From Candidatus Bathyarchaeota archaeon (lineage in GTDB: Archaea; Thermoproteota; Bathyarchaeia; TCS64), in contig JABIBQ010000028.1 of the NCBI GenBank assembly GCA_018652685.1, positions 62,001 to 126,000 on the forward strand: a DNA stretch of 64,000 nt, in the 5' to 3' direction. Shown here piece by piece: positions 1 to 64,000 of the stretch (positions are counted from its first letter, which is position 1; every line of letters starts with the position of its first letter). A program made the position numbers and the translations under genes. A model generated the notes under the pieces. That model worked only from the letters and a program-made list of their open reading frames with translations, had not been told where the DNA came from and ran no database searches.

Positions 1-77
1 CCCAGCACGACAAGGTCAAGATTCCTCTCATCCATGTTCGCCTGAAGATGTCCAAGTCTCTTTCGATAATCAGTCAT
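1..77 (-). CDS. Partial N-terminus of a probable Xaa-Pro aminopeptidase / creatinase-like (M24) protein
   Basis: Minus-strand ATG at 77 reads MTDYRKRLGHLQANMDERNLDLVVLG and runs off the left edge; typical creatinase N-terminal pattern. Confidence 0.5.
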   Translation of the reverse strand, partial: MTDYRKRLGHLQANMDERNLDLVVL

Positions 78-139
78 GGGTATAGTGTCCTGTGAAAGCG
101 ATAAAGCGTTTATGACTCGCACCCCGAAACCACTTAAAC

Positions 140-745
140 TTGATGCATAATACAGGTGCCATGAATCCGAAGGACGTCTTGATGCTCAGCAAGATACCTG
201 ATTCAGTGGACTCCGATAGGGTCATCATCCGCAGGTATGTCCCTGGAGATGGCGATGCGATGTACGCGCTCGCTGAGAGGAACGGCAACCGAGATAACTT
301 GAAGGGGATTGCAGATGACATCGCTGACCTGGAGTCCGTGAAGCACGCCGAGGTTAAGGCACTCAAACACCGCGCTGAGTGGGCGAAACGTGACCGCTTC
401 GTCGCGGGAGTCTGGCTCAAGGTGGACTGCTCCTATGTTGGTGAGCTATGGATTGAGCCCGCTAAGTGGGATGTGCCCAGCTTTGAGATCGGATGGTTCA
501 TCGACAAGGGTCACGAGGGTAGCGGTCTGGTTTTCGAGGCGGCTCGGGCGGGCCTCAACTTCATCTTCGAAGAGCTGAAGGCACACAAAGCTATAGTCCA
601 AACCGATGACACAAACACGAGGAGCTTCAAACTGGCCGAGAGGCTGGGCTTCAGGAGGGAGGGCCATACTAGGGAGTCCGAGATCAAGGACGGTCAGCGG
701 TTCGGACGCCTCATCTACGGGATGCTCAGGGACGAGCGGTCTTAA
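140..745 (+). CDS. GNAT family N-acetyltransferase (RimJ/RimL-like)
   Basis: ORF with GELWIEPAKWDVPSFEIGWFIDKGHEGSGLVFEAARAGLNFIFEEL...NTRSFKLAERLGFRREGHTRE, the acetyltransferase RimJ/RimL pattern. Confidence 0.85.
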   Translation: MMHNTGAMNPKDVLMLSKIPDSVDSDRVIIRRYVPGDGDAMYALAERNGNRDNLKGIADDIADLESVKHAEVKALKHRAEWAKRDRFVAGVWLKVDCSYVGELWIEPAKWDVPSFEIGWFIDKGHEGSGLVFEAARAGLNFIFEELKAHKAIVQTDDTNTRSFKLAERLGFRREGHTRESEIKDGQRFGRLIYGMLRDERS

Positions 746-783
746 CCATCAGTTTTTTTTATAATGAACACCACATCTCAATC

Positions 784-2049
784 ATGCAGAGCTGGGAGAT
801 CAAGGACCCTATACACGGCTACATCGAGGTAACACCCACTGAAAGGGCTGTAATTGATACGCCCCAGTTCCAGAGACTCAGGCGAGTAAAGCAGCTGTCA
901 GCCGCTCACCTGACCTATCCGGGTGCAGAGCACACCCGGTTCCAGCACAGTCTCGGGGTCATGCACATATCGGGTGAGATAGCCCGCAGGCTGCAGGATG
1001 TTGAGCTAATCAATCAAAAGGATGCGAACAGGATACGTTTAGCCGGGTTGCTCCATGATATCGGGCACGGCCCATTCAGCCACCTGTTCGAGGAGGTTCT
1101 TGAAAAGATGGACATGGACCACGAGCAGATGTCAACGAGAATAGTCAGGGAGACCGAGGTTGGTGATGTCCTGAAAGGCCATGGCTTCGATGCCAAAGAG
1201 GTGGGCGACCTATCAATCGGGCACCTGGACTGCAATAAACCGTACATCAACAATATTATAGCGGGCCAGTTCAGCGCGGATGTACTGGACTACCTGCCAA
1301 GGGACAGTTATTTCTCAGGAGTCGAGTACGGCAAGGTGGACTTTGACAGGCTGGTCAGGAGCATAGGGGTGGTTGATGATACCCTGGCGGTGAAGGACAC
1401 TGCTCTATACGTGCTGGAGTCCATGGTCATCGCTCGGTATATGATGTTCAAGGCCGTCTATTTCCACCGCAGCGTCAGGGCCGCAGAGGTTATGCTTGTA
1501 AGGGCGATGGAGCTGGCAGATGAAGAGTTGGGAATAACGGGATTCAAGACCGCAGACGAGTACCACCAACTTGACGACAACTCAGTAATCAGTATGCTAA
1601 GCTCCCTGAAGGACTCATCAAGCAAGGAGAGCAGGACCGCTTACGAGCTGACCCAGGGTTACCTCGACAGGAAGCTCCTCAAATGCGCCTACGAGACTGT
1701 GGTTCACAGGCGGGACAGGCTTGCAGTCAATGTCATGGCCATGGCTGATATCAGGGAGAACCTGGCAAAGGATATCGCTGATGAGGCTGGTGTTGACCGT
1801 AACACCGTCATCATGGACGTGTCAACGGCACCCAGCGTACCATACGCTGCGTCGCAGCAGCAGCCCCAGGACATACCCCTATACCACGAGACTGGGGACG
1901 GAGGGAAAAAAAAGGTTAGTTTCAGCGAGATGAGTCCACTTGGAGGCACACTCGTGGGCTACCTGGACGTGATGAGAGTCTACGCGAAACCCGATGAACT
2001 TGAGTCAGTCAGAGAGGCAACTGAGAACAAATTTGGAAAAGAGCAGTAG
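784..2049 (+). CDS. HD-domain phosphohydrolase, SAMHD1-like
   Basis: IKDPIHGYIEVTP...DTPQFQRLRRVKQL...HTRFQHSLGVMH...LLHDIGHGPFSHLFE; HD motif and SAMHD1-type N-terminus. Confidence 0.88.
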   Translation: MQSWEIKDPIHGYIEVTPTERAVIDTPQFQRLRRVKQLSAAHLTYPGAEHTRFQHSLGVMHISGEIARRLQDVELINQKDANRIRLAGLLHDIGHGPFSHLFEEVLEKMDMDHEQMSTRIVRETEVGDVLKGHGFDAKEVGDLSIGHLDCNKPYINNIIAGQFSADVLDYLPRDSYFSGVEYGKVDFDRLVRSIGVVDDTLAVKDTALYVLESMVIARYMMFKAVYFHRSVRAAEVMLVRAMELADEELGITGFKTADEYHQLDDNSVISMLSSLKDSSSKESRTAYELTQGYLDRKLLKCAYETVVHRRDRLAVNVMAMADIRENLAKDIADEAGVDRNTVIMDVSTAPSVPYAASQQQPQDIPLYHETGDGGKKKVSFSEMSPLGGTLVGYLDVMRVYAKPDELESVREATENKFGKEQ

Positions 2050-2115
2050 CTACCAAGATACGCTTCTAAAGCCTGATATACCTCTTTTACCCAGCATAAT
2101 ACGGAGTTCTGGAGC

Positions 2116-2346
2116 ATGTCCAAGGTGTATGTATGCCCATTCTGTGGGGTTGAGAAGCCGAAAAAGAACCAGATAGACTTCCATTTAAAGTACGGCCACG
2201 CCGAAGCCTACCACTTGTTGCAGGAGGACGTGGAGTTGCACGACCTTGAATCCAAGATGGATGAGTTGTACAAGGAAAAGAAGCTCCTCGACAAAGAGAT
2301 TGACCTCATGAAATCCATTATTGAGGTTAAGAAAAAGGAAGACTAG
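2116..2346 (+). CDS. Small C2H2 zinc-finger protein with coiled-coil tail
   Basis: VCPFCGVEKPKKNQIDFHLKYGH (C-x2-C-x12-H-x4-H type) followed by a charged heptad-rich helix. Confidence 0.65.
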   Translation: MSKVYVCPFCGVEKPKKNQIDFHLKYGHAEAYHLLQEDVELHDLESKMDELYKEKKLLDKEIDLMKSIIEVKKKED

Positions 2347-2744
2347 TCTAGGATTTCGACCTTTCCCTGGTCGGCATCAACCCTGACCCTCATCCCGTTC
2401 TTTATCACTTTCAACGGGTCTTGATCAAGCTTGTCCACTAGCGGTATGTCGCTTATGACGCATCCGGTGGCTAGTATCGCCTCAGTCTCGATGTTGATGA
2501 TTGCGGCGGGTGCCGTGCCAAGCTTTGCCATCCTGTAAATGACGTAGCTGCCTACGGTGCTTCCCTTCCCCGTGGGGAACACGAATACCTTGCCAGTGAT
2601 GTTCTCGCCTTTGCAGCTGTGCCCTGGGTCGACTATTATCCCGGTGACCGGGTCAACGCCCCCGTAAAAGCTCACGGAGTCCATGGATACCAGTGCCTCG
2701 CCCTCGGCCACACCGCCCATGACCTTGCGTCCCTTTAGTATCAT
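2343..2744 (-). CDS. Phosphomevalonate dehydratase small subunit (aconitase X swivel domain, DUF126)
   Basis: MILKGRKVMGGVAEGEALVS...GKVFVFPTGKGSTVGSYVIYRMAKLGTAPAAIIN; AcnX swivel domain, adjacent to AcnX catalytic subunit. Confidence 0.88.
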   Translation of the reverse strand: MILKGRKVMGGVAEGEALVSMDSVSFYGGVDPVTGIIVDPGHSCKGENITGKVFVFPTGKGSTVGSYVIYRMAKLGTAPAAIINIETEAILATGCVISDIPLVDKLDQDPLKVIKNGMRVRVDADQGKVEILD

Positions 2745-3931
2745 TTTGCGGCCTCCTTGACTAAGCTCTCAACCGTTTGCAGTTTTGTCTCAAAGCCGTG
2801 GGCCGTGCTGTAGTGTCCGCCCTTGAAGCTGTTGGTGCCAACTCCTTTCCACCCCATCTCGTGGAGTGGCGCGACCACCATACAGGTATCACGGTAAACC
2901 CTTCCACCGGCGTCCTCGATTATCTTGATGAGACCGCCCTTCTCGGCTTGGTCATAGACGCCCCTGCTGGTGAAGACCCAAAGTTTTCCATCAAGGCTCT
3001 TTCCCTTGACTAGATTTGCCGTCTCCTCCATCTCCTTGAGACTGCAGTGTGGGCATCCTATGCAGTAGGTTGGGTTGTCAGGGTCGGAGACTATCTTTGT
3101 CTTTGCCTCCTTGATGTCCTCTTTTGTTATTGTAATTGTCTCGATGCCTTCCAGGTAACCTGCGGCCCATTCTGCCTCAGGTGTGATTCCCTCGCCGTGC
3201 CACAGGGCTATACTCCCGCTAGTGGCGCAGGCGGCCCCCATTGTTTTCATTGACTCCATGTCAAGGTCACCAAGGCCCCTGAAGTAGGGAACAGCTGACC
3301 CTAGCAGCTTTCCTGTGACATAACCGAGCCCGCTGTAGTCCAGCCTCGAATTCAGGTCTGCCTCCACCTGTATAATCTTGGCGGGCTTCCTATTCTCGGG
3401 TAGCCTATAACCGTACAGGGCCGCGACTCCCGTGACCGCTGATGCAAGGGTCGTTGGCCCCGACTCACGATTTGTCCTCGCTGCTAACACGCTGTTTACG
3501 AAGCAGACTGCGTTTGACTCGGCCCATGCGACCTGTGTTCCCCTCCTGGGGACGTGGCCGATGAGGTATGGTGTGCAGGTGCAAGTTGGCTCTACTCCCA
3601 TGGACTCGAAAGCGTCAAGAACCCGCCTCTGGCCAATGGCGAACTCCTCTGGGACGCCCATCTCCTTCCACTTGTCCATGTCCATTCCAGCAGGGTTCAA
3701 TGTTGCTCTGATCCTGCACTTAGCCCCCGTGGTCGCCTGCTCCTCAAGCCACTCGGTGCCCGCCTCTCCCAGGTTCTTGTAGCTTACCCCGCTTATGTGA
3801 GCCGACTCAACGGGCACCAGCTTTTCCGCGCCGAATACGCTGCCGAGTGCCACCAGTAGCTCAATGGATTTCCTGACGGCTACCCCTTCCTCGCCGTTCA
3901 TCATCCGCTCCTGTTTCCGTGTCAGATACAT
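2741..3931 (-). CDS. Phosphomevalonate dehydratase large subunit (aconitase X catalytic domain)
   Basis: MYLTRKQERMMNGEEG...GVEPTCTCTPYLIGHVPRRGTQVAWAESNAVCFVNSVLAARTNRESGPT; start shortened from the 3979 ORF to the internal ATG. Confidence 0.88.
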   Translation of the reverse strand: MYLTRKQERMMNGEEGVAVRKSIELLVALGSVFGAEKLVPVESAHISGVSYKNLGEAGTEWLEEQATTGAKCRIRATLNPAGMDMDKWKEMGVPEEFAIGQRRVLDAFESMGVEPTCTCTPYLIGHVPRRGTQVAWAESNAVCFVNSVLAARTNRESGPTTLASAVTGVAALYGYRLPENRKPAKIIQVEADLNSRLDYSGLGYVTGKLLGSAVPYFRGLGDLDMESMKTMGAACATSGSIALWHGEGITPEAEWAAGYLEGIETITITKEDIKEAKTKIVSDPDNPTYCIGCPHCSLKEMEETANLVKGKSLDGKLWVFTSRGVYDQAEKGGLIKIIEDAGGRVYRDTCMVVAPLHEMGWKGVGTNSFKGGHYSTAHGFETKLQTVESLVKEAAK

Positions 3932-4199
3932 GAAATTCAAATGAAATGGTAATCTACCGCTATTTAGACCCTTACACATATAATATTCAATTATTTGTGA
4001 TATTAAATATGATTCAAATCGGGGAGTGGGACAAGATGGGCCGTATCGTGAAGATGTGTCATTTTTCTTACATCGGCTACGAGACCGTCATAGACTAAAG
4101 TACCTCGATTGGCTCCCTTGTGCACATTGACCGTGAGCACTCATATGAGATAAAAACCCGACATAATTAACTATTACTAATAAATTATTGTAATAATGG

Positions 4200-5537
4200 T
4201 CAACTGTACCGGGAGAGGATTTCCTTGGCCGAGTCGCTGACGGGTATCAAGGCCCGTTTGAACCCCGCGGGGTCCTTGAACATGGGCTTCGTCGCGTCAA
4301 CTCCCACCTTGGTCCCCATCTCCTTCTCCTGGTCCCCAGCCGGGTCAAGACTGCTGACCCTGACTCCCGGGATAACCAGCAAATCCTCGGCCCCGTTGAA
4401 ACGGGTGGCTATGGCCCACTCTACCTGCTCCATGTCGTAAGGGTCGATGTCGCTGTCCACCACAACTGCATGCTTCAGGCTCGGATGGGCCGCGAATATT
4501 GCCATCAGTACGTTCTTTGGATCTCCCTCTTTGGACTTATCAAAGCTCACCACGCAGTGAAGCCAGCCCATTCCTCCAGTGGACATGTTGACGCCCCGGA
4601 CGGTGGGCACGATATTACTGACGTACTCCCAGATCCTTGGCTCCCTGGGCATCCCCATGAGGAGCCTGTGCTCGCTTCCAGAGGGGAGCAACCCGTGATA
4701 CATGTAGTCCTTCCGGTGCATGACACCAACCAACTCAAGTGTAGGCTGCTGCCTCTGGACATCAAAAGTGCCCGAAAGATCCACGAACGGGCCCTCCGTT
4801 GAAAGCTTGTCTAGATGAAGTTTGCATTCTAGAACTATTTCTGCGTCGGCCGGTGCCAGTGCATCAACGTGTTCGCACTGGGTGAGCTGGAGTGTTCCCC
4901 CGAGGAGCCTGTTTGCCACATCGAACTCACTTGTACCGAAGCTGGCTGGTAAAGCTGCAGCCATCAGAGTAGCGGGGTGGTGCCCGATGGTAACCGCCAC
5001 ATCCAGGCTGGTTTTCCCCATCTCCTCGGCCTGCTTCGTGAGTTTGTAGAGGTGTCTGTGCACGATCCTGATGGCCATGTGCTTATCATCCAGCACTAAG
5101 AGCCGGTGGAAGCTGACGTTCTCGGATTTCCCGTCGGGTCCCTTGGTGTGGATGATGCCGGATGTGATGTATGGTCCGGGGTCGCCCTCGAAGTGGGTTA
5201 GAACCGGGATCTTGGCCATGTTGCCCTCGATGATCACTTCCTTGACGGGGCCGGTTTCCACTATCTCGCATTTCAGCGGGGTCTTTGTCGCCTCGATCAA
5301 CATAGGGTAGAGGGTCTCCGCCGTGGCCCCTATTGATCTCAGGAGCCTGGGCCTGTTGCCGTTAACTCCTCCGACTACTGTGACACCAGTCTCTTTTTCC
5401 TTAACTATAATCGCCTTGCCGCCGTCGAACTGGCGCAACGCCGCCGCTATCTCATAGTTCCTTGAGAGCGGCTCGTTGATCACTACCGTCTCTGACTCGA
5501 TCTCCATCAGGAATGTTCGCAGATTATTCTTTGCCAT
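4200..5537 (-). CDS. UbiD-family decarboxylase, probable anhydromevalonate phosphate decarboxylase
   Basis: UbiD family sequence (GPYITSGIIHTKGPDGKSENVSFHRL...SGSEHRLLMGMPREP...VVVDSDIDPYDMEQVEWAIATRF) next to AcnX subunits. Confidence 0.85.
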   Translation of the reverse strand: MAKNNLRTFLMEIESETVVINEPLSRNYEIAAALRQFDGGKAIIVKEKETGVTVVGGVNGNRPRLLRSIGATAETLYPMLIEATKTPLKCEIVETGPVKEVIIEGNMAKIPVLTHFEGDPGPYITSGIIHTKGPDGKSENVSFHRLLVLDDKHMAIRIVHRHLYKLTKQAEEMGKTSLDVAVTIGHHPATLMAAALPASFGTSEFDVANRLLGGTLQLTQCEHVDALAPADAEIVLECKLHLDKLSTEGPFVDLSGTFDVQRQQPTLELVGVMHRKDYMYHGLLPSGSEHRLLMGMPREPRIWEYVSNIVPTVRGVNMSTGGMGWLHCVVSFDKSKEGDPKNVLMAIFAAHPSLKHAVVVDSDIDPYDMEQVEWAIATRFNGAEDLLVIPGVRVSSLDPAGDQEKEMGTKVGVDATKPMFKDPAGFKRALIPVSDSAKEILSRYS

Positions 5538-5847
5538 CGTTTAACAACTCGTTTAGTAGCCCCAACACTGTTTTCCCATCGAAGCCCATTGGAAGGTTGG
5601 TTGATACAAGCGCCATTTTCTCGTAATCGGAGGCGATCCTCTCCCCTATCATACGCGAGAGCATCTCATCCCTGTCCCCCAGCAGCTGGCTGCTTGACCT
5701 GTCAGGGAGGGTCACTGATACCCCGCCCAGTTTAGGCTTCTCACCGACCCAGAAGAAGGCCAGCACCGCGTTCTCCAGCTCGCTGATGGAGCCGTGGAGG
5801 ATCTTCTCCTCGACGGTGGCCGTCTTCTCGGAAAACTTGAGACTCAT
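5524..5847 (-). CDS. Small protein resembling proteasome assembly chaperone PAC4
   Basis: FFWVGEKPKLGGVSVTLPDRSSSQLLGDRDEMLSRMIGERIASDYEKMALVSTNLP resembles the WVG-x2-P-L ... LLGD ... R-[IL]-A ... VS-x-NL pattern I recall for PSMG4. Confidence 0.4.
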   Translation of the reverse strand: MSLKFSEKTATVEEKILHGSISELENAVLAFFWVGEKPKLGGVSVTLPDRSSSQLLGDRDEMLSRMIGERIASDYEKMALVSTNLPMGFDGKTVLGLLNELLNDGKE

Positions 5848-5885
5848 TTAACAAGATTTAGCCACTTAACGTTGTTAAGGGTTGT

Positions 5886-6989
5886 CTAGGCGATCTTTGC
5901 TAACTTCGTCTCGTGTCTACTGACAACAACCCGCATGAAGCCTGATAGCTCCTCGTCAAGCCCAGAGTCTCCGGTATCGACTGACAAGGTTCCAATCTGA
6001 GCCAGCTTCGTGGCCGTAGAAACAATGATTATATTCTTTTTTCCGACCCGGCGAACCACCTCGGGACTGATCTGCTGGTTTCCACGCCCCAGGATTGATC
6101 CCATCCCGCCGAGGGGAGATATCAAGATATAGTTCTCATCGCCCATCTCCGCGAGGATTCCGGCTTCATCAACATCGACCCCGATCAACTCGCCGTTCCT
6201 CACAAGGTCGATACCGAGAATCGTTTTGTCTAGTTCAAGTTGATCGGTGACCGATGCAACGGTTGAACCCGGCCCCATGATGTATAGCGCATCCCACCTC
6301 ATCTCCTCTGCGATTCGTTCCCCGATCGCCTCCTTGATGAGGCTCTCGTCTACCGTGTGCACTGCTGATTTCTCGTTGAGCACCAGCGACGCGATGAACG
6401 GCGTCCTGGAGTAGCCCTTGAGCTCCGCTGACAGGTACCCCTCTCTGTACGCTTCCTCGTCTATGTCCATTACCTCGCGTTCAGCCAACGATGCTTCGCC
6501 CGCTATGAACCTCCTGATAAGTTCCCCACTTGCCTTCGGCGTCGTGCCAAAAACGCCACTATACATTTTGACCCCGGACGGGATACCGAGTATCGGAACC
6601 TGAGTGCCTACAGCACCCATGACATCAACTGCTGTCCCGTCCCCACCGGTGAATACGATCAAGTTCGGGCTCACATCAAGCATGGCCTCCGCCGCCTTCA
6701 CTGTGTCCTCCTTACCAGTCTTTCCACTAGACGGTGATCCTAGTACTTGGGGCGATAACCCAAGTCTCTTCAGAACATCCTCTCCCATGGGGCCTCCCCA
6801 GGTCACCCACTGGCTATCAGCTTTTTTCAGTGTCTCCAGTGCCTGAATAGCTCTGTCCTGTGCCCTGGGAAACGCACCCCTCATGATGGCCTCCCTGAGT
6901 GTGTCCTCGCCGTCGGTCCCCTTGAGTCCCACCCTTCCACCCATCCCCGCTATGGGGTTAATGATCAGTCCGATACGCATCGTAGACAA
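5886..6989 (-). CDS. ATP-NAD kinase family protein
   Basis: MRIGLIINPIAGMGGRVGLKGTDG...NLIVFTGGDGTAVDVMGAVGTQVPILGIPSGVKMYSGVF; GGDGT motif of the NAD kinase/diacylglycerol kinase superfamily. Confidence 0.85.
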   Translation of the reverse strand: MSTMRIGLIINPIAGMGGRVGLKGTDGEDTLREAIMRGAFPRAQDRAIQALETLKKADSQWVTWGGPMGEDVLKRLGLSPQVLGSPSSGKTGKEDTVKAAEAMLDVSPNLIVFTGGDGTAVDVMGAVGTQVPILGIPSGVKMYSGVFGTTPKASGELIRRFIAGEASLAEREVMDIDEEAYREGYLSAELKGYSRTPFIASLVLNEKSAVHTVDESLIKEAIGERIAEEMRWDALYIMGPGSTVASVTDQLELDKTILGIDLVRNGELIGVDVDEAGILAEMGDENYILISPLGGMGSILGRGNQQISPEVVRRVGKKNIIIVSTATKLAQIGTLSVDTGDSGLDEELSGFMRVVVSRHETKLAKIA

Positions 6990-7050
6990 TCCTAGTTATC
7001 GCAATTTAAATAAAAGCCTCGCATATCCTACATGAACGGAGTCTAAAGTT

Positions 7051-9048
7051 TTGGCTGATAACTCACAGGGATTTGATACGGACGCGATACTGAGTAAATT
7101 AAGGGTCTCCCGGCTTCAGGCCATAGAGATAGCCGTGGTCGCAATTGTCGCGGTCGTGGCAGTTCTAATCAGGATGCTTCCTCTCCAGTACGGTGCCTAT
7201 CTCACCGCCTTTGACCCCCTGTTCCAGTACAGGGCAACCGAATATGTCGTCGAGAATGGATACGCTGCGTGGTGGACATGGCATGACACTCTGAGCTGGT
7301 ACCCAATGGGCAGGGATATACCATCAACCGCTTACCCTGGAATCCCGTTCACAGCGGCCTTCCTCTATGGAATAGCCAAGATATTCATCTCAAATCTAAC
7401 GGTCCTGGATGTCGCCTTATATTACCCCATTTTCATGGCTGTCTTGACCATCATCGCGATATACTTCCTCGGGAAAGAGGTTGGAGGCTCGCCGGCAGGG
7501 ATATTCGCCGCCCTGTTCATGGCAATCAGTCCTGCATATATCAGAAGGTCCTCGTTTGGGTTCTTTGATACCGAGAACATTGGTGTCTTTGCAATAGTAT
7601 TGACAAGCCTGTTCTTCCTTCGTGCGAACGACGACAAAAACAAGATAGAGAAGAAGGTTGTATATGCGGTTCTTTCAGGCTTATCATTGGGGCTCATCTA
7701 CGCTAGCTGGGGGGCGGCCAAGTATATGTCCGGTCTCCTCATGCTGTACATGCTCCTGATCGTTGCCTCGGAGAAATACAGTTCAAAGTATCTCATCTCA
7801 TACAGCTTCACGATAGGACTCGGTTTCCTCGTTGTCTCGTTGACACCGAGGCTAGGTCCAAACACCCTCATGGGGATGGACAGCCTTGCATCGTTCGGGC
7901 TAGTCGTCCTCTTACTTGGTTACGAGTTCGTCAAGGATAGAATCGATATCGGAGTTGTAAGCGTCGGAGCAGCCGGATTGGTAGTTCTAGCGGTCCTACT
8001 CGTATACATACTGCCAGCTGTGGGAATCACACTGCCCATTGGCAACAAGTTCCTACAAGTCCTGAATCCTTTCACATCAGGCAGTAGTTTCCTGTACGAC
8101 TCAGTTGCTGAGAACCATGTCACCGCATGGACATCACTGTTCAATGATTACGGCTTGGTCCTCGCCCTCGGGGTGTTTGGGTCCTATTACGCCGTGAAGG
8201 AGCTTGACGAGAAGAACTTGTACGCGCTTGCCTTCTTCACAACAGGGCTTTATTTCGCGGGCGTCATGAGCAGGCTAACTCAGATACTGGCAGCACCCGC
8301 ATGTCTGATGGGAGCCTACGGAATAGTTATGGCTGTTAAGCCGTTCCTACAACCCAAAGCGTCGGAGTCAAGCAGCCGAAAATCCAGAAGAAAGAACGAA
8401 GTCTCAGGTGTCAGCAAGCGCCTGGTTTTGTTCTTCATGGCGTTTATGTTACTGGCGCTGATACCAAACGTGAACAACGCTATCAAGGCCGCGGATTCGC
8501 CAACTCAGTTGGCATCCTCTTCGATCAGTGTCAAGATCGATGGCGAGTATCCCCAGGACTGGCCCCAGGCACTTGAGTGGATGAAGGAGAACGTCGGAGA
8601 CGACGAGGTGGGCTGCAGCTGGGGGGACTATGGTTACTGGATCGAGGCAATGGCTGGCAAGACCACAATGGCTGACGGCGCGACGCAGACCACGAGGCAG
8701 ATCAGCACCATCGGAAAGATAATGATGAGCGAGCCCGAGGAGAGCCTCGAGCTGCTTGAGAGGTACGATGCCGACTATATTTTGGTGTTCTTCACGCATG
8801 AACCTGACAACGTACAGAAAGGCTGGCCTTTCGGTGATAACGTGAAGTGGGAGTGGATGGTGAGGATCGGTGGACTTGATCCTAACGATTACGTCAACTA
8901 CACCGCAGGGATTTACAAGGATGGCTTCATAAACAGCACTCTTGTGAGCCTCATGTACGAGATGCCTGAACAAGGATATGAGCAGGTATTCGCTAGCGAG
9001 AACAGTTTCGTTCTCATCTACAAGCTAGAATATCCCGAGACAGGCTAG
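7051..9048 (+). CDS. aglB: Dolichyl-phosphooligosaccharide-protein glycotransferase, STT3/AglB
   Basis: Multi-TM N-terminal half, DPLFQYRATEYVVENG, and C-terminal CSWGDYGYWIEAMAGKTTMADGATQTTRQ catalytic region; TTG start. Confidence 0.88.
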   Translation: MADNSQGFDTDAILSKLRVSRLQAIEIAVVAIVAVVAVLIRMLPLQYGAYLTAFDPLFQYRATEYVVENGYAAWWTWHDTLSWYPMGRDIPSTAYPGIPFTAAFLYGIAKIFISNLTVLDVALYYPIFMAVLTIIAIYFLGKEVGGSPAGIFAALFMAISPAYIRRSSFGFFDTENIGVFAIVLTSLFFLRANDDKNKIEKKVVYAVLSGLSLGLIYASWGAAKYMSGLLMLYMLLIVASEKYSSKYLISYSFTIGLGFLVVSLTPRLGPNTLMGMDSLASFGLVVLLLGYEFVKDRIDIGVVSVGAAGLVVLAVLLVYILPAVGITLPIGNKFLQVLNPFTSGSSFLYDSVAENHVTAWTSLFNDYGLVLALGVFGSYYAVKELDEKNLYALAFFTTGLYFAGVMSRLTQILAAPACLMGAYGIVMAVKPFLQPKASESSSRKSRRKNEVSGVSKRLVLFFMAFMLLALIPNVNNAIKAADSPTQLASSSISVKIDGEYPQDWPQALEWMKENVGDDEVGCSWGDYGYWIEAMAGKTTMADGATQTTRQISTIGKIMMSEPEESLELLERYDADYILVFFTHEPDNVQKGWPFGDNVKWEWMVRIGGLDPNDYVNYTAGIYKDGFINSTLVSLMYEMPEQGYEQVFASENSFVLIYKLEYPETG

Positions 9049-10217
9049 GCATAGCGGCAGATAATTGCCGCGTTATTTTTCCCTACCATCGTGAAGACCA
9101 CGAGTCCACGCCTTCTTCCTCGCCCCTGTATCTTCTCATGGATTTTCCTCATATCGACGCTCATACCCCTAGCCTTGAAGTCCACTCGCCCTATTTCCAG
9201 TTCCCCGAGAATGGCGTTGATCTCGTCTTGCTCGGTTCCTGTCACCCTCAACACCTCGTAGGTCTTCAGTAGAGGTGTTCTCAGCAACTCGTCTCCTGTC
9301 AGGTAGGCTATCTTGGAGTGGATCTGTGTAAGCTCATACTGCTGTGCAAGAGTGTCTATCAGCCTCCCCTTGATGTATGCGGGGTCTGGCTCAAACAGGT
9401 ATTTCTTAACCTGTGTGACCTCGATTTCAGGAGTGGTTCGCTCCATGGTCACCTTCTCGGGTAGCTTCGTGGCTAGCGCCGTTTTTTTCTCTTGGTCCAG
9501 TTTCAGCTTGCCGAACCAGAGGATAACCTCCTTTACCTCCCCCCTGTTGGAGATGACTTCGATATCGCAGTTATACCTGATTCTGTCCAGGTCTGTTCCC
9601 GGTGATATCTTGACGCACAGGTTTGGACAGATTTTCAGCAATTCTTCTACGAATGAAAGTGGGGGTGTGTACTCCTCAGTCTTGACGGTCCTGCCGCGCT
9701 CTCCTCTTCTGCTGGGGTCAAAGAAAATTACATCCAGTTCACTCAGGCTCGATTTGAATCCCTCGTCATTGACGAGTTTTGTGATGTCCCCTTGGACGAC
9801 CTCGACTTTGTTCTGGAGCCCGTAGACCTCGATGTTATGTCTGAATACCTCGATCATCTCAGGATCGATCTCTACAGCGACAACCGGCCACCTCAGGGCC
9901 ATCGCTATAGTGTCTCCCCCGATGCCTGCGCATGCATCAAGGGCTTTCCTAACGCTGCCCAGCTGTGACCTGATCTTCCACGTTCTGTACTCAGCGACAG
10001 CTTTCCCTGTGGCCATGGCAAGACCGTCCCTCGTGAACTTCATCTTGGACGCCCTGGGGAACTTGTCTCTGCCCTTGGTCTTGTAATGCACATCATCGAG
10101 GATACCGTCAATGTCCTCATCACTGACCCTCTGGGCTTCGAGGTACTTGCGGCGTTTGTTGATGTCCCTGATCTTGGATGCCTCTGCGATCAGGCGTTCC
10201 CTGTTGTCGTGGTTCAC
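9045..10217 (-). CDS. Class I SAM-dependent (RNA) methyltransferase with THUMP-like C-terminal region
   Basis: LDACAGIGGDTIAMALRWPVVAVEIDPEMIEVFRHNIEVYGL...DVIFFDPSRRGERGRTV. Confidence 0.8.
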   Translation of the reverse strand: MNHDNRERLIAEASKIRDINKRRKYLEAQRVSDEDIDGILDDVHYKTKGRDKFPRASKMKFTRDGLAMATGKAVAEYRTWKIRSQLGSVRKALDACAGIGGDTIAMALRWPVVAVEIDPEMIEVFRHNIEVYGLQNKVEVVQGDITKLVNDEGFKSSLSELDVIFFDPSRRGERGRTVKTEEYTPPLSFVEELLKICPNLCVKISPGTDLDRIRYNCDIEVISNRGEVKEVILWFGKLKLDQEKKTALATKLPEKVTMERTTPEIEVTQVKKYLFEPDPAYIKGRLIDTLAQQYELTQIHSKIAYLTGDELLRTPLLKTYEVLRVTGTEQDEINAILGELEIGRVDFKARGMSVDMRKIHEKIQGRGRRRGLVVFTMVGKNNAAIICRYA

Positions 10218-10350
10218 GCCTTACCATAATCCCTCACTGATTTAATGGATGGGTTACACAATGGTCAACCAGAAAGGTTAAGAACGGACTGAGTATTGCT
10301 CTAAACACTGGGTTCGATGCATGAACGCATTTCAAGGTTGAGCCACTTTT

Positions 10351-10953
10351 ATGAACAAGGTAAAGAAAACTGAGTATAAACCCGCCCCAGTCCGCGAGAC
10401 CCTCATCCGGATGAAGGACATATCAGAGTTAATGATCGATTTGGCATACTCGGCAGCCCTCTTCCACAACAAGGAGCTGGCGGAGGAGGTCATGGAGCTG
10501 GAGACCAAGATAGATGACCTCGTCTACTTGCTAAACATGAACCTGATGCTGGCTGCCCGTGACAAGAAGGACGCAGAACAACTTGCTGGCGTAGCAAAGG
10601 TGGGGAGTCTCACAAACGCCATCAGTGATGCTGCGGCTGACATCGCCAGCCTTGTCTTGCACGATATCAAGATCCACCCCGTAGTAATGGAAGTCTTCCA
10701 GCGGGCAGAGGAGCACTTGACCAGGGTCATCATTGATGAAAACTCGTTCATGGCTGGAAAGACCGTAGATGACCTGGAACTGGCCGCCGAGGTTGGGGCC
10801 GACATCATCGCATTGAGGCGAGGAATATTCTGGGACATCAACCCCGACAAGGAGATACTCATGCCAGGCGATTTTGTCGTTGCACGGGGTACCAAGGACG
10901 GGCTAGAGAGCCTGGTAAAGGCCGCACGGGCGGAGGTTGACCACCTTGAGTAG
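10351..10953 (+). CDS. PhoU/TrkA-C domain protein (potassium channel regulator-like)
   Basis: N-terminal PhoU-like helices; C-terminal VGADIIALRRGIFWDINPDKEILMPGDFVVARGTKDGLESL, the RCK-C pattern. Confidence 0.8.
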   Translation: MNKVKKTEYKPAPVRETLIRMKDISELMIDLAYSAALFHNKELAEEVMELETKIDDLVYLLNMNLMLAARDKKDAEQLAGVAKVGSLTNAISDAAADIASLVLHDIKIHPVVMEVFQRAEEHLTRVIIDENSFMAGKTVDDLELAAEVGADIIALRRGIFWDINPDKEILMPGDFVVARGTKDGLESLVKAARAEVDHLE

Positions 10954-11524
10954 TGCCGACCGAGCTCACTGGGAGCGGATCACCGAGGACTTAGTGACGC
11001 TAAAGGACACAAGCGAGATGATGATGGATCTGGCATACAGTGCCCTGCTTCTCAACAGCAGCTTCCTCGCGGATGAGGTTATGATGCTTGAGGAGCAGAT
11101 GGACGAACTTCACATCTCATTCCAGAAACGAGTGCTCTCCCGTACCGAAGAAGAGACCAAACCCGAAGACCTTCTGGGAATCATCCGGATGGGTAATGTT
11201 ACAGAAAGAATAGCCGATGCCGCGTCTGAGATAGCCGAAGTAGTCCTTAGAGGAGATGAGCCCCACAGGGTTCTCCAGATGGTTATTCAGGACGCAGAGG
11301 AAACCGTTGAGCGTGCTGTTGTTGGCGAGAACTCGTTAATCTCAGGAAAGACCCTTAAGGATGCAGAGATAGCCGATGAGACCGGTATGTGGGTGCTTGT
11401 CGTTCGTAGAGGTCCCCTCTGGATCAGGCCAAAACCATCTACCATGCTGTTCCCAGGCGATGTCATCATCGCAAGCGGGTACAGTGAGGGAGAGGAAGAT
11501 TTCAAACAATTAGTTTCTGGATAG
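10937..11524 (+). CDS. PhoU/TrkA-C domain protein, tandem paralogue
   Basis: Same architecture as the upstream gene: ETGMWVLVVRRGPLWIRPKPSTMLFPGDVIIASGYSEGEEDF. Confidence 0.8.
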   Translation: MTTLSSADRAHWERITEDLVTLKDTSEMMMDLAYSALLLNSSFLADEVMMLEEQMDELHISFQKRVLSRTEEETKPEDLLGIIRMGNVTERIADAASEIAEVVLRGDEPHRVLQMVIQDAEETVERAVVGENSLISGKTLKDAEIADETGMWVLVVRRGPLWIRPKPSTMLFPGDVIIASGYSEGEEDFKQLVSG

Positions 11525-11533
11525 AAATAGGGG

Positions 11534-11941
11534 TTATTCCTCTGATTCCTCGATTGGAGCCTCTGGCTCTACCTCGGGTTCGGGCTCCGCTACCTTCTTC
11601 TTCGGCGCCTCGATTACTGCAAAGTTCAGGAATGTGGTCTCTTGGCTAATGGTGTTGCCCCTGACGACCTTTCTCTTCTTCATCCCCTTATCTTTTGGCT
11701 TGTAGCCGACACCGCCGCTTAGGACGATGCGTGACTTTGCACTTCCGTGGACGTCGGGCCTCATTGGGATCCCGTCCTTGTCGGTTCCGCCTGTTAGTTT
11801 GAGTTTGTATCCCTGCATACCTGCGAATGAGCCGTCGATGGTCATTCCGATCCTTGTACCGACGAGAGGTCTCAGCTGAGCGTCTTCGATCTCTACCCTC
11901 TGGCTTGTCCCGTTTGGGTCTGAGACGATGAGTATTGGCAT
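11534..11941 (-). CDS. rps6e: Ribosomal protein eS6
   Basis: MPILIVSDPNGTSQRVEIEDAQLRPLVGTRIGMTIDG...GYKLKLTGGTDKDGIPMRPDVHG; start placed at MPILIV. Confidence 0.95.
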   Translation of the reverse strand: MPILIVSDPNGTSQRVEIEDAQLRPLVGTRIGMTIDGSFAGMQGYKLKLTGGTDKDGIPMRPDVHGSAKSRIVLSGGVGYKPKDKGMKKRKVVRGNTISQETTFLNFAVIEAPKKKVAEPEPEVEPEAPIEESEE

Positions 11942-11954
11942 TTTTCTTTTTCTC

Positions 11955-13733
11955 CTATATTGCCCAGAGCATGTCATTCTTGCGTTTCAGCTGAACCAGC
12001 TCCCTGAGAGCATCGTTTTGGCTCTCAGTTAGTCTCCCAGCGTACTTTGTGCGCAAGAGCTTAGCATGTTTCTCTGGAATGTCTACGAACAGAACATCGC
12101 GCTCTTTTATATGTCTACCTACGATGGGCTGGGGCATGGCCACAGCCACTTCCTTGCCCTCTTCGGCCAATGGAATCGCCTTTCCGCCTTCCTGTATCTG
12201 GCTGATCCTGCCAAGTTTCTCACCCGCTTGGTTAATACATTGAACTCTTGGTGTTAATTGACCAGCCAACACGATGGCACCGAAAATGCTGGGCTTGGCC
12301 CGCCGGAAGATATAGCCCTCCATGATCTCGAATTTTCCAGGCTTGACAAGGGTATCAAACTCCTTTCTCTCCTTTGCCTCCCTCTCCTCCTCGACCCACC
12401 TAACGTACTCGTCCATGAGGTTGTAGATGATGTCGTTCCAAAAGATGGGGACCTTCTGATCCCTTGCCTCCGTCTCTGCATCCGGCAGGATTTTGACGTT
12501 GAACGCTAATATTGCCCCGAGATATGGATCCTCGTACTTGACGCTGAGGGCCTCCATGACATCCCTCCTGCTTACATCCCCGATATCCGCTGTCCTGATA
12601 GGGATGTCCTTCGCCCTGAGGCTATCAACTAGGGCCTCCAGGCTGCCAAGTGTGTCCGTCTTAACCATGATCCCTGTCTGCTCTGTCTGAACTTTGAGCT
12701 GCTCCATCTCTGAGGCGACTTCCTCCATAGCCTTCTCAAGTGTCATGCCCTCCCCTATGGCAAAGAGGGGTGCTCCTGGTATCGCGTTATCGATATTGGG
12801 TGCGGCTATCTTGATACCCGCAGCCGCGTGAGCCTCTTGGATGGTGTTGAACTGCTTTTTAGAGTCCCTCATCTCCTCCAATGGCTGGGGGACCAGTATC
12901 GCCCTTATCTTGGTGGATATGGGGCCTTCTCTACCCCCGATGACAATGGTGTCATCGGCATGTAGAGTTCCGTCGTAAATGATGGCGTTGAGGGTCGTGC
13001 CCAGGCCCACCTCTTCCCTGACCTCAAGGACAGTGCCCCTGGCTAGTCCCTCCGTGACCTGCAGCTTCTGTTCGAGGAACTGCTGTGTGAGACCGATGAG
13101 GACCATCAATAACTCCCCTATGCCCTCACCTGTCTTTGCGCTGACCGGTACGATAGCGATATTTTTTGTAAAGTCACGAACCTTGTCAAATCTATCGCTA
13201 GCCATACTCTCCCTGCTCAAGGTCCCCATCATGTTGTAGAGTCTATTGTCAAGGTCTTCTTTGACCCACTTATTCTGGGCATTGTATCCCTTCATGAATG
13301 GCCTGTTTTCCTCGGACTTCCAACCTGTGACCCTGTCAATCTTGTTTGCAGCGATGATAAATGGTACTTTTCTTGCCTTGAGAATCTGGAGGGACTCGAA
13401 TGTCTGGTTCTCGAAGCCGTGCATTGCGTCAACGACCAGAATAGCGATGTCTGCCACGCTTCCCCCCCTCGTCCTGAGGTTGGCGAATGCCTCGTGGCCC
13501 GGGGTGTCCACTACAAGAAGACCGGGAACCTTGACGCTGAGGTCAACATTCTGCATCAGCTTCTGTACGATGGCTACAAGGGTGTCAAACGGGAAGTAGC
13601 TGGCACCTATCTGCTGGGTGAGGCCGCCGGCCTCCCTCATCTGAACCGCTGTTCCCCTGATCTTGTCGAGGAGGCTTGTCTTTCCTGTGTCAACGTGACC
13701 TAGCATGCATACTATTGGTTGTCTCATCGGCAA
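11955..13733 (-). CDS. infB: Translation initiation factor aIF5B (IF-2 homologue)
   Basis: MPMRQPIVCMLGHVDTGKTSLLDKIRGTAVQMREAGGLTQQIGASYFP; GTPase G motifs; adjacent to eS6. Confidence 0.96.
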   Translation of the reverse strand: MPMRQPIVCMLGHVDTGKTSLLDKIRGTAVQMREAGGLTQQIGASYFPFDTLVAIVQKLMQNVDLSVKVPGLLVVDTPGHEAFANLRTRGGSVADIAILVVDAMHGFENQTFESLQILKARKVPFIIAANKIDRVTGWKSEENRPFMKGYNAQNKWVKEDLDNRLYNMMGTLSRESMASDRFDKVRDFTKNIAIVPVSAKTGEGIGELLMVLIGLTQQFLEQKLQVTEGLARGTVLEVREEVGLGTTLNAIIYDGTLHADDTIVIGGREGPISTKIRAILVPQPLEEMRDSKKQFNTIQEAHAAAGIKIAAPNIDNAIPGAPLFAIGEGMTLEKAMEEVASEMEQLKVQTEQTGIMVKTDTLGSLEALVDSLRAKDIPIRTADIGDVSRRDVMEALSVKYEDPYLGAILAFNVKILPDAETEARDQKVPIFWNDIIYNLMDEYVRWVEEEREAKERKEFDTLVKPGKFEIMEGYIFRRAKPSIFGAIVLAGQLTPRVQCINQAGEKLGRISQIQEGGKAIPLAEEGKEVAVAMPQPIVGRHIKERDVLFVDIPEKHAKLLRTKYAGRLTESQNDALRELVQLKRKNDMLWAI

Positions 13734-13830
13734 AGTGCGTACCCGCCTGTTATGACCAAAAGACGGTTAATATAGGTATCTGGCTAAACGGTTGTGCCCT
13801 CAATAGGTTCTAATACCCTGAAAATAACCT

Positions 13831-14997
13831 TTGATTGCATTGTCAAAAGAGAACATCTTCAATTCAGCCACCGCGGAGCTGATGCGCTCAATACCTAACC
13901 TGAAATGGGACAGATACCCTGATGACGTTATCCCAATGTGGATAGCTGCACCAGACGTGCCCATCGCACCTGAGATCATGAAGGCGTTACACGACTCCGT
14001 GGACGAGATGGACATGTACTATAACGCGGACAAGTCCACCCGTGAGGTGTTGGCGGGTAAGATCAATGAATTCAACAAGATACCCGTTGATACGGATGAC
14101 GTAATGCTCATCCAAGGCGTCGACCCCAGCATCTGGCTGGGCGTCAAGTACGCCTGCAAACCTGGTGATGAAGTGATCGTAAATGACCCTACCTACCATG
14201 CATTCACAGCTGTGCTCCCTGCAGCGGAGGCAAAGCCCGTTTCTTGGGTGCTTGATAGGGAGGATGGCTATAAGTTTGACTCAGAGGCACTCAAGGAGAT
14301 AATAACGCCTCGAACCAAACTCATCTACCTTTGCAACCCCCACAACCCAGCTGGCCGAGTTATGACCAAGGAGGAGCTGAAAGCGGTCGCGGACATCGCT
14401 GTTGACGGGAAGATCACCATCATGGTTGACGAGCTCTGGGAGGACATCGTGTTCAAGGGTAACAAACACGTCTCAATCGCGAGCCTGAACCCCGAGATTT
14501 CGGATCTAACATTGTCGAGCTGGGGGTTCAGCAAGACATTCGGTGTCGCCGGGCTCCAGATCGGGTATATGGCAACAACCAACAAGGAAATGCTAGAATC
14601 CATGCAGAAGGCAGCAACAGGTGTCCAGAGAGGTACATCAACATTGGGACGAGCCGCGGCCAGGGTAATGGTTAGTAACGAGATGGATTACTGGAGGAAG
14701 GGGATGATGGATCACCTGCACAAGACTAGGGCGATATGCTCCAAACGCCTTGGGTCTATCCCCGGCGTAGAGTTCCCTATGCTTGAGGGCACATACGTCC
14801 CGTTCCCAAAGTTCGACCTCGGCCTCACCAGCGATGAGCTCCAGGAGTACATCCTCAAGGAGGCGAGGGTAGCCATCTCCTCGGGCAAGGGGGACGGCGA
14901 GAAGGGCAAGGGTCACATGAGAATCAACATCGCCACAAGCGAGTCATTGATGAACGAGGCGATGGACAGGGTGGTTGAAGCCCTGTCTAAACTATAA
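13831..14997 (+). CDS. PLP-dependent aminotransferase class I/II (MalY/PatB-like)
   Basis: YLCNPHNPAGRVMTKEELKAVADIA...LSSWGFSKTFGVAGLQIGYMA; PLP lysine motif; TTG start. Confidence 0.85.
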   Translation: MIALSKENIFNSATAELMRSIPNLKWDRYPDDVIPMWIAAPDVPIAPEIMKALHDSVDEMDMYYNADKSTREVLAGKINEFNKIPVDTDDVMLIQGVDPSIWLGVKYACKPGDEVIVNDPTYHAFTAVLPAAEAKPVSWVLDREDGYKFDSEALKEIITPRTKLIYLCNPHNPAGRVMTKEELKAVADIAVDGKITIMVDELWEDIVFKGNKHVSIASLNPEISDLTLSSWGFSKTFGVAGLQIGYMATTNKEMLESMQKAATGVQRGTSTLGRAAARVMVSNEMDYWRKGMMDHLHKTRAICSKRLGSIPGVEFPMLEGTYVPFPKFDLGLTSDELQEYILKEARVAISSGKGDGEKGKGHMRINIATSESLMNEAMDRVVEALSKL

Positions 14998-15034
14998 AAA
15001 AGATGAGCTTTTTGGCTCAATCATTGCTTTTTGA

Positions 15035-17227
<2,193 letters not shown>

Positions 17228-17243
17228 CTATTCCTCTACAACC

Positions 17244-17735
17244 TTAATTGACGTGGATATCGATTCCCTCGGGCGACGTTTCCTCGATTAGCTCAAGCGT
17301 CACGTCCAGCACGCCGTTGTTGTATGTAGCCCTGGCTGTCTTAGGATCAACCTTGGCTGATACCGGTATCTCTGTGTCGATGTTCCTAAGCTCGTTGCTC
17401 GCCGTTACCCTAATGCTGGTCTCGGTACCCGTGATCCTGATGGATTCCTTTGCTAGTCCAGGGAGTTCCACGATGACCCTGACTGTATTGTTAGCCCTGT
17501 CTACGTCCACCTGTGATAAAGGCTCGTCGTTGTGCTGTTCCCTCAGTGGTGCTTGGGGGGAGTCCGATCCCCACTCTTTAACTACCGGCTTGCCGTCCGC
17601 CCCCGTTGTCATGCTGTATCCATAGGACCATTTCTTGAGGTGGGGGGGCTCTGGGTCTAACCTCTCAGGGAACCCTAACTGCTTGAATATTCTCTCGAAG
17701 ATCTTGTCGAAGTCGTCGTCAATATTCCACGCCAT
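17244..17735 (-). CDS. Hsp20/alpha-crystallin family small heat shock protein
   Basis: VIVELPGLAKESIRITGTETSIRVTASN...YNNGVLDVTLE. Confidence 0.9.
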   Translation of the reverse strand: MAWNIDDDFDKIFERIFKQLGFPERLDPEPPHLKKWSYGYSMTTGADGKPVVKEWGSDSPQAPLREQHNDEPLSQVDVDRANNTVRVIVELPGLAKESIRITGTETSIRVTASNELRNIDTEIPVSAKVDPKTARATYNNGVLDVTLELIEETSPEGIDIHVN

Positions 17736-17767
17736 TTTTCTCTACGGTGTCACTGGGAATGGACACC

Positions 17768-17880
17768 TTATAAATATTATGGCATATTGTCATAAATCTG
17801 ACATAATTGCGGGGTTTCCTACATGAGTCAGATGTTCTGCCTGATTTCTAACCACATGTCATAAATTCTTATATAATGCA
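17768..17880. promoter_or_regulatory. Divergent promoter region between hsp20 (minus) and the 17899 gene (plus)
   Basis: TATA-like CTTATAAATATTA near 17768 and CTTATATAATG near 17869; TGTCATAAAT at 17788 and 17857; TGTCA-N6-TGACA. Confidence 0.5.
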
Positions 17881-17898
17881 GTTTTTTATTGAAGACTG

Positions 17899-18555
17899 AT
17901 GTCAGGCAGACGGAACTCAGTACAGGAATCGGTCAGGGTCATAATCACGCAGAACCCCTACCTCTACAGGGGGCTCCGCATGCAGGTAATCAATTACAGC
18001 GCTGTTGCCCGCTACATCCAGGACCAGGTCAGAGAGATGTCCGGAAACGAGGTAGACCCTAATACCATAGTAACCGCCATCATGCGGTTCAGCAGGGAGG
18101 CAAGTAAACAGGAGCCAAGTCAGCAGCAGGGGGCCCTCGCCGGGTCAAGGTTCAACCTCGTGACCGATATTATCGATATCACGATACCCACGGGGACATC
18201 CAATCAAACTGCGGTTGTAGAGCAGCTGTCCAAGCTACAAAAGCGAGGTCTCAACATCAAGATACATCAGTACCAGGGCAGCGTCAAAGTGATAACCACC
18301 AGCGAGGCCATGAGCGAGTTCATGCAGGAGCTGTGGCAGTACCACCCCGTTATCAGAGAGGGGTACTCTGAGCTAAACGTGTCCCATGCTCAGGAAACCT
18401 CCATGTATGACAGGGTCGCTCTGTTGACCGACCTGTTGTTCAGGCACGGGGTTCACCTTGTAAACGCATTCTTCAGCCCTAGTGAGATAAGCCTCATAGT
18501 AAACGAGGAGGACGCCTCAAAGGCTTTCGAGGTATTGAGGAGCCAGAGCAGGTAG
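17899..18555 (+). CDS. Uncharacterised archaeal protein, possibly ACT-like fold
   Basis: Intact 218-aa ORF, RMQVINYSAVARYIQDQV...DRVALLTDLLFRHGVHLVNAFFSPSEISLIVNEEDASKAFEVLRS resembles ACT-like repeats. Confidence 0.55.
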   Translation: MSGRRNSVQESVRVIITQNPYLYRGLRMQVINYSAVARYIQDQVREMSGNEVDPNTIVTAIMRFSREASKQEPSQQQGALAGSRFNLVTDIIDITIPTGTSNQTAVVEQLSKLQKRGLNIKIHQYQGSVKVITTSEAMSEFMQELWQYHPVIREGYSELNVSHAQETSMYDRVALLTDLLFRHGVHLVNAFFSPSEISLIVNEEDASKAFEVLRSQSR

Positions 18556-18599
18556 ATTCATACTCGACTTTTTAAGTTCACAGCCCACCGCTGTTTGGT

Positions 18600-19853
18600 A
18601 TGAGCGAGCGCTGGGAGAAACGACTACCATTCTATTATGGATGGGTGATCTTCGGAATCACTTTCTTCATCTACATGTTCATGTACGGCCTACGGTACAG
18701 CGTTGGTATATTCTTTGACCCCATTCGCAACGAGTTCGGATGGAGCAATGCCCAGACCGCCAGCGGGGTAACCATATTCTTCTGGGTCTACGCAGTCAGC
18801 GCCCCTCTTGTTGGTCAGTTGGCCAAAAAGATTGGTGTTAGGAAGACCGTGTTGATTGGAGGGCTTTTACTTGGGGGAGGGGGCATTCTCCTCTCTCAGA
18901 TCCAGACTCTCTGGCAACTATATCTAGCATGGGGGGTAATTGCGGCCATGGGTGCTGCTGCCTTGTACATAGTGCCCACTATGGTGCTGAGCAAGTTCTT
19001 TCACAAGAAGAGGGGCAGTGCCGTAGGTTGGAGCAGCGTGGGAGTGTCCGCTGGACAAGCATTGATCATCCCCCAGATAGCAAAGCTCATCCCGAGTTGG
19101 GGGTGGAGGCCCAGCATGCTTTTCTTGGGTACGCTGGTTATTTGCACTACCAGTTTGATTGGGTGCCTGTTCTTGAGGGAGGACCCCGAGGAGCTTGGGT
19201 TGTACCCCGATGGGGCGGACAATCCCCCGAATGTACTGCACGATGATGCGTTGTCCGAGGACTGGACGCCCAAGAAGGCATCATCTGATTGGACGTTCAG
19301 GATTATCGCAGTTAGCTACTTTTTCAGCACAGGGGGTATCATTAGCATGCTGACCTTCGTGGTTCCCCACATGATCAACATCGGCATCTCCCCGATTGAT
19401 GCCAGCGGGGCTTTCGGTGTTATTGGTGTCATGAGCGCCGTGGGGAGCATCATTTTCGGGTTTTTCAGTGACAGGTTTGGTAGGAAGAGGACGATTGTGG
19501 TTACGACGGGTTTGATTGCTCTGGCTTTCGGGGTCTCGACTCTGATCCCGGCCAACCTGACAATGCTTTATGCCTGGGCGATTCTTTACGGGCTGAGTTA
19601 TGGTGGTGCCCCTGAGCAGTACGCGGCGATTGTGACTGATTATTTCGGTACCACTCATAACACGACCCTGTTCGGTTTGGTCACGTTGGCAGGTGGTATT
19701 GGAGGTGGTTTGTTCCCTCTAATCGGCGGATGGGTCGTGGACCAGACAGGGGACTATTACCTAACTCTTCTTGTTCTCGGAGCAGGGATGGCGATGGCCT
19801 CGTTGCTTGCCTCGTCTCTGAAGGACCCCAATGGGGCTACTCTAGCTCCCTGA
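18600..19853 (+). CDS. Major facilitator superfamily transporter (OFA/MCT-like)
   Basis: 12-TM-like hydrophobicity; KKIGVRKTVLIGG and GFFSDRFGRKRTIV MFS loops. Confidence 0.85.
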   Translation: MSERWEKRLPFYYGWVIFGITFFIYMFMYGLRYSVGIFFDPIRNEFGWSNAQTASGVTIFFWVYAVSAPLVGQLAKKIGVRKTVLIGGLLLGGGGILLSQIQTLWQLYLAWGVIAAMGAAALYIVPTMVLSKFFHKKRGSAVGWSSVGVSAGQALIIPQIAKLIPSWGWRPSMLFLGTLVICTTSLIGCLFLREDPEELGLYPDGADNPPNVLHDDALSEDWTPKKASSDWTFRIIAVSYFFSTGGIISMLTFVVPHMINIGISPIDASGAFGVIGVMSAVGSIIFGFFSDRFGRKRTIVVTTGLIALAFGVSTLIPANLTMLYAWAILYGLSYGGAPEQYAAIVTDYFGTTHNTTLFGLVTLAGGIGGGLFPLIGGWVVDQTGDYYLTLLVLGAGMAMASLLASSLKDPNGATLAP

Positions 19854-20889
19854 GCATCTTCTCCAGTTTGTCAGCGTCAACTCCGTATCTTATCGCCACC
19901 TCACGGATCTTGCTGTACGGTATCTCAGGTGCCGTGAACGGCCTGTTCGGCTCTCCCCTGATGTCCAGGCGTAACACGTCCCATCTAGCATAGTGCCCCA
20001 GTGCATCGATGTACGCCTTGGTGTGGCGCCTGTCATCCTGGTCAAGCTCCGCGTAGAGGATTGTCTCCTTGTCGAACACGGGCTCCACGATGTAAACCCC
20101 TGCAGGGTTGATGATACTGGATCCTCCTGACGCGATGTTAAAGTCCTGCGTGTCCTCTGGCATCATGTCATCGGGGATGTACTGGCAAGCAGAGAGCACG
20201 AAGTTTTGTGTTTCGATAGCATATTCCTTGCTGGCGTACTCGATGTCACAGAGGTGGTGGTTGTCTCCCACCCTGAACCTGCGCTTCTTACCGGGGTGCC
20301 GGTCCATGACCCAGTAACCGTCCCACAGGGCACAGTGTATCTCCTCGCCCATGTATGACATTGCCGCCTTTAAGAGTGTCATGTGATGCTCGTAGCAGAT
20401 GAGGCCACCAACTGTCCCGATATCCGTGTCGAAGACGATGATGTCCTCGCGTCCACCGGTTCCCCAGACAGTTCTCTCGCCGTGGGTGGGCATGAGCTTC
20501 CTGTGCCTCCCCAGGAGTGATCCGTCTTTCCCGATGAACACGATGCTGTTGTAGAGTGTGTTGCTTCCCTTGATGTCGCTGAGCTCCGTTGCCCCGATCA
20601 CCGATATTATCTCGGAGCTCCTGCAGGCGTCGCCGAGGACCTCAGTCTCTGGTCCTGGGATACTGATGGCGTTCTTCATGTACTCCACCTGGTTGTCGCT
20701 CCACTTGCTGATGGGGTTGGTGCCCCTCCAGTACGGGTAGCCTGGGATGTGGGTCTCGCTGAATACGATGAGCTCAGCCCCTTTCCTGCCTGCCTCCTCG
20801 ATGGCCTTGCAGGTCACGTCCACCGTAGCCTCTTTGTCCATGAAGACGGGACTGATCTGGGCCACCGCCACCTTGACCTTGTCACGCAT
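19837..20889 (-). CDS. Carbon-nitrogen hydrolase, nitrilase family
   Basis: VAVAQISPVFMDKEATV...ELIVFSETHIPGYPYW...HRKLMPTHGERTVWGTG...GGLICYEHHM; Glu-Lys-Cys triad context. Confidence 0.9.
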   Translation of the reverse strand: MRDKVKVAVAQISPVFMDKEATVDVTCKAIEEAGRKGAELIVFSETHIPGYPYWRGTNPISKWSDNQVEYMKNAISIPGPETEVLGDACRSSEIISVIGATELSDIKGSNTLYNSIVFIGKDGSLLGRHRKLMPTHGERTVWGTGGREDIIVFDTDIGTVGGLICYEHHMTLLKAAMSYMGEEIHCALWDGYWVMDRHPGKKRRFRVGDNHHLCDIEYASKEYAIETQNFVLSACQYIPDDMMPEDTQDFNIASGGSSIINPAGVYIVEPVFDKETILYAELDQDDRRHTKAYIDALGHYARWDVLRLDIRGEPNRPFTAPEIPYSKIREVAIRYGVDADKLEKMLRELE

Positions 20890-20941
20890 AACTGATCAAT
20901 CGATCATTGGGCACCGCGTATTTAGAGTTAAGGAGGATAGC

Positions 20942-21829
20942 ATGTTTTTTCCGTGGATGCGTGGAATGTTATTCATGTATGGGGAGTTCCTCGCCCTGGT
21001 CGCGTCTTTCTGCACCGCGTTGAGTAGCGTGATGGCGACTAAGGGGATGCGGGACACTGATGCTGATACCGCGAACCTTGTACTAACGGGCTCACAGACT
21101 TTGGTGCTGACCCTCCTGCTTGCTAGGGGGCTGCCTGAGCTGGATCTGATGGGTTTGTTCTTGTTCGCCATTGCTGGAATCTTTGCCTCGTTTATTGGAC
21201 GTTTGTTCACGTTAAGGTCTTACAAGGAGATCGGGGTTTCAACAAGCAGCGCAATCGTTGGAACGAGCCCACTTGTGGTGACCATCTTGGCTATTTTATT
21301 CCTCGGTGAGCCTCTGGTGCTTCCCGTTATCGTCGGTGCATTGCTTGTGGTCGGCGGGATTGTTCTGATCAACATGAAAGGGGGGCGGCTCTCGCTTGAA
21401 CTAGGCGCCATCTACCTACCTATTGGGGCTTCGGTGCTGTTCGCTGTGTCAAACATCCTTAGAAAGATGGGGACAAACCTGTTACCTGACTCGGTTCTTG
21501 GGGCACAGTTCAGCACATTAGCGGGGCTGGTGGCCTTCGTGGCATACCTGGGCGTAACTAATCGGTTAAAGAAGATAGACGTAAACAGAGACAACGCTCC
21601 GTGGCTCGTTGGTTCAGGGGTTGTAAACGCCGTGGCGTGGATCGCCCTCACGTTATCTATAAGCCTAGGCAGGGTATCGGTGATGACTGCGATTGTCTAC
21701 AGCTACCCGTTGTTTAGCGTGATTCTCGCTAGGCTGATCCTCAAGGACTCTGAGAAACTTACTAGGTACACGGTGGTTGGATGTGTGCTCATTGTCATGG
21801 GAGTAGTAATTGTCAGCCTGATCGGTTGA
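20942..21829 (+). CDS. EamA/DMT-family transporter
   Basis: Repeated TM pattern with LRSYKEIGVSTSSAIVGTSPLVVTILAILFLGEPL; start moved to ATG at 20942. Confidence 0.8.
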   Translation: MFFPWMRGMLFMYGEFLALVASFCTALSSVMATKGMRDTDADTANLVLTGSQTLVLTLLLARGLPELDLMGLFLFAIAGIFASFIGRLFTLRSYKEIGVSTSSAIVGTSPLVVTILAILFLGEPLVLPVIVGALLVVGGIVLINMKGGRLSLELGAIYLPIGASVLFAVSNILRKMGTNLLPDSVLGAQFSTLAGLVAFVAYLGVTNRLKKIDVNRDNAPWLVGSGVVNAVAWIALTLSISLGRVSVMTAIVYSYPLFSVILARLILKDSEKLTRYTVVGCVLIVMGVVIVSLIG

Positions 21830-21847
21830 TCGTTTATTGGTATATCT

Positions 21848-22741
21848 CTAGGAGGTCTCGATCCCTGTTTCTATTTTCCCATCTTTGATTGACGCCCACA
21901 CCATCCGCTTGGTGGTGAAGGCGTGTCCGATATTCCCGTCGGGGTCTAACGCGATCAGTCCTCCTTGTCCGTTGACTCTCACCTTCATGTAGCCCAGTGC
22001 CTTCTCGGAAGCCTCCTGGACGGGCATTCCCATATTCATGTATGTCAGCACGAGCTTCGCGAGGTTCACCTTCATGATTGACTCCCCGTGACCCGTTGTT
22101 GAGACACCGCCGACCTTGTTATCAGCGTAGCCGCCGCTGCCGATGAGGGGAACGTCCCCGATCCTGCCAACCCGTTTACCTGTTACCCCGCCTGTACTCG
22201 TGGCGGTTGCGATGTTTCCATCGCTGTCAAGGGCAACCGCTCCTACGGTGTCATGGCCAAATGAGTCACCGAACACTGCTTTCTCGGACCACTCCTCGAA
22301 CTCCCGCACCGCCTCTCCAGTAACCAGCTTCTCCTGTGTAATCCTCTCTAACCCGAACTCGTCGGCTATCCTGCTGGCTCCTTCCCCGATCATCATCACG
22401 TGGGGCGTTTCCTCCATGACCTTGCGTGCCAGTCTGATGGGGTACCTGACATCCTTCAAGCCCGCCACCGCCCCTGCATCGAGTTTTGCTCCGTCCATGA
22501 TGAGGGAGTCCATCTCGATTGTCCTGTCTTCCGTGAGCCCCGAGCCTATGCCTGCGTCAAAGCTAGGGTCGTCCTCAAGCACGTTGACCGCTGCTACAAC
22601 GGCGTCAAGGGCCGAGCCGCCTGCCTCAAGAACTATCCATCCAGCCTTGACCGATTCCTCTACTCCATTCAAGTTGGCTTCCACGAGGCGGTCAGGGATG
22701 CCCCATGCACCCCCATGCACGATGATAACGGGTTTAACCAT
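21848..22741 (-). CDS. Isoaspartyl peptidase / type 2 L-asparaginase (Ntn hydrolase)
   Basis: PVIIVHGGAWGIPD...GHDTVGAVALDSDGNIATATSTGGVTGKRVGRIGDVPLIGSGGYAD; autoprocessing Thr in HDTVG. Confidence 0.92.
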   Translation of the reverse strand: MVKPVIIVHGGAWGIPDRLVEANLNGVEESVKAGWIVLEAGGSALDAVVAAVNVLEDDPSFDAGIGSGLTEDRTIEMDSLIMDGAKLDAGAVAGLKDVRYPIRLARKVMEETPHVMMIGEGASRIADEFGLERITQEKLVTGEAVREFEEWSEKAVFGDSFGHDTVGAVALDSDGNIATATSTGGVTGKRVGRIGDVPLIGSGGYADNKVGGVSTTGHGESIMKVNLAKLVLTYMNMGMPVQEASEKALGYMKVRVNGQGGLIALDPDGNIGHAFTTKRMVWASIKDGKIETGIETS

Positions 22742-22852
22742 ACCAAATGGGACACTGGACCCGATATAAAACTGGGTACCATCCAGGGTTAACTGTCGAT
22801 ATCTTTTCCTGTGAATAAATCATTGTTTTATTCTCCCCTTTCCTAGCTTACA

Positions 22853-23380
22853 GTGACTGCCTTGTGCTGGTACGGACCTCATAGATACCTAAACGAGTTC
22901 ATCCGCGAGAACTTGTGTGGTAGGATTATGGAGATTGGAGTTTACAACGGGGAGAACGCCGTCGGTATGGTACGGGCAGCGAAAAAGGGACGGCCAGCCT
23001 CCGAGGTGGAGTACCACGGTTTCGATTTCTTCTCCAGTTACAGCACCGAGCGGATCGGGGGAAAACTGGATGAGACTGGTTGCAGGCACGCGCTCTTTGA
23101 GGGGAATACCTTGGACACAGTACCAGAGGCGGCTAGGATCTTGCAACCCATGGACATTATATTCATCGACGGAGGCAAGTCCTTCAGCGAGGCTTGGAGT
23201 GACTGGGAGGGGGCAGCGAAACTCATGCATGACGGCACAGGCGTCTTTATCCACAACGTGGATTTTGCAGGCGTAGAGAAAATGGTTCGCAGTATCCCTA
23301 GAGATATTTACGACGTAGAGATGTTCAACCCACGGTTCGAGGGTAAAGTTGCCCTGATTAGAAAAAAGCCATCCAGTTAA
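22853..23380 (+). CDS. Class I SAM-dependent methyltransferase (Methyltransf_24-like)
   Basis: RIMEIGVYNGENAVGMVRAAK...DIIFIDGGKSFSEAWSDWEGAAKLM; GTG start. Confidence 0.65.
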   Translation: MTALCWYGPHRYLNEFIRENLCGRIMEIGVYNGENAVGMVRAAKKGRPASEVEYHGFDFFSSYSTERIGGKLDETGCRHALFEGNTLDTVPEAARILQPMDIIFIDGGKSFSEAWSDWEGAAKLMHDGTGVFIHNVDFAGVEKMVRSIPRDIYDVEMFNPRFEGKVALIRKKPSS

Positions 23381-23451
23381 TGAGGGAAAAAACCGACTCC
23401 ATCTACTAAGACGGCCTTCTCATACTTTACGCTTCGATTAACGTCAGCTTG

Positions 23452-23598
23452 CTAATCTGTCTCGACCATGTTCTGCGCTACTTGCATCGTGTCCAAGTGG
23501 ACATTCGATGTTTTGGCTTCACGATCCCACTTCCTGAATGGCTCGCATGATTCGCATAGCGGGAAAAAATGTCCAACTTTATGGCAAACATAGACCAT
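23452..23598 (-). CDS. Putative Cys/His-rich microprotein (48 aa)
   Basis: Hand translation of minus strand: MVYVCHKVGHFFPLCESCEPFRKWDREAKTSNVHLDTMQVAQNMVETD*; potential metal ligands C-H...H...C-x2-C; below the ORF-track length cutoff. Confidence 0.4.
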   Translation of the reverse strand: MVYVCHKVGHFFPLCESCEPFRKWDREAKTSNVHLDTMQVAQNMVETD

Positions 23599-23699
23599 TT
23601 TGCATCTTCAAAACGAGTTTCGGTGCATTGCTTATCTACCTATGTGTCTGGTTTTTTTCACACCCCGTTAGGAGAAGAGGAATATGACCTGAAAGAAGA

Positions 23700-23777
23700 T
23701 GGTGGGCCGGGTCGGATTCGAACCAACGACTACCGCGATGTGAACGCGGTGTCCTAGCCAGACTAGACCACCGGCCC
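23700..23777 (-). tRNA. tRNA-Val (CAC)
   Basis: Minus strand GGGCCGG...CCGCG-TTCACAT-CGCGG...GGTTCGAATCC...CCGGCCC-A-CCA; full cloverleaf, encoded CCA. Confidence 0.93.
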
Positions 23778-23926
23778 ATCCTGCACCTGATATTCAGGCA
23801 AACTAAATAAATCCTTTCCGCTGTTCAAGGTTCTTCCACTTTTGTAAAAAGGGGAAAGAAAACTGCACATTTAAGCAGGAATTATATACCAGATTGACCA
23901 AATGTAATGACATTCGGTGAATAAAC

Positions 23927-24373
23927 ATGATTGATCAGGTTGATCGCGCAATACTGGAGGAGTACATCAAGGACAGCAGGCAGAGCTTCAGGGAGGTAGC
24001 TAGGAAGACCGACGTTAGCCCGGGCACGGTGGCGGCAAGGGTCTCCAAGATGGAGGAAAAGGGCATCATCAAGAGGTACACTATCCAAGTTGACCACGAG
24101 AAGCTGGGGTACGACCTGACGGTCCTCATAAACGTGAACGTTAGCGGGGCACCTGATTTCTTCGAGGAGAACAACGCGCTTACCGCGCTAGTGGAGCCCA
24201 ATGCCATATACAACACCACCGGCGACAATGATATCATGATCATCGCCAAGTTCAAGAACCGAGAGGAGCTGAGCAACTTCACAAAGAACCTGTTGCGGAT
24301 GGAGACCGTCCAGGGCACCAAGACCCAGCTGGTTCTGAAGACCCTAATCGAGGACTTTGACAAGCTCAGGTAA
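23927..24373 (+). CDS. Lrp/AsnC family transcriptional regulator
   Basis: IDQVDRAILEEYIKDSRQSFREVARKTDVSPGTVAARVSKMEEKGIIKRYTIQVD HTH plus RAM domain. Confidence 0.93.
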   Translation: MIDQVDRAILEEYIKDSRQSFREVARKTDVSPGTVAARVSKMEEKGIIKRYTIQVDHEKLGYDLTVLINVNVSGAPDFFEENNALTALVEPNAIYNTTGDNDIMIIAKFKNREELSNFTKNLLRMETVQGTKTQLVLKTLIEDFDKLR

Positions 24374-24376
24374 TGC

Positions 24377-24646
24377 CTATTCCGGGTCGATGGGCACCAT
24401 CTCCATTATTACCTGACCATTTGGGTCGGGGCACTCCACTAGCCACGTTCCCTCCATCCAGTCACCCGGCTCGTCCAGCTTGCGCTGTTTTGCCGGTATC
24501 AAGGGCAGTATGGAGTTCAACGCCCAGAAACAGAAATGCCTCTCCGGGATTGATATTCTGCCTCCGCGGACGATGAAGAAATCGCCCTCCTGGATGGTGT
24601 CGCAGTAGCCCTTGATCTCCTTGACAATGACCTTCAGGTCCTGCAT
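24377..24646 (-). CDS. TIGR04076-like small protein
   Basis: KVIVKEIKGYCDTIQEGDFFIVRGGRISIPERHFCFWALNSILPLIPAKQR...CPDPNGQVIMEMVPI matches the family pattern. Confidence 0.7.
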   Translation of the reverse strand: MQDLKVIVKEIKGYCDTIQEGDFFIVRGGRISIPERHFCFWALNSILPLIPAKQRKLDEPGDWMEGTWLVECPDPNGQVIMEMVPIDPE

Positions 24647-24670
24647 CTCAGATCTCCTTTTTTCGTTGTT

Positions 24671-24750
24671 TGAGGATTCTCCTCAGAAAATCTTGTTCCC
24701 ACTAGGCGTGGGAGTAATTCCAGTCCAAGTGATACACGCTCATGTCACTT
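24671..24750 (-). ncRNA. Cluster of three hairpins in the leader of the TIGR04076-like gene (candidate structured leader or small RNA)
   Basis: Stems TGAGGA-TTC-TCCTCA (24671-24685), TCCCAC-TAGGC-GTGGGA (24697-24713), AAGTGATA-N8-TGTCACTT with one GU pair (24727-24750); TATA-like TTTATAAATTT at 24880-24890. Confidence 0.35.
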
Positions 24751-25038
24751 CGCTTATCTGGGAAAGTGGAGGTGGATAAAACTGTTGTAACCAGAAAACG
24801 GGTCATCTGAGCTGGGGCGTGGGTTTCATCTTCCCCCTACCAAATTCATGGTGCCTGTAGGATTTTACTTGATGACATTTTTATAAATTTGGAATGGGAA
24901 GTGCTTAGCACGGGCGTCCTGTGAATGGTTACCCTATATATCGCGAATAAAAAAATCGGGTTTCTTATATCAAGTAACCTGACATAAGAGAAAAACGTTC
25001 TCGTCACCGGTATTATCTCGAAAAAAGTAACGAGGGTT

Positions 25039-25968
25039 TTAAACTGGTGTCAGCCAGTGCTTGTACTTTTTGACGTTCCCGGCAAGTATCTCGGCGTAGT
25101 ATTCGCCGATCTTCTTGGTGATGGGCCCCGGGTACCCCTTGCCCATCTTGATGTCGTCGATACTGGTTATGGGTGTACATTCTCCGCCGGTCCCGCAGAG
25201 GAACGCCTCGTCGCTGGCGTACAGCTCCACCCTCGTATAGTCCTTGACCTCGACCGGGTGCCCCAGGTCTGGGATGAACTCGATGAAGCAGCCGCGGGTG
25301 ACTGATTCAAGAATGGATGCGGTGACCGGTGACGTGATGACCTTGCCGTCCCGTACAACCATCAGGCACGCCAGCGTCCCCTCCGAGACAAAGCCCCTGT
25401 TGTCAAGGAAGATCGCGTTATCGTACCCGCACCTCTTCGCCTCCCTGATGGCGTGCATGTTGTTCTGGTAGTTGGCCCAGCTCTTTGCCTGGGTTGGGAG
25501 GGCGTCGCTGCTTATCCTCCGCCAGCTGCTCACCATGAACCTACGCTCCTCCCCGAACTTTTTGTTACCCTTACCCAGCAAGGTCTCAAAGGGCCAGACG
25601 GGCACCACGACGTGACTGTCGTCGGAGCCCCATGCTTTCTTCGGCCATATCCTCGGTTGGGTATACGTGTTCGTGTTGTAATCGTTTCTTATGATGCAGG
25701 CCCGTACCGCTTCAAGCAGTTCGTCCTTGCTGTACGGCATGGCCAGGCCGTTGACATCGGCGCTTCTCCACAGTCTGTCTATGTGTTGCGTCCAGCCGAA
25801 GATATTTAGGTCCCCGCTTCCGTTCACGTCGCCCTCGACGTATGCCTTTATGCCCTCGAATATACCGAGGTGTATCGCCTCCATAGGGGAGACCAGGGCG
25901 TCCTTTGTCTCCATTACGCTGCCGTTCATCCAGCAGTACCTTGATCCTCCAAAACCAGCTGCGCTCAT
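25039..25968 (-). CDS. ilvE: Branched-chain amino acid aminotransferase (class IV)
   Basis: LGIFEGIKAYVEG...AKSWANYQNNMHAIREAKRCGYDNAIFLDNRGFVSEGTLACLMVVRDG...ASDEAFLCGTGGECTPI. Confidence 0.9.
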   Translation of the reverse strand: MSAAGFGGSRYCWMNGSVMETKDALVSPMEAIHLGIFEGIKAYVEGDVNGSGDLNIFGWTQHIDRLWRSADVNGLAMPYSKDELLEAVRACIIRNDYNTNTYTQPRIWPKKAWGSDDSHVVVPVWPFETLLGKGNKKFGEERRFMVSSWRRISSDALPTQAKSWANYQNNMHAIREAKRCGYDNAIFLDNRGFVSEGTLACLMVVRDGKVITSPVTASILESVTRGCFIEFIPDLGHPVEVKDYTRVELYASDEAFLCGTGGECTPITSIDDIKMGKGYPGPITKKIGEYYAEILAGNVKKYKHWLTPV

Positions 25969-26006
25969 GGAAAATAGGTTGGGTTAAGGGTTAATGAAAG
26001 TAGTGG

Positions 26007-27023
26007 CTAACCAATGACGTCCTTGAAGACCCTCATGTGGTTGCCGCCGAGGATTTTCAGTACGTCCTCGTCGCTGTAACCCCTCTTCACTAACACCCTG
26101 GTGACGTTTGGTGTCTTGTCAACGGTCTCGATACCCTCCGGCGGGTTGCCGATGCCGTCGTAGTCAGAGCCCAGTCCAACATGATCGGGGCCAACCAGCT
26201 TCACTATGTGGTCGATGTGATCAACCATGTGCTCAACGGTCGCGCCGTCTCCTCCCTCCCGAACGAAGGATGGCGCGTAGTTCATGCCGAGGACCCCGCC
26301 GTGGTCCGAAATCGCCTTGATCATGTCGTCATCGCAGTTCCTGGCATGGTTACACACCGCCCTTGCGTTGCTGTGACTGGCGATGAACGGCCCCTTCATG
26401 ACATCTGCCACATCCCAGAACACGCTGTCAGCAAGGTGGCTCACGTCAAAGACCATTCCAAGCCTGTCCATCTCCTCAAGGCCCTGGACCCCTAGCTCAG
26501 TGAGCTTGCTCTCGCTCCTCTTTGCGCCTAAACCATCCGCGAAAGGCGTCCTGTAGTTCCACGCGAAGCTCAGCATCCTGACCCCGAGCCTGTAATAGAC
26601 TCTTAGTGCTCCTATCTCGCCCATCAACGGCTCCGCACCCTCTAGGCTCAGCAGTCCGCAAGTCTTCTCCGCCTTCTTCGCATCAACGATCTCGTCGTGG
26701 GTGGTGACCGCCACGATCCCGTCGTTTGCCTCGATCTCGGTGTAGAACTTGTCCACCATCAGCGTGGCCATCAACGGGGCTTCAGGCACGATTGCCCTCC
26801 TCCCCGTGTACACCGCGAATGTCTGGCATGTCACCCCTCCCTCCACCATCCTTGGAAGGTCCAGGTGACCGCTCTCGCCCCGTTCCCCCAGTTTCCTTGC
26901 CGGAGGTCGTCTATATGGCTGCTTGAGGAACTGCATCAGTGTATCGCAGTGGGTGTCAACTACTATGGCCTCCTTGTGAAGCCTCATTGCCCGCTCTTCT
27001 TGGGTCTTTGTTAGCTCGATCAT
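26007..27023 (-). CDS. Membrane dipeptidase (renal dipeptidase, M19 family)
   Basis: IVVDTHCDTLMQ...GHLDLPRMVEGGVTCQTFAVY...DVSHLADSVFWDVADVMKGPFIASHSNARAVCNHARN...HVGLGSDYDGIG. Confidence 0.92.
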   Translation of the reverse strand: MIELTKTQEERAMRLHKEAIVVDTHCDTLMQFLKQPYRRPPARKLGERGESGHLDLPRMVEGGVTCQTFAVYTGRRAIVPEAPLMATLMVDKFYTEIEANDGIVAVTTHDEIVDAKKAEKTCGLLSLEGAEPLMGEIGALRVYYRLGVRMLSFAWNYRTPFADGLGAKRSESKLTELGVQGLEEMDRLGMVFDVSHLADSVFWDVADVMKGPFIASHSNARAVCNHARNCDDDMIKAISDHGGVLGMNYAPSFVREGGDGATVEHMVDHIDHIVKLVGPDHVGLGSDYDGIGNPPEGIETVDKTPNVTRVLVKRGYSDEDVLKILGGNHMRVFKDVIG

Positions 27024-27138
27024 GGTGTTCAGAACATATTATCCGTTTTGAGGTTTTTACTGTTTTCCCGTTCCCGTTTTCTTTTGTTAAGGTTAATAAA
27101 TGAGTCTCATCTAAGTTGACTGAGTCCGAGGAAAACCG

Positions 27139-29193
27139 ATGCTGATCAAAGAGGTAATTCTAGAGAACTTCATGTCATACGAGTATGCCCGTATACCCCT
27201 TAGGGAAGGGGTGAACGTCGTATGCGGACCAAACGGCTCGGGCAAGAGCAGCCTCCTTCTAGGAATCTGCGTCGCCCTCGGGGACACATACACAGAGAGA
27301 TCAAAAAAATTAAGCGACCTCATCAGGTGGGGCGCTGATGTCGCCAGGGTAACTTTGACCCTTAACAACGGCAAAAAGGCAAACGGCTACAGGCCCGTCC
27401 CACAGTACAACATGGACGATATCACCCTCACGAGGACCCTCCGCACGGACGGCAAGTATGGTTTCCAGCTCAACCAGAGGAATGTCTCGAAGATCGAGGT
27501 AGTCAGCCTGCTCAAGACTTTCGGTTTCGACCCCAATAATATGCTCATCATCATGCACCAGGCCATGCCAACCAGGTTTGCCAACATCAACCCTAAGGAG
27601 AGGCTCAAGATACTGGAATCCGCAGTCGGGTATGAGACGTTCAGGGATGACGTCATCGAGGCCAAGAGCAAGCTAAGCGGAGTCCTCAGCGAGGAGCAGA
27701 GCCTTGGTAGCCTAATGAACCAGGCAAGGGAGACACTCAATTACTGGCGCGAGCAGAACGAGAGGCTTCAGGAAAAGAAACAACTCCAGACCAGGCAGGT
27801 CTTTCTCCAGCAGGAGATGGCATGGAGCCGCGTCGTAATGCTTGAGGCACAGGTCGAGAAGCTACTGGACCAATTCGGCGACACCGAGAAGGACTTGGCT
27901 GATGCCGAGGCCGAGATGGCCAGGAACACCCAGAACATCGTTGACTCAGAGTCATCTCTACGTGAGATGCGCACCCACAGGAACGACCTCATCGAGAAGA
28001 GGATCGCGTCAGAGAGGGCAATCGGCGTAAACGAGTACAGCATCAACGCTGCCAAGGAGCAGATTACCCAGCTTGACAGGATACTCAAGAACAGCCAGGA
28101 GCAGAGGCAGAGGTTCGAGTCAAGCTTCAAATCATTACTTTCACAGGTCCAGGGTAGCGATACCAAGCTGGACGATTACTTCAGCCTCTTCACCCAGATC
28201 GAGGAGACACAAGTCGAGTCATACGACAGCCTCAATACCGAGTTCGGATCACAGAAGATGGTCAACCAGACCAGCCTAGAGTCCTTCTCAAACCAGCTAT
28301 CAGCGGCAGAGGAGGAGAGCCTGCGCCTCATGAACGAGATGGAGGGCGTCCGCAGGGGTATCGAGCAGTCAAACGACAAGTACATCGATTCCAGGATCAG
28401 GCTGGCCCTCCTCAAGGACAGGAGGCAGAGGCTAAGCCGCAGGGTACAGCTACTACAGGGCGAGATTGACAGGGCAAACAGGGATCTGAAGGACTCAGAG
28501 GCAGAGGCACTCATCAGGGGCCCCAGGATCGAGACCGGTAGGACCGGCGACGACATACTCAACGAGATCAGGAAAACCCAGGGCATCCTCATGGGCATGG
28601 CAAACATCCCCGACGAGGCCGAGGAGATGTACGAATCCTACAACGAGACCTATAAGGAGATTCAGAAGCGCATCGAGGAGGTCAGGGCCAACAGGATCAG
28701 AATTCTACAGGAGATCGAGGAGCGCCAGAAGAGGTGGCGAGAGATGACCGAGACGATGCTTGACGAGGTCAACATCCGGTACAAGCAGCTTCTCAGGAAG
28801 CTCCAGGCCGTAGGCGAGGTCAGGCTCATCAACAACCATGACATCGAGGAGGCCGGGCTTGAGATGTACGTTGGCTTCAAGGGGGCGGCGACACAGAAGC
28901 TGGACCCCTACACCCATAGTGGAGGCGAGAGGAGCAGCAGTGTAATGGCGTTCCTGCTGGCACTGCAGCAGAACATACTGAGTCCATTCCGGGCAGTGGA
29001 CGAGTTCGACCTGCACATGGACCCCCAGAACAAGGAGGCCGTCAGTGATTTCATCGTCTCTACCATGGCGGGCACAAACGACCAGTATATCGCCATCACG
29101 CCTAGCCAGGTCACTTTCAAGGGAACGGATGTCCACATCATCATGATTCACAAGTCCGAGACGGTCTCGATACCGAGGCTAGTGGAGGCGTAA
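27139..29193 (+). CDS. SMC-superfamily ATPase, SMC5/6-like, short arms, no recognisable hinge
   Basis: Walker A GPNGSGKSS after LENFMSYEYARIPLREGVNVVC; QEMAWSRVVMLEAQVEKL; signature HSGGERSSSVMAFLLALQ; Walker B SPFRAVDEFDLHMDPQNKEAV; 684 aa. Confidence 0.85.
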   Translation: MLIKEVILENFMSYEYARIPLREGVNVVCGPNGSGKSSLLLGICVALGDTYTERSKKLSDLIRWGADVARVTLTLNNGKKANGYRPVPQYNMDDITLTRTLRTDGKYGFQLNQRNVSKIEVVSLLKTFGFDPNNMLIIMHQAMPTRFANINPKERLKILESAVGYETFRDDVIEAKSKLSGVLSEEQSLGSLMNQARETLNYWREQNERLQEKKQLQTRQVFLQQEMAWSRVVMLEAQVEKLLDQFGDTEKDLADAEAEMARNTQNIVDSESSLREMRTHRNDLIEKRIASERAIGVNEYSINAAKEQITQLDRILKNSQEQRQRFESSFKSLLSQVQGSDTKLDDYFSLFTQIEETQVESYDSLNTEFGSQKMVNQTSLESFSNQLSAAEEESLRLMNEMEGVRRGIEQSNDKYIDSRIRLALLKDRRQRLSRRVQLLQGEIDRANRDLKDSEAEALIRGPRIETGRTGDDILNEIRKTQGILMGMANIPDEAEEMYESYNETYKEIQKRIEEVRANRIRILQEIEERQKRWREMTETMLDEVNIRYKQLLRKLQAVGEVRLINNHDIEEAGLEMYVGFKGAATQKLDPYTHSGGERSSSVMAFLLALQQNILSPFRAVDEFDLHMDPQNKEAVSDFIVSTMAGTNDQYIAITPSQVTFKGTDVHIIMIHKSETVSIPRLVEA

Positions 29194-29194
29194 T

Positions 29195-29968
29195 ATGTCA
29201 GAGCTTGAGAGCGTCATCAACCTGTGCCTGATGGTTCAGAGCGGCAAGATCGAGCCATTCGACATCGATTTTGATTACGTGATGAGTGTTATCAAGAAGA
29301 ACTATCCAAACCTCAAGAACGTCCAGGAGTTCTGCCTGGACGCACAGGCGCTCAAGGAGCTGAGCAACGTCCTTGAGCGGCAGAACCAGTGGATCGAGCA
29401 CCAGTCAACCACGTTGTACAAGGACCCGTTCATGTTGAGCCAGAGCCTCATGGGCATGGACATCGGGGCCATAGCGAACGCGTTCCTCCGTTCATGGCAT
29501 CCACTCATGGAGATGGAGCAGATAAGCACCAAGACCTTGGCGGGGAGCCTGAGCTACTGGGGCGGACTGATACCCTTCGATGAGAGGTGGCAGGACTGCC
29601 TAGTGGAGGAGCGAGAAACTGAGTACGCCAGCATGGACGAGGCGATAGAGCTGGGTTTCATACCCGGAGAGGGGTTCACGGAGGTCGTGGAGAACTTTTG
29701 GAAGGAGCTCGGTGAGCGCGTCGGTCCAGGAGGTATAATAGAATACTGGGAGTGGATAGGGGAGGAGACCTACGAGGCCACCGTATACAGGGCCTACTTA
29801 ACGGTCTTCATGGTGGGTTACGGCTACGCGAACGCCCACTGGGACCGACTCATGGAGGAGAACAAGATCATACACAACGTGGAGCCGCGGCCTGACCCGG
29901 GCCAGCAGAAGGTCAGCATACCGACGATGGTAGATTACGAGGAATGGAAACAATGGCAAAACGATTAA
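29195..29968 (+). CDS. Putative kleisin-like (ScpA/Nse4-type) subunit of the SMC complex
   Basis: N-terminus LESVINLCLMVQSGKIEPFDIDFDYVMSVIKKNYPNLKNVQEFCLDAQALKELSNVLERQNQWI resembles ScpA; 1 nt downstream of the SMC stop codon. Confidence 0.45.
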   Translation: MSELESVINLCLMVQSGKIEPFDIDFDYVMSVIKKNYPNLKNVQEFCLDAQALKELSNVLERQNQWIEHQSTTLYKDPFMLSQSLMGMDIGAIANAFLRSWHPLMEMEQISTKTLAGSLSYWGGLIPFDERWQDCLVEERETEYASMDEAIELGFIPGEGFTEVVENFWKELGERVGPGGIIEYWEWIGEETYEATVYRAYLTVFMVGYGYANAHWDRLMEENKIIHNVEPRPDPGQQKVSIPTMVDYEEWKQWQND

Positions 29969-30531
29969 CCAAGACGGAGCAGGTATACCAGAGGAAGCTA
30001 AAGGACGCGGTCCACCTACTATTCTTCACACACCACAGGCTGCCCGGCGTGCGTGGTTGGGAGCTGCGCAAGGAGCTGGGTGCCGACTGGCAGAACATTA
30101 TCGAGGTTCTGGACAAGCAGCTCCAACCACTTGACCTAAAGGTTACCCGAGTCTTGGAAGAGCCAGACATCGTGGAGCCCACCAACGCCCAGTTACAGGA
30201 GGCGAGGTACTACATCATCATGAGGGGCACCGTTGACCAGAAGACCGCCAAGACCATCGGCTGGCGAATCGACGACATAGCGGGTCTGGCCGTATCCGTG
30301 GCCTATATCATCTCAAAGCAGGGCAAGGTCCCCCGCCAGGACGTGGAGCGGATACTGGAGGAGAAGCTGCCTGGATGGAGGGTCAAGCTCAACATCGACA
30401 GGTACGTCCGCCAGGGTTACCTGGGAGAGGACGACTCGGGTATCCTGTACCTCGACTGGAGGGCAAGGGCAGAAATTGATACAAAGAAGCTCGTTGATCT
30501 CGTGGTCAGTTTCGGAAAGAAAGCGGCCTAA
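29944..30531 (+). CDS. Putative kite-type winged-helix subunit, Nse3/MAGE-like
   Basis: GLAVSVAYIISKQGKVPRQDVERILEEKLPGWRVKLNIDRYVRQGYLGEDDSGILYLDWRARAEIDTKKLVDLVVSFGKK resembles the MAGE homology domain (..WVRQ-x-YL..Y-x-W-x-RA-x-AE..); overlaps the upstream ORF. Confidence 0.5.
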   Translation: METMAKRLTKTEQVYQRKLKDAVHLLFFTHHRLPGVRGWELRKELGADWQNIIEVLDKQLQPLDLKVTRVLEEPDIVEPTNAQLQEARYYIIMRGTVDQKTAKTIGWRIDDIAGLAVSVAYIISKQGKVPRQDVERILEEKLPGWRVKLNIDRYVRQGYLGEDDSGILYLDWRARAEIDTKKLVDLVVSFGKKAA

Positions 30532-30932
30532 TCGGAAGGCCCGTACCTATTTTTAGTGTACTCGTCGAACACGCCGGGGCATGCCTCCGACTCGAAGGGT
30601 CCCTGCCACCACTCGTAGAGTATGGCGTCCTCAAGAGGCACCAGAATGTGGGCCAAACCCTGGGGAGTCAAGTGTACCTCGTTCTCTGTCAAGGGATACT
30701 CGATAATCTTTCCGTCGATCTCCTTGACCACCATCGCCGACCCGCCCAGCAGCACTGTGTACTGGTCGTAGGGGTGGATGTGGTTGCCTCTGTATGCTCC
30801 CTTCTTTGTCTCAAGGAAGCTGCACCACTTCCCGTTGATATCAGCCGCGTAACCATTACCCACCTTGGGAGTTGAAGCCCAGTCCACTAATTTAAAACTC
30901 ATTTCTATTAAACCGCCTTCGGGTAGTTGCAT
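30528..30932 (-). CDS. Cupin-domain protein
   Basis: GAYRGNHIHPYDQYTVLLGGSAMVVKEIDGK...LTPQGLAHILVPLEDAILYEWW. Confidence 0.75.
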   Translation of the reverse strand: MQLPEGGLIEMSFKLVDWASTPKVGNGYAADINGKWCSFLETKKGAYRGNHIHPYDQYTVLLGGSAMVVKEIDGKIIEYPLTENEVHLTPQGLAHILVPLEDAILYEWWQGPFESEACPGVFDEYTKNRYGPSD

Positions 30933-30999
30933 GAGTTTAAAGCAATTCCGATGAAGGGATCACCCGGAATTACCAAAAACAGGCAACTATTAATTGCGG

Positions 31000-31052
31000 A
31001 TGGATTGTCCCAATTATCAATACCCCTCGAGTCATTTCAGGGGACAATCCAT
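31000..31052. repeat. 12-bp perfect inverted repeat with 29-nt spacer
   Basis: ATGGATTGTCCC (31000-31011) and GGGACAATCCAT (31041-31052), upstream of the zinc-finger gene at 31117. Confidence 0.8.
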
Positions 31053-31116
31053 TTTTCAGGGATTAATTTTTAAGCCCTAATCCTATTCAATCCATTAGAT
31101 TCCCTCTGGTGAAACG

Positions 31117-31512
31117 ATGGCGCAAGATGATCCTAAAATGTTGGGCACAGTTAACGAGGTTGGCCTGAAGAGGGACGAACAGGAGTTCAGGAACTATAAC
31201 CTCACGGTCGGGATCAAGCTCAAGACAGGGAAGAAGCTGACCTACGCAGAGGGCGCGAAGCTCATCAAGCAGCTTAGGAAGAACCTCCTCGGCAAGAACA
31301 TTGAGCTGGAGGCCATCGCCGTGCCGTGCCCATTCTGCGGTAAGACCTACAACAGCGAGACGGGCATGAAGCAACATGTTAGGCGACAGCACGAGGGTGA
31401 GGAAGAACCACCCAAGAAGAAACGGGGCCGTATAAAAAAGGCAGCAGTCAAAAAGCCCACCAAGAAGTCGGCAAAGAAGCCGAGGAAAAAGTCTGCCTCC
31501 AAGAAAAAATAA
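31117..31512 (+). CDS. C2H2 zinc-finger protein with histone H1-like Lys/Ala/Pro-rich tail
   Basis: CPFCGKTYNSETGMKQHVRRQH then KKKRGRIKKAAVKKPTKKSAKKPRKKSASKKK. Confidence 0.75.
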   Translation: MAQDDPKMLGTVNEVGLKRDEQEFRNYNLTVGIKLKTGKKLTYAEGAKLIKQLRKNLLGKNIELEAIAVPCPFCGKTYNSETGMKQHVRRQHEGEEEPPKKKRGRIKKAAVKKPTKKSAKKPRKKSASKKK

Positions 31513-31559
31513 CGCGGGTCGGTTTATATTCAGCCAATAGGGGTATTTTCTGATTTAGT

Positions 31560-32756
31560 ATGGCTAAACCCAAGGTATATTTCGGCTCATTCAACCACGG
31601 CAGGATAGCCCGTGAGTTCTCCATGAGTGTAAAATTCGACGAGATATTGAACCAACTTGATTTCTCGACGATCAAGAAGAAGGACAAGGTCGCTATCAAG
31701 ATGCACCTCGGGTTCAAGGATGGATTCCAGACAGTACCCGTCTTCTTCATCAGGCGACTAGTGCAGAAGGTCAAGGAGACCGGGGCCTTCCCGTTCATCA
31801 CTGACAACCCCACCGCGGTCTACAACGCCGTTGACCGGGGCTACACCGCCGAGACATGCGGCTGCCCAATCATACCCATTGCAGGGCTCAAGGACAACTA
31901 CAAACACAGGGTCGAAGTCAACTACAAGACGGTTGACTTCCTGGACATGGCGGGCGTCATGAAGGACAGCGACGTGCTCATCGACGTATCACACGTCAAA
32001 GGACACGGGACAGCAGGATTCGGTGGCGCATTCAAGAACATCGCCCTGGGCGGTTACTGCGGTACAAGCAGATGGAGGAAGATCCACGGTGTCGAGAAGA
32101 GCGCTCCCTACTGGGACGCTGACAAGTGCTCACCAGAGCACGGCAAGAAGCTGGTTGAGTCATGTCCATATAAGGCAATGAAATACGACAGTGAGAAGCA
32201 TCACCTTGACCTTGGGTTCGGTAACTGTCACAACGGGAACTGCCTGGAATGTCTCAAGGTGGACGAGGGAGTAGGATGCCTCAGCATCCCAAAGGAGGGC
32301 TTCGCCCACTTCCAGGAGCTAATGGCTATCACATCAAAGAAGATTCTGGAGTGCTACGATGACGACAAGAAGTTTTTCCTCAATTTCATTATGGACGTCA
32401 CACCCCACTGCGACTGCCTAGGAATGGTGCAGCCACAGGTTGTTCCAGACATCGGCATAGTCGGCGGACGTGATATCGTGGCCGTGGAGGAGGCAAGTCT
32501 TGACCTGGTCAAGAGGGCGCGGTTCCTCAAAGACCAGTTGCCACCCTACCTCAAGCACGTCAGCGACGACGAGGCGTTACACCCGTTCCAGCGGATATGG
32601 GGCCCATACAAAGACCCATACCTCGTCAATGAGTACGGGGAGAAGTTGGGGCTGGGCGCACGTGACTACGAGCTGGTGGAGATATTGCCGGCGTCAGAGA
32701 CCAAGGACCTAGAGCCCGGGAAGCACAGCTTCGAGGACCAGGCAACCTTCTTTTAA
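31560..32756 (+). CDS. DUF362-domain protein
   Basis: KVAIKMHLGFKDGFQTVPVFFIRRLVQKVKETGAFPFITDNPTAVYNAVDRGYT...VLIDVSHVKGHGTAGFGGAFKNIALGGYCGTSRWRKIHG. Confidence 0.88.
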   Translation: MAKPKVYFGSFNHGRIAREFSMSVKFDEILNQLDFSTIKKKDKVAIKMHLGFKDGFQTVPVFFIRRLVQKVKETGAFPFITDNPTAVYNAVDRGYTAETCGCPIIPIAGLKDNYKHRVEVNYKTVDFLDMAGVMKDSDVLIDVSHVKGHGTAGFGGAFKNIALGGYCGTSRWRKIHGVEKSAPYWDADKCSPEHGKKLVESCPYKAMKYDSEKHHLDLGFGNCHNGNCLECLKVDEGVGCLSIPKEGFAHFQELMAITSKKILECYDDDKKFFLNFIMDVTPHCDCLGMVQPQVVPDIGIVGGRDIVAVEEASLDLVKRARFLKDQLPPYLKHVSDDEALHPFQRIWGPYKDPYLVNEYGEKLGLGARDYELVEILPASETKDLEPGKHSFEDQATFF

Positions 32757-32766
32757 TAATGAGAAA

Positions 32767-32841
32767 TGGAGCCTCGGGCGGGAGTCGAACCCGCGGCCAA
32801 CAGCTTACAAGGCTGCCGCTCTACCACTGAGCTACCAAGGC
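32767..32841 (-). tRNA. tRNA-Thr (TGT)
   Basis: Minus strand GCCTTGGTAGCTCAGTGGTAGAGCGGCAGCCTTGTAAGCTGTTGGCCGCGGGTTCGACTCCCGCCCGAGGCTCCA; full cloverleaf. Confidence 0.95.
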
Positions 32842-32947
32842 ACGCACCATCTAAGACAGGGTCTTGCAGATAAATTTTTGTCTATTCTGGAAACAGAAAA
32901 CGATTCGTTTAACCGTGGACTTCCGTTTCTCATCCTGATTAGGGAAA

Positions 32948-33592
32948 ATGGTGTCAAAGGACGGTTCAGGGATGAAGATAGCTTACATACTTGTGGTTGC
33001 CAACCTGCTGATCAGCGTGGTGACTTACCCCATGCTGCCTGATAGGATCATCATGCACTGGGGAGCGGGTGGCGTCCCTGACGGGTACGGCTCAAAGCTG
33101 TCAGGGACGTTGCTGATGCAGCTCGTCCAGTTCTTCATGTTGGGGATCTACGTGGTGATCCCAAGGATTGACCCCCAGAAGAAGGTCACCATGTCCACCG
33201 GGTATTACAAGGACATCATGAACCTGATGCTGGCCTACTTCATGTTCTTCAACGTGCTTTTCATCACCCAGAACCTGGGCTACGACTACAACATGACCTC
33301 TGTTATGATGCCCGCGATCGGCGTGCTCCTGTTCTTCCTCGGGGACATACTTGGCAAGGCCGAGCCCAACTGGTTCGTCGGTATGCGGACCCCGTGGACA
33401 CTGAGCAACGATGATGTGTGGCGTTCAACCCACGAGAAAGCGGGGTTTCTCTTCAAGGTATGCGGGGGCATATCCGTGGCCGGGGTTCTGTTCCCCGTTT
33501 ACAGCATTTGGTTGCTGGTGGGCTCCATCACCGTGACTGCTTTCTACCTCGTTGTCTTCAGTTACACCGAGTTCAAGAGATTAGAGGGCTAG
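32948..33592 (+). CDS. DUF1648/SdpI-like integral membrane protein
   Basis: MLPDRIIMHWGAGGVPDGYGSK...GDILGKAEPNWFVGMRTPWTLSNDDVWRSTHEKAGFLF. Confidence 0.85.
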   Translation: MVSKDGSGMKIAYILVVANLLISVVTYPMLPDRIIMHWGAGGVPDGYGSKLSGTLLMQLVQFFMLGIYVVIPRIDPQKKVTMSTGYYKDIMNLMLAYFMFFNVLFITQNLGYDYNMTSVMMPAIGVLLFFLGDILGKAEPNWFVGMRTPWTLSNDDVWRSTHEKAGFLFKVCGGISVAGVLFPVYSIWLLVGSITVTAFYLVVFSYTEFKRLEG

Positions 33593-34359
33593 GGGTTCGC
33601 CCTGTTCAAGTCAAAACCCCTCTGCTTCAGCTGTTTCTTCATGGGCCCGGGGTCCGGGCTCCGCTGACCGATCTTTCGGCAGATATGCTCGGTCCAGCTG
33701 TAGGTGTCAAAGTCGTAGGTCTCCTCCCTCTCCACGGTGAGCTTGATCATGGCGTTCTTGCTGGAGTAGTAGTCCTGGGCCAGGTAGCCGTCGTCCATCA
33801 CCTTCATGGCCTCCCTGACCTGGTCGTCGGTGAAATGGGTGTACTTGTCCTCGAACAGCGTGTACCCCAGCGGGTACCTGGGCCTGCAAGGTGGCGCCTC
33901 ATCAGGGTAGCCCATTGTCAGCTGGACCATGGGGAAAACCCTCTCGGGAAGGGCATACTGCTCCGCGATCTTGTCCGCATAGCTGGGGGCGGCCCCGAGC
34001 AAGCAGCTGCCCAACCCTAGGCTCCTACCGGAGATGATCAGGTTCTGAGCCGCATACGATGCGTCCTGCACCGCCATCCAGATGGAGTTGAGGTCGTTGG
34101 TCCTCCGCTTCCAGCCCCTGACCTCCATTATGCGCTCGAACTTGTACATGTCAACGCATACCGTGAACAGCAGCGGTGCCTTGAACGCGTTCTTTGGCCT
34201 GTCCCTGCTCAGCAAAAAGCTGTACGACTGGGCCGCGAAGGGTGCCTGCTGGGCCGCACGCACAATGGTCTCTATCACCTCGTCCGTTGGGTCCTGGTCC
34301 GAGTACGCCCTGATTGACTTGTGGTCAAGCAGGCACTCGATAACCGAGTTTGATTTCAT
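33589..34359 (-). CDS. Nitroreductase family protein
   Basis: ECLLDHKSIRAYSDQDPTDEVIETIVRAAQQAPFAAQSYSF...GLGSCLLGAAPSYADKIAEQYALPERVFPMVQLTMGYP. Confidence 0.88.
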   Translation of the reverse strand: MKSNSVIECLLDHKSIRAYSDQDPTDEVIETIVRAAQQAPFAAQSYSFLLSRDRPKNAFKAPLLFTVCVDMYKFERIMEVRGWKRRTNDLNSIWMAVQDASYAAQNLIISGRSLGLGSCLLGAAPSYADKIAEQYALPERVFPMVQLTMGYPDEAPPCRPRYPLGYTLFEDKYTHFTDDQVREAMKVMDDGYLAQDYYSSKNAMIKLTVEREETYDFDTYSWTEHICRKIGQRSPDPGPMKKQLKQRGFDLNRANP

Positions 34360-34431
34360 GGTTTAACCTCCCTCCGCGGGCTGATAACTCCTGTCACACC
34401 TAAATACGGGGAATCAATCTTTCAGGTAGCC

Positions 34432-35448
34432 TTGAGCAAACTAGTTGGACTCCTCCTTTTCTTGATGATACTCCTAGTCCCTGTTTCGGCTCAATCGACG
34501 GGAGAAATTCCTCATATTGAGGTATATCCTGAGATTGTTGATATCGCGTTTATCGTTAATACCGATAGTGAATTCAATTCAACAAAGACCCAAGAGGCTC
34601 TCAATTATGGGATACCGGTGGTCTACTACGGGGAAAACCCGGAACTATTCAACGAGTTATACAACTTTTCACTGACTTTGACCGGGGAGACCGATAACAC
34701 CACCAAAAATGTTGCACTTGGGGGCGTAATACTCAGACGTAGACCTGTGCTCGTCGAGCAAACATTGAGCATCAAGGACTACTCCTATGACCCGAGTCAT
34801 CTTAATAGAAGCCGCGAGTGGATCGCAAAGTCGTTCAGTTATCCAGACACATCGTTTGATGTCTTTTCTAGAATCGAGCTGGAATACCAGGAACCATACG
34901 GAGTTCTTGAGACCCTGACTGAGATAGTCCAAGTAAATGATACCTCCTCCGAGTTTGACTGGTACGACGTGACTGTTTCACAGACACTGACACCGGGGGC
35001 GAACTCAAGCGGCAGCGACTGGGAGTGGGAATGGCTGACCTATACCATGAACGGCTCAATGGTTGAGTCCAATGTCTTCCTGTCCGATTATGACCAGCCT
35101 CCCTCCGGGGACCTGCCCACGGGGCTCTTCAGTTTCCTCTGGCGGATACTGAACTTCGATCCAAGAGATTTGCTCCCCTGGCTTTACCCACCTCCTATAG
35201 ATGTTGAGGGTTTAGATATGAGCGATTTCAGCCAAGAGTTACTCAACATCAGATATCAGGCTCCTAACAGGTACCAGAAAGCCAACGAGCCCCTTGAGGT
35301 CAGGCACCACTACGTGTTGCGAGTGGGTGAAGGCGAGCCTCTGAAGTTCTGGCAGCAGTCACAGGTCAAGTACGTCAAGGGCAACGTGATCGCTGCACCC
35401 CCCTACTTCTCACCACTCATGGGCGAGGGCTACCTAGAGCTACGATAA
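34432..35448 (+). CDS. Uncharacterised secreted protein
   Basis: Hydrophobic signal-like N-terminus LVGLLLFLMILLVPVSAQ; intact 338-aa ORF, TTG start. Confidence 0.55.
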   Translation: MSKLVGLLLFLMILLVPVSAQSTGEIPHIEVYPEIVDIAFIVNTDSEFNSTKTQEALNYGIPVVYYGENPELFNELYNFSLTLTGETDNTTKNVALGGVILRRRPVLVEQTLSIKDYSYDPSHLNRSREWIAKSFSYPDTSFDVFSRIELEYQEPYGVLETLTEIVQVNDTSSEFDWYDVTVSQTLTPGANSSGSDWEWEWLTYTMNGSMVESNVFLSDYDQPPSGDLPTGLFSFLWRILNFDPRDLLPWLYPPPIDVEGLDMSDFSQELLNIRYQAPNRYQKANEPLEVRHHYVLRVGEGEPLKFWQQSQVKYVKGNVIAAPPYFSPLMGEGYLELR

Positions 35449-35480
35449 GCCCTATATCCGACCGGCACAACGGTGCGGGT

Positions 35481-35873
35481 ATGAGTATGATGATTACGCA
35501 GATCGAGGGCTGGAAGCTCAAGGCGGAGTACGACGGTTTCACCGTGATAAGCGGACAGGCTACAAGGGATTCTGATTACGAGGGCTTCAGCCCCGGCAAG
35601 CTGATGGTTGCAGGACTGGGCATGTGCACGGGGATGCACGCAGTCACCTACTTGACAAAGCACGGTATCGAGTACAGTGACCTGGAGCTAGAGCTGACAA
35701 CGGAGGGCGCCGGTAACCCGGCAAGGTATGCCGTGTTCAACATGGGCATCTCCGTGAAGGCCGACCTCAACGAGGAGCACTACAAAGGATTGGCCGAGGA
35801 GTGCAACAGGTGCTTCGTGGGAAACACCATGACACACCAGCCAGAAATCAAGATAGATATTAAAACAGTTTAG
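35481..35873 (+). CDS. OsmC family protein
   Basis: GFSPGKLMVAGLGMCTGMHAVTYLTKHGIEYSDLELEL...EECNRCFVGNTM; OsmC cysteine pattern. Confidence 0.85.
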   Translation: MSMMITQIEGWKLKAEYDGFTVISGQATRDSDYEGFSPGKLMVAGLGMCTGMHAVTYLTKHGIEYSDLELELTTEGAGNPARYAVFNMGISVKADLNEEHYKGLAEECNRCFVGNTMTHQPEIKIDIKTV

Positions 35874-36415
35874 AGGCTCTTTCCGAGCTCTCTAGCCTTT
35901 TCCAACAACTCTGCGTTGTCTTTTACGGGCTTGTTCCCACTCCCATGAGCCTTCAAGCCGCCAACAATCTCCATCTCCCAGTAATGGGTCATCCTCTCGT
36001 TGAGCCAGTTCACCACCTCGGTGTAAGCGTCCTGGTTGTCCCATCCGCATGTTACCGCGTTGATGAATTTGACTCCTTTCGGGAACTTGTCGTTGTACTC
36101 TGCTCCGCGGCTCTTGGCGTAATAGTAGAGCCTGTCGATGAACAGTTTGGCTCTGCTGCTCACGTGGTCGTAGTAGATGGGTGTACCGAACACGAGTGCT
36201 CCCATTGACTCGATGTGGGGCATGATCTCTTTGAAACCGTCGTCAGGGTAGCCGTACCCCTCCTCTGCGTCGGTCAATGGGTTGATCTGCATGTCTCCGA
36301 GGTAGAACAGAACTGTCTCGTGCCCCGCCTCTTTCACCCCTTCAAGGGTTGCCTCTACTAGCTTGGCAGTGTTTCCGGTCTTCCTTGGACCTGCTACGAT
36401 TCCTAGTACTTTCAT
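35870..36415 (-). CDS. NAD(P)H-dependent FMN reductase / flavodoxin-like
   Basis: VLGIVAGPRKTGNTAKLVEATLEGVKEAGHETVLFYLGDMQI...ALVFGTPIYYDHVSSRAKLFIDR. Confidence 0.88.
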   Translation of the reverse strand: MKVLGIVAGPRKTGNTAKLVEATLEGVKEAGHETVLFYLGDMQINPLTDAEEGYGYPDDGFKEIMPHIESMGALVFGTPIYYDHVSSRAKLFIDRLYYYAKSRGAEYNDKFPKGVKFINAVTCGWDNQDAYTEVVNWLNERMTHYWEMEIVGGLKAHGSGNKPVKDNAELLEKARELGKSL

Positions 36416-36448
36416 GATACGTAGGGTTGTGGGTGGGGATTGAAAAGG

Positions 36449-39508
<3,060 letters not shown>

Positions 39509-39543
39509 CTATCCTTATCAGGCATCACTGTTAGCCTCATGGT

Positions 39544-40482
39544 ATGAAGAAGTACAATGTTGAGGGAAGCTGGCCAGCCGTGGTCACCCCATTCGACGAT
39601 AACGACGAGGTCAGCTACGATGTCCTGAGGAAGCTCGTGGGTTTCCAGGCCGAGAACAACAGCACGGGTCTCCTGCTCATGGGCTCAACGGGCGAGGCAA
39701 TTCTGCTCAGTCCGGACGAGAGAAAGAAAATCATCGACACTGTCCTTGACGAGGCCAGGGGAAAGATCCCTGTCATGGTAGGTGTAGCCGCCATGACCAC
39801 GAAGCTGACCATCGAGAACGCCAAGTACGCCAAGGAAGCAGGGGCAGATCTGGGGCTCATAGTCCAGCCGCCCTACATCAAGCCAAAGCAGAGCAGCCTC
39901 TACAAGTACTTCAAGGATGTTGCCGACGCCGTTGACATCCCGCTGGCAATCTACAACAACCCGGAGAGGTGTGGCGTAAACATCGAGCCAGAGACCATCG
40001 CAAGGCTGGCGAGGCACGAGAACATCGTCGCAATCAAGGAGGCAGGACCAAATCCATACGGCGTTATGAGGACGGTGGAGCTGACCAGGGGCGAGTTCAA
40101 CGTCCTGTGCTGCGACTGCGCCTTCTACGCGTTGATACCCGTTGTTATGGCGAGCGGCGGGAAGGGGACAAGCAACGTCACAGGTAGCCTCTGCCCGAGG
40201 GAGATCTCCACCATCAGCAAGCCATGGACCAACTACGACGACGTCCTGAACATGAGGGAGGCACTGTACAAGTACCTGCCACTCATCAGGATGATGTACT
40301 CTGAGACAAACCCGGTGCCCCTCAAGTACGCAATGAGCCTCGTGGGTGCAGACGTAGGCAAACCGAGGAAGCCACTGATGGAGCTATCCGAGCAGAACCA
40401 GAAGGCCATGAAGCAGACAATGGACCGCCTAGGCATTATGGACGAGGACAGCTACCAGAAAGAGTATTTTGGGAGAAAATAA
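39544..40482 (+). CDS. DapA/NAL-family aldolase (dihydrodipicolinate synthase superfamily)
   Basis: WPAVVTPFDDNDEVSYDVLRKLVGFQAENNSTGLLLMGSTGEAILLSPDERKKI...PLAIYNNPERCGVNI...IVAIKEAG. Confidence 0.92.
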   Translation: MKKYNVEGSWPAVVTPFDDNDEVSYDVLRKLVGFQAENNSTGLLLMGSTGEAILLSPDERKKIIDTVLDEARGKIPVMVGVAAMTTKLTIENAKYAKEAGADLGLIVQPPYIKPKQSSLYKYFKDVADAVDIPLAIYNNPERCGVNIEPETIARLARHENIVAIKEAGPNPYGVMRTVELTRGEFNVLCCDCAFYALIPVVMASGGKGTSNVTGSLCPREISTISKPWTNYDDVLNMREALYKYLPLIRMMYSETNPVPLKYAMSLVGADVGKPRKPLMELSEQNQKAMKQTMDRLGIMDEDSYQKEYFGRK

Positions 40483-40505
40483 TCTCCCTTTTTTAAAAAA
40501 TAGGG

Positions 40506-40790
40506 TTATTTTATCGAATCAACGAACGCGTCGATGGTCATCGAGGGCATGCTAAGTATCTTGACGGTTCCCCTGCTTCCCAGCTCGACACTCATTTTGA
40601 ACACGGCGTCGTTGTCAGGAGCCTCAACAAGTGAGACAAAGTCGTATGGTCCCAGGGTCGCATACTGTTCCACGACCTTTACGCCGTACTTCTCGACCTC
40701 CTTGTTGACTTCCTTGATGCGCTGGGGCTTTTTCTTGATGGTTGTCAGTCCCTCGTTTGTTAGCGTTGACAATAGGATGTATTTCGCCAC
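40506..40790 (-). CDS. GYD-domain protein
   Basis: YILLSTLTNEGLTTIKKKPQRIKEVNKEVEKYGVKVVEQYATLGPYDFVSLVEAPDNDAVFKMSVELGSRGTVK. Confidence 0.85.
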   Translation of the reverse strand: MAKYILLSTLTNEGLTTIKKKPQRIKEVNKEVEKYGVKVVEQYATLGPYDFVSLVEAPDNDAVFKMSVELGSRGTVKILSMPSMTIDAFVDSIK

Positions 40791-40837
40791 CTATTTCACC
40801 ATAAAATTGGTGACAGGTAGAGTTGATATGGGTATCG

Positions 40838-42181
40838 TTACAGGCCCAGGAACCTTCCCTGACCCGGCTCCCCCACGATCTCCCCGTCAACGTACGTCTC
40901 GATGCCCCTGACGTAGGTGGCAACCGGGACACCTTTCACCTCCCAGCCCTCGTATGGCGTCCAGTGGGTCTTGGTCTTCGCGTTTTCTCCCCTGATCACC
41001 GACTCTTTCTCCCGGTCAATGACCACGAGGTCCGCATCAGATCCCACCTTGATTGTTCCCTTCCTCGGGTAGAGTCCAATTACTTTTGCCGGATTCGTTG
41101 ACGCGCACTCGAAGAGGCGTTCAAGCCCGAGCCTGCCCTCGTTCACCGCAGTCAGCAATAACGACAGCATGGACTCGATTGCGGGTAATCCGGGCGGGGA
41201 CTTCCAGATGTTATCAGCACCTCTTTTCTTCTCCTCCTCGGCGTGGGTCGCGTGGTCGCTGGCGATGACGTTGACAGTTCCATCGTTCAGTGCCTCCCAG
41301 AGTGCGTCCGAGTCAGCTTTTGTTCTCAGTGGCGTCCACTGCTGGGCGTATGGTCCCAGATTCTTCGTGTTATCATAGTTGAGGAACAGGTGGTCTGGCC
41401 TCACCTCAGCGGTGATTTTGCCCATGTAACCCTTCATCAACTTGATCATCTGGACGGTCTCGGTCGTTGATACCTCCCTGAAGTGGGCCCTCACCCCGGC
41501 GTCATGGGCGAGGAGTATCCGTTTCGCCCCTCCAAGTGACTCCGCGACGTGGGGGAAGTGGTCCATATAGTCTGCGAGGGTGTTCCTCCCCGATTCCTTG
41601 AGCCCGTTCATGGTCTTATTGACGAGATCGGACTCCCTGCAGTTGAGCAATGCGAGACCATCAACCTCCTTGATCCTTTTCAATGCCTCGTAGAGGACTC
41701 CCGTGTTCTCCATTCCTGTGGGCCTGTCTCCTAACTCATCAAACACCGGGAAGGCGATGATTCCAGCCTCACGTGCCTTCTTGATCTCGTCAAGCCCGTC
41801 CGCGTAGACCGCCATCTGGAGCATGTAGTCAACATACGCCTTGCCCTCGATGATCCATCTCTTTCCCTCAATGGTCTCATGGCTGTTGGTCACGGGGCTG
41901 TTGTTTGGCTCATCAACAACGGTTGTTACCCCACCAGCAGCCGCGGCCCTGGTCCCAGTCAAGAAATCCTCTTTCTGGGTGAAGCCGGGCTCCCTGAAGT
42001 GGACGTGGAGGTCAACTAGACCCGGTGCGATGAGTTTTCCCCCGACATTAACTGTTCTTTTCGCTCCCTGACCTGAAACCTGACCGACGGCGGTTATCTT
42101 CCCGTCCTTGACCGCCAGGCTGCCCTTGATTATCCCATTCTCGGTAAGTATGCTGGCGTTGGTGAAGATGAGGTCGTCCAT
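40838..42181 (-). CDS. Dihydroorotase/allantoinase-family amidohydrolase
   Basis: APGLVDLHVHFREPGFTQKEDFLTGTRAAAAGGVTTVVDEPN...VIASDHATHAEEEK. Confidence 0.9.
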   Translation of the reverse strand: MDDLIFTNASILTENGIIKGSLAVKDGKITAVGQVSGQGAKRTVNVGGKLIAPGLVDLHVHFREPGFTQKEDFLTGTRAAAAGGVTTVVDEPNNSPVTNSHETIEGKRWIIEGKAYVDYMLQMAVYADGLDEIKKAREAGIIAFPVFDELGDRPTGMENTGVLYEALKRIKEVDGLALLNCRESDLVNKTMNGLKESGRNTLADYMDHFPHVAESLGGAKRILLAHDAGVRAHFREVSTTETVQMIKLMKGYMGKITAEVRPDHLFLNYDNTKNLGPYAQQWTPLRTKADSDALWEALNDGTVNVIASDHATHAEEEKKRGADNIWKSPPGLPAIESMLSLLLTAVNEGRLGLERLFECASTNPAKVIGLYPRKGTIKVGSDADLVVIDREKESVIRGENAKTKTHWTPYEGWEVKGVPVATYVRGIETYVDGEIVGEPGQGRFLGL

Positions 42182-42282
42182 GCTGAATCCCGTAATAATA
42201 CCCTGATTTCGTATAAATTGTGAAGGGTGGTGAACATATGAATCAAATGATTGTAATTAGTTCTCGATTAATAACTTAGAAA

Positions 42283-42357
42283 TGGAGCCTCGAACGGGAT
42301 TCGAACCCGCGGCCTACACCTTACGAGGGTGCCGCTCTACCACTGAGCTACCGAGGC
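42283..42357 (-). tRNA. tRNA-Thr (CGT)
   Basis: Minus strand GCCTCGGTAGCTCAGTGGTAGAGCGGCACCCTCGTAAGGTGTAGGCCGCGGGTTCGAATCCCGTTCGAGGCTCCA. Confidence 0.95.
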
Positions 42358-42405
42358 ACTGTATTGCCTGTAATGGTACAGGCTGTTAAAAAATAATGTG
42401 GAAGG

Positions 42406-43566
42406 CTAGGTCCAGGCGATGATGCCCTTCTTCTTGAGCTCCTCGTAGTACTCCTCTGACTTTCCCAGGATCTCGCAGATCACGTGCTTGTTGTCCTGTC
42501 CCAATACTGGTGCAGGACTCCTGATCTCCGGCTGAGTCTTGCTCATCTTGAAGGGGAAGGTTATCGCCTTGTACTTGCCCGCCGTGGGGTGCTCGATCTC
42601 TTGGAACATTCCACGAGCCTCAAGGTGTGGGTCAGCAACCGTGTCGTCAAGGTGGTAGATGGGCGCAACTGGAAGCTTTGCCTTTAGGATGAACTCGACT
42701 GCCTCATCCCTGTCGGTCTCGCTTGCCCATTTCTCCAGCTTCTCCTTGGTAATTTCATCGTCATCGAAGAGAGTCTTGATGGCGTCAACCGCCTTGGGGC
42801 TGTACGCCCCGATCCTGATGTAGCCGCCGTCCTTTGTCTTGAACATGCCACCAACGCCTCCTCCGGGGTTGTCCCTCCTCATCTCCCATGGCTTCACCTG
42901 TCCAAGCTGGTACAGTGTGACCCCTGGGTTGAACGCCGTCATGATGTCGAGCTGGGCTAGGTCAAGCATCTGTCCCTCGCCTGTCCTGTCCCGGTGACGT
43001 AGTGCTGCGAGTATACCCATGGCTGCCATGGTTCCTGGTCCTATGTCCCCGTAGGCCATAGCCATCTCGATTGGTGGTCCCTCTGGGTCTACTCCATCTC
43101 CTGTGAGCCTTGTGTGGCTGCTCATGGCCTCCGCGATCATGGCATAGCTTTTCCTTTCCTTGTATGGGCCTGTCTGGCCGAAGCCGCTGAGGGCTGCGTA
43201 GATAATGTCAGGCTTTAGCTCCTGTAGCACATCATAACCCAAACCCATCCTCTCCATGGCTCCAACACTCATGTTCTGGACCAGCACATCGGCTGAGCTG
43301 ATGAGCTCCTTGAGGAGTGCAAGACCCTCTGGGTCCTTTGTGTTGAGTGTAACGTCCTTCTTGTTGAGGTTCAGGTGGTGGAACGTGTACGGGATCCCTC
43401 CGTAAACTCCGCTTCGGCTCAACCTGTCAATGGCGCCCCACGGGGGCTCAACCCTGATAACCTCCGCTCCGAGATATGCTAGCATCATGGTGCTCCATGG
43501 TCCGTACCAAACGTGTGTCATGTCAACGACCCTGATATCATCGAGGGGCATCTTTTTCTCTGTCAT
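42406..43566 (-). CDS. CaiB/BaiF family CoA transferase (family III)
   Basis: DDIRVVDMTHVWYGPWSTMMLAYLGAEVIRVEPPWGAIDRLSRSG...LNLNKKDVTLNTKDPEGLALLKELISSADVLVQNMSVGAMERMGLGYD. Confidence 0.94.
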   Translation of the reverse strand: MTEKKMPLDDIRVVDMTHVWYGPWSTMMLAYLGAEVIRVEPPWGAIDRLSRSGVYGGIPYTFHHLNLNKKDVTLNTKDPEGLALLKELISSADVLVQNMSVGAMERMGLGYDVLQELKPDIIYAALSGFGQTGPYKERKSYAMIAEAMSSHTRLTGDGVDPEGPPIEMAMAYGDIGPGTMAAMGILAALRHRDRTGEGQMLDLAQLDIMTAFNPGVTLYQLGQVKPWEMRRDNPGGGVGGMFKTKDGGYIRIGAYSPKAVDAIKTLFDDDEITKEKLEKWASETDRDEAVEFILKAKLPVAPIYHLDDTVADPHLEARGMFQEIEHPTAGKYKAITFPFKMSKTQPEIRSPAPVLGQDNKHVICEILGKSEEYYEELKKKGIIAWT

Positions 43567-43767
43567 TCTGGTTGTACGCTCCGTAAATCAACTTACTTCT
43601 TGATACTACAATAAAAAAACTCTCAATTCAACGTACGATCGTAATTATTGTATTTACTGTCTAAAGTAAACTCAATCAGCCCATGATTGCTGAGGAGAAT
43701 TCTTTACTCGGTCAGAACCCTTACTGGGCACTCTTCAAGACACCGATTAAAAGCCAAGTTTTAATCT

Positions 43768-44787
43768 GTGTGCGTCGAAATCAGGGTGAAAGCTATGCCC
43801 ACTGTAAGCGAGATCGGTGAACGCAGCCTTATCGAGATATTCATGAAGCACCTCACGCCCATGCCAGATATGCCCATCCCCTTCTGGGACGACGCATCTG
43901 CCATTGACATCGGTAACAACAGGGCAATCGTGGTCAACACAGACATGCTTGTGTGGGAGACGGATATCCCGAAGGGGATGACCCCGTTCCAGGCGGCAAG
44001 GAAGGCCGTTGTTATGAACATCAGCGACCTGGCGGCAAAGGGCGTCAAGCCCATCGCGTTCATGCCCAGCCTCGCAATCCCCAGCGATTACAGTGTCGGG
44101 GATGCAGAGGAGCTGCTTAAGGGCTTCGAAGCCGGGGCCAGGATGTATGACTCCTACGTGGTCGGCGGCGACACCAACGAGGCGTACGACGTCATTATCT
44201 CGGGGCTTGCAATGGGCATAACAGAGTCAAAGAAGATTATGAAGCGAGATAACGGCGTCAAGCCAGGGCACAAGCTGGCGGTGACCGGCGACTTTGGGCT
44301 GACCTCCGCGGGGTTCAAGTACCTCCTGGACGACACGCCGCTGCCCGATGCACTCAATGAAACAATCCTGAACTCGATCTATCTTCCAGAGGCGCGGGTA
44401 AATGAAGGGATTGCCCTCGCTGAAACCGGATGCGTTACCAGCTGCATGGACTCCAGCGACGGGCTCAGCGTCAGCCTCTACGACCTCATGAGGAGCAGCG
44501 GGTACGGGTTCACTTTGGACCAAATCCCGGTTCACCCCACCGCGGAAAAGTTTGCGGTCTACAACGACCTTAACCCTAACGACTTGGCCCTGTTCGGGGG
44601 CGAGGAGTACGAGCTGGTGTTCACGTACTCGCCCAGGAACCGAAGGAAGATCGCACGTGCCCTAGAGGACGTGGAATGCGAGTTGATAACTATCGGGACA
44701 GTCTCGGAGAGCGATGAAATCGTTTACGCTCACGAGGGGGAAGTTGTCCCAATCAAGAAAGGTGGATGGGACCACTTCAACGCCTGA
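43768..44787 (+). CDS. thiL: Thiamine-monophosphate kinase
   Basis: DDASAIDIGNNRAIVVNTDMLVWETDIPKGMTPFQAARKAVVMNISDLAAKGVKPIAFMPSLAIP...VVGGDTNEAYDVIISG. Confidence 0.88.
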   Translation: MCVEIRVKAMPTVSEIGERSLIEIFMKHLTPMPDMPIPFWDDASAIDIGNNRAIVVNTDMLVWETDIPKGMTPFQAARKAVVMNISDLAAKGVKPIAFMPSLAIPSDYSVGDAEELLKGFEAGARMYDSYVVGGDTNEAYDVIISGLAMGITESKKIMKRDNGVKPGHKLAVTGDFGLTSAGFKYLLDDTPLPDALNETILNSIYLPEARVNEGIALAETGCVTSCMDSSDGLSVSLYDLMRSSGYGFTLDQIPVHPTAEKFAVYNDLNPNDLALFGGEEYELVFTYSPRNRRKIARALEDVECELITIGTVSESDEIVYAHEGEVVPIKKGGWDHFNA

Positions 44788-44830
44788 CGCGGCTCAAAGG
44801 TTTATTTTACCAGTGGACAATAGTCTAATC

Positions 44831-45691
44831 ATGGAACGCAGATTACCCGTCTCAAAACCACTTCTCCTAGTCATCATTGGCTTGATAATAGGACTCAGCC
44901 TAGGCCTGGGATCAGGTTATGCGGTTTTCTACCCAAACATGGTCAACGAGAGGAGCAGGACCATTGAGGGACAGGTGATGGATGTCGAGGAAGACGTGGC
45001 TGGGCTAGGAGTCAGTCTAGACTCCATGAACCGGAGTATAGCTGTCATCGGGGACAGTCTTGAAGGCATACTTGCCCTGACCGACATCATCGACGGTGTT
45101 TCCGATAGAGTGACGACCATCGAGAACGGGCAGGTCACGCTGAACAGCGAGCTGGATGATGTGGAGGACACATTAAACCAGCTAAACGAGGACTTTGTGA
45201 CCCTAGACGATGACTGGGATGGGGTCGTCAACGAATTCGCCGACCTAATCTCAGCTTACAATTCTATGAACATTGAGCTAAAAGCAGCTCAAGATCTTGT
45301 CAGGGAGAACGACGGAATCAGAATCTTCACCGCCTATATGGCAAACCCGTCTTCCTATTTCAAGGAGGCAATAAACGACGAGGTCTACGCCCTCCTGGTG
45401 TTGGAGAGCCAGGATTTCTCTGAGTGGGCGACACTGGTTGGTCTCAACTCTGCAAATATCATTCTGCTTCAAGACATCGACACGTTAATGGGAACTTTGG
45501 TTTGGAATCCAACGAACAACACCGAGGTCGGAGACAATAGCTACCAGGTGAAACTTGAGACATACTTCCCGTTCGAGTTCGACCCCGCTAGCGTGAGTAT
45601 CAACAAGATACGAATCGAGGTAAGGGCCACGATAAATCTCGAAACCCAGGTAATTACCCTCCTACAGATAGGCACTGTAGAAGTAGTTTGA
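44831..45691 (+). CDS. Membrane-anchored coiled-coil protein of unknown function
   Basis: N-terminal TM PLLLVIIGLIIGLSLGLGSGYAVFY followed by heptad-rich region; start reassigned to ATG at 44831. Confidence 0.6.
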   Translation: MERRLPVSKPLLLVIIGLIIGLSLGLGSGYAVFYPNMVNERSRTIEGQVMDVEEDVAGLGVSLDSMNRSIAVIGDSLEGILALTDIIDGVSDRVTTIENGQVTLNSELDDVEDTLNQLNEDFVTLDDDWDGVVNEFADLISAYNSMNIELKAAQDLVRENDGIRIFTAYMANPSSYFKEAINDEVYALLVLESQDFSEWATLVGLNSANIILLQDIDTLMGTLVWNPTNNTEVGDNSYQVKLETYFPFEFDPASVSINKIRIEVRATINLETQVITLLQIGTVEVV

Positions 45692-45692
45692 T

Positions 45693-45769
45693 TGGCGCCG
45701 CCGTTCGGAATCGAACCGAAGACCAACTGCTTAACAGGCAGACGCTCTACCGAGCTGAGCTACGGCGGC
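45693..45769 (-). tRNA. tRNA-Asn (GTT)
   Basis: Minus strand GCCGCCGTAGCTCAGCTCGGTAGAGCGTCTGCCTGTTAAGCAGTTGGTCTTCGGTTCGATTCCGAACGGCGGCGCCA. Confidence 0.95.
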
Positions 45770-45864
45770 TCGCGCTTTCCCAAATAAGGTCTAAACAATA
45801 TTAAACTTTGCTCCGTCGGAAAACCCGCGGTAAAACTGATGTATTCAACCGACTACAATTACTC

Positions 45865-46839
45865 ATGAAACTCGACCTCGGAGACGTTTTCGACCCAAGC
45901 GAGATCTGGGCCGCACGTAACAGGATCAAACAGTACATCTACAGGACACCCCTAATCTTCAGCGACTCGCTGAGCAAGCTCACGGGAAGCGAGATATATA
46001 TCAAGCCAGAATGCTGGCAGAGGTGCGGCTGCTTCAAAGTACGCGGGGCGGTGAGCCACGTTTCATCCTTGACCCAGGGTGAACTTGACAAAGGTCTGGT
46101 TACGGCATCCAGTGGAAACCACGCGCTGGCCGTTGCCTTCGCGTCAACACTGTTTGGGAGGCCACCGACGAGGATCTATGTACCGGAGGACGCCGACCCA
46201 GCCAAGGTCAAGCGGATCATGGAGTGGGAGCCAGAGCTAATCTACCATGGAAACAGCTTTTTCGACGCCTACAAGGAGTCCAGGCGGTACGAGAAGGAGA
46301 CAGGCGCGACCTTCGTTCACAGCCACGGTGACCGTCGGGTCATAGCTGGGCAGGGGACCATCGGCCTTGAGGTCATGGAGGACCTACCTGATGTTGACAC
46401 AATCATCGTGCCAATTGGTGGAGGTGGACTGATCTCAGGGATATCAGTTGCGGCCAAGACCATCTCAGACGACATCAGGATCGTCGGTGTGGAGCCATCA
46501 GCCGCCCCAGGCGCCTACACCTCGCTCAGGGACGGGGTGGCGCACGAGGAGATTGAGATAGAGGAGAGCATTGCCGACGGCCTGCTGGGTGGGTTTGGTA
46601 GTCTTCCTTTCCAGATCTGTAGCAAGACGGTTGATGAGACCCACCTGGTGGAGGACTCCGAGATCATCGAGGCAATGAGGGCGTTCCAGAGGGAGGAGCA
46701 GCTGATGGTTGAGGCCGCGTCATCGGTGGGGCTCGCAGGTTTGATGACTGGGAAGGTGGAGGCGAAAGGAGAGAAGGTGGTTATCATCGTTACAAGCAGG
46801 AACATCGACGCTGCCAGGTACAACCAGCTCATCTCCTAG
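45865..46839 (+). CDS. Threonine/serine dehydratase-like PLP enzyme
   Basis: IKQYIYRTPLIFSDSLSKLTGSEIYIKPECWQRCGCFKVRGA...VTASSGNHALAVAFAS...VPIGGGGLISGISVAAKT. Confidence 0.92.
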   Translation: MKLDLGDVFDPSEIWAARNRIKQYIYRTPLIFSDSLSKLTGSEIYIKPECWQRCGCFKVRGAVSHVSSLTQGELDKGLVTASSGNHALAVAFASTLFGRPPTRIYVPEDADPAKVKRIMEWEPELIYHGNSFFDAYKESRRYEKETGATFVHSHGDRRVIAGQGTIGLEVMEDLPDVDTIIVPIGGGGLISGISVAAKTISDDIRIVGVEPSAAPGAYTSLRDGVAHEEIEIEESIADGLLGGFGSLPFQICSKTVDETHLVEDSEIIEAMRAFQREEQLMVEAASSVGLAGLMTGKVEAKGEKVVIIVTSRNIDAARYNQLIS

Positions 46840-46875
46840 GTTATTTTATAACCCTTTTATCCCCATTCAAACGCC

Positions 46876-47643
46876 ATGAGCCGCGACTACAGCAGGAAAT
46901 CAGGCAAGGAGTTCAGTAGGATCGCCTCCGAGTACGACAAGGGTCGCAGGGGCGAGGACCTTGAGCTATGGGGGAACGAGACAAAGCGGCTCGCCAGCCT
47001 TGAGGAGGAGGACGTTGTCCTTGACCTGGGCTGCGGCACGGGGCTCTACACCGTAGGAATAGGACGTGCGTCGGACGCGTTAATGCTGGGTATGGACCCC
47101 GCTGTGGGCATGCTTGGCCAGGCACGTGAGAAATCAAGGGACGTTCACTGGTTCAACGGCATCGGGGAATGGCTACCCGTCAGGGATGGGATCCTCGACT
47201 GCATCTTCAGCAGTCAGGTCTGGCACCACATCCAGGATAGGCAGGGTACGGCGGATGAGTGCGGTAGGGCGTTGAAGGATTACGGGACTGTCGTCATCAG
47301 GACCATCGGCCACAGGCAATTGCACCAAAAAGTGGTGTTCAAGTATTTTCCTGAGATCAAGCAGAACCAACTTGATGTTTACCCAAGCGATGAGGAGTTC
47401 AAAGAGTATTTCGATAAAGCTGACTTTAGGGATGTGGAGTTCCACGAGTACTCGGAGGAGCGGTACCAGACCGTGGAGGGGTTCATCGAGATCGCCACCA
47501 AGAAGCTCTGGAGCATGTTCAGGCCCATCACCGAGGAAGGATTGTCAAAAGGGATCGCTGAACTGAGGCAGTACTACGAGGACACAGGCGGCTCTTCGGT
47601 CAGGAACGACGAGATGATCACCCTTGTCGTGCCCAGAAAATGA
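46876..47643 (+). CDS. Class I SAM-dependent methyltransferase
   Basis: DVVLDLGCGTGLYTVGIGRASDALMLGMDPAVGMLGQAREK...IFSSQVWHHIQDRQGTADECGRALKDYG. Confidence 0.88.
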   Translation: MSRDYSRKSGKEFSRIASEYDKGRRGEDLELWGNETKRLASLEEEDVVLDLGCGTGLYTVGIGRASDALMLGMDPAVGMLGQAREKSRDVHWFNGIGEWLPVRDGILDCIFSSQVWHHIQDRQGTADECGRALKDYGTVVIRTIGHRQLHQKVVFKYFPEIKQNQLDVYPSDEEFKEYFDKADFRDVEFHEYSEERYQTVEGFIEIATKKLWSMFRPITEEGLSKGIAELRQYYEDTGGSSVRNDEMITLVVPRK

Positions 47644-47740
47644 CTTGAGTCAATATTTCGTTATTTTACTCTCCCCTGAAGGATACATCCAACCCTGTAT
47701 AACCGTTATTAGCCGCGGTTTCCTAGCTTTTTTGATTGTT

Positions 47741-48283
47741 ATGGATCCAAAAATGTTGAAGGAATTGAACAAGCAGATTCAGGAAGAGACCTATAGTAGT
47801 TACATTTACCTCGCCATGGCCACTGACCTTGAGGCCACCGGGTACAAGGGGCTGGCTACTTGGATGCATGTACAGGCGAGGGAGGAGAAGATACACGCCG
47901 ATATCTTCCTCAACTATATCCTTGAAAGAGGTGACAGGGCTGAACTGTTGGCTATCGAGAAACCGCCGTCCAGCTGGTTAAGTCCCCTTGAGATTTTCAG
48001 GACAGCGTACGCCCACGAGCAGCACATCACGGGGAGGATAAACCACATTGTGAAGGTGGCACGAGATCTCAACGACAACGCCACTCTGAACATGCTCCAG
48101 TGGTTCGTCGAGGAGCAGGTAGAGGAGGAGGCCAACGCAAGCGAGGCCGTCCAGCAGCTAGAGATAGTGGGGGATGATGGGCGGGGCAAGCTCATGATCG
48201 ACAGGGAGATGGGAACCAGGGTTTTTGCAGTCCCAGCGTCAGCGCCCTACTACCCTAAACCGGGCCAGGCAACAGGAGCCTAG
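47741..48283 (+). CDS. Ferritin
   Basis: MLKELNKQIQEETYSSYIYLAMATDLEATGYKGLATWMHVQAREEKIHADIFLNYILERG; ferroxidase ligands; start at ATG 47741. Confidence 0.92.
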   Translation: MDPKMLKELNKQIQEETYSSYIYLAMATDLEATGYKGLATWMHVQAREEKIHADIFLNYILERGDRAELLAIEKPPSSWLSPLEIFRTAYAHEQHITGRINHIVKVARDLNDNATLNMLQWFVEEQVEEEANASEAVQQLEIVGDDGRGKLMIDREMGTRVFAVPASAPYYPKPGQATGA

Positions 48284-48375
48284 CCTTTTTTCCATCACCA
48301 CTAAAAAAGAATCCATTCAATTACATCTGATACGGATTCTGTCTACAACTCGAGGCGGATCATCGATAGTATACG

Positions 48376-48552
48376 ATGACAACGTGCATGGAGCCCTGGA
48401 CATCAGGTGGAAGATGGAGGAAATCAGGAAAATGGTGGTACTACTCCTCAACCCTGGGCGTCGATCTTCCATCCGCCATCGCCTCGAAGATGGTCAAAAA
48501 CGCGAAAAAGTACCCATCCTTCGAGTACAGGGTCAGGTTCAGGAAGTCCTAA
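48376..48552 (+). CDS. Putative small basic protein (58 aa)
   Basis: Hand translation MTTCMEPWTSGGRWRKSGKWWYYSSTLGVDLPSAIASKMVKNAKKYPSFEYRVRFRKS*; not in ORF track; stop overlaps the convergent neighbour by 4 nt. Confidence 0.45.
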   Translation: MTTCMEPWTSGGRWRKSGKWWYYSSTLGVDLPSAIASKMVKNAKKYPSFEYRVRFRKS

Positions 48553-49991
48553 TCGTAATTGAGCCACTTTGACACAGGTTTCGGCTTCCAGTCCCTACCA
48601 TAAAGGGCGTATTCGACGTAGGGGAAGTATATCCTGGCGAGGTGGCTGTTAGCGACGAACCACCTGATTATGTTATGGATCAAAGTGTCCGGCCTGCTGA
48701 ACGGGCATGTAGCCATGCATATCCCGCAGTCGGTTCCCACCTCTCCCCAGTACTTGAAGCAGGTCTCGGGCTCTAGTATCCATTTCTCAACGCCGTTGTT
48801 GATTGTCTTCTTCCCCAAGGGGATGCTCTTGCTTGGGCATGTCTCGGCGCATTTCTGGCACCTGACGCAGAACTCGTCAACTCCAAAGCTTATGGGGTTG
48901 TCCGAGACCAGCGGCATGTCCGTTAACACTGCGAATACTCTGACTCTTGCACCCTGTTTGGGCGTTATGAGGAACCCTTGCCTGCCCACCTCACCCAGGC
49001 CCGCGTCTAGGGCTATCATAGGGGTGATGACCGTGTAATGTCTCTGGTGCTGAGCCAGTCCTATGTAGCCCATGTTCCTGAACCACTGGCTCACAACGGT
49101 GCTGATGTAGGCTCCAAGCGCGTAGTTGTTGCTTGACTCCGTAGACTCCGGGGTATGTGGGGCCGACGCCACGTTCTCGTAGGCCATCTCGGTGACGAAC
49201 ACCAGCGCGTACCCAGGAGTATCTTCTATAGGTCTACCCCAATCATCCCAGTTCTCGTAGTGGATCTCTCCTTTATGTGAATAAACCACATCCGGGTTCA
49301 CTTCGCAAGTCCCCACGCTGCACGCTCCAAGGTGTTTAGTCAGTCCTTTCACTATCTCTGTTGCCCTCTCAGGCGAAATTTCCTCCCTGACAGCCCCATC
49401 CTTGGGGACGGCATGGGCTACCCTGCCAAGAATAGGTGAAATTGCGTGGTTTGCCTGGATCATGGACCTGTTCGCGGGATGGCCTCCGTCTATCTTTCCC
49501 AGCTGCCTCTTGCTCCTCTGAACCCTAATGGTGTCATCGATCGTCTTGGATTTCGGGTGACTCCTGTAGTACTCTTCATACTGAGGTGTGTCCTGCTTCA
49601 GCTTGTTTCGTGCGAACACGATGTCCCTTTCATCCACCCTGCTGTACTCGCCCTTCCTGTACCCCTTGCTCCCGAGGAGGGCTTCCTTGTTCTGTTTAGC
49701 GGGGATGAGTAGGACGATGAGAACCACCCCAATAACCCCGAAGTACCCGAGAACAAGCTGCCTCAATGCAGGCATGTACAGGATGACCGGGATCAATGCG
49801 GTATGCCCCAGCCCCCCCAGCGAGATGATCACTGTTGGCCTTGTCTCGTGCTCCTTTATCGAGTCAATGACACCGAAAATTGATAGTGCAATGATGAACA
49901 GATCAGCGCTGAGAATTATCGGGATTACGAACTGGTCCATACCCCCATATTCCCGCATGTTGTATAAAATTAATCTCGGCTCCTCCGGCAT
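48549..49991 (-). CDS. Reductive dehalogenase-like iron-sulfur protein with N-terminal membrane anchor
   Basis: DEFCVRCQKCAETCPSKSIPLGKK...CFKYWGEVGTDCGICMATCPFSRPDTLIHNIIRW; about three hydrophobic segments at the N-terminus; true start may be ATG at about 49940. Confidence 0.8.
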   Translation of the reverse strand: MPEEPRLILYNMREYGGMDQFVIPIILSADLFIIALSIFGVIDSIKEHETRPTVIISLGGLGHTALIPVILYMPALRQLVLGYFGVIGVVLIVLLIPAKQNKEALLGSKGYRKGEYSRVDERDIVFARNKLKQDTPQYEEYYRSHPKSKTIDDTIRVQRSKRQLGKIDGGHPANRSMIQANHAISPILGRVAHAVPKDGAVREEISPERATEIVKGLTKHLGACSVGTCEVNPDVVYSHKGEIHYENWDDWGRPIEDTPGYALVFVTEMAYENVASAPHTPESTESSNNYALGAYISTVVSQWFRNMGYIGLAQHQRHYTVITPMIALDAGLGEVGRQGFLITPKQGARVRVFAVLTDMPLVSDNPISFGVDEFCVRCQKCAETCPSKSIPLGKKTINNGVEKWILEPETCFKYWGEVGTDCGICMATCPFSRPDTLIHNIIRWFVANSHLARIYFPYVEYALYGRDWKPKPVSKWLNYD

Positions 49992-50015
49992 AGTCTGTTT
50001 TATATCGAATGAGGC

Positions 50016-51329
50016 TTGTCTATCCCCAAAGCGGTTACGCCTATGATTGAAAAAGTAGACAAAATAATCGATGAGAACAGGGAAGAATACATCGAGCTAC
50101 TGGGAAACCTGGTTCGATGGTACCCAGAGGGAGAGGAGGCTTTCCAGCAAAGGATCGCTGACAGGCTAGAAGAGCTTGGATGCGAGGTCCATATAAAGAA
50201 GCTGCTGCCAGTGGATGTCCAGCTGAAAAAGGAGTTCGCGGTGGCAGAAGCAATCGACATGACCGATAGGACTCACGTAATTGGAGTCTACAAAGGAACT
50301 GGCGGTGGCAAGAGCCTTATGCTCATCACCCACCCGGACGGCGACCCAATCAAGACAGAGACGTGGAAGAAGGAGCCCCACACAGGTCAGATAATCGGCA
50401 ACAAGATGTATGGATGGGCAGTCGCTGATGACAGTGCAGGAATCGGTATGATGACCGAGGCAGTCGGTGCGCTGATACAGGCTGGGTACAAGCCGAAGGG
50501 CGATGTCTACCTGATGAGCGCAACCGCAAAGAGGAACGCATGGGGAATAGCCGCACTACTGATGGACGGGTACAGGGCTGATGCAGCACTGTACATACAC
50601 CCAGGTGAATCCGAGCTAGGAATGAAAGAGGTCAAGACCCTCACATCCGGGCTGCTCAAGTTCAGGATCAAGGTCAAGGGCATGAGGCCACCAAAGACCG
50701 AGTTCGTTCAGGTAACATTCCACCACCTGGGCGTGAACCCCATCGACAAGGCCATGTACGTCATCGACGAGATGAAGAAATTCGACGAGACGAGGAGGAA
50801 GAGGATCACCTACCCGCCGCTCAACGATTACATCGGTAGGGGCACACAGCTACTCAACACATACATCGAGTCAGGCAAGAAGGACAACCTCACGGACATG
50901 CCACCGGACTGCACTCTCGGTTTTGGTTTGACATTCCCACCACCGGAGGATATCGATGCAACGGTCAAGGAGGTCGAGGCAGAGGTCAAGAGAATCTCAG
51001 ATTCAGACCCATGGCTCAAGGAGAACCCTCTGGTGATTGAGTGGATTCAGGGCACCCAGGGAGTTGAGATCCCATTGGATCACCCCGTTGTCGTCACAAC
51101 CATGGACGCAATCGAGGACGTCACAGGTGAGAGGCCGTTCAGCAACCCCCTTTACTCCAAGAGCGATGTCAGGACACCTATGCTGATCGCTGATATACCA
51201 AACGTCGGCTACGGGCCCCTTGCGGGTGATCTTGCCACCACTGGCGGAAAGGACGAGTGGGTTGACCTGGATGACTACATCAGGGCCATAAAGGTTACAG
51301 CTAGAATTATTATGGAATGGTGTGGCTAG
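50016..51329 (+). CDS. M20-family metallopeptidase / deacylase (ArgE/DapE-like)
   Basis: LLGNLVRWYPEGEEAFQQRIADRLEELGCEV...VADDSAGIGMMTEAVGALIQAGYKPKGDVYLMSATAKR...FSNPLYSKSDVRTPM; the usual GxCDMK segment is divergent. Confidence 0.75.
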   Translation: MSIPKAVTPMIEKVDKIIDENREEYIELLGNLVRWYPEGEEAFQQRIADRLEELGCEVHIKKLLPVDVQLKKEFAVAEAIDMTDRTHVIGVYKGTGGGKSLMLITHPDGDPIKTETWKKEPHTGQIIGNKMYGWAVADDSAGIGMMTEAVGALIQAGYKPKGDVYLMSATAKRNAWGIAALLMDGYRADAALYIHPGESELGMKEVKTLTSGLLKFRIKVKGMRPPKTEFVQVTFHHLGVNPIDKAMYVIDEMKKFDETRRKRITYPPLNDYIGRGTQLLNTYIESGKKDNLTDMPPDCTLGFGLTFPPPEDIDATVKEVEAEVKRISDSDPWLKENPLVIEWIQGTQGVEIPLDHPVVVTTMDAIEDVTGERPFSNPLYSKSDVRTPMLIADIPNVGYGPLAGDLATTGGKDEWVDLDDYIRAIKVTARIIMEWCG

Positions 51330-51859
51330 GGGAGCTTGATGTCAGGATCCGTCCTGACCAGCTCGATTATCTTTTTCGCTGACCATTTTACATAGTCTTC
51401 ACAGAAATAGATGCCATTTGCCCTGTTCTCTGCGTATTTTTTCTTACCCTCCTCGGTTCTAGTATTCGCCCCGAGCAGGTCATAGCAGTTGACGTTTCCC
51501 CACTTGTCCTCGAACATTTGCAGGTAGATCTGGGTCTTCTCCCTCGCTTTTTCCCTGATTGCCGTGTATTCATCCGGGGCCTCGTCGCCGTTGGTGCCCA
51601 TGAGCAGCCCGTAGACCATGCATCCCCCGCTTACAGCACCGCAGAGGCTTCCCCAGCCCCCGCCGCCGCCACCCATGTTGGATGTTGCCCTCATTACTTC
51701 TTTCCCAAAGCCTTCCAGTGGTATCTCGTCGTTCACGAACATGATTACGCTTTCACAGCAGTTGTACCGCTTGCCGTCCTTCTCGTACATGCCTGACATG
51801 TATCCACACTCGTAGAAAATGCTATCGAAAACGGTGAGTTTTATCAAATAGGACTGCAA
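51326..51859 (-). CDS. C_GCAxxG_C_C family redox protein
   Basis: RYNCCESVIMFVND...EVMRATSNMGGGGGGWGSLCGAVSGGCMVYGLLMG; start uncertain (ATG at about 51799 possible). Confidence 0.85.
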   Translation of the reverse strand: MQSYLIKLTVFDSIFYECGYMSGMYEKDGKRYNCCESVIMFVNDEIPLEGFGKEVMRATSNMGGGGGGWGSLCGAVSGGCMVYGLLMGTNGDEAPDEYTAIREKAREKTQIYLQMFEDKWGNVNCYDLLGANTRTEEGKKKYAENRANGIYFCEDYVKWSAKKIIELVRTDPDIKLP

Positions 51860-51879
51860 TGGTTGTAGTGATTTCCATC

Positions 51880-54195
51880 ATGTCCGATGTTGACTCCATC
51901 CTTGAACAACTAACCATCGAAGAGAAGGTCTCGCTATGCTCAGGTTTCGGCCCGTGGAGCACCAAGAAGATCGAGCGTCTAGGGATCCCAGCCGTTTTCA
52001 TGAGCGATGGACCCCACGGTCCTCGTTGGATGAAAAAACAGAGCTACACCCAGAGTGCCAAGTGGGATATGAGCAGCCTATCCCACTTAACGACTAGGTC
52101 TGGTTACCTTGACCTACTCCACCCTGTCACTAGTTTTCCGTCCATGGCTACTCTAGGATCCAGCTGGAACCGTGAGATACTATACAAGGTAGGGCAGTCA
52201 ATCGGCGAGGAGTGTCGCGAGCTGGGGATTGGACTCTTACTGGCACCTGGAGTGAACATCGTAAGGCATCCGCTGTGCGGCCGATCATACGAATACCTGA
52301 GCGAGGACCCTGTTGTCGCCGGTGAGCTTGGCTCCTCTTACATCAATGGAGTCCAGAGCACGGGAGTCGGGGCGACACTGAAGCACTTCGTGTGCAACAA
52401 CGCCGAGTTTGAAAGGCTCAGCATGGACTCGATAGTCGAGGAGAGAGCCCTCAGAGAGTTATACCTCGCCGTATTCGAGCGAATAGTCAAGCAGGCTAAC
52501 CCATCAATGGTGATGGAGAGTTACAACAAGGTCAACGGGACAAGCCTAGTTGAGAACAAGCGCCTCTTGACTGATATTCTAAAGAAGGAGTGGAGTTTCC
52601 AAGGCGCTATTATCAGCGACTGGTGGGCCGTAAACGATAGGGCGGATGCACTCAACGCCGGGATGGACATCGAGATGCCTCAAAACCTGTTCAGTGAAGC
52701 CGTGCTACTAGAGGCTGCTAAAGATGGTAAGGTTTCCATGGAGCAGCTTAATGACTCTTGCAGGAGGATTCTTTACATCATCGAAAAATACGCCAACCTG
52801 GAAAAGGTGAAGGCAGACTTTGATGCACACCATGAGATAGCGAGGAAAGCAGCAGGTGAATCCATTGTGCTCCTTAAGAACGACGGAGCTCTGCCATTGA
52901 AAGGTGACGAGAAGATCGCCGTAATAGGATCCTTCGCCGAGACTCCGCGTTACCAAGGAGTTGGCTGTTCCATCGTGAACCCAAGAAAGTTGCTGGCTCC
53001 TCTAACTGAGGTCAAGGCAAAGGCAGGCAACGTATCCTATGCGCAGGGATATGATATTGACCACGAGACTAGTGCGCAGCTACTGGACGAGGCGACGGCT
53101 CTTGCCTCAAAATCCGAAGTTGTTATCCTGTTCGCTGGTCTCCCAGAGGAGGTGGAGACCGAGACACATGACAGGACCGACTACAATATGCCCGCAACTC
53201 ATATTGAGCTCATTAAAGCAGTGTCTGAAATCAACAAGAATGTAATAGTGGTGCTGCAGAACGGCTCAGCTGTTGCCGTCCAGCCCTGGATGGGGCAGGT
53301 ATCGGCTATCGTCGAGGCTTGGCTGGGAGGAGAGTCAGGCGCTGGAGCAGTTACCGATGTTCTATTCGGTGACGTGAACCCTTCTGGTAAGATTGCCATT
53401 ACATTCCCAGAGAAAATCGAGGACTCACCGGGGTACCTGAACTTCCCAGGAGAGAACGGGGCGCACATGTATGCCGAGGGCATCTTCGTGGGTTACAGGT
53501 ACTATGAGAAAAAGAAAATCACGCCAACCTTCCCATTCGGGTACGGTATGAGCTACACTGAGTTCCAGTATAGTGGCCTAAAGCTTGACAAAGAGTCAAT
53601 GACTAACGAGGAAATGCTCACTGTCACCCTTTCGGTCACCAACACGGGAAAAATTGCAGGGAAGGAGATAGTTCAGCTCTATGTTGCACCACATGGCTCA
53701 AAGCTCAAGCGACCCGAGAAGGAGCTGAAGGAATTCGCCAAGATACACCTTGAGCCAAGTGAGTCCAAGGAGATCTCGTTTGAGCTATCGGAGAGGGCTT
53801 TCGCGTACTATGATGACCATTACGCGGAGTGGATCGTGGACAGCGGAGAATACTCCATCCTGATCGGTGCCTCATCAGCGGATATCATGCTCAAATCCTC
53901 TGTCGATATGATCTCAAAACAGGTGTTCTTCACCCCATTCACTGGTGAGAGTTACTGTTACAACCTGCTGGACAACCCTCATGCGATCGCTGCGTTCAAG
54001 AAGGTAATGATCGAGAACGATGTCTGGTCCGCAGATGTCACAGACGAGTTCATCGAGGCCATCAGGCACAACTTTATCCCCCTGTTCAAATCAGTGACCC
54101 GTCAGACAAGTGGTGCGGTTAACCGGAAGACATTTGACTCCTGGATGGAGCAGGTCAACAGGGAAACCTATCAGTCTATGAAAAAGGCTGCCTAG
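51880..54195 (+). CDS. Beta-glucosidase, GH3
   Basis: LTIEEKVSLCSGFGPWSTKKIERLGIPAVFMSDGPHGPR...GAIISDWWAVNDRADALNAGMDIEMP plus fibronectin-III-like C-terminus; start reassigned to MSDVDS. Confidence 0.95.
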   Translation: MSDVDSILEQLTIEEKVSLCSGFGPWSTKKIERLGIPAVFMSDGPHGPRWMKKQSYTQSAKWDMSSLSHLTTRSGYLDLLHPVTSFPSMATLGSSWNREILYKVGQSIGEECRELGIGLLLAPGVNIVRHPLCGRSYEYLSEDPVVAGELGSSYINGVQSTGVGATLKHFVCNNAEFERLSMDSIVEERALRELYLAVFERIVKQANPSMVMESYNKVNGTSLVENKRLLTDILKKEWSFQGAIISDWWAVNDRADALNAGMDIEMPQNLFSEAVLLEAAKDGKVSMEQLNDSCRRILYIIEKYANLEKVKADFDAHHEIARKAAGESIVLLKNDGALPLKGDEKIAVIGSFAETPRYQGVGCSIVNPRKLLAPLTEVKAKAGNVSYAQGYDIDHETSAQLLDEATALASKSEVVILFAGLPEEVETETHDRTDYNMPATHIELIKAVSEINKNVIVVLQNGSAVAVQPWMGQVSAIVEAWLGGESGAGAVTDVLFGDVNPSGKIAITFPEKIEDSPGYLNFPGENGAHMYAEGIFVGYRYYEKKKITPTFPFGYGMSYTEFQYSGLKLDKESMTNEEMLTVTLSVTNTGKIAGKEIVQLYVAPHGSKLKRPEKELKEFAKIHLEPSESKEISFELSERAFAYYDDHYAEWIVDSGEYSILIGASSADIMLKSSVDMISKQVFFTPFTGESYCYNLLDNPHAIAAFKKVMIENDVWSADVTDEFIEAIRHNFIPLFKSVTRQTSGAVNRKTFDSWMEQVNRETYQSMKKAA

Positions 54196-54232
54196 CGCAT
54201 ATCTCTTATCCGGGGTTCATTGTCTTATCTCC

Positions 54233-55480
54233 ATGGGGCCGAGCACCACCAAGCAGATGCTTATTGACAGAGTCGATGCGGATAAGGACCAGCTAATTAC
54301 TTTCCTCAGGGGGTTCCTGAGGGCAAAGAGTCCTAACCCGCCGGGAGACACGCGGGAAGCGACGAGTTACATCACCGATTATCTTGACGGGAAAGGGGTC
54401 GAGTACCAAGTGGTTGGACCTGACTCTGAGAAACCAAACATCGTCAGCACATTCCAGTCACCCGTTGAAGGCAAGAAACTGATTCTAAACGGTCACATCG
54501 ATGTATTCCCAGTTGGCTCAGGCGAGGGCTGGAGCCAGGAGGCTTGGGGCGGCGAGCTTGTAGACGGTAAAATCTACGGTCGCGGGGCATGCGATATGAA
54601 GGCAGGAACCACGGCCTCTATTTACACCTACCTTGTGCTCCACGAGCTCAGGGAACAGCTCAAAGGAAGCGTCACGCTGACCGCCGTAAGCGACGAGGAG
54701 ACAGGTGGCAGACTTGGAGCCGGCTGGCTCATCGAGAACGTCCCCGAGACGCTGGGCGATTGCTGCATCAACGGCGAGCCCAGCAGCCCCTACACCATCA
54801 GGTTCGGCGAGAAGGGAATCCTGTGGCTCAAGATGAGGGTCAAGTCCAAGGGAGGGCATGGCGCGTACCCCCACCTGAGTGTCAACCCCATCAAGATCGC
54901 GTCCAAGATCATAACTGAACTGGAGTCACTGAACGAGATTCCGGTCCCATATCCCGAAAACCTGAGGAAGGCCATCGACGAAGGACATGACGCGGCAGAG
55001 AAAGCCCTAGGAGAGGGTGGTGCCGAGATTATGAGCAGGCTCAGCGTCAACATCGGTACCATCGAGGGCGGTCTCAAAGTCAATGTGATCCCGAGGGCGT
55101 GCAGCTTCGAGGTGGACTTGCGTTTACCACCCGGCTTGAGCAAGGACGATGTCTTGCCGAAGGTAGAAGAGATAGTATCAAAGTATGAGGGAGCCTCTGT
55201 CGAGGTTACAAGGTACGATGGCCCACTCTGGAGCCCACCTGACTCAGAGATGGCTTCGATAATGCGGGGGAACTCAAGGTTGCTGGGAATTGATCCAGTA
55301 CCCATCGTGAGCCTTGGTGGGTCTGACCTCAAGTTCTGGAGGAGCAAGGGAATACCTTCCTACTATTATGGTCCAATGAACCACGGGATGGGCACCGTGG
55401 ACGAGTACGTCGAGGTGGAGGAGTTCATCCACATCGTGAAGGTGCATCTCCTATCAGCGTACGAGTACTTGACAAGGTGA
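54233..55480 (+). CDS. M20-family ArgE/DapE-type deacylase
   Basis: LILNGHIDVFPVGSGEGWSQEAWGGELVDGKIYGRGACDMKAG...SDEETGGRLGAGWL. Confidence 0.92.
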   Translation: MGPSTTKQMLIDRVDADKDQLITFLRGFLRAKSPNPPGDTREATSYITDYLDGKGVEYQVVGPDSEKPNIVSTFQSPVEGKKLILNGHIDVFPVGSGEGWSQEAWGGELVDGKIYGRGACDMKAGTTASIYTYLVLHELREQLKGSVTLTAVSDEETGGRLGAGWLIENVPETLGDCCINGEPSSPYTIRFGEKGILWLKMRVKSKGGHGAYPHLSVNPIKIASKIITELESLNEIPVPYPENLRKAIDEGHDAAEKALGEGGAEIMSRLSVNIGTIEGGLKVNVIPRACSFEVDLRLPPGLSKDDVLPKVEEIVSKYEGASVEVTRYDGPLWSPPDSEMASIMRGNSRLLGIDPVPIVSLGGSDLKFWRSKGIPSYYYGPMNHGMGTVDEYVEVEEFIHIVKVHLLSAYEYLTR

Positions 55481-56442
55481 AAACAATGGGAAAAATAATA
55501 GACATACACATACACCTGACCCCACACAGGTTCAGCGAGGTCGCGTTAACCGGTAAGGATTGGTACGGGATGACCGCTGAGGACGGGGAGCTGGATAATC
55601 CAAAGAACCTCTGGACCACCGAGCGTAGGATCGAGGAGATGGACAGGATTGGGCTGGACACACAGATGGTCTCACCCACGGATGTGTTCTACCAGTACAA
55701 CCAGGAGCCCGAGGTTACGGCCAAGATAGCATCGGAGTGCAACGAGGAGATATCAGAGTTATCACGGGGCCACCCAGACCGATTCATGGGGCTAGGGACG
55801 CTCCCAATGCAGGATATCCCGCTTGCGTTAACCGAGATGGAGAAGGGAATGACGAAACTCGGGTTGAAGGGCTTCATGATCGATGACCATGTCAATGGGT
55901 TGACGTACGATGACCCAGCCTTCGAACCATTCTGGTCTCTAGCCGAGAGACTTGGAGTATTCATTCTAATACACCAGTACGGGCCAACCGTTACCGAGAT
56001 AAGGACAAGGAAATATTTCCTGCACAACACCGTTGGCAACCTAGTTGACAGGACCCTGACCTACGGGTGTCTTGTTGGTGGTGGAGTTATGGACAGGCAT
56101 CCTGACCTCAAGATTTGTCTGGGGCACGCGGGTGGCTACGTGCCGTTCGCGGTTGACAGGATGGACAAGGGCTGGGAGATGTTCCCAAAATACAGGGGGG
56201 AGACTGAGAAGCCCCCGAGCACCTATCTTGACAGGTTCTACTATGACACGACCACTTTCACTGACAGGAACTTGCGTTTCCTTGTTGACATGGTGGGTGC
56301 TGAACGGGTTGTCCTTGGCACTGACTGGCCTGCGCCAATGGCCGTGGTTGATCCAGTGAACGTCATAAAGAACTCTGCTGTACTCGATGAAGCAGAGAAA
56401 TCTGCTATTCTCTGGGGAAACATGGAAAAAGTCCTCGATTGA
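55477..56442 (+). CDS. Amidohydrolase family 2 (ACMSD-like)
   Basis: IIDIHIHLTP...MGLGTLPMQDIPLALTEMEKGMTKLGLKGFMIDDHVNG...ICLGHAGGYVPFAVDRMDKG...VVLGTDWPAPM. Confidence 0.9.
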   Translation: MKTMGKIIDIHIHLTPHRFSEVALTGKDWYGMTAEDGELDNPKNLWTTERRIEEMDRIGLDTQMVSPTDVFYQYNQEPEVTAKIASECNEEISELSRGHPDRFMGLGTLPMQDIPLALTEMEKGMTKLGLKGFMIDDHVNGLTYDDPAFEPFWSLAERLGVFILIHQYGPTVTEIRTRKYFLHNTVGNLVDRTLTYGCLVGGGVMDRHPDLKICLGHAGGYVPFAVDRMDKGWEMFPKYRGETEKPPSTYLDRFYYDTTTFTDRNLRFLVDMVGAERVVLGTDWPAPMAVVDPVNVIKNSAVLDEAEKSAILWGNMEKVLD

Positions 56443-56509
56443 GCCACTTTCTTTACTAATGAAAGGCATTATCTGTTAAAGTGCCCTGTTTGTACCGGGG
56501 GTCAAACCG

Positions 56510-57601
56510 ATGAGCCATGAGAAGTTAACCCGATTCGGGTATGCTCTTGTCAATCAAGAGAAGGCAAGAGTCATAATTGAACCCAACCAGAGGGCATCCG
56601 GTTACTGGTTTGGGGGAGGAAATATGTCTCAACACGAGGACCTCCTCTACCTAGTGGGTCGATACAGGAACGCCGGTGACTCACGGAAAGGTCTGGGTTT
56701 AGGTGAGAGGGGGCTTGAGCTAGCTGTGTTCAGGTCAGAGGACGCGGGTTACACCTTTGACAAAGTAATCTCACTCTCAAAGAACGACCTGGCAGGGATG
56801 GATGAGGAGGGCAGGGCCGTGAAATCCATCGAGGGCTCCACCCTGAGCTTTACCCCTGACGGCGTGGAGCTGTACGTCTCCTCCGAGAAGGCGCTTTCCT
56901 ATCCCGATGATATCGTTGAGTACCAGAAACCAGACACTGGTATCTGGACAATTGAATACTGCAAGGCAAGAGACGTGGAGTCGATATCGGAATGTACACT
57001 CAAGACGGTCCTCCGGTCTAGTGACCCACGATGGCTCCACCTGAAGGACCCGACAATCCACAAACTAGCAAATGGTGGCACAGTACTCGGCTTTGTCACG
57101 CACCCTTTCAGCTGGTCAAGTTCCAACACCGCCTACTGTTCTATCAACGAAAGGCGAGAACTCAATGAACCAGTTTTCAACTTCCTCCAGAGGGGGTTCA
57201 CATGGGACGTGGCCGTAAGCAGAGCCACTGCATGGCTCAACGTGCCCCGGGTTGGCAAATTCGCGGACGGTCCCAAGACCCTGATCTTCTACGATGGAGC
57301 CGAGTCGATGCGCGACCTGGATGAGCATAAGGAGGCGCTGAAGAGACCCCGTGGGTATTCCTGTGAAGAGCTGGGTGGACTGGCGGTCTCCGATGCTTCC
57401 GGAGTCGGGGACATCCAGAGACTCTCAGTCAAGGAGCCCCTCTTCACCTCCCCCATGGGGACCGGTTGCAGCAGGTACGTTGACATTTTGGAGACAAGGG
57501 AAGGGTTCTACGCGACCTGGCAGCAGTCGCAGGATGACCAGTCCCAACCGCTGGTCATGAACTTCCTCAGCAGGGAGGACGCGGAAAAAATACTCTCCTA
57601 G
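56510..57601 (+). CDS. Uncharacterised protein, possible beta-propeller glycosidase/sialidase-like
   Basis: Intact ORF with repeated blade-like segments (LVGRYRNAGDSRKGLG...VFRSEDAGYTFDKV; LKDPTIHKLANGGTVLGFVTHPF). Confidence 0.5.
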   Translation: MSHEKLTRFGYALVNQEKARVIIEPNQRASGYWFGGGNMSQHEDLLYLVGRYRNAGDSRKGLGLGERGLELAVFRSEDAGYTFDKVISLSKNDLAGMDEEGRAVKSIEGSTLSFTPDGVELYVSSEKALSYPDDIVEYQKPDTGIWTIEYCKARDVESISECTLKTVLRSSDPRWLHLKDPTIHKLANGGTVLGFVTHPFSWSSSNTAYCSINERRELNEPVFNFLQRGFTWDVAVSRATAWLNVPRVGKFADGPKTLIFYDGAESMRDLDEHKEALKRPRGYSCEELGGLAVSDASGVGDIQRLSVKEPLFTSPMGTGCSRYVDILETREGFYATWQQSQDDQSQPLVMNFLSREDAEKILS

Positions 57602-57837
57602 ATGAGCCCTCTTTGTGTGAGCACATCTCTCACGAGGCTCTCGGAGTAATTTGTTGTATAGTATTTTTGTTTACTCCGTGAGTAATACAACAGCCCAAGC
57701 TTCCTCCACCTTACGGAATTCTTGGAGGACACCATCTTGACGGGAGCGCCCTCCAGTATTGCCTTCGCGAATATGACGAGGTTCTCCACGATTATGTTGG
57801 TGTCACTGATCACGTCCAGACTCTCAACCATGCTCAT
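57598..57837 (-). CDS. Small uncharacterised protein (79 aa)
   Basis: Intact ORF with 4-nt convergent stop overlap with upstream gene; no family recognised. Confidence 0.5.
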   Translation of the reverse strand: MSMVESLDVISDTNIIVENLVIFAKAILEGAPVKMVSSKNSVRWRKLGLLYYSRSKQKYYTTNYSESLVRDVLTQRGLI

Positions 57838-58031
57838 CGTCCTCTACCCTAAGCTGATGAAAATGCATTATAAACCGTTTTTCAAGATTACACCCTAATT
57901 AGGTCATAATCTGATGCCAAATTATGGAGACCTTCTCCGCCTAATTTCCCCTGAGATCCAGGTGGCCTCTATTTACTGCAACACGATTAACTTTCTTATA
58001 CCCAAAACAACAGGTATCCTGAGAAAGCCCG

Positions 58032-59267
58032 TTGACCCGCATGATTGACAGATTGAGGAGAATCATACCAATTATCGCTATCCTGTTACTACCATTAACC
58101 GTCTACGCGGTTTTCTTCGAGTCTGGGCAGGATACCGCCAATTATAGTGAAGTATCAATCACCGAGAGCGATAACTGGAACACGTACAGGAACGACGTGC
58201 GTCACCAGGGAATCGCGCCACCTGACTCCACCGTGGGCTCCGGGCTGGAGCCTGAATGGAGGACCAAGAGGCTGAACTGGAGGGAGTACGGCGCATCAAA
58301 ATCCTCCCCGGCGGTGGACGATGAAAACCTGTACATCGGGCTCGATACCTGGAGCCTGGTGGCGGTTGACCGCGTGACTGGCCTGAAAAAGTGGAGGTTC
58401 ACCACCCGCTTCTCAAAGAACGGAATCCACGGCTCACCAACCATTGACCCTAGCAGGGGATACGTGTACATCGGTGGGTATGATGGTAGGCTCTACGCTG
58501 TGGACTGCGAGACGGGGAAACGCGTCTGGGGCTCCAACCTTGGGGACTTTATTGGCTCTTCGCCGACCCTGTACAACGGTACGGTGTACATCGGGGTGGA
58601 GATGAAGGAGCCAGCTGGTTACATCGTCGGGGTTGACGCCGATACCGGGGAGGAGGTCTTCAGGAGCGATAAGTTCGGGAACCACCCCCACAGCACGCCC
58701 ACCATTGACCCTGATTCAGGGGTTATCTTCATCGGAGAGAACGACGGGTACCTCCACTGTTACTGGATGGGCAACCAGACCGAGCGGTGGCGGTTCAAGA
58801 CGGGAGGGGACATCAAGACCACTGCCTCAGTCAGCGATGGCATGGCGTACATCACATCGTGGGACGGGAGCCTCTACTCCATCAATATCACCACGGGGAT
58901 TTCCAGGTGGTCGTTCAGTACCCGGACTTCCAGCATGTCGTCGCCAACGGTAAACGCGGAGTCCGGGTTGATATATTTCGGTGACCACGCTGGGTACGTT
59001 TACGCGGTTAACTCGTCGAACGGTGATAAAGTCTGGAAGTTCAGGACAGGAGATTCAATCCTGTCGTCGCCGACACTAGTCAAGTCAACCGACACGGTCA
59101 TAATCGGCTCAAATGACGGGAACGTCTACCTGCTGGACGCGGTGAGCAGTGAATTGAAGCAAAAGATACCCCTCCTCTCCGGGTTATCAGGCGTCCCCGT
59201 TGCGGTTGGTGACCACCTGTACGTTTTCGACAACCTGGGGTACCTATACTCGTTCAGGATGGGTTAG
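58032..59267 (+). CDS. Membrane-anchored/secreted PQQ-like beta-propeller protein
   Basis: N-terminal TM IIPIIAILLLPLTVYAVFF and repeated VYIGGYDGRLYAVDCETGKRVW / IYFGDHAGYVYAVNSSNGDKVWKF blades; ATG at 58041 also possible. Confidence 0.88.
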   Translation: MTRMIDRLRRIIPIIAILLLPLTVYAVFFESGQDTANYSEVSITESDNWNTYRNDVRHQGIAPPDSTVGSGLEPEWRTKRLNWREYGASKSSPAVDDENLYIGLDTWSLVAVDRVTGLKKWRFTTRFSKNGIHGSPTIDPSRGYVYIGGYDGRLYAVDCETGKRVWGSNLGDFIGSSPTLYNGTVYIGVEMKEPAGYIVGVDADTGEEVFRSDKFGNHPHSTPTIDPDSGVIFIGENDGYLHCYWMGNQTERWRFKTGGDIKTTASVSDGMAYITSWDGSLYSINITTGISRWSFSTRTSSMSSPTVNAESGLIYFGDHAGYVYAVNSSNGDKVWKFRTGDSILSSPTLVKSTDTVIIGSNDGNVYLLDAVSSELKQKIPLLSGLSGVPVAVGDHLYVFDNLGYLYSFRMG

Positions 59268-59295
59268 AAAAGGAAGTTGGGGTGCTCGCGCCCTA

Positions 59296-60216
59296 TCAAT
59301 CGACGTACCAGTTGTCCGGGATGTCCAGTTCCATGAACTCGGTCTTTGCCTTCTCAAGCATCTCTGGCTTCGCAGGTGTCTGCGGCCCCCTAACCCTGAG
59401 GTCCATGTCCGCCCCCCTGATCTTCCATATTGCCTTGTGATAACCAGCGAAGCTGGTGCCCACAAAGTTCCTGTCGATGATCTCGAACATCTTCAAAATC
59501 CTCTCGTGATAGTGCATGGTCTTCTCGGTGTCGCCCTTCTCGAATGAGTCCTTCAGCCCGTGTATCAGGTGTGGGAACGACTGGTACTGTGCGATGAGTG
59601 CGCCGTGGGCACCATGGCTGAGGAATGACAGGTACACCGCCGGGTTCCCGATGAATATGGAGATCTTCTTCCTGCACCTGTAGATGATCTTGGCGAACCT
59701 GTCGTTGTCAAAGTCGTCTTCCTTGTACGAGACGATGTTCTCAAAGTTGTCCGCCAGCCTCTCGATGACGCCCGGGGACATGGTTCGGCCAAGTCCTGGG
59801 TTGTTGTACATCAGGATGGGAATATCCACCTTGGTCGCGATCTTCTCGAAGTAGCCGTACGTCTCCTTGTCTGTTGTGTTGAATAGTAGCGGGTGGCTGA
59901 GCATGACGCCGTCGCAGCCCACATCGAGCGCCTGCTGCGTAAACATCAGTGACTCCTTGGTACTGATTGCCCCCGTCCCTGCAAGGATGGGGACCCTGCC
60001 GTTTGCCTGGTCGAGCACAATCTCCCATATCTGCTTCCTTTCCTCGTGGAGCAGGTGCGGGAACTCGCCCGTGGCACCAGTGGGAACCAGCGCGCTAACC
60101 CCGTCCGTGATTAGTTTCTCAGTGATCTGCCGGAGGGATGCCTCGTCAACCTCGTCCTTCTTGTTGAATGGAGTAACCGGGAGGCAAAGAATTCCCTCAA
60201 AACTGTCTTTCTTCAT
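59296..60216 (-). CDS. DapA/NAL-family aldolase (second copy in window)
   Basis: GILCLPVTPFNKKDEVDEASLRQITEKLITDGVSALVPTGATGEFPHLLHEERKQIWEIVLD...PILMYNNPGLGRTM...IVSYKED. Confidence 0.92.
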   Translation of the reverse strand: MKKDSFEGILCLPVTPFNKKDEVDEASLRQITEKLITDGVSALVPTGATGEFPHLLHEERKQIWEIVLDQANGRVPILAGTGAISTKESLMFTQQALDVGCDGVMLSHPLLFNTTDKETYGYFEKIATKVDIPILMYNNPGLGRTMSPGVIERLADNFENIVSYKEDDFDNDRFAKIIYRCRKKISIFIGNPAVYLSFLSHGAHGALIAQYQSFPHLIHGLKDSFEKGDTEKTMHYHERILKMFEIIDRNFVGTSFAGYHKAIWKIRGADMDLRVRGPQTPAKPEMLEKAKTEFMELDIPDNWYVD

Positions 60217-60262
60217 GATCCATATGGTGATTTTTGGATATTTAATGTAGGCGCGTGCAGTT

Positions 60263-61162
60263 TTATTCTTCCCTGATCAGCCACCCCGACTCCCTGTACT
60301 CGGGGTCTGGGTAGGTGTAGAAGCCCTTCCCCGTCTTCACCCCCAGCTCGCCCTTGCTGATCCTTTCGAGCAGCACCTCTGGGGGCAGATCCTTCGAGTC
60401 ACCTGATTCACCGTAGTAGACCATCTCAATATCTCTCACCACGTCTAGCCCGACCCGGTCCATGAGTCCAAATGGCCCCATGTCGGTGCCGTAGAGGCTC
60501 ATCCACGCCCGGTCAACGTCCTCGAAAGAGGCCACGCCCTCATCCAGCACCGTGAGGCTCTCCTTCTTAATGGCCCGCCAGACCCTGTTGAAGATGAATC
60601 CCGTGCTCTCCTTGAGCACGATGAGGGGCTTGACTCCTATGCTGTAGCTGAACTTCCTCGCCGCCTCCATGGCTTCATCAGTCGTGCTTGTCCCCCTCAT
60701 GAGTTCCAGAATCCTCCTCCTCCAGGGGTGCGAGTAAAAGTGCATGTTCAACACCCTCTCAGGGTGCCGGGTCGCCCCCTCGATCTTTGATACCTTGATG
60801 CTGCTGCTGTTGGTGGCAAGCACCACGCCTGGTTCGCATAACTCGTCCAGCTTCTTGAAGACCTCGCGCTTCACGTCAAGCCGCTCGACAACGGCCTCGA
60901 TCACAAGCTCTGCTCCCTGGACTGCGTCCGCCAGGTCAACCGTGTAGGACATCCTGCCCTTGATGGCCTCTCCTTCTTGCTCGCTGATGTTACCCTCTGT
61001 TATCCACTCCTGGACATAACCATTCACCGCTTTCTTTGAGCCACTCAACGCCTCGGCCGAGAGGTCCTGCATAGATACTTTGTACCCCGATTTCGCACTT
61101 AGTACGCCTATCTGGGTGCCGAGGTACCCCGAGCCGACTACACAAACCTTGGAAACAACCAT
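60263..61162 (-). CDS. 3-hydroxyacyl-CoA dehydrogenase family (includes carnitine dehydrogenase-type)
   Basis: VCVVGSGYLGTQIGVLSAKSGYKVSMQDLS...ATNSSSIKVSKI...HPERVLNMHFYSHPW...GFIFNRVWRAIKKE. Confidence 0.92.
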   Translation of the reverse strand: MVVSKVCVVGSGYLGTQIGVLSAKSGYKVSMQDLSAEALSGSKKAVNGYVQEWITEGNISEQEGEAIKGRMSYTVDLADAVQGAELVIEAVVERLDVKREVFKKLDELCEPGVVLATNSSSIKVSKIEGATRHPERVLNMHFYSHPWRRRILELMRGTSTTDEAMEAARKFSYSIGVKPLIVLKESTGFIFNRVWRAIKKESLTVLDEGVASFEDVDRAWMSLYGTDMGPFGLMDRVGLDVVRDIEMVYYGESGDSKDLPPEVLLERISKGELGVKTGKGFYTYPDPEYRESGWLIREE

Positions 61163-61203
61163 CCTAGTATGAAGGCGCTGGGATGAGTTGATTAAATCAT
61201 GGG

Positions 61204-62067
61204 TTACTTTAACCCGAGAATCAAGCGTGCCTCATCGGGGGACGCGATGGGCCTCTCCAGCTCCCTCGCTATGTTGGCAGCCTTTTTCACAAGGTCTGCG
61301 TTGCTCTTTGCAAGCTCGCCCCTGCGCAGGAACACGTTGTCCTCGAAACCGACCCTGACGTGGCCTCCCATGACAGTTGCTATGGTCGCCATTGGTATCT
61401 GGTGTCGTCCCAGTGCGCAGACGCTCCATGTCCAGTCCTCCGGAAGCAGGTCAACGCAGTATTGCAGCATCCTGGGAGTTGGTAAGAATCCTGTTCGCCC
61501 AACCATGACGAACTGGACGTGCAGTGGCTCTGGCACTATGCCCTTCGCCGCGATCTGCTTGCAGATGTTTATCATGCCGGTGTCGTACACCTCATGCTCG
61601 GGCTTGACGCCCTGCTTCACCATGTACCCGCACCACCGCTCCAGCATCCTCACCGTGTTCAGGAATATCTCGCCCGTGGGGTGCTCCGCCCACCGGTTCA
61701 TGGTTCCCATGTTGAGGCTCATCATCTCCGAGCCCAGCAGGCACCTGGCCTCAACGAGCCTGTCCCAGACATCAGGGGGGTTACCCACCCTGCCGCCTCC
61801 CGTGGTGAGGTTGATTACCGCATCCACCTCCTCGCGTATCCTCTCGACGTACTCCGCCATCAACGGGTTGGGATCACCGCTGAAAGCCTCCCCTGTCAGC
61901 GGGTCCTTGGCGTGGAGGTGGACCACGCTTGCACCCGCATCCACACACGCAACGACCTCCGCCACTATCTCGTCCACGGTGCTTGGGACATATGGGGTGG
62001 TGGCCTTTGACACGTACTCCCCTCCCGTCACTGCCGATGTTATGATGAGCTTTTCCAATTCAATCAA
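61204..62067 (-). CDS. BKACE family beta-keto acid cleavage enzyme (DUF849)
   Basis: LIITSAVTGGEYVSKATTPYVPSTVDEIVAEVVACVDAGASVVHLHAKDPLTGEAFSGDPNPL...MATIATVMGGHVRVGFEDNVFLRRGELAKSNADLV. Confidence 0.93.
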   Translation of the reverse strand: MIELEKLIITSAVTGGEYVSKATTPYVPSTVDEIVAEVVACVDAGASVVHLHAKDPLTGEAFSGDPNPLMAEYVERIREEVDAVINLTTGGGRVGNPPDVWDRLVEARCLLGSEMMSLNMGTMNRWAEHPTGEIFLNTVRMLERWCGYMVKQGVKPEHEVYDTGMINICKQIAAKGIVPEPLHVQFVMVGRTGFLPTPRMLQYCVDLLPEDWTWSVCALGRHQIPMATIATVMGGHVRVGFEDNVFLRRGELAKSNADLVKKAANIARELERPIASPDEARLILGLK

Positions 62068-62125
62068 AAAACAGTTGGCTGACCTATGAGTTAACTTTTA
62101 TCACAGAATGTAGGGGAGGGTGGCG

Positions 62126-63025
62126 TTAGCATTCCTTGTAGAAGGCTACCCCGCAGCTCTTGCGGAGGTAGGCGTGGAGGGTCTGCGCCTCCTGGTCAAA
62201 CGAGACAGTGTGGCAGCCCTCCTCTGTGATAACCTCCTCAATAACCCTCATCTCCTTGATGTCCACGACCTGGACAGAGCCGGGTTTTGAGCTGGCGACG
62301 TAAAGCACCCCACGCTTCACGTTCAGCCACGCCACATCAGGGTTGGGGTGAATCTCCACCCTGGCCAGTACCCTCCTCTTCTCGATGTCAACCATGACAA
62401 GGGCTCCCCCGTCGCAGGCGATGTAGGCGATTCCTGTCTCCTCGTCTATGTCAACTCCATGGGGGCCGACCACGGGTATGGGTATAGTCACCTCAACGCT
62501 GGATGTCTCGGGGTCAATGATAGCCAGCTGGTCCGGATCATGGACGTTCACAACGTACCTATCCAAGGTGCTTGAGTACTTGCCCCATCGCGGCCTCCCC
62601 TGTAACGGGATTTCCCCCACGAGACTCCCATCAGCTGGGTCAACTATCCTCAGATGGTTGTCACCGACATCCGCTACCAGGAACCTGTGCCTTCGGCTGT
62701 CCCAGGCGAGGCCGTTTGGCTTGGACCCTACCTGAACCTCCCGAACAGTCTCACCCGTCTCCCCGTCCAGAACAAGGATTTTACCCGTTCCCCTTGAGGC
62801 CGCTATTACCCGCTTTTCAGCCTGACCACACACCACCCCGCTAGCCCCTGGGACGCCCGTGATCGTCTTGATGTGCACTCCCTTCCTGCCATTGTACACC
62901 TCCACCGTGCCGTTTCCCGTGTGGGCGACGAAGGAGAGGCCGCTCGCCTCGACAACGTCACCGTGATCGAACCCGCCTGATGGGTGGCTCGGTAAATCAA
63001 GGGTTTTGATGAGTTTGAGAACCAT
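62126..63025 (-). CDS. YncE/NHL-like beta-propeller protein
   Basis: KILVLDGETGETVREVQVGSKPNGLAWDSRRHRFLVADVGDNHLRIVDPADGSLVGEIPL repeats; start moved to MVLKLIKTL. Confidence 0.8.
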   Translation of the reverse strand: MVLKLIKTLDLPSHPSGGFDHGDVVEASGLSFVAHTGNGTVEVYNGRKGVHIKTITGVPGASGVVCGQAEKRVIAASRGTGKILVLDGETGETVREVQVGSKPNGLAWDSRRHRFLVADVGDNHLRIVDPADGSLVGEIPLQGRPRWGKYSSTLDRYVVNVHDPDQLAIIDPETSSVEVTIPIPVVGPHGVDIDEETGIAYIACDGGALVMVDIEKRRVLARVEIHPNPDVAWLNVKRGVLYVASSKPGSVQVVDIKEMRVIEEVITEEGCHTVSFDQEAQTLHAYLRKSCGVAFYKEC

Positions 63026-63178
63026 GAATATCCAAGGTCTGGTTCGCTTAATCAATATGTGGGGAAACTCAGAGACGAGGCGTGTGATCTGAATACCACA
63101 GCAAGCGTTTCTCACCCGTAAGTCTATATCACGATAGCACCATGTACCGGTGATTCGCAATCAGGTAGCCTAAACCAT

Positions 63179-64000
63179 ATGCAGTCCTTAAACGAGTTTG
63201 ACAGAGACGTTTGGATCCTACTAATAACAAGGGGAATCCGCTCCTTCAGCGCCGCCATACTATCCGTTTGCTTCACAATTTACATGAGCAAGCTTGGGGC
63301 AACCACGGTACAGCTGGGGATGATGTTCACTGGGATGGCGTTGTTCGCCGCTGTGAGAAGCCTTGGTGAGGGGCTGATTGCCGACCGTTTCGGCAGAAAA
63401 CCCGTCCTGCTGCTCACTTCCATCCTGATGACCGTTGGTGGGCTCATCTTTGCGGTGAGCCATGACCTCAGGTTACTCACTGTATCTGCTATAATATTCA
63501 ACGTGGGGAGGATGATACCGTACACTCCCGCTGAGCAGGCAATGCTGACCGAGAAGGTCTCCAGCGAAAACCGGACGACGGCATTCAGCGTCAACAGTTT
63601 CATAGGGACCATGGCGGGCGTGTTCGGGAGCTTCGCCGCCATCCTGCCTGACATCCTCCAGGGAAGGGGCGTGGTTGAGCTCGCGTCATATCAGCCGTTA
63701 TTCATAATATTCGCTATGAGCGGACTCGTATCCACCCTCTCCTTCCTCATGATCACTGAGACATACCAGAACAATATCGAAGACGAGTCAGTAGACGAGG
63801 AACTGATCACAGTTGACGAAAAATGGATCTTGTCACGCTGGTCCCTTGTACTGGCCCTAGACGTGATCGGCGGGAGCTTCATCATGAACTTTACCTCGTA
63901 CTGGTTCTACGTCAAGTTCGGGGTGGGGCTCGGCGAGATAGGCACCCTGTTCGGCCTCTCCAGAGTCATCGCCGCCGGGTCGTATTACCTAGGGCTAAAA
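63179..64000 (+). CDS. MFS transporter (partial, runs off right edge)
   Basis: Open frame from ATG at 63179: MQSLNEFDRDVWILLITRGIRSFSAAILSVCFTIYMSKLG...EGLIADRFGRKPVLLLTSILMTVGG; not in ORF track because no stop in window. Confidence 0.85.
   Translation, partial: MQSLNEFDRDVWILLITRGIRSFSAAILSVCFTIYMSKLGATTVQLGMMFTGMALFAAVRSLGEGLIADRFGRKPVLLLTSILMTVGGLIFAVSHDLRLLTVSAIIFNVGRMIPYTPAEQAMLTEKVSSENRTTAFSVNSFIGTMAGVFGSFAAILPDILQGRGVVELASYQPLFIIFAMSGLVSTLSFLMITETYQNNIEDESVDEELITVDEKWILSRWSLVLALDVIGGSFIMNFTSYWFYVKFGVGLGEIGTLFGLSRVIAAGSYYLGLK

Follow-up and report, generated by a model that had tools for sequence, protein, structure and literature searches.

A conserved archaeal operon predicted to encode a hinge-less SMC-kleisin-kite complex of SMC5/6 type

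A three-gene operon in the genome of a member of the Bathyarchaeia, located within the 64,000-nucleotide stretch of DNA that was analysed (the window), probably encodes a second SMC-kleisin-kite complex of this organism, one of SMC5/6 type that has no hinge and would act as an ATP-cycled DNA clamp (Table 1). Three independent lines of evidence (the tree of the ATPase heads, the kleisin and the kite) point to SMC5/6. The three open reading frames on the + strand within 27139-30531 lie exactly where a sequence-only reading of the window had placed them, genes 1 and 2 being 1 nt apart and genes 2 and 3 overlapping by 25 nt. Judged from the sequence, translation of the kite may start at an alternative in-frame ATG at 29953, with GAGG 10 nt before it, which would reduce the overlap to 16 nt.

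Table 1. Features of the operon, in window positions.
Feature	Position	Strand	Basis
SMC-type ATPase gene, 684 aa	27139..29193	+	Pfam SMC_N 8.4e-34; profile PDB matches; head tree; no SMC_hinge
Walker A GPNGSGKSS, residues 30-38	27226..27252	+	G30 P31 N32 G33 G35 K36 S37 invariant, 43 homologues
Q-loop glutamine Q141	27559..27561	+	Invariant, 43 homologues
N-side joint motif EMAWS, residues 226-230	27814..27828	+	Homologue counts; human SMC6 alignment
Distal segment between joint motifs, coiled-coil-like, 231 residues	27826..28518	+	67-homologue comparison
ABC signature SGGERS, residues 594-599	28918..28935	+	S594 G595 G596 E597 R598 invariant
Walker B / D-loop SPFRAVDEFDLHMDP, residues 615-629	28981..29025	+	D621 E622 H626 D628 invariant
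Shine-Dalgarno-like GGAGG ahead of kleisin gene	29184..29188	+	Sequence reading
Predicted Nse4-like kleisin gene, 257 aa	29195..29968	+	PDB profile matches; Pfam Nse4_C in relatives; Foldseek
Kleisin C-terminal winged-helix domain, about residues 159-227	29669..29875	+	Model pLDDT about 80-95 over most
Tandem winged-helix kite gene, 195 aa	29944..30531	+	AF2 model; Foldseek; structural Z

As is general for SMC-kleisin-kite systems, the SMC ATPase, the kleisin and the kite are encoded together. Genome comparisons covered the phylum of the window. The ATPase-kleisin-kite order is kept across loci of the class Bathyarchaeia wherever the contig extends far enough, and it recurs in 22 of the 27 loci fetched from about 20 further families elsewhere in the phylum, a synteny that bears out the earlier view of the three genes as an operon. 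The operon is not a product of chance, since conservation across loci extends to each of the three frames and to their order. It is mostly single-copy throughout the class and the phylum. In about 15 loci, most of them from outside the class, an Lhr-type helicase gene is the convergent neighbour of the operon. The kleisin profile retrieved no relative from IMG/VR, and therefore there is no sign of viral or mobile carriage.

The ATPase is laid out as an N-head, a head-proximal coil, a short distal hairpin and a C-head, and the motifs by which it had been recognized (GPNGSGKSS, SGGERSSS and SPFRAVDEFDLHMDP) are indeed present and vary little or not at all among 43 homologues. At the joint, W229 is found in all 67 homologues and E226 in 65 of them; the counterpart of EMAWS in an alignment with human SMC6 is EMAWAVV, and a G-x-RIE-like motif is also common to the family and human SMC6. 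The best ten PDB matches of the ATPase family profile are all Smc5 or Smc6 (1e-65 to 8e-57). In head trees that included two SMC5/6 sequences and two SMC3 sequences (N-head only), the heads fall together with those of human SMC6 and yeast Smc5, with support of 97.9/96 and 98.8/96 (UFBoot 96), and the AU test rejects all three alternative placements tried (p 0.0016-0.008). The ATPase thus joins SMC5/6, as had been proposed, and not canonical SMC, SMC3 or Rad50-type proteins. Taken by itself, the N-head shows a slight preference for SMC3 (67 bits) over Smc5 (60 bits). Identity as Rad50/SbcC or as an ASRP (coalescin/Sph) was considered and rejected: a CxxC zinc hook was sought in the short SMCs and is absent from those checked, the tree leads to SMC5/6, and the AU test gives p=0.0017 against a Rad50-type placement. 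The genome has one SMC5/6-type ATPase gene, so a heterodimer of two such ATPases is not found.

At 684 aa, the ATPase is about half as long as a normal SMC such as the canonical one that this genome also encodes (1183 aa). The residues beyond the joint number 110-234 across 67 homologues, and because so few residues give no room for them, the hinge and arms of an SMC are absent. No SMC_hinge match (Pfam) is listed for any of the 43 family members searched; the canonical SMC, used as a control, matches at 3.3e-16. Conservation of the distal segment is poor, its length differs two-fold among members, and in some of them it contains almost no Gly or Pro. As far as its sequence tells, the ATPase is a protein with neither hinge nor zinc hook; its shortness and the missing hinge had gone unremarked in the sequence-only reading. 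The label of a minimal SMC5/6, under which the operon was originally described, is right as to the relationship and too mild as to the reduction: the hinge and distal arms are gone, there is one kite gene, and the operon has no RING or SUMO-ligase subunit.

The canonical SMC of this genome is encoded separately, bears a hinge and has an adjacent ScpA-like gene. The short ATPase is the only SMC found in 12 of the 16 genomes tested, and ScpA was likewise not found in these 12 genomes without canonical SMC. In lineages without canonical SMC-ScpA, the short complex would have to do whatever SMC work happens there.

Single-sequence searches of Pfam and NCBIfam with the kleisin and with the kite returned nothing usable, and profiles were needed. 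In the PDB, Nse4 and EID3, the human homologue of Nse4, are the sole matches of the kleisin family profile, over the C-terminal domain only, and Pfam Nse4_C is found in 37 of the 50 kleisin homologues; Pfam gives no match for the kleisin of the window itself, and the Nse4_C HMM finds nothing in the genome that encodes it. Foldseek ranks 1-3 for the kleisin model are all Nse4, and the structural Z of its winged helix is 10.5 with Nse4, 8.1 with ScpA and 7.0 with Scc1. Residues 43-142, in the N-terminal half where a helix-turn-helix binding the SMC6 neck would be expected, are modelled with pLDDT <50. An ScpA profile matches the homologous kleisin of genome G164 at 5.6e-8. The product of gene 2, which had been described as kleisin-like with an ScpA-like start, is accordingly a kleisin with kinship to ScpA at its C-terminal winged helix, but its nearest solved relative is Nse4, not ScpA; on the profiles and the model, it is predicted to be an Nse4-like kleisin.

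The kite was modelled by AF2 with a pLDDT of 70.5. Foldseek places the MAGE-G1/NSE1 complex and MAGE-A4 on top and Nse3 at rank 5, the structural Z is 9.6 with MAGE-A3, 8.8 with Nse3 and 8.6 with ScpB, and MAGE/Nse3 proteins are the best matches in both Foldseek and VIA. ScpB was rejected as the nearest kite: its Z of 8.6 comes from the first winged helix only, and the second matches MAGE/Nse3. Matches of the kite sequence to Nse1/MAGE fall below Pfam cut-offs, and chance matches were all that the kite profile produced against PDB sequences. The MAGE-like winged helix previously suspected in gene 3 is thus upheld by structure, as a tandem winged-helix kite nearest to MAGE/Nse3, with a weak signal in sequence; for kleisin and kite alike, the folds that head the Foldseek results are those predicted, Nse4 and MAGE/Nse3. 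Pfam and profile searches found no RING match in the 195-aa kite. The genome has one kite gene of this family, so that within the family it has no pair of different kites, one with a RING (Nse1), such as SMC5/6 has.

We infer the formation of a complex, its stoichiometry, its clamping of DNA and its cellular role as follows. Two copies of the short ATPase would hold ATP sandwiched between their heads; the Nse4-like kleisin would join both ATPases asymmetrically, its N-terminal part at the neck of one and its C-terminal winged helix at the head of the other; and the kleisin would bear the kite, probably dimeric, which would press DNA onto the top of the engaged heads. In yeast Smc5/6, it is established that DNA is clamped by the heads together with Nse3 and Nse4 (PMC9191643). 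Since a large SMC ring cannot close without a hinge, the complex would most likely be an ATP-cycled DNA clamp or a machine that handles DNA over short ranges, serving to maintain or repair the chromosome.

To our knowledge, the well-studied SMC and Rad50 complexes all dimerise at the arm tip, and this generality favours an alternative in which two ATPases join tip to tip through their distal hairpins, which act as a degenerate hinge, and form a closed ring of small size able to translocate or extrude DNA as other SMC complexes do. Such a motor would also be consistent with retention of the distal segment in every homologue, where it is never wholly lost, and with the short ATPase being the only SMC found in 12 genomes; it is nevertheless unlikely, as there is no SMC_hinge match and no CxxC, and a segment so variable in sequence and length, and so poor in Gly and Pro in some members, is unlike a folded dimerisation domain. 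That the operon encodes instead a hinge-free repair ATPase with a short coil, resembling RecN/RecF and having recruited winged-helix partners, is suggested by a size similar to that of RecN and by the Lhr-type helicase neighbour, but the heads group with SMC5/6, RecN models match at about 1e-4 versus 1e-54 for SMC models, and the ATPase is accompanied by a kleisin and a kite, the two kinds of partner that define SMC complexes, all of which makes a repair factor outside the SMC complexes very improbable.

A defence system of the Wadjet/Lamassu type, directed against plasmids or viruses, is equally hard to credit. The SMC-kleisin-kite make-up recalls Wadjet JetABC, the PADLOC profiles LmuB and JetC match the ATPase weakly, and eukaryotic SMC5/6 has a role in immunity to foreign DNA (PMC10586767). 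Against this, the operon has no JetD-type gene, neither kleisin nor kite has a PADLOC match, the short ATPase is the sole SMC in some genomes, and its mostly single-copy, class- and phylum-wide presence with conserved synteny contrasts with patchy defence islands. Membership in Wadjet (JetABCD) as such was rejected, there being no PADLOC model that the kleisin or the kite matches and no further gene in the operon. Divergence from an ordinary canonical SMC-ScpA(B) complex, to which the slight preference of the N-head for SMC3 and the relation of the kleisin to ScpA might be attributed, is the remotest of prospects: the canonical, hinge-bearing SMC with its adjacent ScpA-like gene is separate in the genome, and the tree and AU test (p=0.008) reject a canonical placement.

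The predicted clamp resembles eukaryotic SMC5/6 in the clade of its heads, the EMAWA and RIE joint motifs, the Nse4-type C-terminal winged helix and the MAGE/Nse3-type kite, and differs from it in lacking both the hinge and long arms, in having a single ATPase gene rather than two, and in an operon with one RING-less kite gene and no Nse2, Nse5 or Nse6. The logic of an SMC-kleisin-kite operon is common to Wadjet/MksBEF (JetABC) and MukBEF, whose ATPases are long-armed and hinge-bearing; those systems differ also in having JetD or a MukBEF-specific kleisin. Archaeal SMC-ScpA, reported as kite-independent (PMC7055376), likewise consists of an SMC and a kleisin and coexists with the short complex in the Bathyarchaeia genome, but its SMC is canonical and has a hinge, whereas the short complex adds a kite gene. 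An archaeal "SMC5/6-related SMC", cited in PMC9389158 from Yoshinaga & Inagaki 2021, was known before as a clade of sequences drawn from alignments of heads. Its head clade position is that of the short ATPase, which is very probably a member of it. In the text consulted, neither a lost hinge nor an operon nor exclusive presence is described for it, and the word kleisin does not occur in PMC9389158. Oceanic Actinomycetes have hinge-less SMC variants that likewise consist of an SMC head and coil and lack both hinge and zinc hook, but these are bacterial environmental sequences for which no kleisin or kite is reported, in a paper that nowhere uses the word kleisin (PMC12153180, 2025). A literature search that did not extend to the van Hooff 2024 preprint found neither the Nse4/kite operon nor a loss of the hinge in this family described before.

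A wider reading is tentative, falling a little short of probable: the operon may represent a deep-branching archaeal SMC system without hinge or tripartite ring, the sole SMC complex of whole lineages, in which the head-kleisin-kite clamp alone is enough for SMC function, and a living sister of the eukaryotic SMC5/6-Nse4-Nse1/3 module. SMC5/6 with Nse4 and MAGE-type kites has long been viewed as eukaryotic, and the SMC complexes of archaea as lacking kites; a sister complex from archaea in which each of the three subunit types is represented would date the SMC5/6 module before eukaryotes. Whether SMC complexes require a closed ring or a hinge gate, or can manage with an ATP-driven head clamp, is put to a natural test by a hinge-less complex, and the lineages in which the short ATPase is the only detected SMC open this question to tests in cells and on purified proteins. 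If the wider reading is true, a head-kleisin-kite clamp alone can carry SMC function for whole archaeal lineages.

The operon lies in a 2.38-Mb Bathyarchaeia assembly, and ORF reading reproduced the three same-strand genes of the sequence-only reading in every position, including their spacing and overlap. GGAGG stands ahead of the kleisin gene and, because GAGG precedes an in-frame ATG at 29953, the sequence suggests that the kite may start there. Downstream of the operon, past a cupin gene, lies the gene of a small protein that has a single C2H2-type zinc finger and a tail rich in lysine.

Features of the operon and of related loci (bare positions refer to the window; L, locus; G000, genome of the window; C, contig)
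Feature	Location	Strand	Remarks
Gene 1, ATPase	27139-29193	+	684 aa
Gene 2, kleisin	29195-29968	+	257 aa; 1 nt after gene 1
Gene 3, kite	29944-30531	+	195 aa; overlaps gene 2 by 25 nt
Zinc-finger protein	31117-31512	+	
Lhr-type helicase, example	L134:3-2048	+	WH_Lhr, DEAD_assoc
~230-aa family, example	L127:5161-5937	+	
~230-aa family, example	L120:1404-2090	-	
~230-aa family, example	L019:2250-2984	-	
~230-aa family, window's genome	G000:C52:24981-25664		L192
SMC-superfamily-like ORF	G000:C11, around 2258-2572		L180; 865 aa

Every motif that an active ABC-type SMC head needs is invariant across the ATPase homologues. The best PDB match of the single ATPase sequence is yeast Smc5 (3.6e-30), and Smc5 and Smc6 chains fill the first ten ranks when the family profile is compared with the PDB. 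The N-head by itself scores slightly higher with SMC3 than with Smc5; the C-head clearly prefers Smc5. At the joint motifs flanking the distal segment, human SMC6 has EMAWAVV and the family E-L-A-W-A on the N side, with W in 67/67 homologues, and the RIE motif of the C-side arm is common to the family and human SMC6. In a head tree of 52 sequences, in which eukaryotic SMC5/6 is represented by human SMC6 and yeast Smc5, the ATPase family clusters with these two (SH-aLRT 97.9, UFBoot 96) and canonical archaeal and bacterial SMC form a different clade (99.7/100); the clade of the ATPase family with SMC6/Smc5 is retained (98.8/96) when SMC3, as N-heads only, is added. AU tests (5000 replicates, the program recommending 10000) reject uniting the family with canonical SMC/SMC3 (p 0.008) or with Rad50-type proteins (p 0.0017), bearing out the SMC5/6-type heads proposed earlier, and also reject grouping SMC5/6 with canonical SMC (p 0.0016).

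Canonical SMC proteins have a hinge of about 110 residues and long arms. The ATPase segment between the joint motifs comprises 110-234 residues (median 193, 67 sequences) and is coil-like and low in Gly and Pro. Pfam SMC_hinge is absent from the 25 most frequent of 194 families matched by 43 ATPases of the class, a result compatible with an occasional weak match in individual members, and from four short ATPases from outside the class; the 1183-aa canonical SMC of the window's genome, as positive control, matches it at 3.3e-16. The short ATPases checked have no CxxC zinc hook, and most Rad50-type proteins of the genomes checked for CxxC carry one. The 865-aa SMC-superfamily-like ORF on contig C11 of the window's genome, also without CxxC, is possibly a divergent Rad50-like protein.

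In the PDB, the kleisin profile finds Nse4 (9.7e-6) and human EID3/NSE4B (8.5e-5) and nothing else, and 37 of 50 family members match Pfam Nse4_C (best 4.9e-6). The kleisin model has low overall pLDDT (58.6), with 80-95 over most of the C-terminal winged helix; its best Foldseek matches are three Nse4 chains, with re-alignment Z of 10.5, 10.4 and 9.2 for Nse4, 8.1 for ScpA, 7.0 for Scc1 and at most 6.1 for unrelated folds. The ScpA adjoining the canonical SMC is related to the operon kleisin at the C-terminal winged helix domain, and a ScpA profile matches the homologous kleisin in genome G164 (5.6e-8), which ties the operon kleisin to the kleisin superfamily by sequence. Gene 2 is a kleisin, in line with the kleisin-like protein of the sequence-only reading. 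Of the MAGE-like kite proposed for gene 3, the kite is firm in its context, and the Nse3-like affinity is probable without being proven. Two winged helices are seen in the kite model (pLDDT 70.5). Its best Foldseek match is a chain of a MAGE-G1/NSE1 complex (2.7e-4), followed by MAGE-A4 (4.3e-4), and Nse3 from the Nse1-3-4 complex comes fifth. Re-alignment gives Z of 9.6 for MAGE-A3, 8.8 for Nse3 and 8.6 for ScpB, with many other winged helices close by; by sequence, Nse1 and MAGE are matched only below threshold.

The kite is present in 113/151 genomes of the class, and the kleisin profile matches in 157/398 genomes of the phylum. The expected synteny holds in related archaea: the order ATPase-kleisin-kite is constant in class loci wherever the contig is long enough, and outside the class, where 27 loci of about 20 families were compared, 22 have the ATPase immediately upstream in the same orientation and 26 have kleisin and kite adjacent. 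The kite lies ~1.9 kb away in L122, and the ATPase is displaced or inverted in G163 and G155. On contig C17 of G163 (L190, L158), in one family, a hinge-less ATPase lies apart from kleisin-kite, with ~11 kb between it and the gene for canonical SMC. Class genomes listed without kite that were also sampled in the phylum kleisin search lack the kleisin too, except G014, where it lies at a contig end.

Of 16 genomes tested, 4 have canonical SMC together with ScpA; in the other 12 neither can be detected, and no SMC besides the hinge-less one was found. One absence always goes with the other. These twelve are 89-99% complete and belong to families f29 (n=8), f33 (n=3) and f45 (n=1): G153, G162, G169, G176, G190, G210, G222, G234, G157, G178, G185 and G204. 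Incomplete MAGs would hardly account for canonical SMC and ScpA being missing together twelve times. Class genomes without a kleisin match keep canonical SMC in 8/8 cases, with the short ATPase missing in 7/8 and a partial copy in 1/8. From these patterns of presence and absence, the hinge-less and canonical systems can stand in for each other or occur together.

At about 15 loci, most of them outside the class, a convergent Lhr-type helicase gene lies downstream beside the kite. A divergent ~230-aa family without Pfam match lies just upstream of the operon at about 20 loci in and outside the class; relatives of both occur elsewhere in the window's genome. The ~230-aa family is a candidate partner, and the neighbouring genes hint at DNA repair or replication.

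Archaeal 'SMC5/6-related' SMCs have been reported before (PMC9389158). Hinge-less SMC variants of oceanic Actinomycetes lack the hinge as the archaeal ATPase does, but were reported without partners (PMC12153180), and for archaeal SMC-ScpA the absence of a kite has been argued (PMC7055376), whereas the present operon has a kite gene. Within the library searched, no paper joins archaea, Asgard, SMC5 and kleisin, and titles and abstract openings of literature on Nse4, archaea, kleisin and kite contain no description of an archaeal Nse4; a 2024 preprint by van Hooff on the prokaryotic roots of SMC complexes may describe part of the present finding. In yeast Smc5/6, DNA is enclosed in a clamp of heads, Smc necks, Nse3 and Nse4 (PMC9191643), and the clamp is regarded as a likely core compartment of SMC complexes, separate from the ring that the hinge closes (PMC10512200). 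Because the archaeal complex keeps every clamp part and no part of ring closure, we propose that it would act as an ATP-cycled clamp, its assembly, stoichiometry and action on DNA being predicted.

Follow-up and report, generated by a model that had tools for sequence, protein, structure and literature searches.

The usual description of an SMC complex is a ring that a hinge closes, and loop-extrusion models rely on this hinge together with long arms. The window analysed in this study, a 64-kb piece of an archaeal draft genome (99 contigs, 94.9% complete and 8.7% contaminated), encodes an SMC ATPase of only 684 aa (27139..29193; this gene and the other parts of the gene set described below lie on the forward strand). 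This raises the questions of whether the hinge is missing from the protein or only from the assembly, to which SMC lineage the protein belongs and how it could dimerize.

Architecture of the short SMC protein

The ORF, running from the ATG at 27139 to the stop at 29193, encodes the parts expected of an SMC superfamily ATPase, i.e. a split ABC head with the Walker A motif in the N-terminal half, the signature and Walker B in the C-terminal half, and a coiled coil in between. Walker A reads GPNGSGKSS (residues 30–38, 27226..27252), with G30–S37 largely invariant among 73 sequences. The ABC signature SGGERS (594–599), Walker B AVDE (619–622) and the following MDPQN (627–631), which together occupy 28918..29031, are Smc5/6-like in wording, as judged by motif alignment. 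The Pfam family SMC_N spans residues 3–674 (8.4e-34). SMC_hinge was absent from the window protein in the Pfam search, was not among the 25 most frequent Pfam families of 73 relatives (29 rarer families were found beyond these) and was found in none of five short SMCs from distant genomes searched with the same library. That the library sees a hinge when one is present is shown by its SMC_hinge matches in this genome's canonical SMC (3.3e-16, residues 531–642) and in that of a relative. A CxxC motif was found in none of 91 short SMCs, whose whole sequences were scanned.

In the AlphaFold2 model, built on a 73-sequence alignment (mean pLDDT 83.7), the head carries a single antiparallel hairpin, composed of an ascending neck/arm helix (residues 166–336, 27634..28146) and a descending arm helix (residues 345–460, 28171..28518). 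Its tip, where a hinge would be, is a loop of eight residues (337–344, 28147..28170), predicted with a pLDDT of only 54–69, and the monomer model contains no globular, hinge-like apex. This is also the least conserved and most gapped part of the protein: conservation among the 73 sequences is 0.8–0.93 across much of the head and 0.32–0.39 at residues 321–360, where 33–39% of the sequences have gaps, and the tip region is still smaller in distant relatives. The head-proximal helices (residues 470–554, 28546..28800; delimited by the model and by conservation) are, like the head, highly conserved, and their position suggests the equivalent of the SMC joint and neck. With a helix rise of 0.15 nm per residue, the neck and arm of the window SMC are estimated at approximately 25 nm; for ordinary SMCs, published abstracts give roughly 47–50 nm.

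The ORF, the Pfam search, the CxxC scan and the AlphaFold2 model agree with the initial annotation, which had described a 684-aa SMC ATPase lacking both a hinge and a Rad50-type CxxC hook, and the model also fits its estimate that about 330 residues separate the two halves of the head, as well as the apex position it had suggested. The heptad pattern that it had noted in this mostly charged middle part is clear in helix 166–336, for which 2 of 2000 shuffles gave a signal as strong, and weak in helix 345–460 (142 of 2000 shuffles).

Conservation of the short form and its affinity to Smc5/6

The hinge could have been lost through a deletion in the assembly, and the initial annotation had named hinged homologues as a sign of this. 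None was seen among relatives of the short SMC. In a genome-wide scan, of which the best 80 of 247 loci were kept (the predominance of Bathyarchaeota among them may reflect the ranking), 76 SMC copies lay wholly within their contigs; 73 of these were 628–691 aa long, and the other three were frame-broken fragments. Alignment A1 omits the frame-broken L044, L110 and L115, the near copy L040 and all copies truncated at a contig end. A second sample comprised 20 genomes fetched around the neighbouring kleisin gene (see below), of which 19 belong to other classes of the phylum. The SMC was present in the same stretch as the kleisin in 18 of these (554–657 aa; encoded on the other strand in L150), and the remaining two had it elsewhere in the genome, as 584-aa and 607-aa open frames. 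With the short form in 73 intact Bathyarchaeota relatives and in all 20 distant Thermoproteota genomes sampled, an assembly deletion was ruled out; no hinge was found in relatives across the phylum.

A profile of the 73 short SMCs was compared with PDB chains, and the top matches were human Smc6 (198 bits), yeast Smc6 (186 bits) and yeast Smc5 (179 bits). Lower down were human Smc5 (144 bits), level with archaeal Smc (143 bits), and Smc2 (119 bits). The control, a profile built from seven canonical SMCs of this and related genomes, gave the reverse order: archaeal Smc (573) and full-length Smc1–4 (271–384) scored far higher than Smc5 (113) and Smc6 (100). Searches of PDB with single sequences were less clean, with yeast Smc5 first, archaeal Smc close behind it, then Smc3, and the two human proteins, Smc6 and Smc5, further down. 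A tree was also built from 38 heads, omitting Rad50 and long SMCs that were incomplete or without a recognized Walker A (L174, L207 and L208). In it, nine canonical SMCs were separated from the short SMCs and Smc5/6 with a bootstrap of 100; bootstraps were 29–70, on long branches, for the points at which Smc5 and Smc6 branch with respect to the short SMCs. The link to SMC5/6 drawn in the initial annotation holds in the profile ranking, the single-sequence searches, the head tree and the canonical-SMC control. Together with the Pfam and AlphaFold2 results, this makes the assignment of the window protein as a short, hinge-less SMC of the Smc5/6 type well supported.

The adjoining kleisin and KITE genes

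An SMC without a hinge would need another mode of dimerization, as the initial annotation had pointed out. Two genes located directly downstream, which it had missed, provide a ready candidate. The first (29195..29968, 257 aa) begins one base past the SMC ORF and encodes a Nse4-like kleisin, assigned from Pfam matches of the family and from PDB profiles. The second (29944..30531, 195 aa) encodes a KITE protein and, counted from its first ATG, shares 25 bases with the kleisin gene; an alternative ATG is present at 29953. A further ORF near the gene set (31117–31512, 131 aa) carries a motif resembling a C2H2 zinc finger and, after it, a tail that is rich in lysine and proline and similar to that of histone H1.

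The kleisin has a helical N-terminal domain (residues ~1–73) and a C-terminal winged-helix region (~145–225). Pfam recognizes no family in the window's own copy, and its assignment rests on relatives: Nse4_C was matched in 59 of 78 family members (best 1.7e-6) and in 17 of 28 more diverse members (5.6e-9). When PF08743 was searched for directly, the window's genome had no match, and the 14 control genomes together had a single one, under the cut-off. In the PDB, the kleisin profile matched yeast Nse4 (8.7e-6) and human EID3 (1.5e-4), then, weakly, the C- and N-domains of ScpA (0.013–0.027), and the first seven rows were all kleisins; matches to Nse4/EID3 and to both ScpA domains indicate that the protein is kleisin-like at its N-terminal as well as its C-terminal end. 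A viral origin was rejected after one kleisin scan of viral contigs returned no match. The genome G486 holds two Nse4-like kleisin copies (C1:446914–447687 and 955467–956243).

The KITE protein is predicted to fold into a tandem winged helix (pLDDT 85.8). Among 350,542 chains searched with Foldseek, the four best matches came from MAGEG1–NSE1 and Nse1–Nse3–Nse4 structures (E-values of 6e-4 to 1e-3), and MukE was at rank 9. VIA-align gave a Z-score of 11.5 over 93 residues for MAGEA4 and of 10.7 over 150 residues for 7dg2_C. These fold scores are moderate, yet the expected family heads the list, with both domains covered. Sequence matches were weak: Pfam Nse1 was found in 2 of 75 members and in 4 of 28 diverse ones, the corresponding counts for MAGE being 1 and 5 (best 2.7e-4, in the diverse set), and comparison of the KITE profile with PDB sequences returned only weak rows, none of them a KITE. 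No RING is apparent, as the KITE proteins of two overlapping sets (A2, 75 members; A5, 28 members) carry at most two cysteines and no CxxC. By its predicted structure, and weakly by sequence, the third gene encodes a KITE of the Nse1/Nse3 type. The Nse4_C matches, the kleisin rows in the PDB search and the KITE fold matches rule out that the two proteins are unrelated regulators.

The three genes recur as a set. Among 101 loci, the kleisin family was present in 100, the SMC in 99 and the KITE in 98, and no other family was similarly frequent: those that follow in frequency lie opposite the three genes, overlapping them on the other strand, and among genes separate from the set the commonest family is present at 36 loci. 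This last family, not present in the window, lies approximately 2.9 kb upstream of the kleisin gene and upstream of the SMC gene, mostly on the opposite strand. In the close loci (best 80 of 247), kleisin was found in 78 and KITE in 77. L050 and L043 end within or soon after the SMC gene, and L053 is a true exception, having a 681-aa short SMC (2027–4069, 42% identical to that of the window) with no kleisin or KITE gene adjoining. In 398 genomes of the phylum, the kleisin profile had matches in 158 and the KITE profile in 157, both being found in 155, the kleisin alone in three (G158, G167 and G283), the KITE alone in two (G277 and G420) and neither in 238. Within the class to which the window belongs, 56 of 75 genomes carry the kleisin; outside it, 102 of 323 do. 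A hinge-less SMC–kleisin–KITE gene set of the Smc5/6 type is therefore widespread in one archaeal phylum.

A proposed hinge-less clamp and its alternatives

The region 27139–30531 encodes a conserved, co-occurring set of an SMC with a short, variable arm and neither hinge nor hook, a kleisin and a KITE, and we consider it probable that this set forms a minimal Smc5/6-type complex, homodimeric and clamping DNA without a hinge or long arms. A single short SMC gene was found in each of 21 genomes, with no second one to form a heterodimer, which suggests that the SMC protein pairs with itself. Two ATP molecules would join the heads, and the kleisin would bridge them, with its N-terminal helices on the neck of one SMC and its C-terminal winged helix on the head of the other. 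A pair of KITE proteins would sit on the kleisin middle and close a chamber above the heads, in which DNA would be held as in the DNA-clamped yeast Smc5/6, until ATP hydrolysis frees it. As the hinge and distal arms are gone, only kleisin, KITE and heads would be left to close the ring. Its role would be the maintenance of chromosomes.

According to the available part of PMC9191643, DNA in yeast Smc5/6 is gripped by the Smc5/6 heads and necks with Nse1, Nse3 and Nse4, and the text seen of PMC8327961 describes nucleotide pull-downs in which hinge-deleted Smc5 and Smc6 were used with pieces of Nse4. The former are the clamp-forming parts retained here, and the latter is an engineered precedent for work on heads without a hinge; together they are the grounds for proposing an ATP-driven DNA clamp acting through kleisin and KITE. 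The archaeal set shares with the eukaryotic Smc5/6 core the nearest relatives of all three components (Smc5/6 for the heads, Nse4 for the kleisin and Nse1/Nse3/MAGE for the KITE fold). It differs in its single SMC, where the eukaryotic core has two, in lacking a hinge, in an arm about half as long or less and in having one KITE gene, whose product has no RING; no Nse2 or Nse5/6 gene was recognized in the neighbourhood of the 101 loci. A more far-reaching reading is that Thermoproteota retain a hinge-less homodimeric relative of the Smc5/6 ancestor, with its Nse4-like kleisin and Nse1/3-like KITE, that it is often the sole SMC complex and maintains chromosomes as a pure ATP-driven clamp, and that hinge and long arms are inessential to SMC function. 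This can be put forward only tentatively, and we regard it as less probable than its opposite.

SMC5/6-related archaeal SMCs were described by Yoshinaga and Inagaki in 2021 (cited in PMC9389158) and, matched by description only, are most likely the same lineage; the available part of PMC9389158 is silent on whether they lack a hinge and on any kleisin or KITE partner. In the literature searched (titles and beginnings of abstracts, with bioRxiv preprints and most subscription papers outside the search), no archaeal Nse4, archaeal Nse1/3-type KITE or natural hinge-less SMC complex was described. The SMC–kleisin(–KITE) plan is shared with bacterial Smc–ScpAB and archaeal Smc–ScpA, in line with the weak ScpA matches at both kleisin ends; the canonical SMCs checked are, however, about 1,180 aa long and have SMC_hinge, and the short SMC has neither property. 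An archaeal KITE contrasts with the published view, since the accessible text of PMC7055376 reports KITE to be absent from archaeal Smc–ScpA, and reports no smc, scpA or scpB in Crenarchaeota. For eukaryotic Smc5/6, which in human cells protects chromosomes, the set provides archaeal relatives of kleisin and KITE, beyond the SMC alone, as a compact form without the arm-joining part. It is also a natural test of the need for a hinge, preparable from three small proteins, and if a widespread natural complex has heads, kleisin and KITE but no hinge or distal arms, clamping would be separated from extrusion.

The strongest alternative, though an unlikely one, is a machine working tip to tip or arm to arm, in which the short arms touch, the SMC thereby dimerizes or bridges two DNAs, and kleisin and KITE are regulatory. 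Contact of this kind was proposed for RecN, an SMC-like protein with short arms and no hinge, and a hinge-less hairpin arm with a hydrophobic heptad signal in helix 166–336 would suit it. To our knowledge, RecN has no kleisin or KITE partner, and the heads of the short SMCs differ from it in being Smc5/6-like. A conserved tip contact is made unlikely by the variability of the apex and its shrinkage in distant members; contact between the arms nearer the head would escape this objection.

The composition of the proposed clamp is also that of defence complexes against plasmids or viruses. Wadjet (MksBEF/JetABCD) and, among other SMC complexes, MukBEF have a kleisin and a KITE, and their SMCs have long arms with a hinge. 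Defence genes are usually patchier than the KITE gene, which is present in 29 of 32 genomes from the order. PADLOC models matched the SMC (mad3 1.3e-31, LmuB 1.1e-20) but neither the kleisin nor the KITE, and the kleisin scan of viral contigs was empty. Wadjet has a nuclease subunit (PMC10586767, in the part available), whereas no further adjoining gene is conserved at a similar frequency in the 101 loci. A Wadjet-like role is therefore improbable.

Even less probable is a split SMC, whose hinge would be supplied by a separate polypeptide encoded elsewhere. The search covered the known hinge family, which leaves room for a divergent one; against this, the apex has no conserved docking surface, and in the 10 of 21 genomes without a long SMC found with TIGR02169 (G035, G039, G093, G140, G146, G272, G278, G388, G402 and G408) the sole SMC_hinge match was weak (G035, 0.019, in a 272-aa frame). 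Hardly tenable is a relative of Rad50, arcadin-4 or ASRP (coalescin/ClsN, Sph) that lost its zinc hook, which would fit the small, SMC-like, archaeal nature of ASRPs and an NCBIfam match to ASRP (5.8e-18), as SMC_prok_A scored far better (4.2e-58), Smc5/6 stood far above Rad50 in the PDB searches, none of the 91 short SMCs has the CxxC of a hook that most ASRPs carry (PMC9389158, in the part available), and Rad50 does not have a kleisin or a KITE as partner (PMC10586767, likewise).

The 21 genomes are mostly drafts (85–98% complete), and 11 of them also encode a long SMC, split over two contigs in G079; in the ten others the short protein may be the only SMC. A hinge search alone misses some long SMCs, as those of G048 and G225 had no hinge match. 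ScpA (PF02616) was weakly matched in four of the 21 genomes, so its absence elsewhere says little. G093, one of the ten, encodes an 826-aa SMC-like protein with a CPVC motif (C2:12580–14073, L210), perhaps a Rad50 or ASRP. The window's own genome has, besides the short SMC, a canonical hinged SMC of 1183 aa with an adjoining divergent ScpA (G000:C22:17573–21762, L171 and L211).

Follow-up and report, generated by a model that had tools for sequence, protein, structure and literature searches.

A three-gene operon of Bathyarchaeota that seems to encode a minimal Smc5/6-type genome-maintenance machine

The locus and its genes

The window, by which we mean the whole 64,000-nucleotide stretch of DNA analysed, carries three adjoining genes on its forward strand in the order SMC, kleisin and KITE. 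The kleisin ORF (29195) begins one base past the SMC stop codon (29193), and the KITE gene overlaps the final 25 bases of the kleisin ORF. The features are as follows.

27139..29193, + strand: short Smc5/6-type SMC ATPase, 684 aa, with coiled coil and no SMC hinge domain
29195..29968, + strand: Nse4-like kleisin, 257 aa, with N-terminal helical domain, linker and C-terminal winged helix (residues ~161-230)
29944..30531, + strand: KITE gene of the Nse1/Nse3(MAGE) type, 195 aa, ATG start, tandem winged helices, without RING
29971..30222, + strand: winged-helix domain A of the KITE protein, residues ~10-93; helices 10-27, 38-45 and 49-63 and strands 65-70 and 88-93 in the model
30268..30453, + strand: winged-helix domain B of the KITE protein, residues ~109-170, the segment singled out in an earlier sequence-only reading

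The ORF at 29944-30531 is a real gene, because open-frame homologues are kept in 38 of 41 relatives, in 93 of 121 genomes at class level and in 123 of 300 at the level of the phylum (Thermoproteota). Both the 195-aa frame and the segment quoted in the sequence-only reading were recovered exactly on the forward strand; on the opposite strand, stops interrupt the frame of this ORF. Amino acid identity is 74-95% in the genus and 38-55% over the class, dropping with taxonomic distance, so the gene looks like an inherited one. Many homologues start three residues further in, at the level of MA(K/R)R, which makes M4 (29953) a possible true start. Among the invariant positions are P34, G35, W39, E40, G106, R108, G127, W145, Y159, W172, R173 and E177. 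The best 80 loci from a contig pattern search are all archaeal, and those with a name belong to Candidatus Bathyarchaeota, which agrees with the archaeal host that had been proposed.

Other genes of the window include one just downstream (31117-31512, + strand) whose product combines one C2H2 zinc finger with a lysine-rich H1-like tail, and which is not a conserved neighbour elsewhere. Two large ORFs at 36449-39493 and 51859-54195, read as beta-galactosidase-like and family-3 glycosidase-like, respectively, suggest carbohydrate use.

The KITE protein

The AlphaFold2 model of the KITE protein (pLDDT 88.7) contains two tandem winged-helix domains, at residues ~10-93 and ~109-170, as well as a helical tail, the second domain being modelled with helices at 109-124, 131-139 and 144-157 and strands at 128-130, 160-162 and 167-170. 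When this model was compared with 350,542 PDB chains by Foldseek, the best 50 matches listed were led by human NSE1 (5hvq_C; E value 1.2e-5), followed by 7dg2_A (E value 2.5e-5), MAGE-G1 (5hvq_D; E value 3.2e-5) and 7dg2_C (E value 1.1e-4). Chain 5hvq_D is taken as MAGE-G1 because the PDB names 5hvq_C as NSE1, and the 7dg2 chains belong to an Nse1-Nse3-Nse4 complex (PDB). MukE was the next KITE match (E value 6e-4), while ScpB was absent from the best 50 PDB matches listed. The TM-scores are moderate (0.55-0.58), as expected of two domains with variable orientation. By the terms of the sequence-only reading, a lead of ScpB, MarR or other winged-helix proteins among the structural matches would have spoken against a MAGE-like identity, and the kite folds of ScpB and MukE were to be compared; the lead was taken by Nse1, MAGE-G1 and Nse1-Nse3-Nse4 chains.

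A comparable picture emerges at the family level. Across 37 phylum-wide homologues scanned with 24,736 Pfam models, MAGE was matched by 15 and SMC_Nse1 by nine, with any other family at three or fewer. In 300 whole genomes, the eleven top matches of the MAGE model all fell on the KITE gene, as did 17 of the 24 matches at an E value ≤ 0.01; the model had no matches in 14 control genomes. Most of its matches to the KITE gene cover profile positions ~118-206, i.e., the WH-B region, and in the homologues these positions align on domain B, where the sequence-only reading had correctly placed the resemblance. The likeness of the family to MAGE WH-B exceeds chance.

The window protein itself, however, has no match to Pfam MAGE (PF01454) at an E value ≤ 1, and its match to Pfam Nse1 (PF07574; E value 0.017) scores 15.5 bits, below the cut-off of 23.3. 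The Pfam MAGE cut-off is reached by the KITE gene in one of the 300 genomes, and the Nse1 model gave mostly noise over whole genomes. PDB sequence searches with the single KITE protein and two KITE profiles returned nothing significant (NSE1, E value 0.49), NCBIfam had no useful match for either the KITE protein or the kleisin, and neither a CxxC motif nor a C-terminal RING was found in 67 KITE homologues. Because the window protein alone is sub-threshold, the claim is carried by the family-level and fold-level evidence. The MAGE family, which is eukaryotic and derives from Nse3, is thus resembled in WH-B sequence and in overall fold, above other winged-helix families. The label 'Nse3/MAGE-like' holds to that extent, but the protein resembles Nse1 just as well, has neither RING nor CxxC and stays below the MAGE cut-off, and for these reasons 'Nse1/Nse3-type KITE' is more accurate than membership of the MAGE family.

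The SMC protein

The product of the first gene matches Pfam SMC_N (E value 8e-34) and includes the Walker A motif GPNGSGKSS, the signature SGGERS, the Walker B region AVDEFDLHMD and the sequence QYIAITP. In a single-sequence phmmer search of the PDB, Smc5 was the best match, narrowly above an archaeal SMC. With a family profile the top nine sequences were human Smc6 and yeast Smc5 and Smc6 at 200-232 bits (Smc6 232, Smc5 222), the first sequence outside Smc5/6 being a Pyrococcus-type SMC with 179 bits, next to human Smc5 with 178. The head motifs of the family, SGGER, SPFRAVDEFD.HMD..NRE and Q(Y/F)..ITP, are likewise of the Smc5/6 type. The same cell also has a canonical SMC, a protein of 1183 aa with a hinge that is encoded elsewhere in the genome (G000:C22:17800-22300, L205). 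At the corresponding motifs this canonical SMC has PFYLFDEIDAHLDD and QFLMIS, and its C-terminal head finds canonical SMCs with 192 bits and Smc5 with just 47. By both profile and motifs, then, the operon SMC is nearer to Smc5 and Smc6 than to other SMCs. In a tree of C-terminal heads it stands apart from the canonical SMC, with Smc5 and Smc6 unplaced where long branches meet.

Smc5 and Smc6 carry a hinge between long coiled coils, which the operon SMC does not have. Its length is 572-685 aa, with arms of 240-360 aa of coiled coil in total and no CxxC hook, and SMC_hinge is not among the 25 Pfam families listed for 18 homologues. The ASRP family (ClsN, Sph) also consists of short archaeal SMC-related proteins; the operon SMC differs from it by the Smc5/6 motifs, and an assignment to this family was rejected (NCBIfam NF045487, 64.8 bits where the cut-off is 300).

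The kleisin

The model of the middle gene product places a long helix of 31 residues (43-73) in the N-terminal domain and a winged helix at the C-terminus, the middle part being of low confidence; this predicted domain plan is the usual kleisin layout. A profile search of the PDB returned Nse4 first (E values 5.7e-6 and 5.8e-6, then 1.6e-5), with human EID3 at 1e-4, and a fold search had Nse4 as both first and second match (E value 1.5e-4). Nse4_C (PF08743) is matched by 24 of 31 kleisin homologues; its Pfam cut-off is exceeded in eight genomes, where the coordinates fall inside the same kleisin gene. The window kleisin itself has no Pfam match. The sequence-only reading overlooked both this adjoining Nse4-like kleisin and the Smc5/6-like SMC, and it is these two that weigh more as evidence.

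Linkage across genomes and alternative readings

In the 300 Thermoproteota genomes, KITE is present in 123 and the kleisin in 124. Every KITE genome (123 of 123) has the kleisin, and the single kleisin without KITE (genome G041) lies at a contig end. The kleisin is almost always directly upstream of KITE, and the order SMC-kleisin-KITE is kept in nearly all loci. As exceptions, two genomes have two genes inserted between kleisin and KITE, in one the SMC is on the opposite strand, and in two it lies elsewhere in the genome. In five genomes the SMC does not directly precede the other two genes, and each of them encodes a relative of 569-607 aa at another site (E value < 1e-98). In a sample of eight genomes that have neither kleisin nor KITE, the search recovered only an SMC of canonical length (E values 1e-40 to 1e-23), weak matches in frames of 700 aa, or no match at all. 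The SMC, kleisin and KITE genes are gained and lost together, in genomes that, as counted here, are not independent of one another.

The recurrent neighbours act on DNA; of 58 loci, 20 have an SF2 helicase and four have topoisomerase IB. The helicase, which from sequence reading we take to be Lhr-like, is large and, in many lineages, encoded in convergent orientation to the KITE gene (e.g., L165:4907-7765, - strand), and the topoisomerase, of the eukaryotic type, lies upstream on the opposite strand in L147, L148, L150 and L151. In 11 loci a conserved protein with no Pfam match is encoded divergently from the SMC gene (e.g., a 236-aa ORF at -3 in L160). The two genes inserted between kleisin and KITE (L165:2565-4191 and L181:2551-4177) have products with pilin-like N-termini.

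The same data bear on the possibility that the KITE protein is an archaeal ScpB, i.e., a housekeeping subunit of an ordinary SMC-ScpA condensin. The tandem winged-helix plan is common to KITE proteins, archaeal scpB genes are known (PMC7055376), and a canonical hinge SMC is present in the same genome. Yet ScpB is missing from the best 50 fold matches listed, as noted above, and from the Pfam families listed for 67 KITE homologues, the KITE gene does not adjoin the canonical SMC, and genomes with a canonical SMC can be without KITE. We therefore regard an ScpB identity as very improbable. Pfam ScpA matches nothing in the genus of the window, and the kleisin of the canonical SMC may be divergent.

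Equally improbable, in our estimate, is a defence system of the Wadjet, Lamassu or MADS kind, in which the SMC would sense foreign DNA. Wadjet likewise unites an SMC, a kleisin and a KITE, and in PADLOC the operon SMC matches mad3 (E value 1.3e-31), LmuB (E value 1.1e-20) and JetC. However, neither the kleisin nor the KITE protein has a PADLOC match, no conserved nuclease or effector gene adjoins the operon, and the KITE gene is single-copy with a divergence that follows taxonomy, as in an inherited core gene. Since the PADLOC matches are only generic SMC-like ones, defence was set aside as the main reading. Least credible of all is a stand-alone role as a MAGE-like ubiquitin-ligase cofactor or winged-helix transcription factor, for while most eukaryotic MAGE proteins act away from Smc5/6, winged helices are frequent in regulators and a few KITE members match TrmB or MarR, the kleisin accompanies KITE in every genome that has it, and no RING or ligase gene is found among the conserved neighbours.

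The proposed complex

Because the closest solved relatives of each gene product are the matching Smc5/6 subunits, and because the three genes are conserved together, we propose that the operon very probably encodes a minimal Smc5/6-type complex, composed of an SMC homodimer, one kleisin and a KITE homodimer, and acting as an ATP-driven DNA clamp. Its composition is well supported, and the data also show the gene linkage, the folds of the KITE protein and of the kleisin end domains, and the ATPase motifs; its assembly and function we infer. An SMC homodimer, a kleisin that joins neck and cap, a KITE dimer on the kleisin linker and clamping by ATP are all established features of SMC biology. With a single SMC gene of this type and a single KITE gene, both products would act as homodimers. 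The kleisin would grip the neck of one SMC with its N-terminal helices and cap the head of the other with its C-terminal winged helix, with the KITE dimer seated on the linker. ATP binding would join the SMC heads, which together with the kleisin and the KITEs would then clamp duplex DNA, and ATP hydrolysis would reset the clamp.

In Smc5/6, DNA clamping is mostly the work of the KITE subunit Nse3 (PMC10512200), and by analogy the operon KITE is likely to be the DNA-contacting subunit. The machine would probably serve genome maintenance beside the canonical hinge-bearing SMC, keeping DNA in place or shifting it where repair or replication structures form. We lean towards such a role, with some reserve, as a guess from the relatives and the neighbouring genes.

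Relation to known systems

The eukaryotic Smc5/6 core (Smc5, Smc6, Nse4, Nse1 and Nse3/MAGE) has the same three kinds of subunit, provides the best PDB relatives and shares the head motifs, the Nse4-type C-terminal winged helix and the Nse1/Nse3-type tandem winged helices. It differs in having two SMCs and two KITEs, where the archaeal operon has one gene for each, in bearing hinges and in the RING that the operon KITE is without; Nse2, Nse5 and Nse6 were not recognised near the archaeal operon. Bacterial SMC-ScpAB and MukBEF resemble the proposed architecture, i.e., an SMC homodimer, one kleisin and a KITE homodimer, and MukE follows Nse1/Nse3 among the KITE fold matches. In contrast to these systems, the operon SMC is hinge-less, and its head motifs, the kleisin and the KITE protein are all nearer to Smc5/6.

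Archaeal 'SMC5/6-related' SMCs have been found to cluster with the SMC5 and SMC6 of eukaryotes (bootstrap 100, posterior 0.99; Yoshinaga and Inagaki 2021, as cited in PMC9389158), and the operon SMC probably belongs among them. As that work is cited in PMC9389158, it concerns the SMC protein, to which the kleisin, the KITE protein and the operon are added here. According to a survey of 2020, archaeal SMC complexes operate without KITE, and smc, scpA and scpB were not found in Crenarchaeota (PMC7055376). An archaeal Smc5/6-related SMC is thus already published, while for the kleisin, KITE and operon described here there may be earlier priority. Our literature search found no description of an archaeal Nse4 or Nse1/Nse3; a preprint of 2024 by van Hooff et al. 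(cited in PMC12188315), which reportedly treats the evolution of SMC complexes, including archaeal ones and Smc5/6, may overlap with the present work and have priority.

Evolutionary implications

Nse1, Nse3/MAGE and Nse4 are mostly discussed as eukaryotic proteins. A conserved archaeal operon with a counterpart for each of the three core Smc5/6 parts would allow the eukaryotic complex to be traced back to prokaryotes. Tentatively, and with more doubt than confidence, we speculate that Thermoproteota hold an ancestral-grade, hinge-less Smc5/6 in which a single KITE covers the tasks later divided between Nse1 and Nse3, and a single SMC the tasks of Smc5 and Smc6. From such an operon the eukaryotic form would have arisen once SMC and KITE were duplicated. 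The operon would also offer a simple three-gene system for studying DNA clamping by Smc5/6 without the eukaryotic add-ons, and its natural hinge-less version a test of the need for a hinge in machines of the Smc5/6 type. In toto, Bathyarchaeota seem to encode a minimal Smc5/6 genome-maintenance machine.
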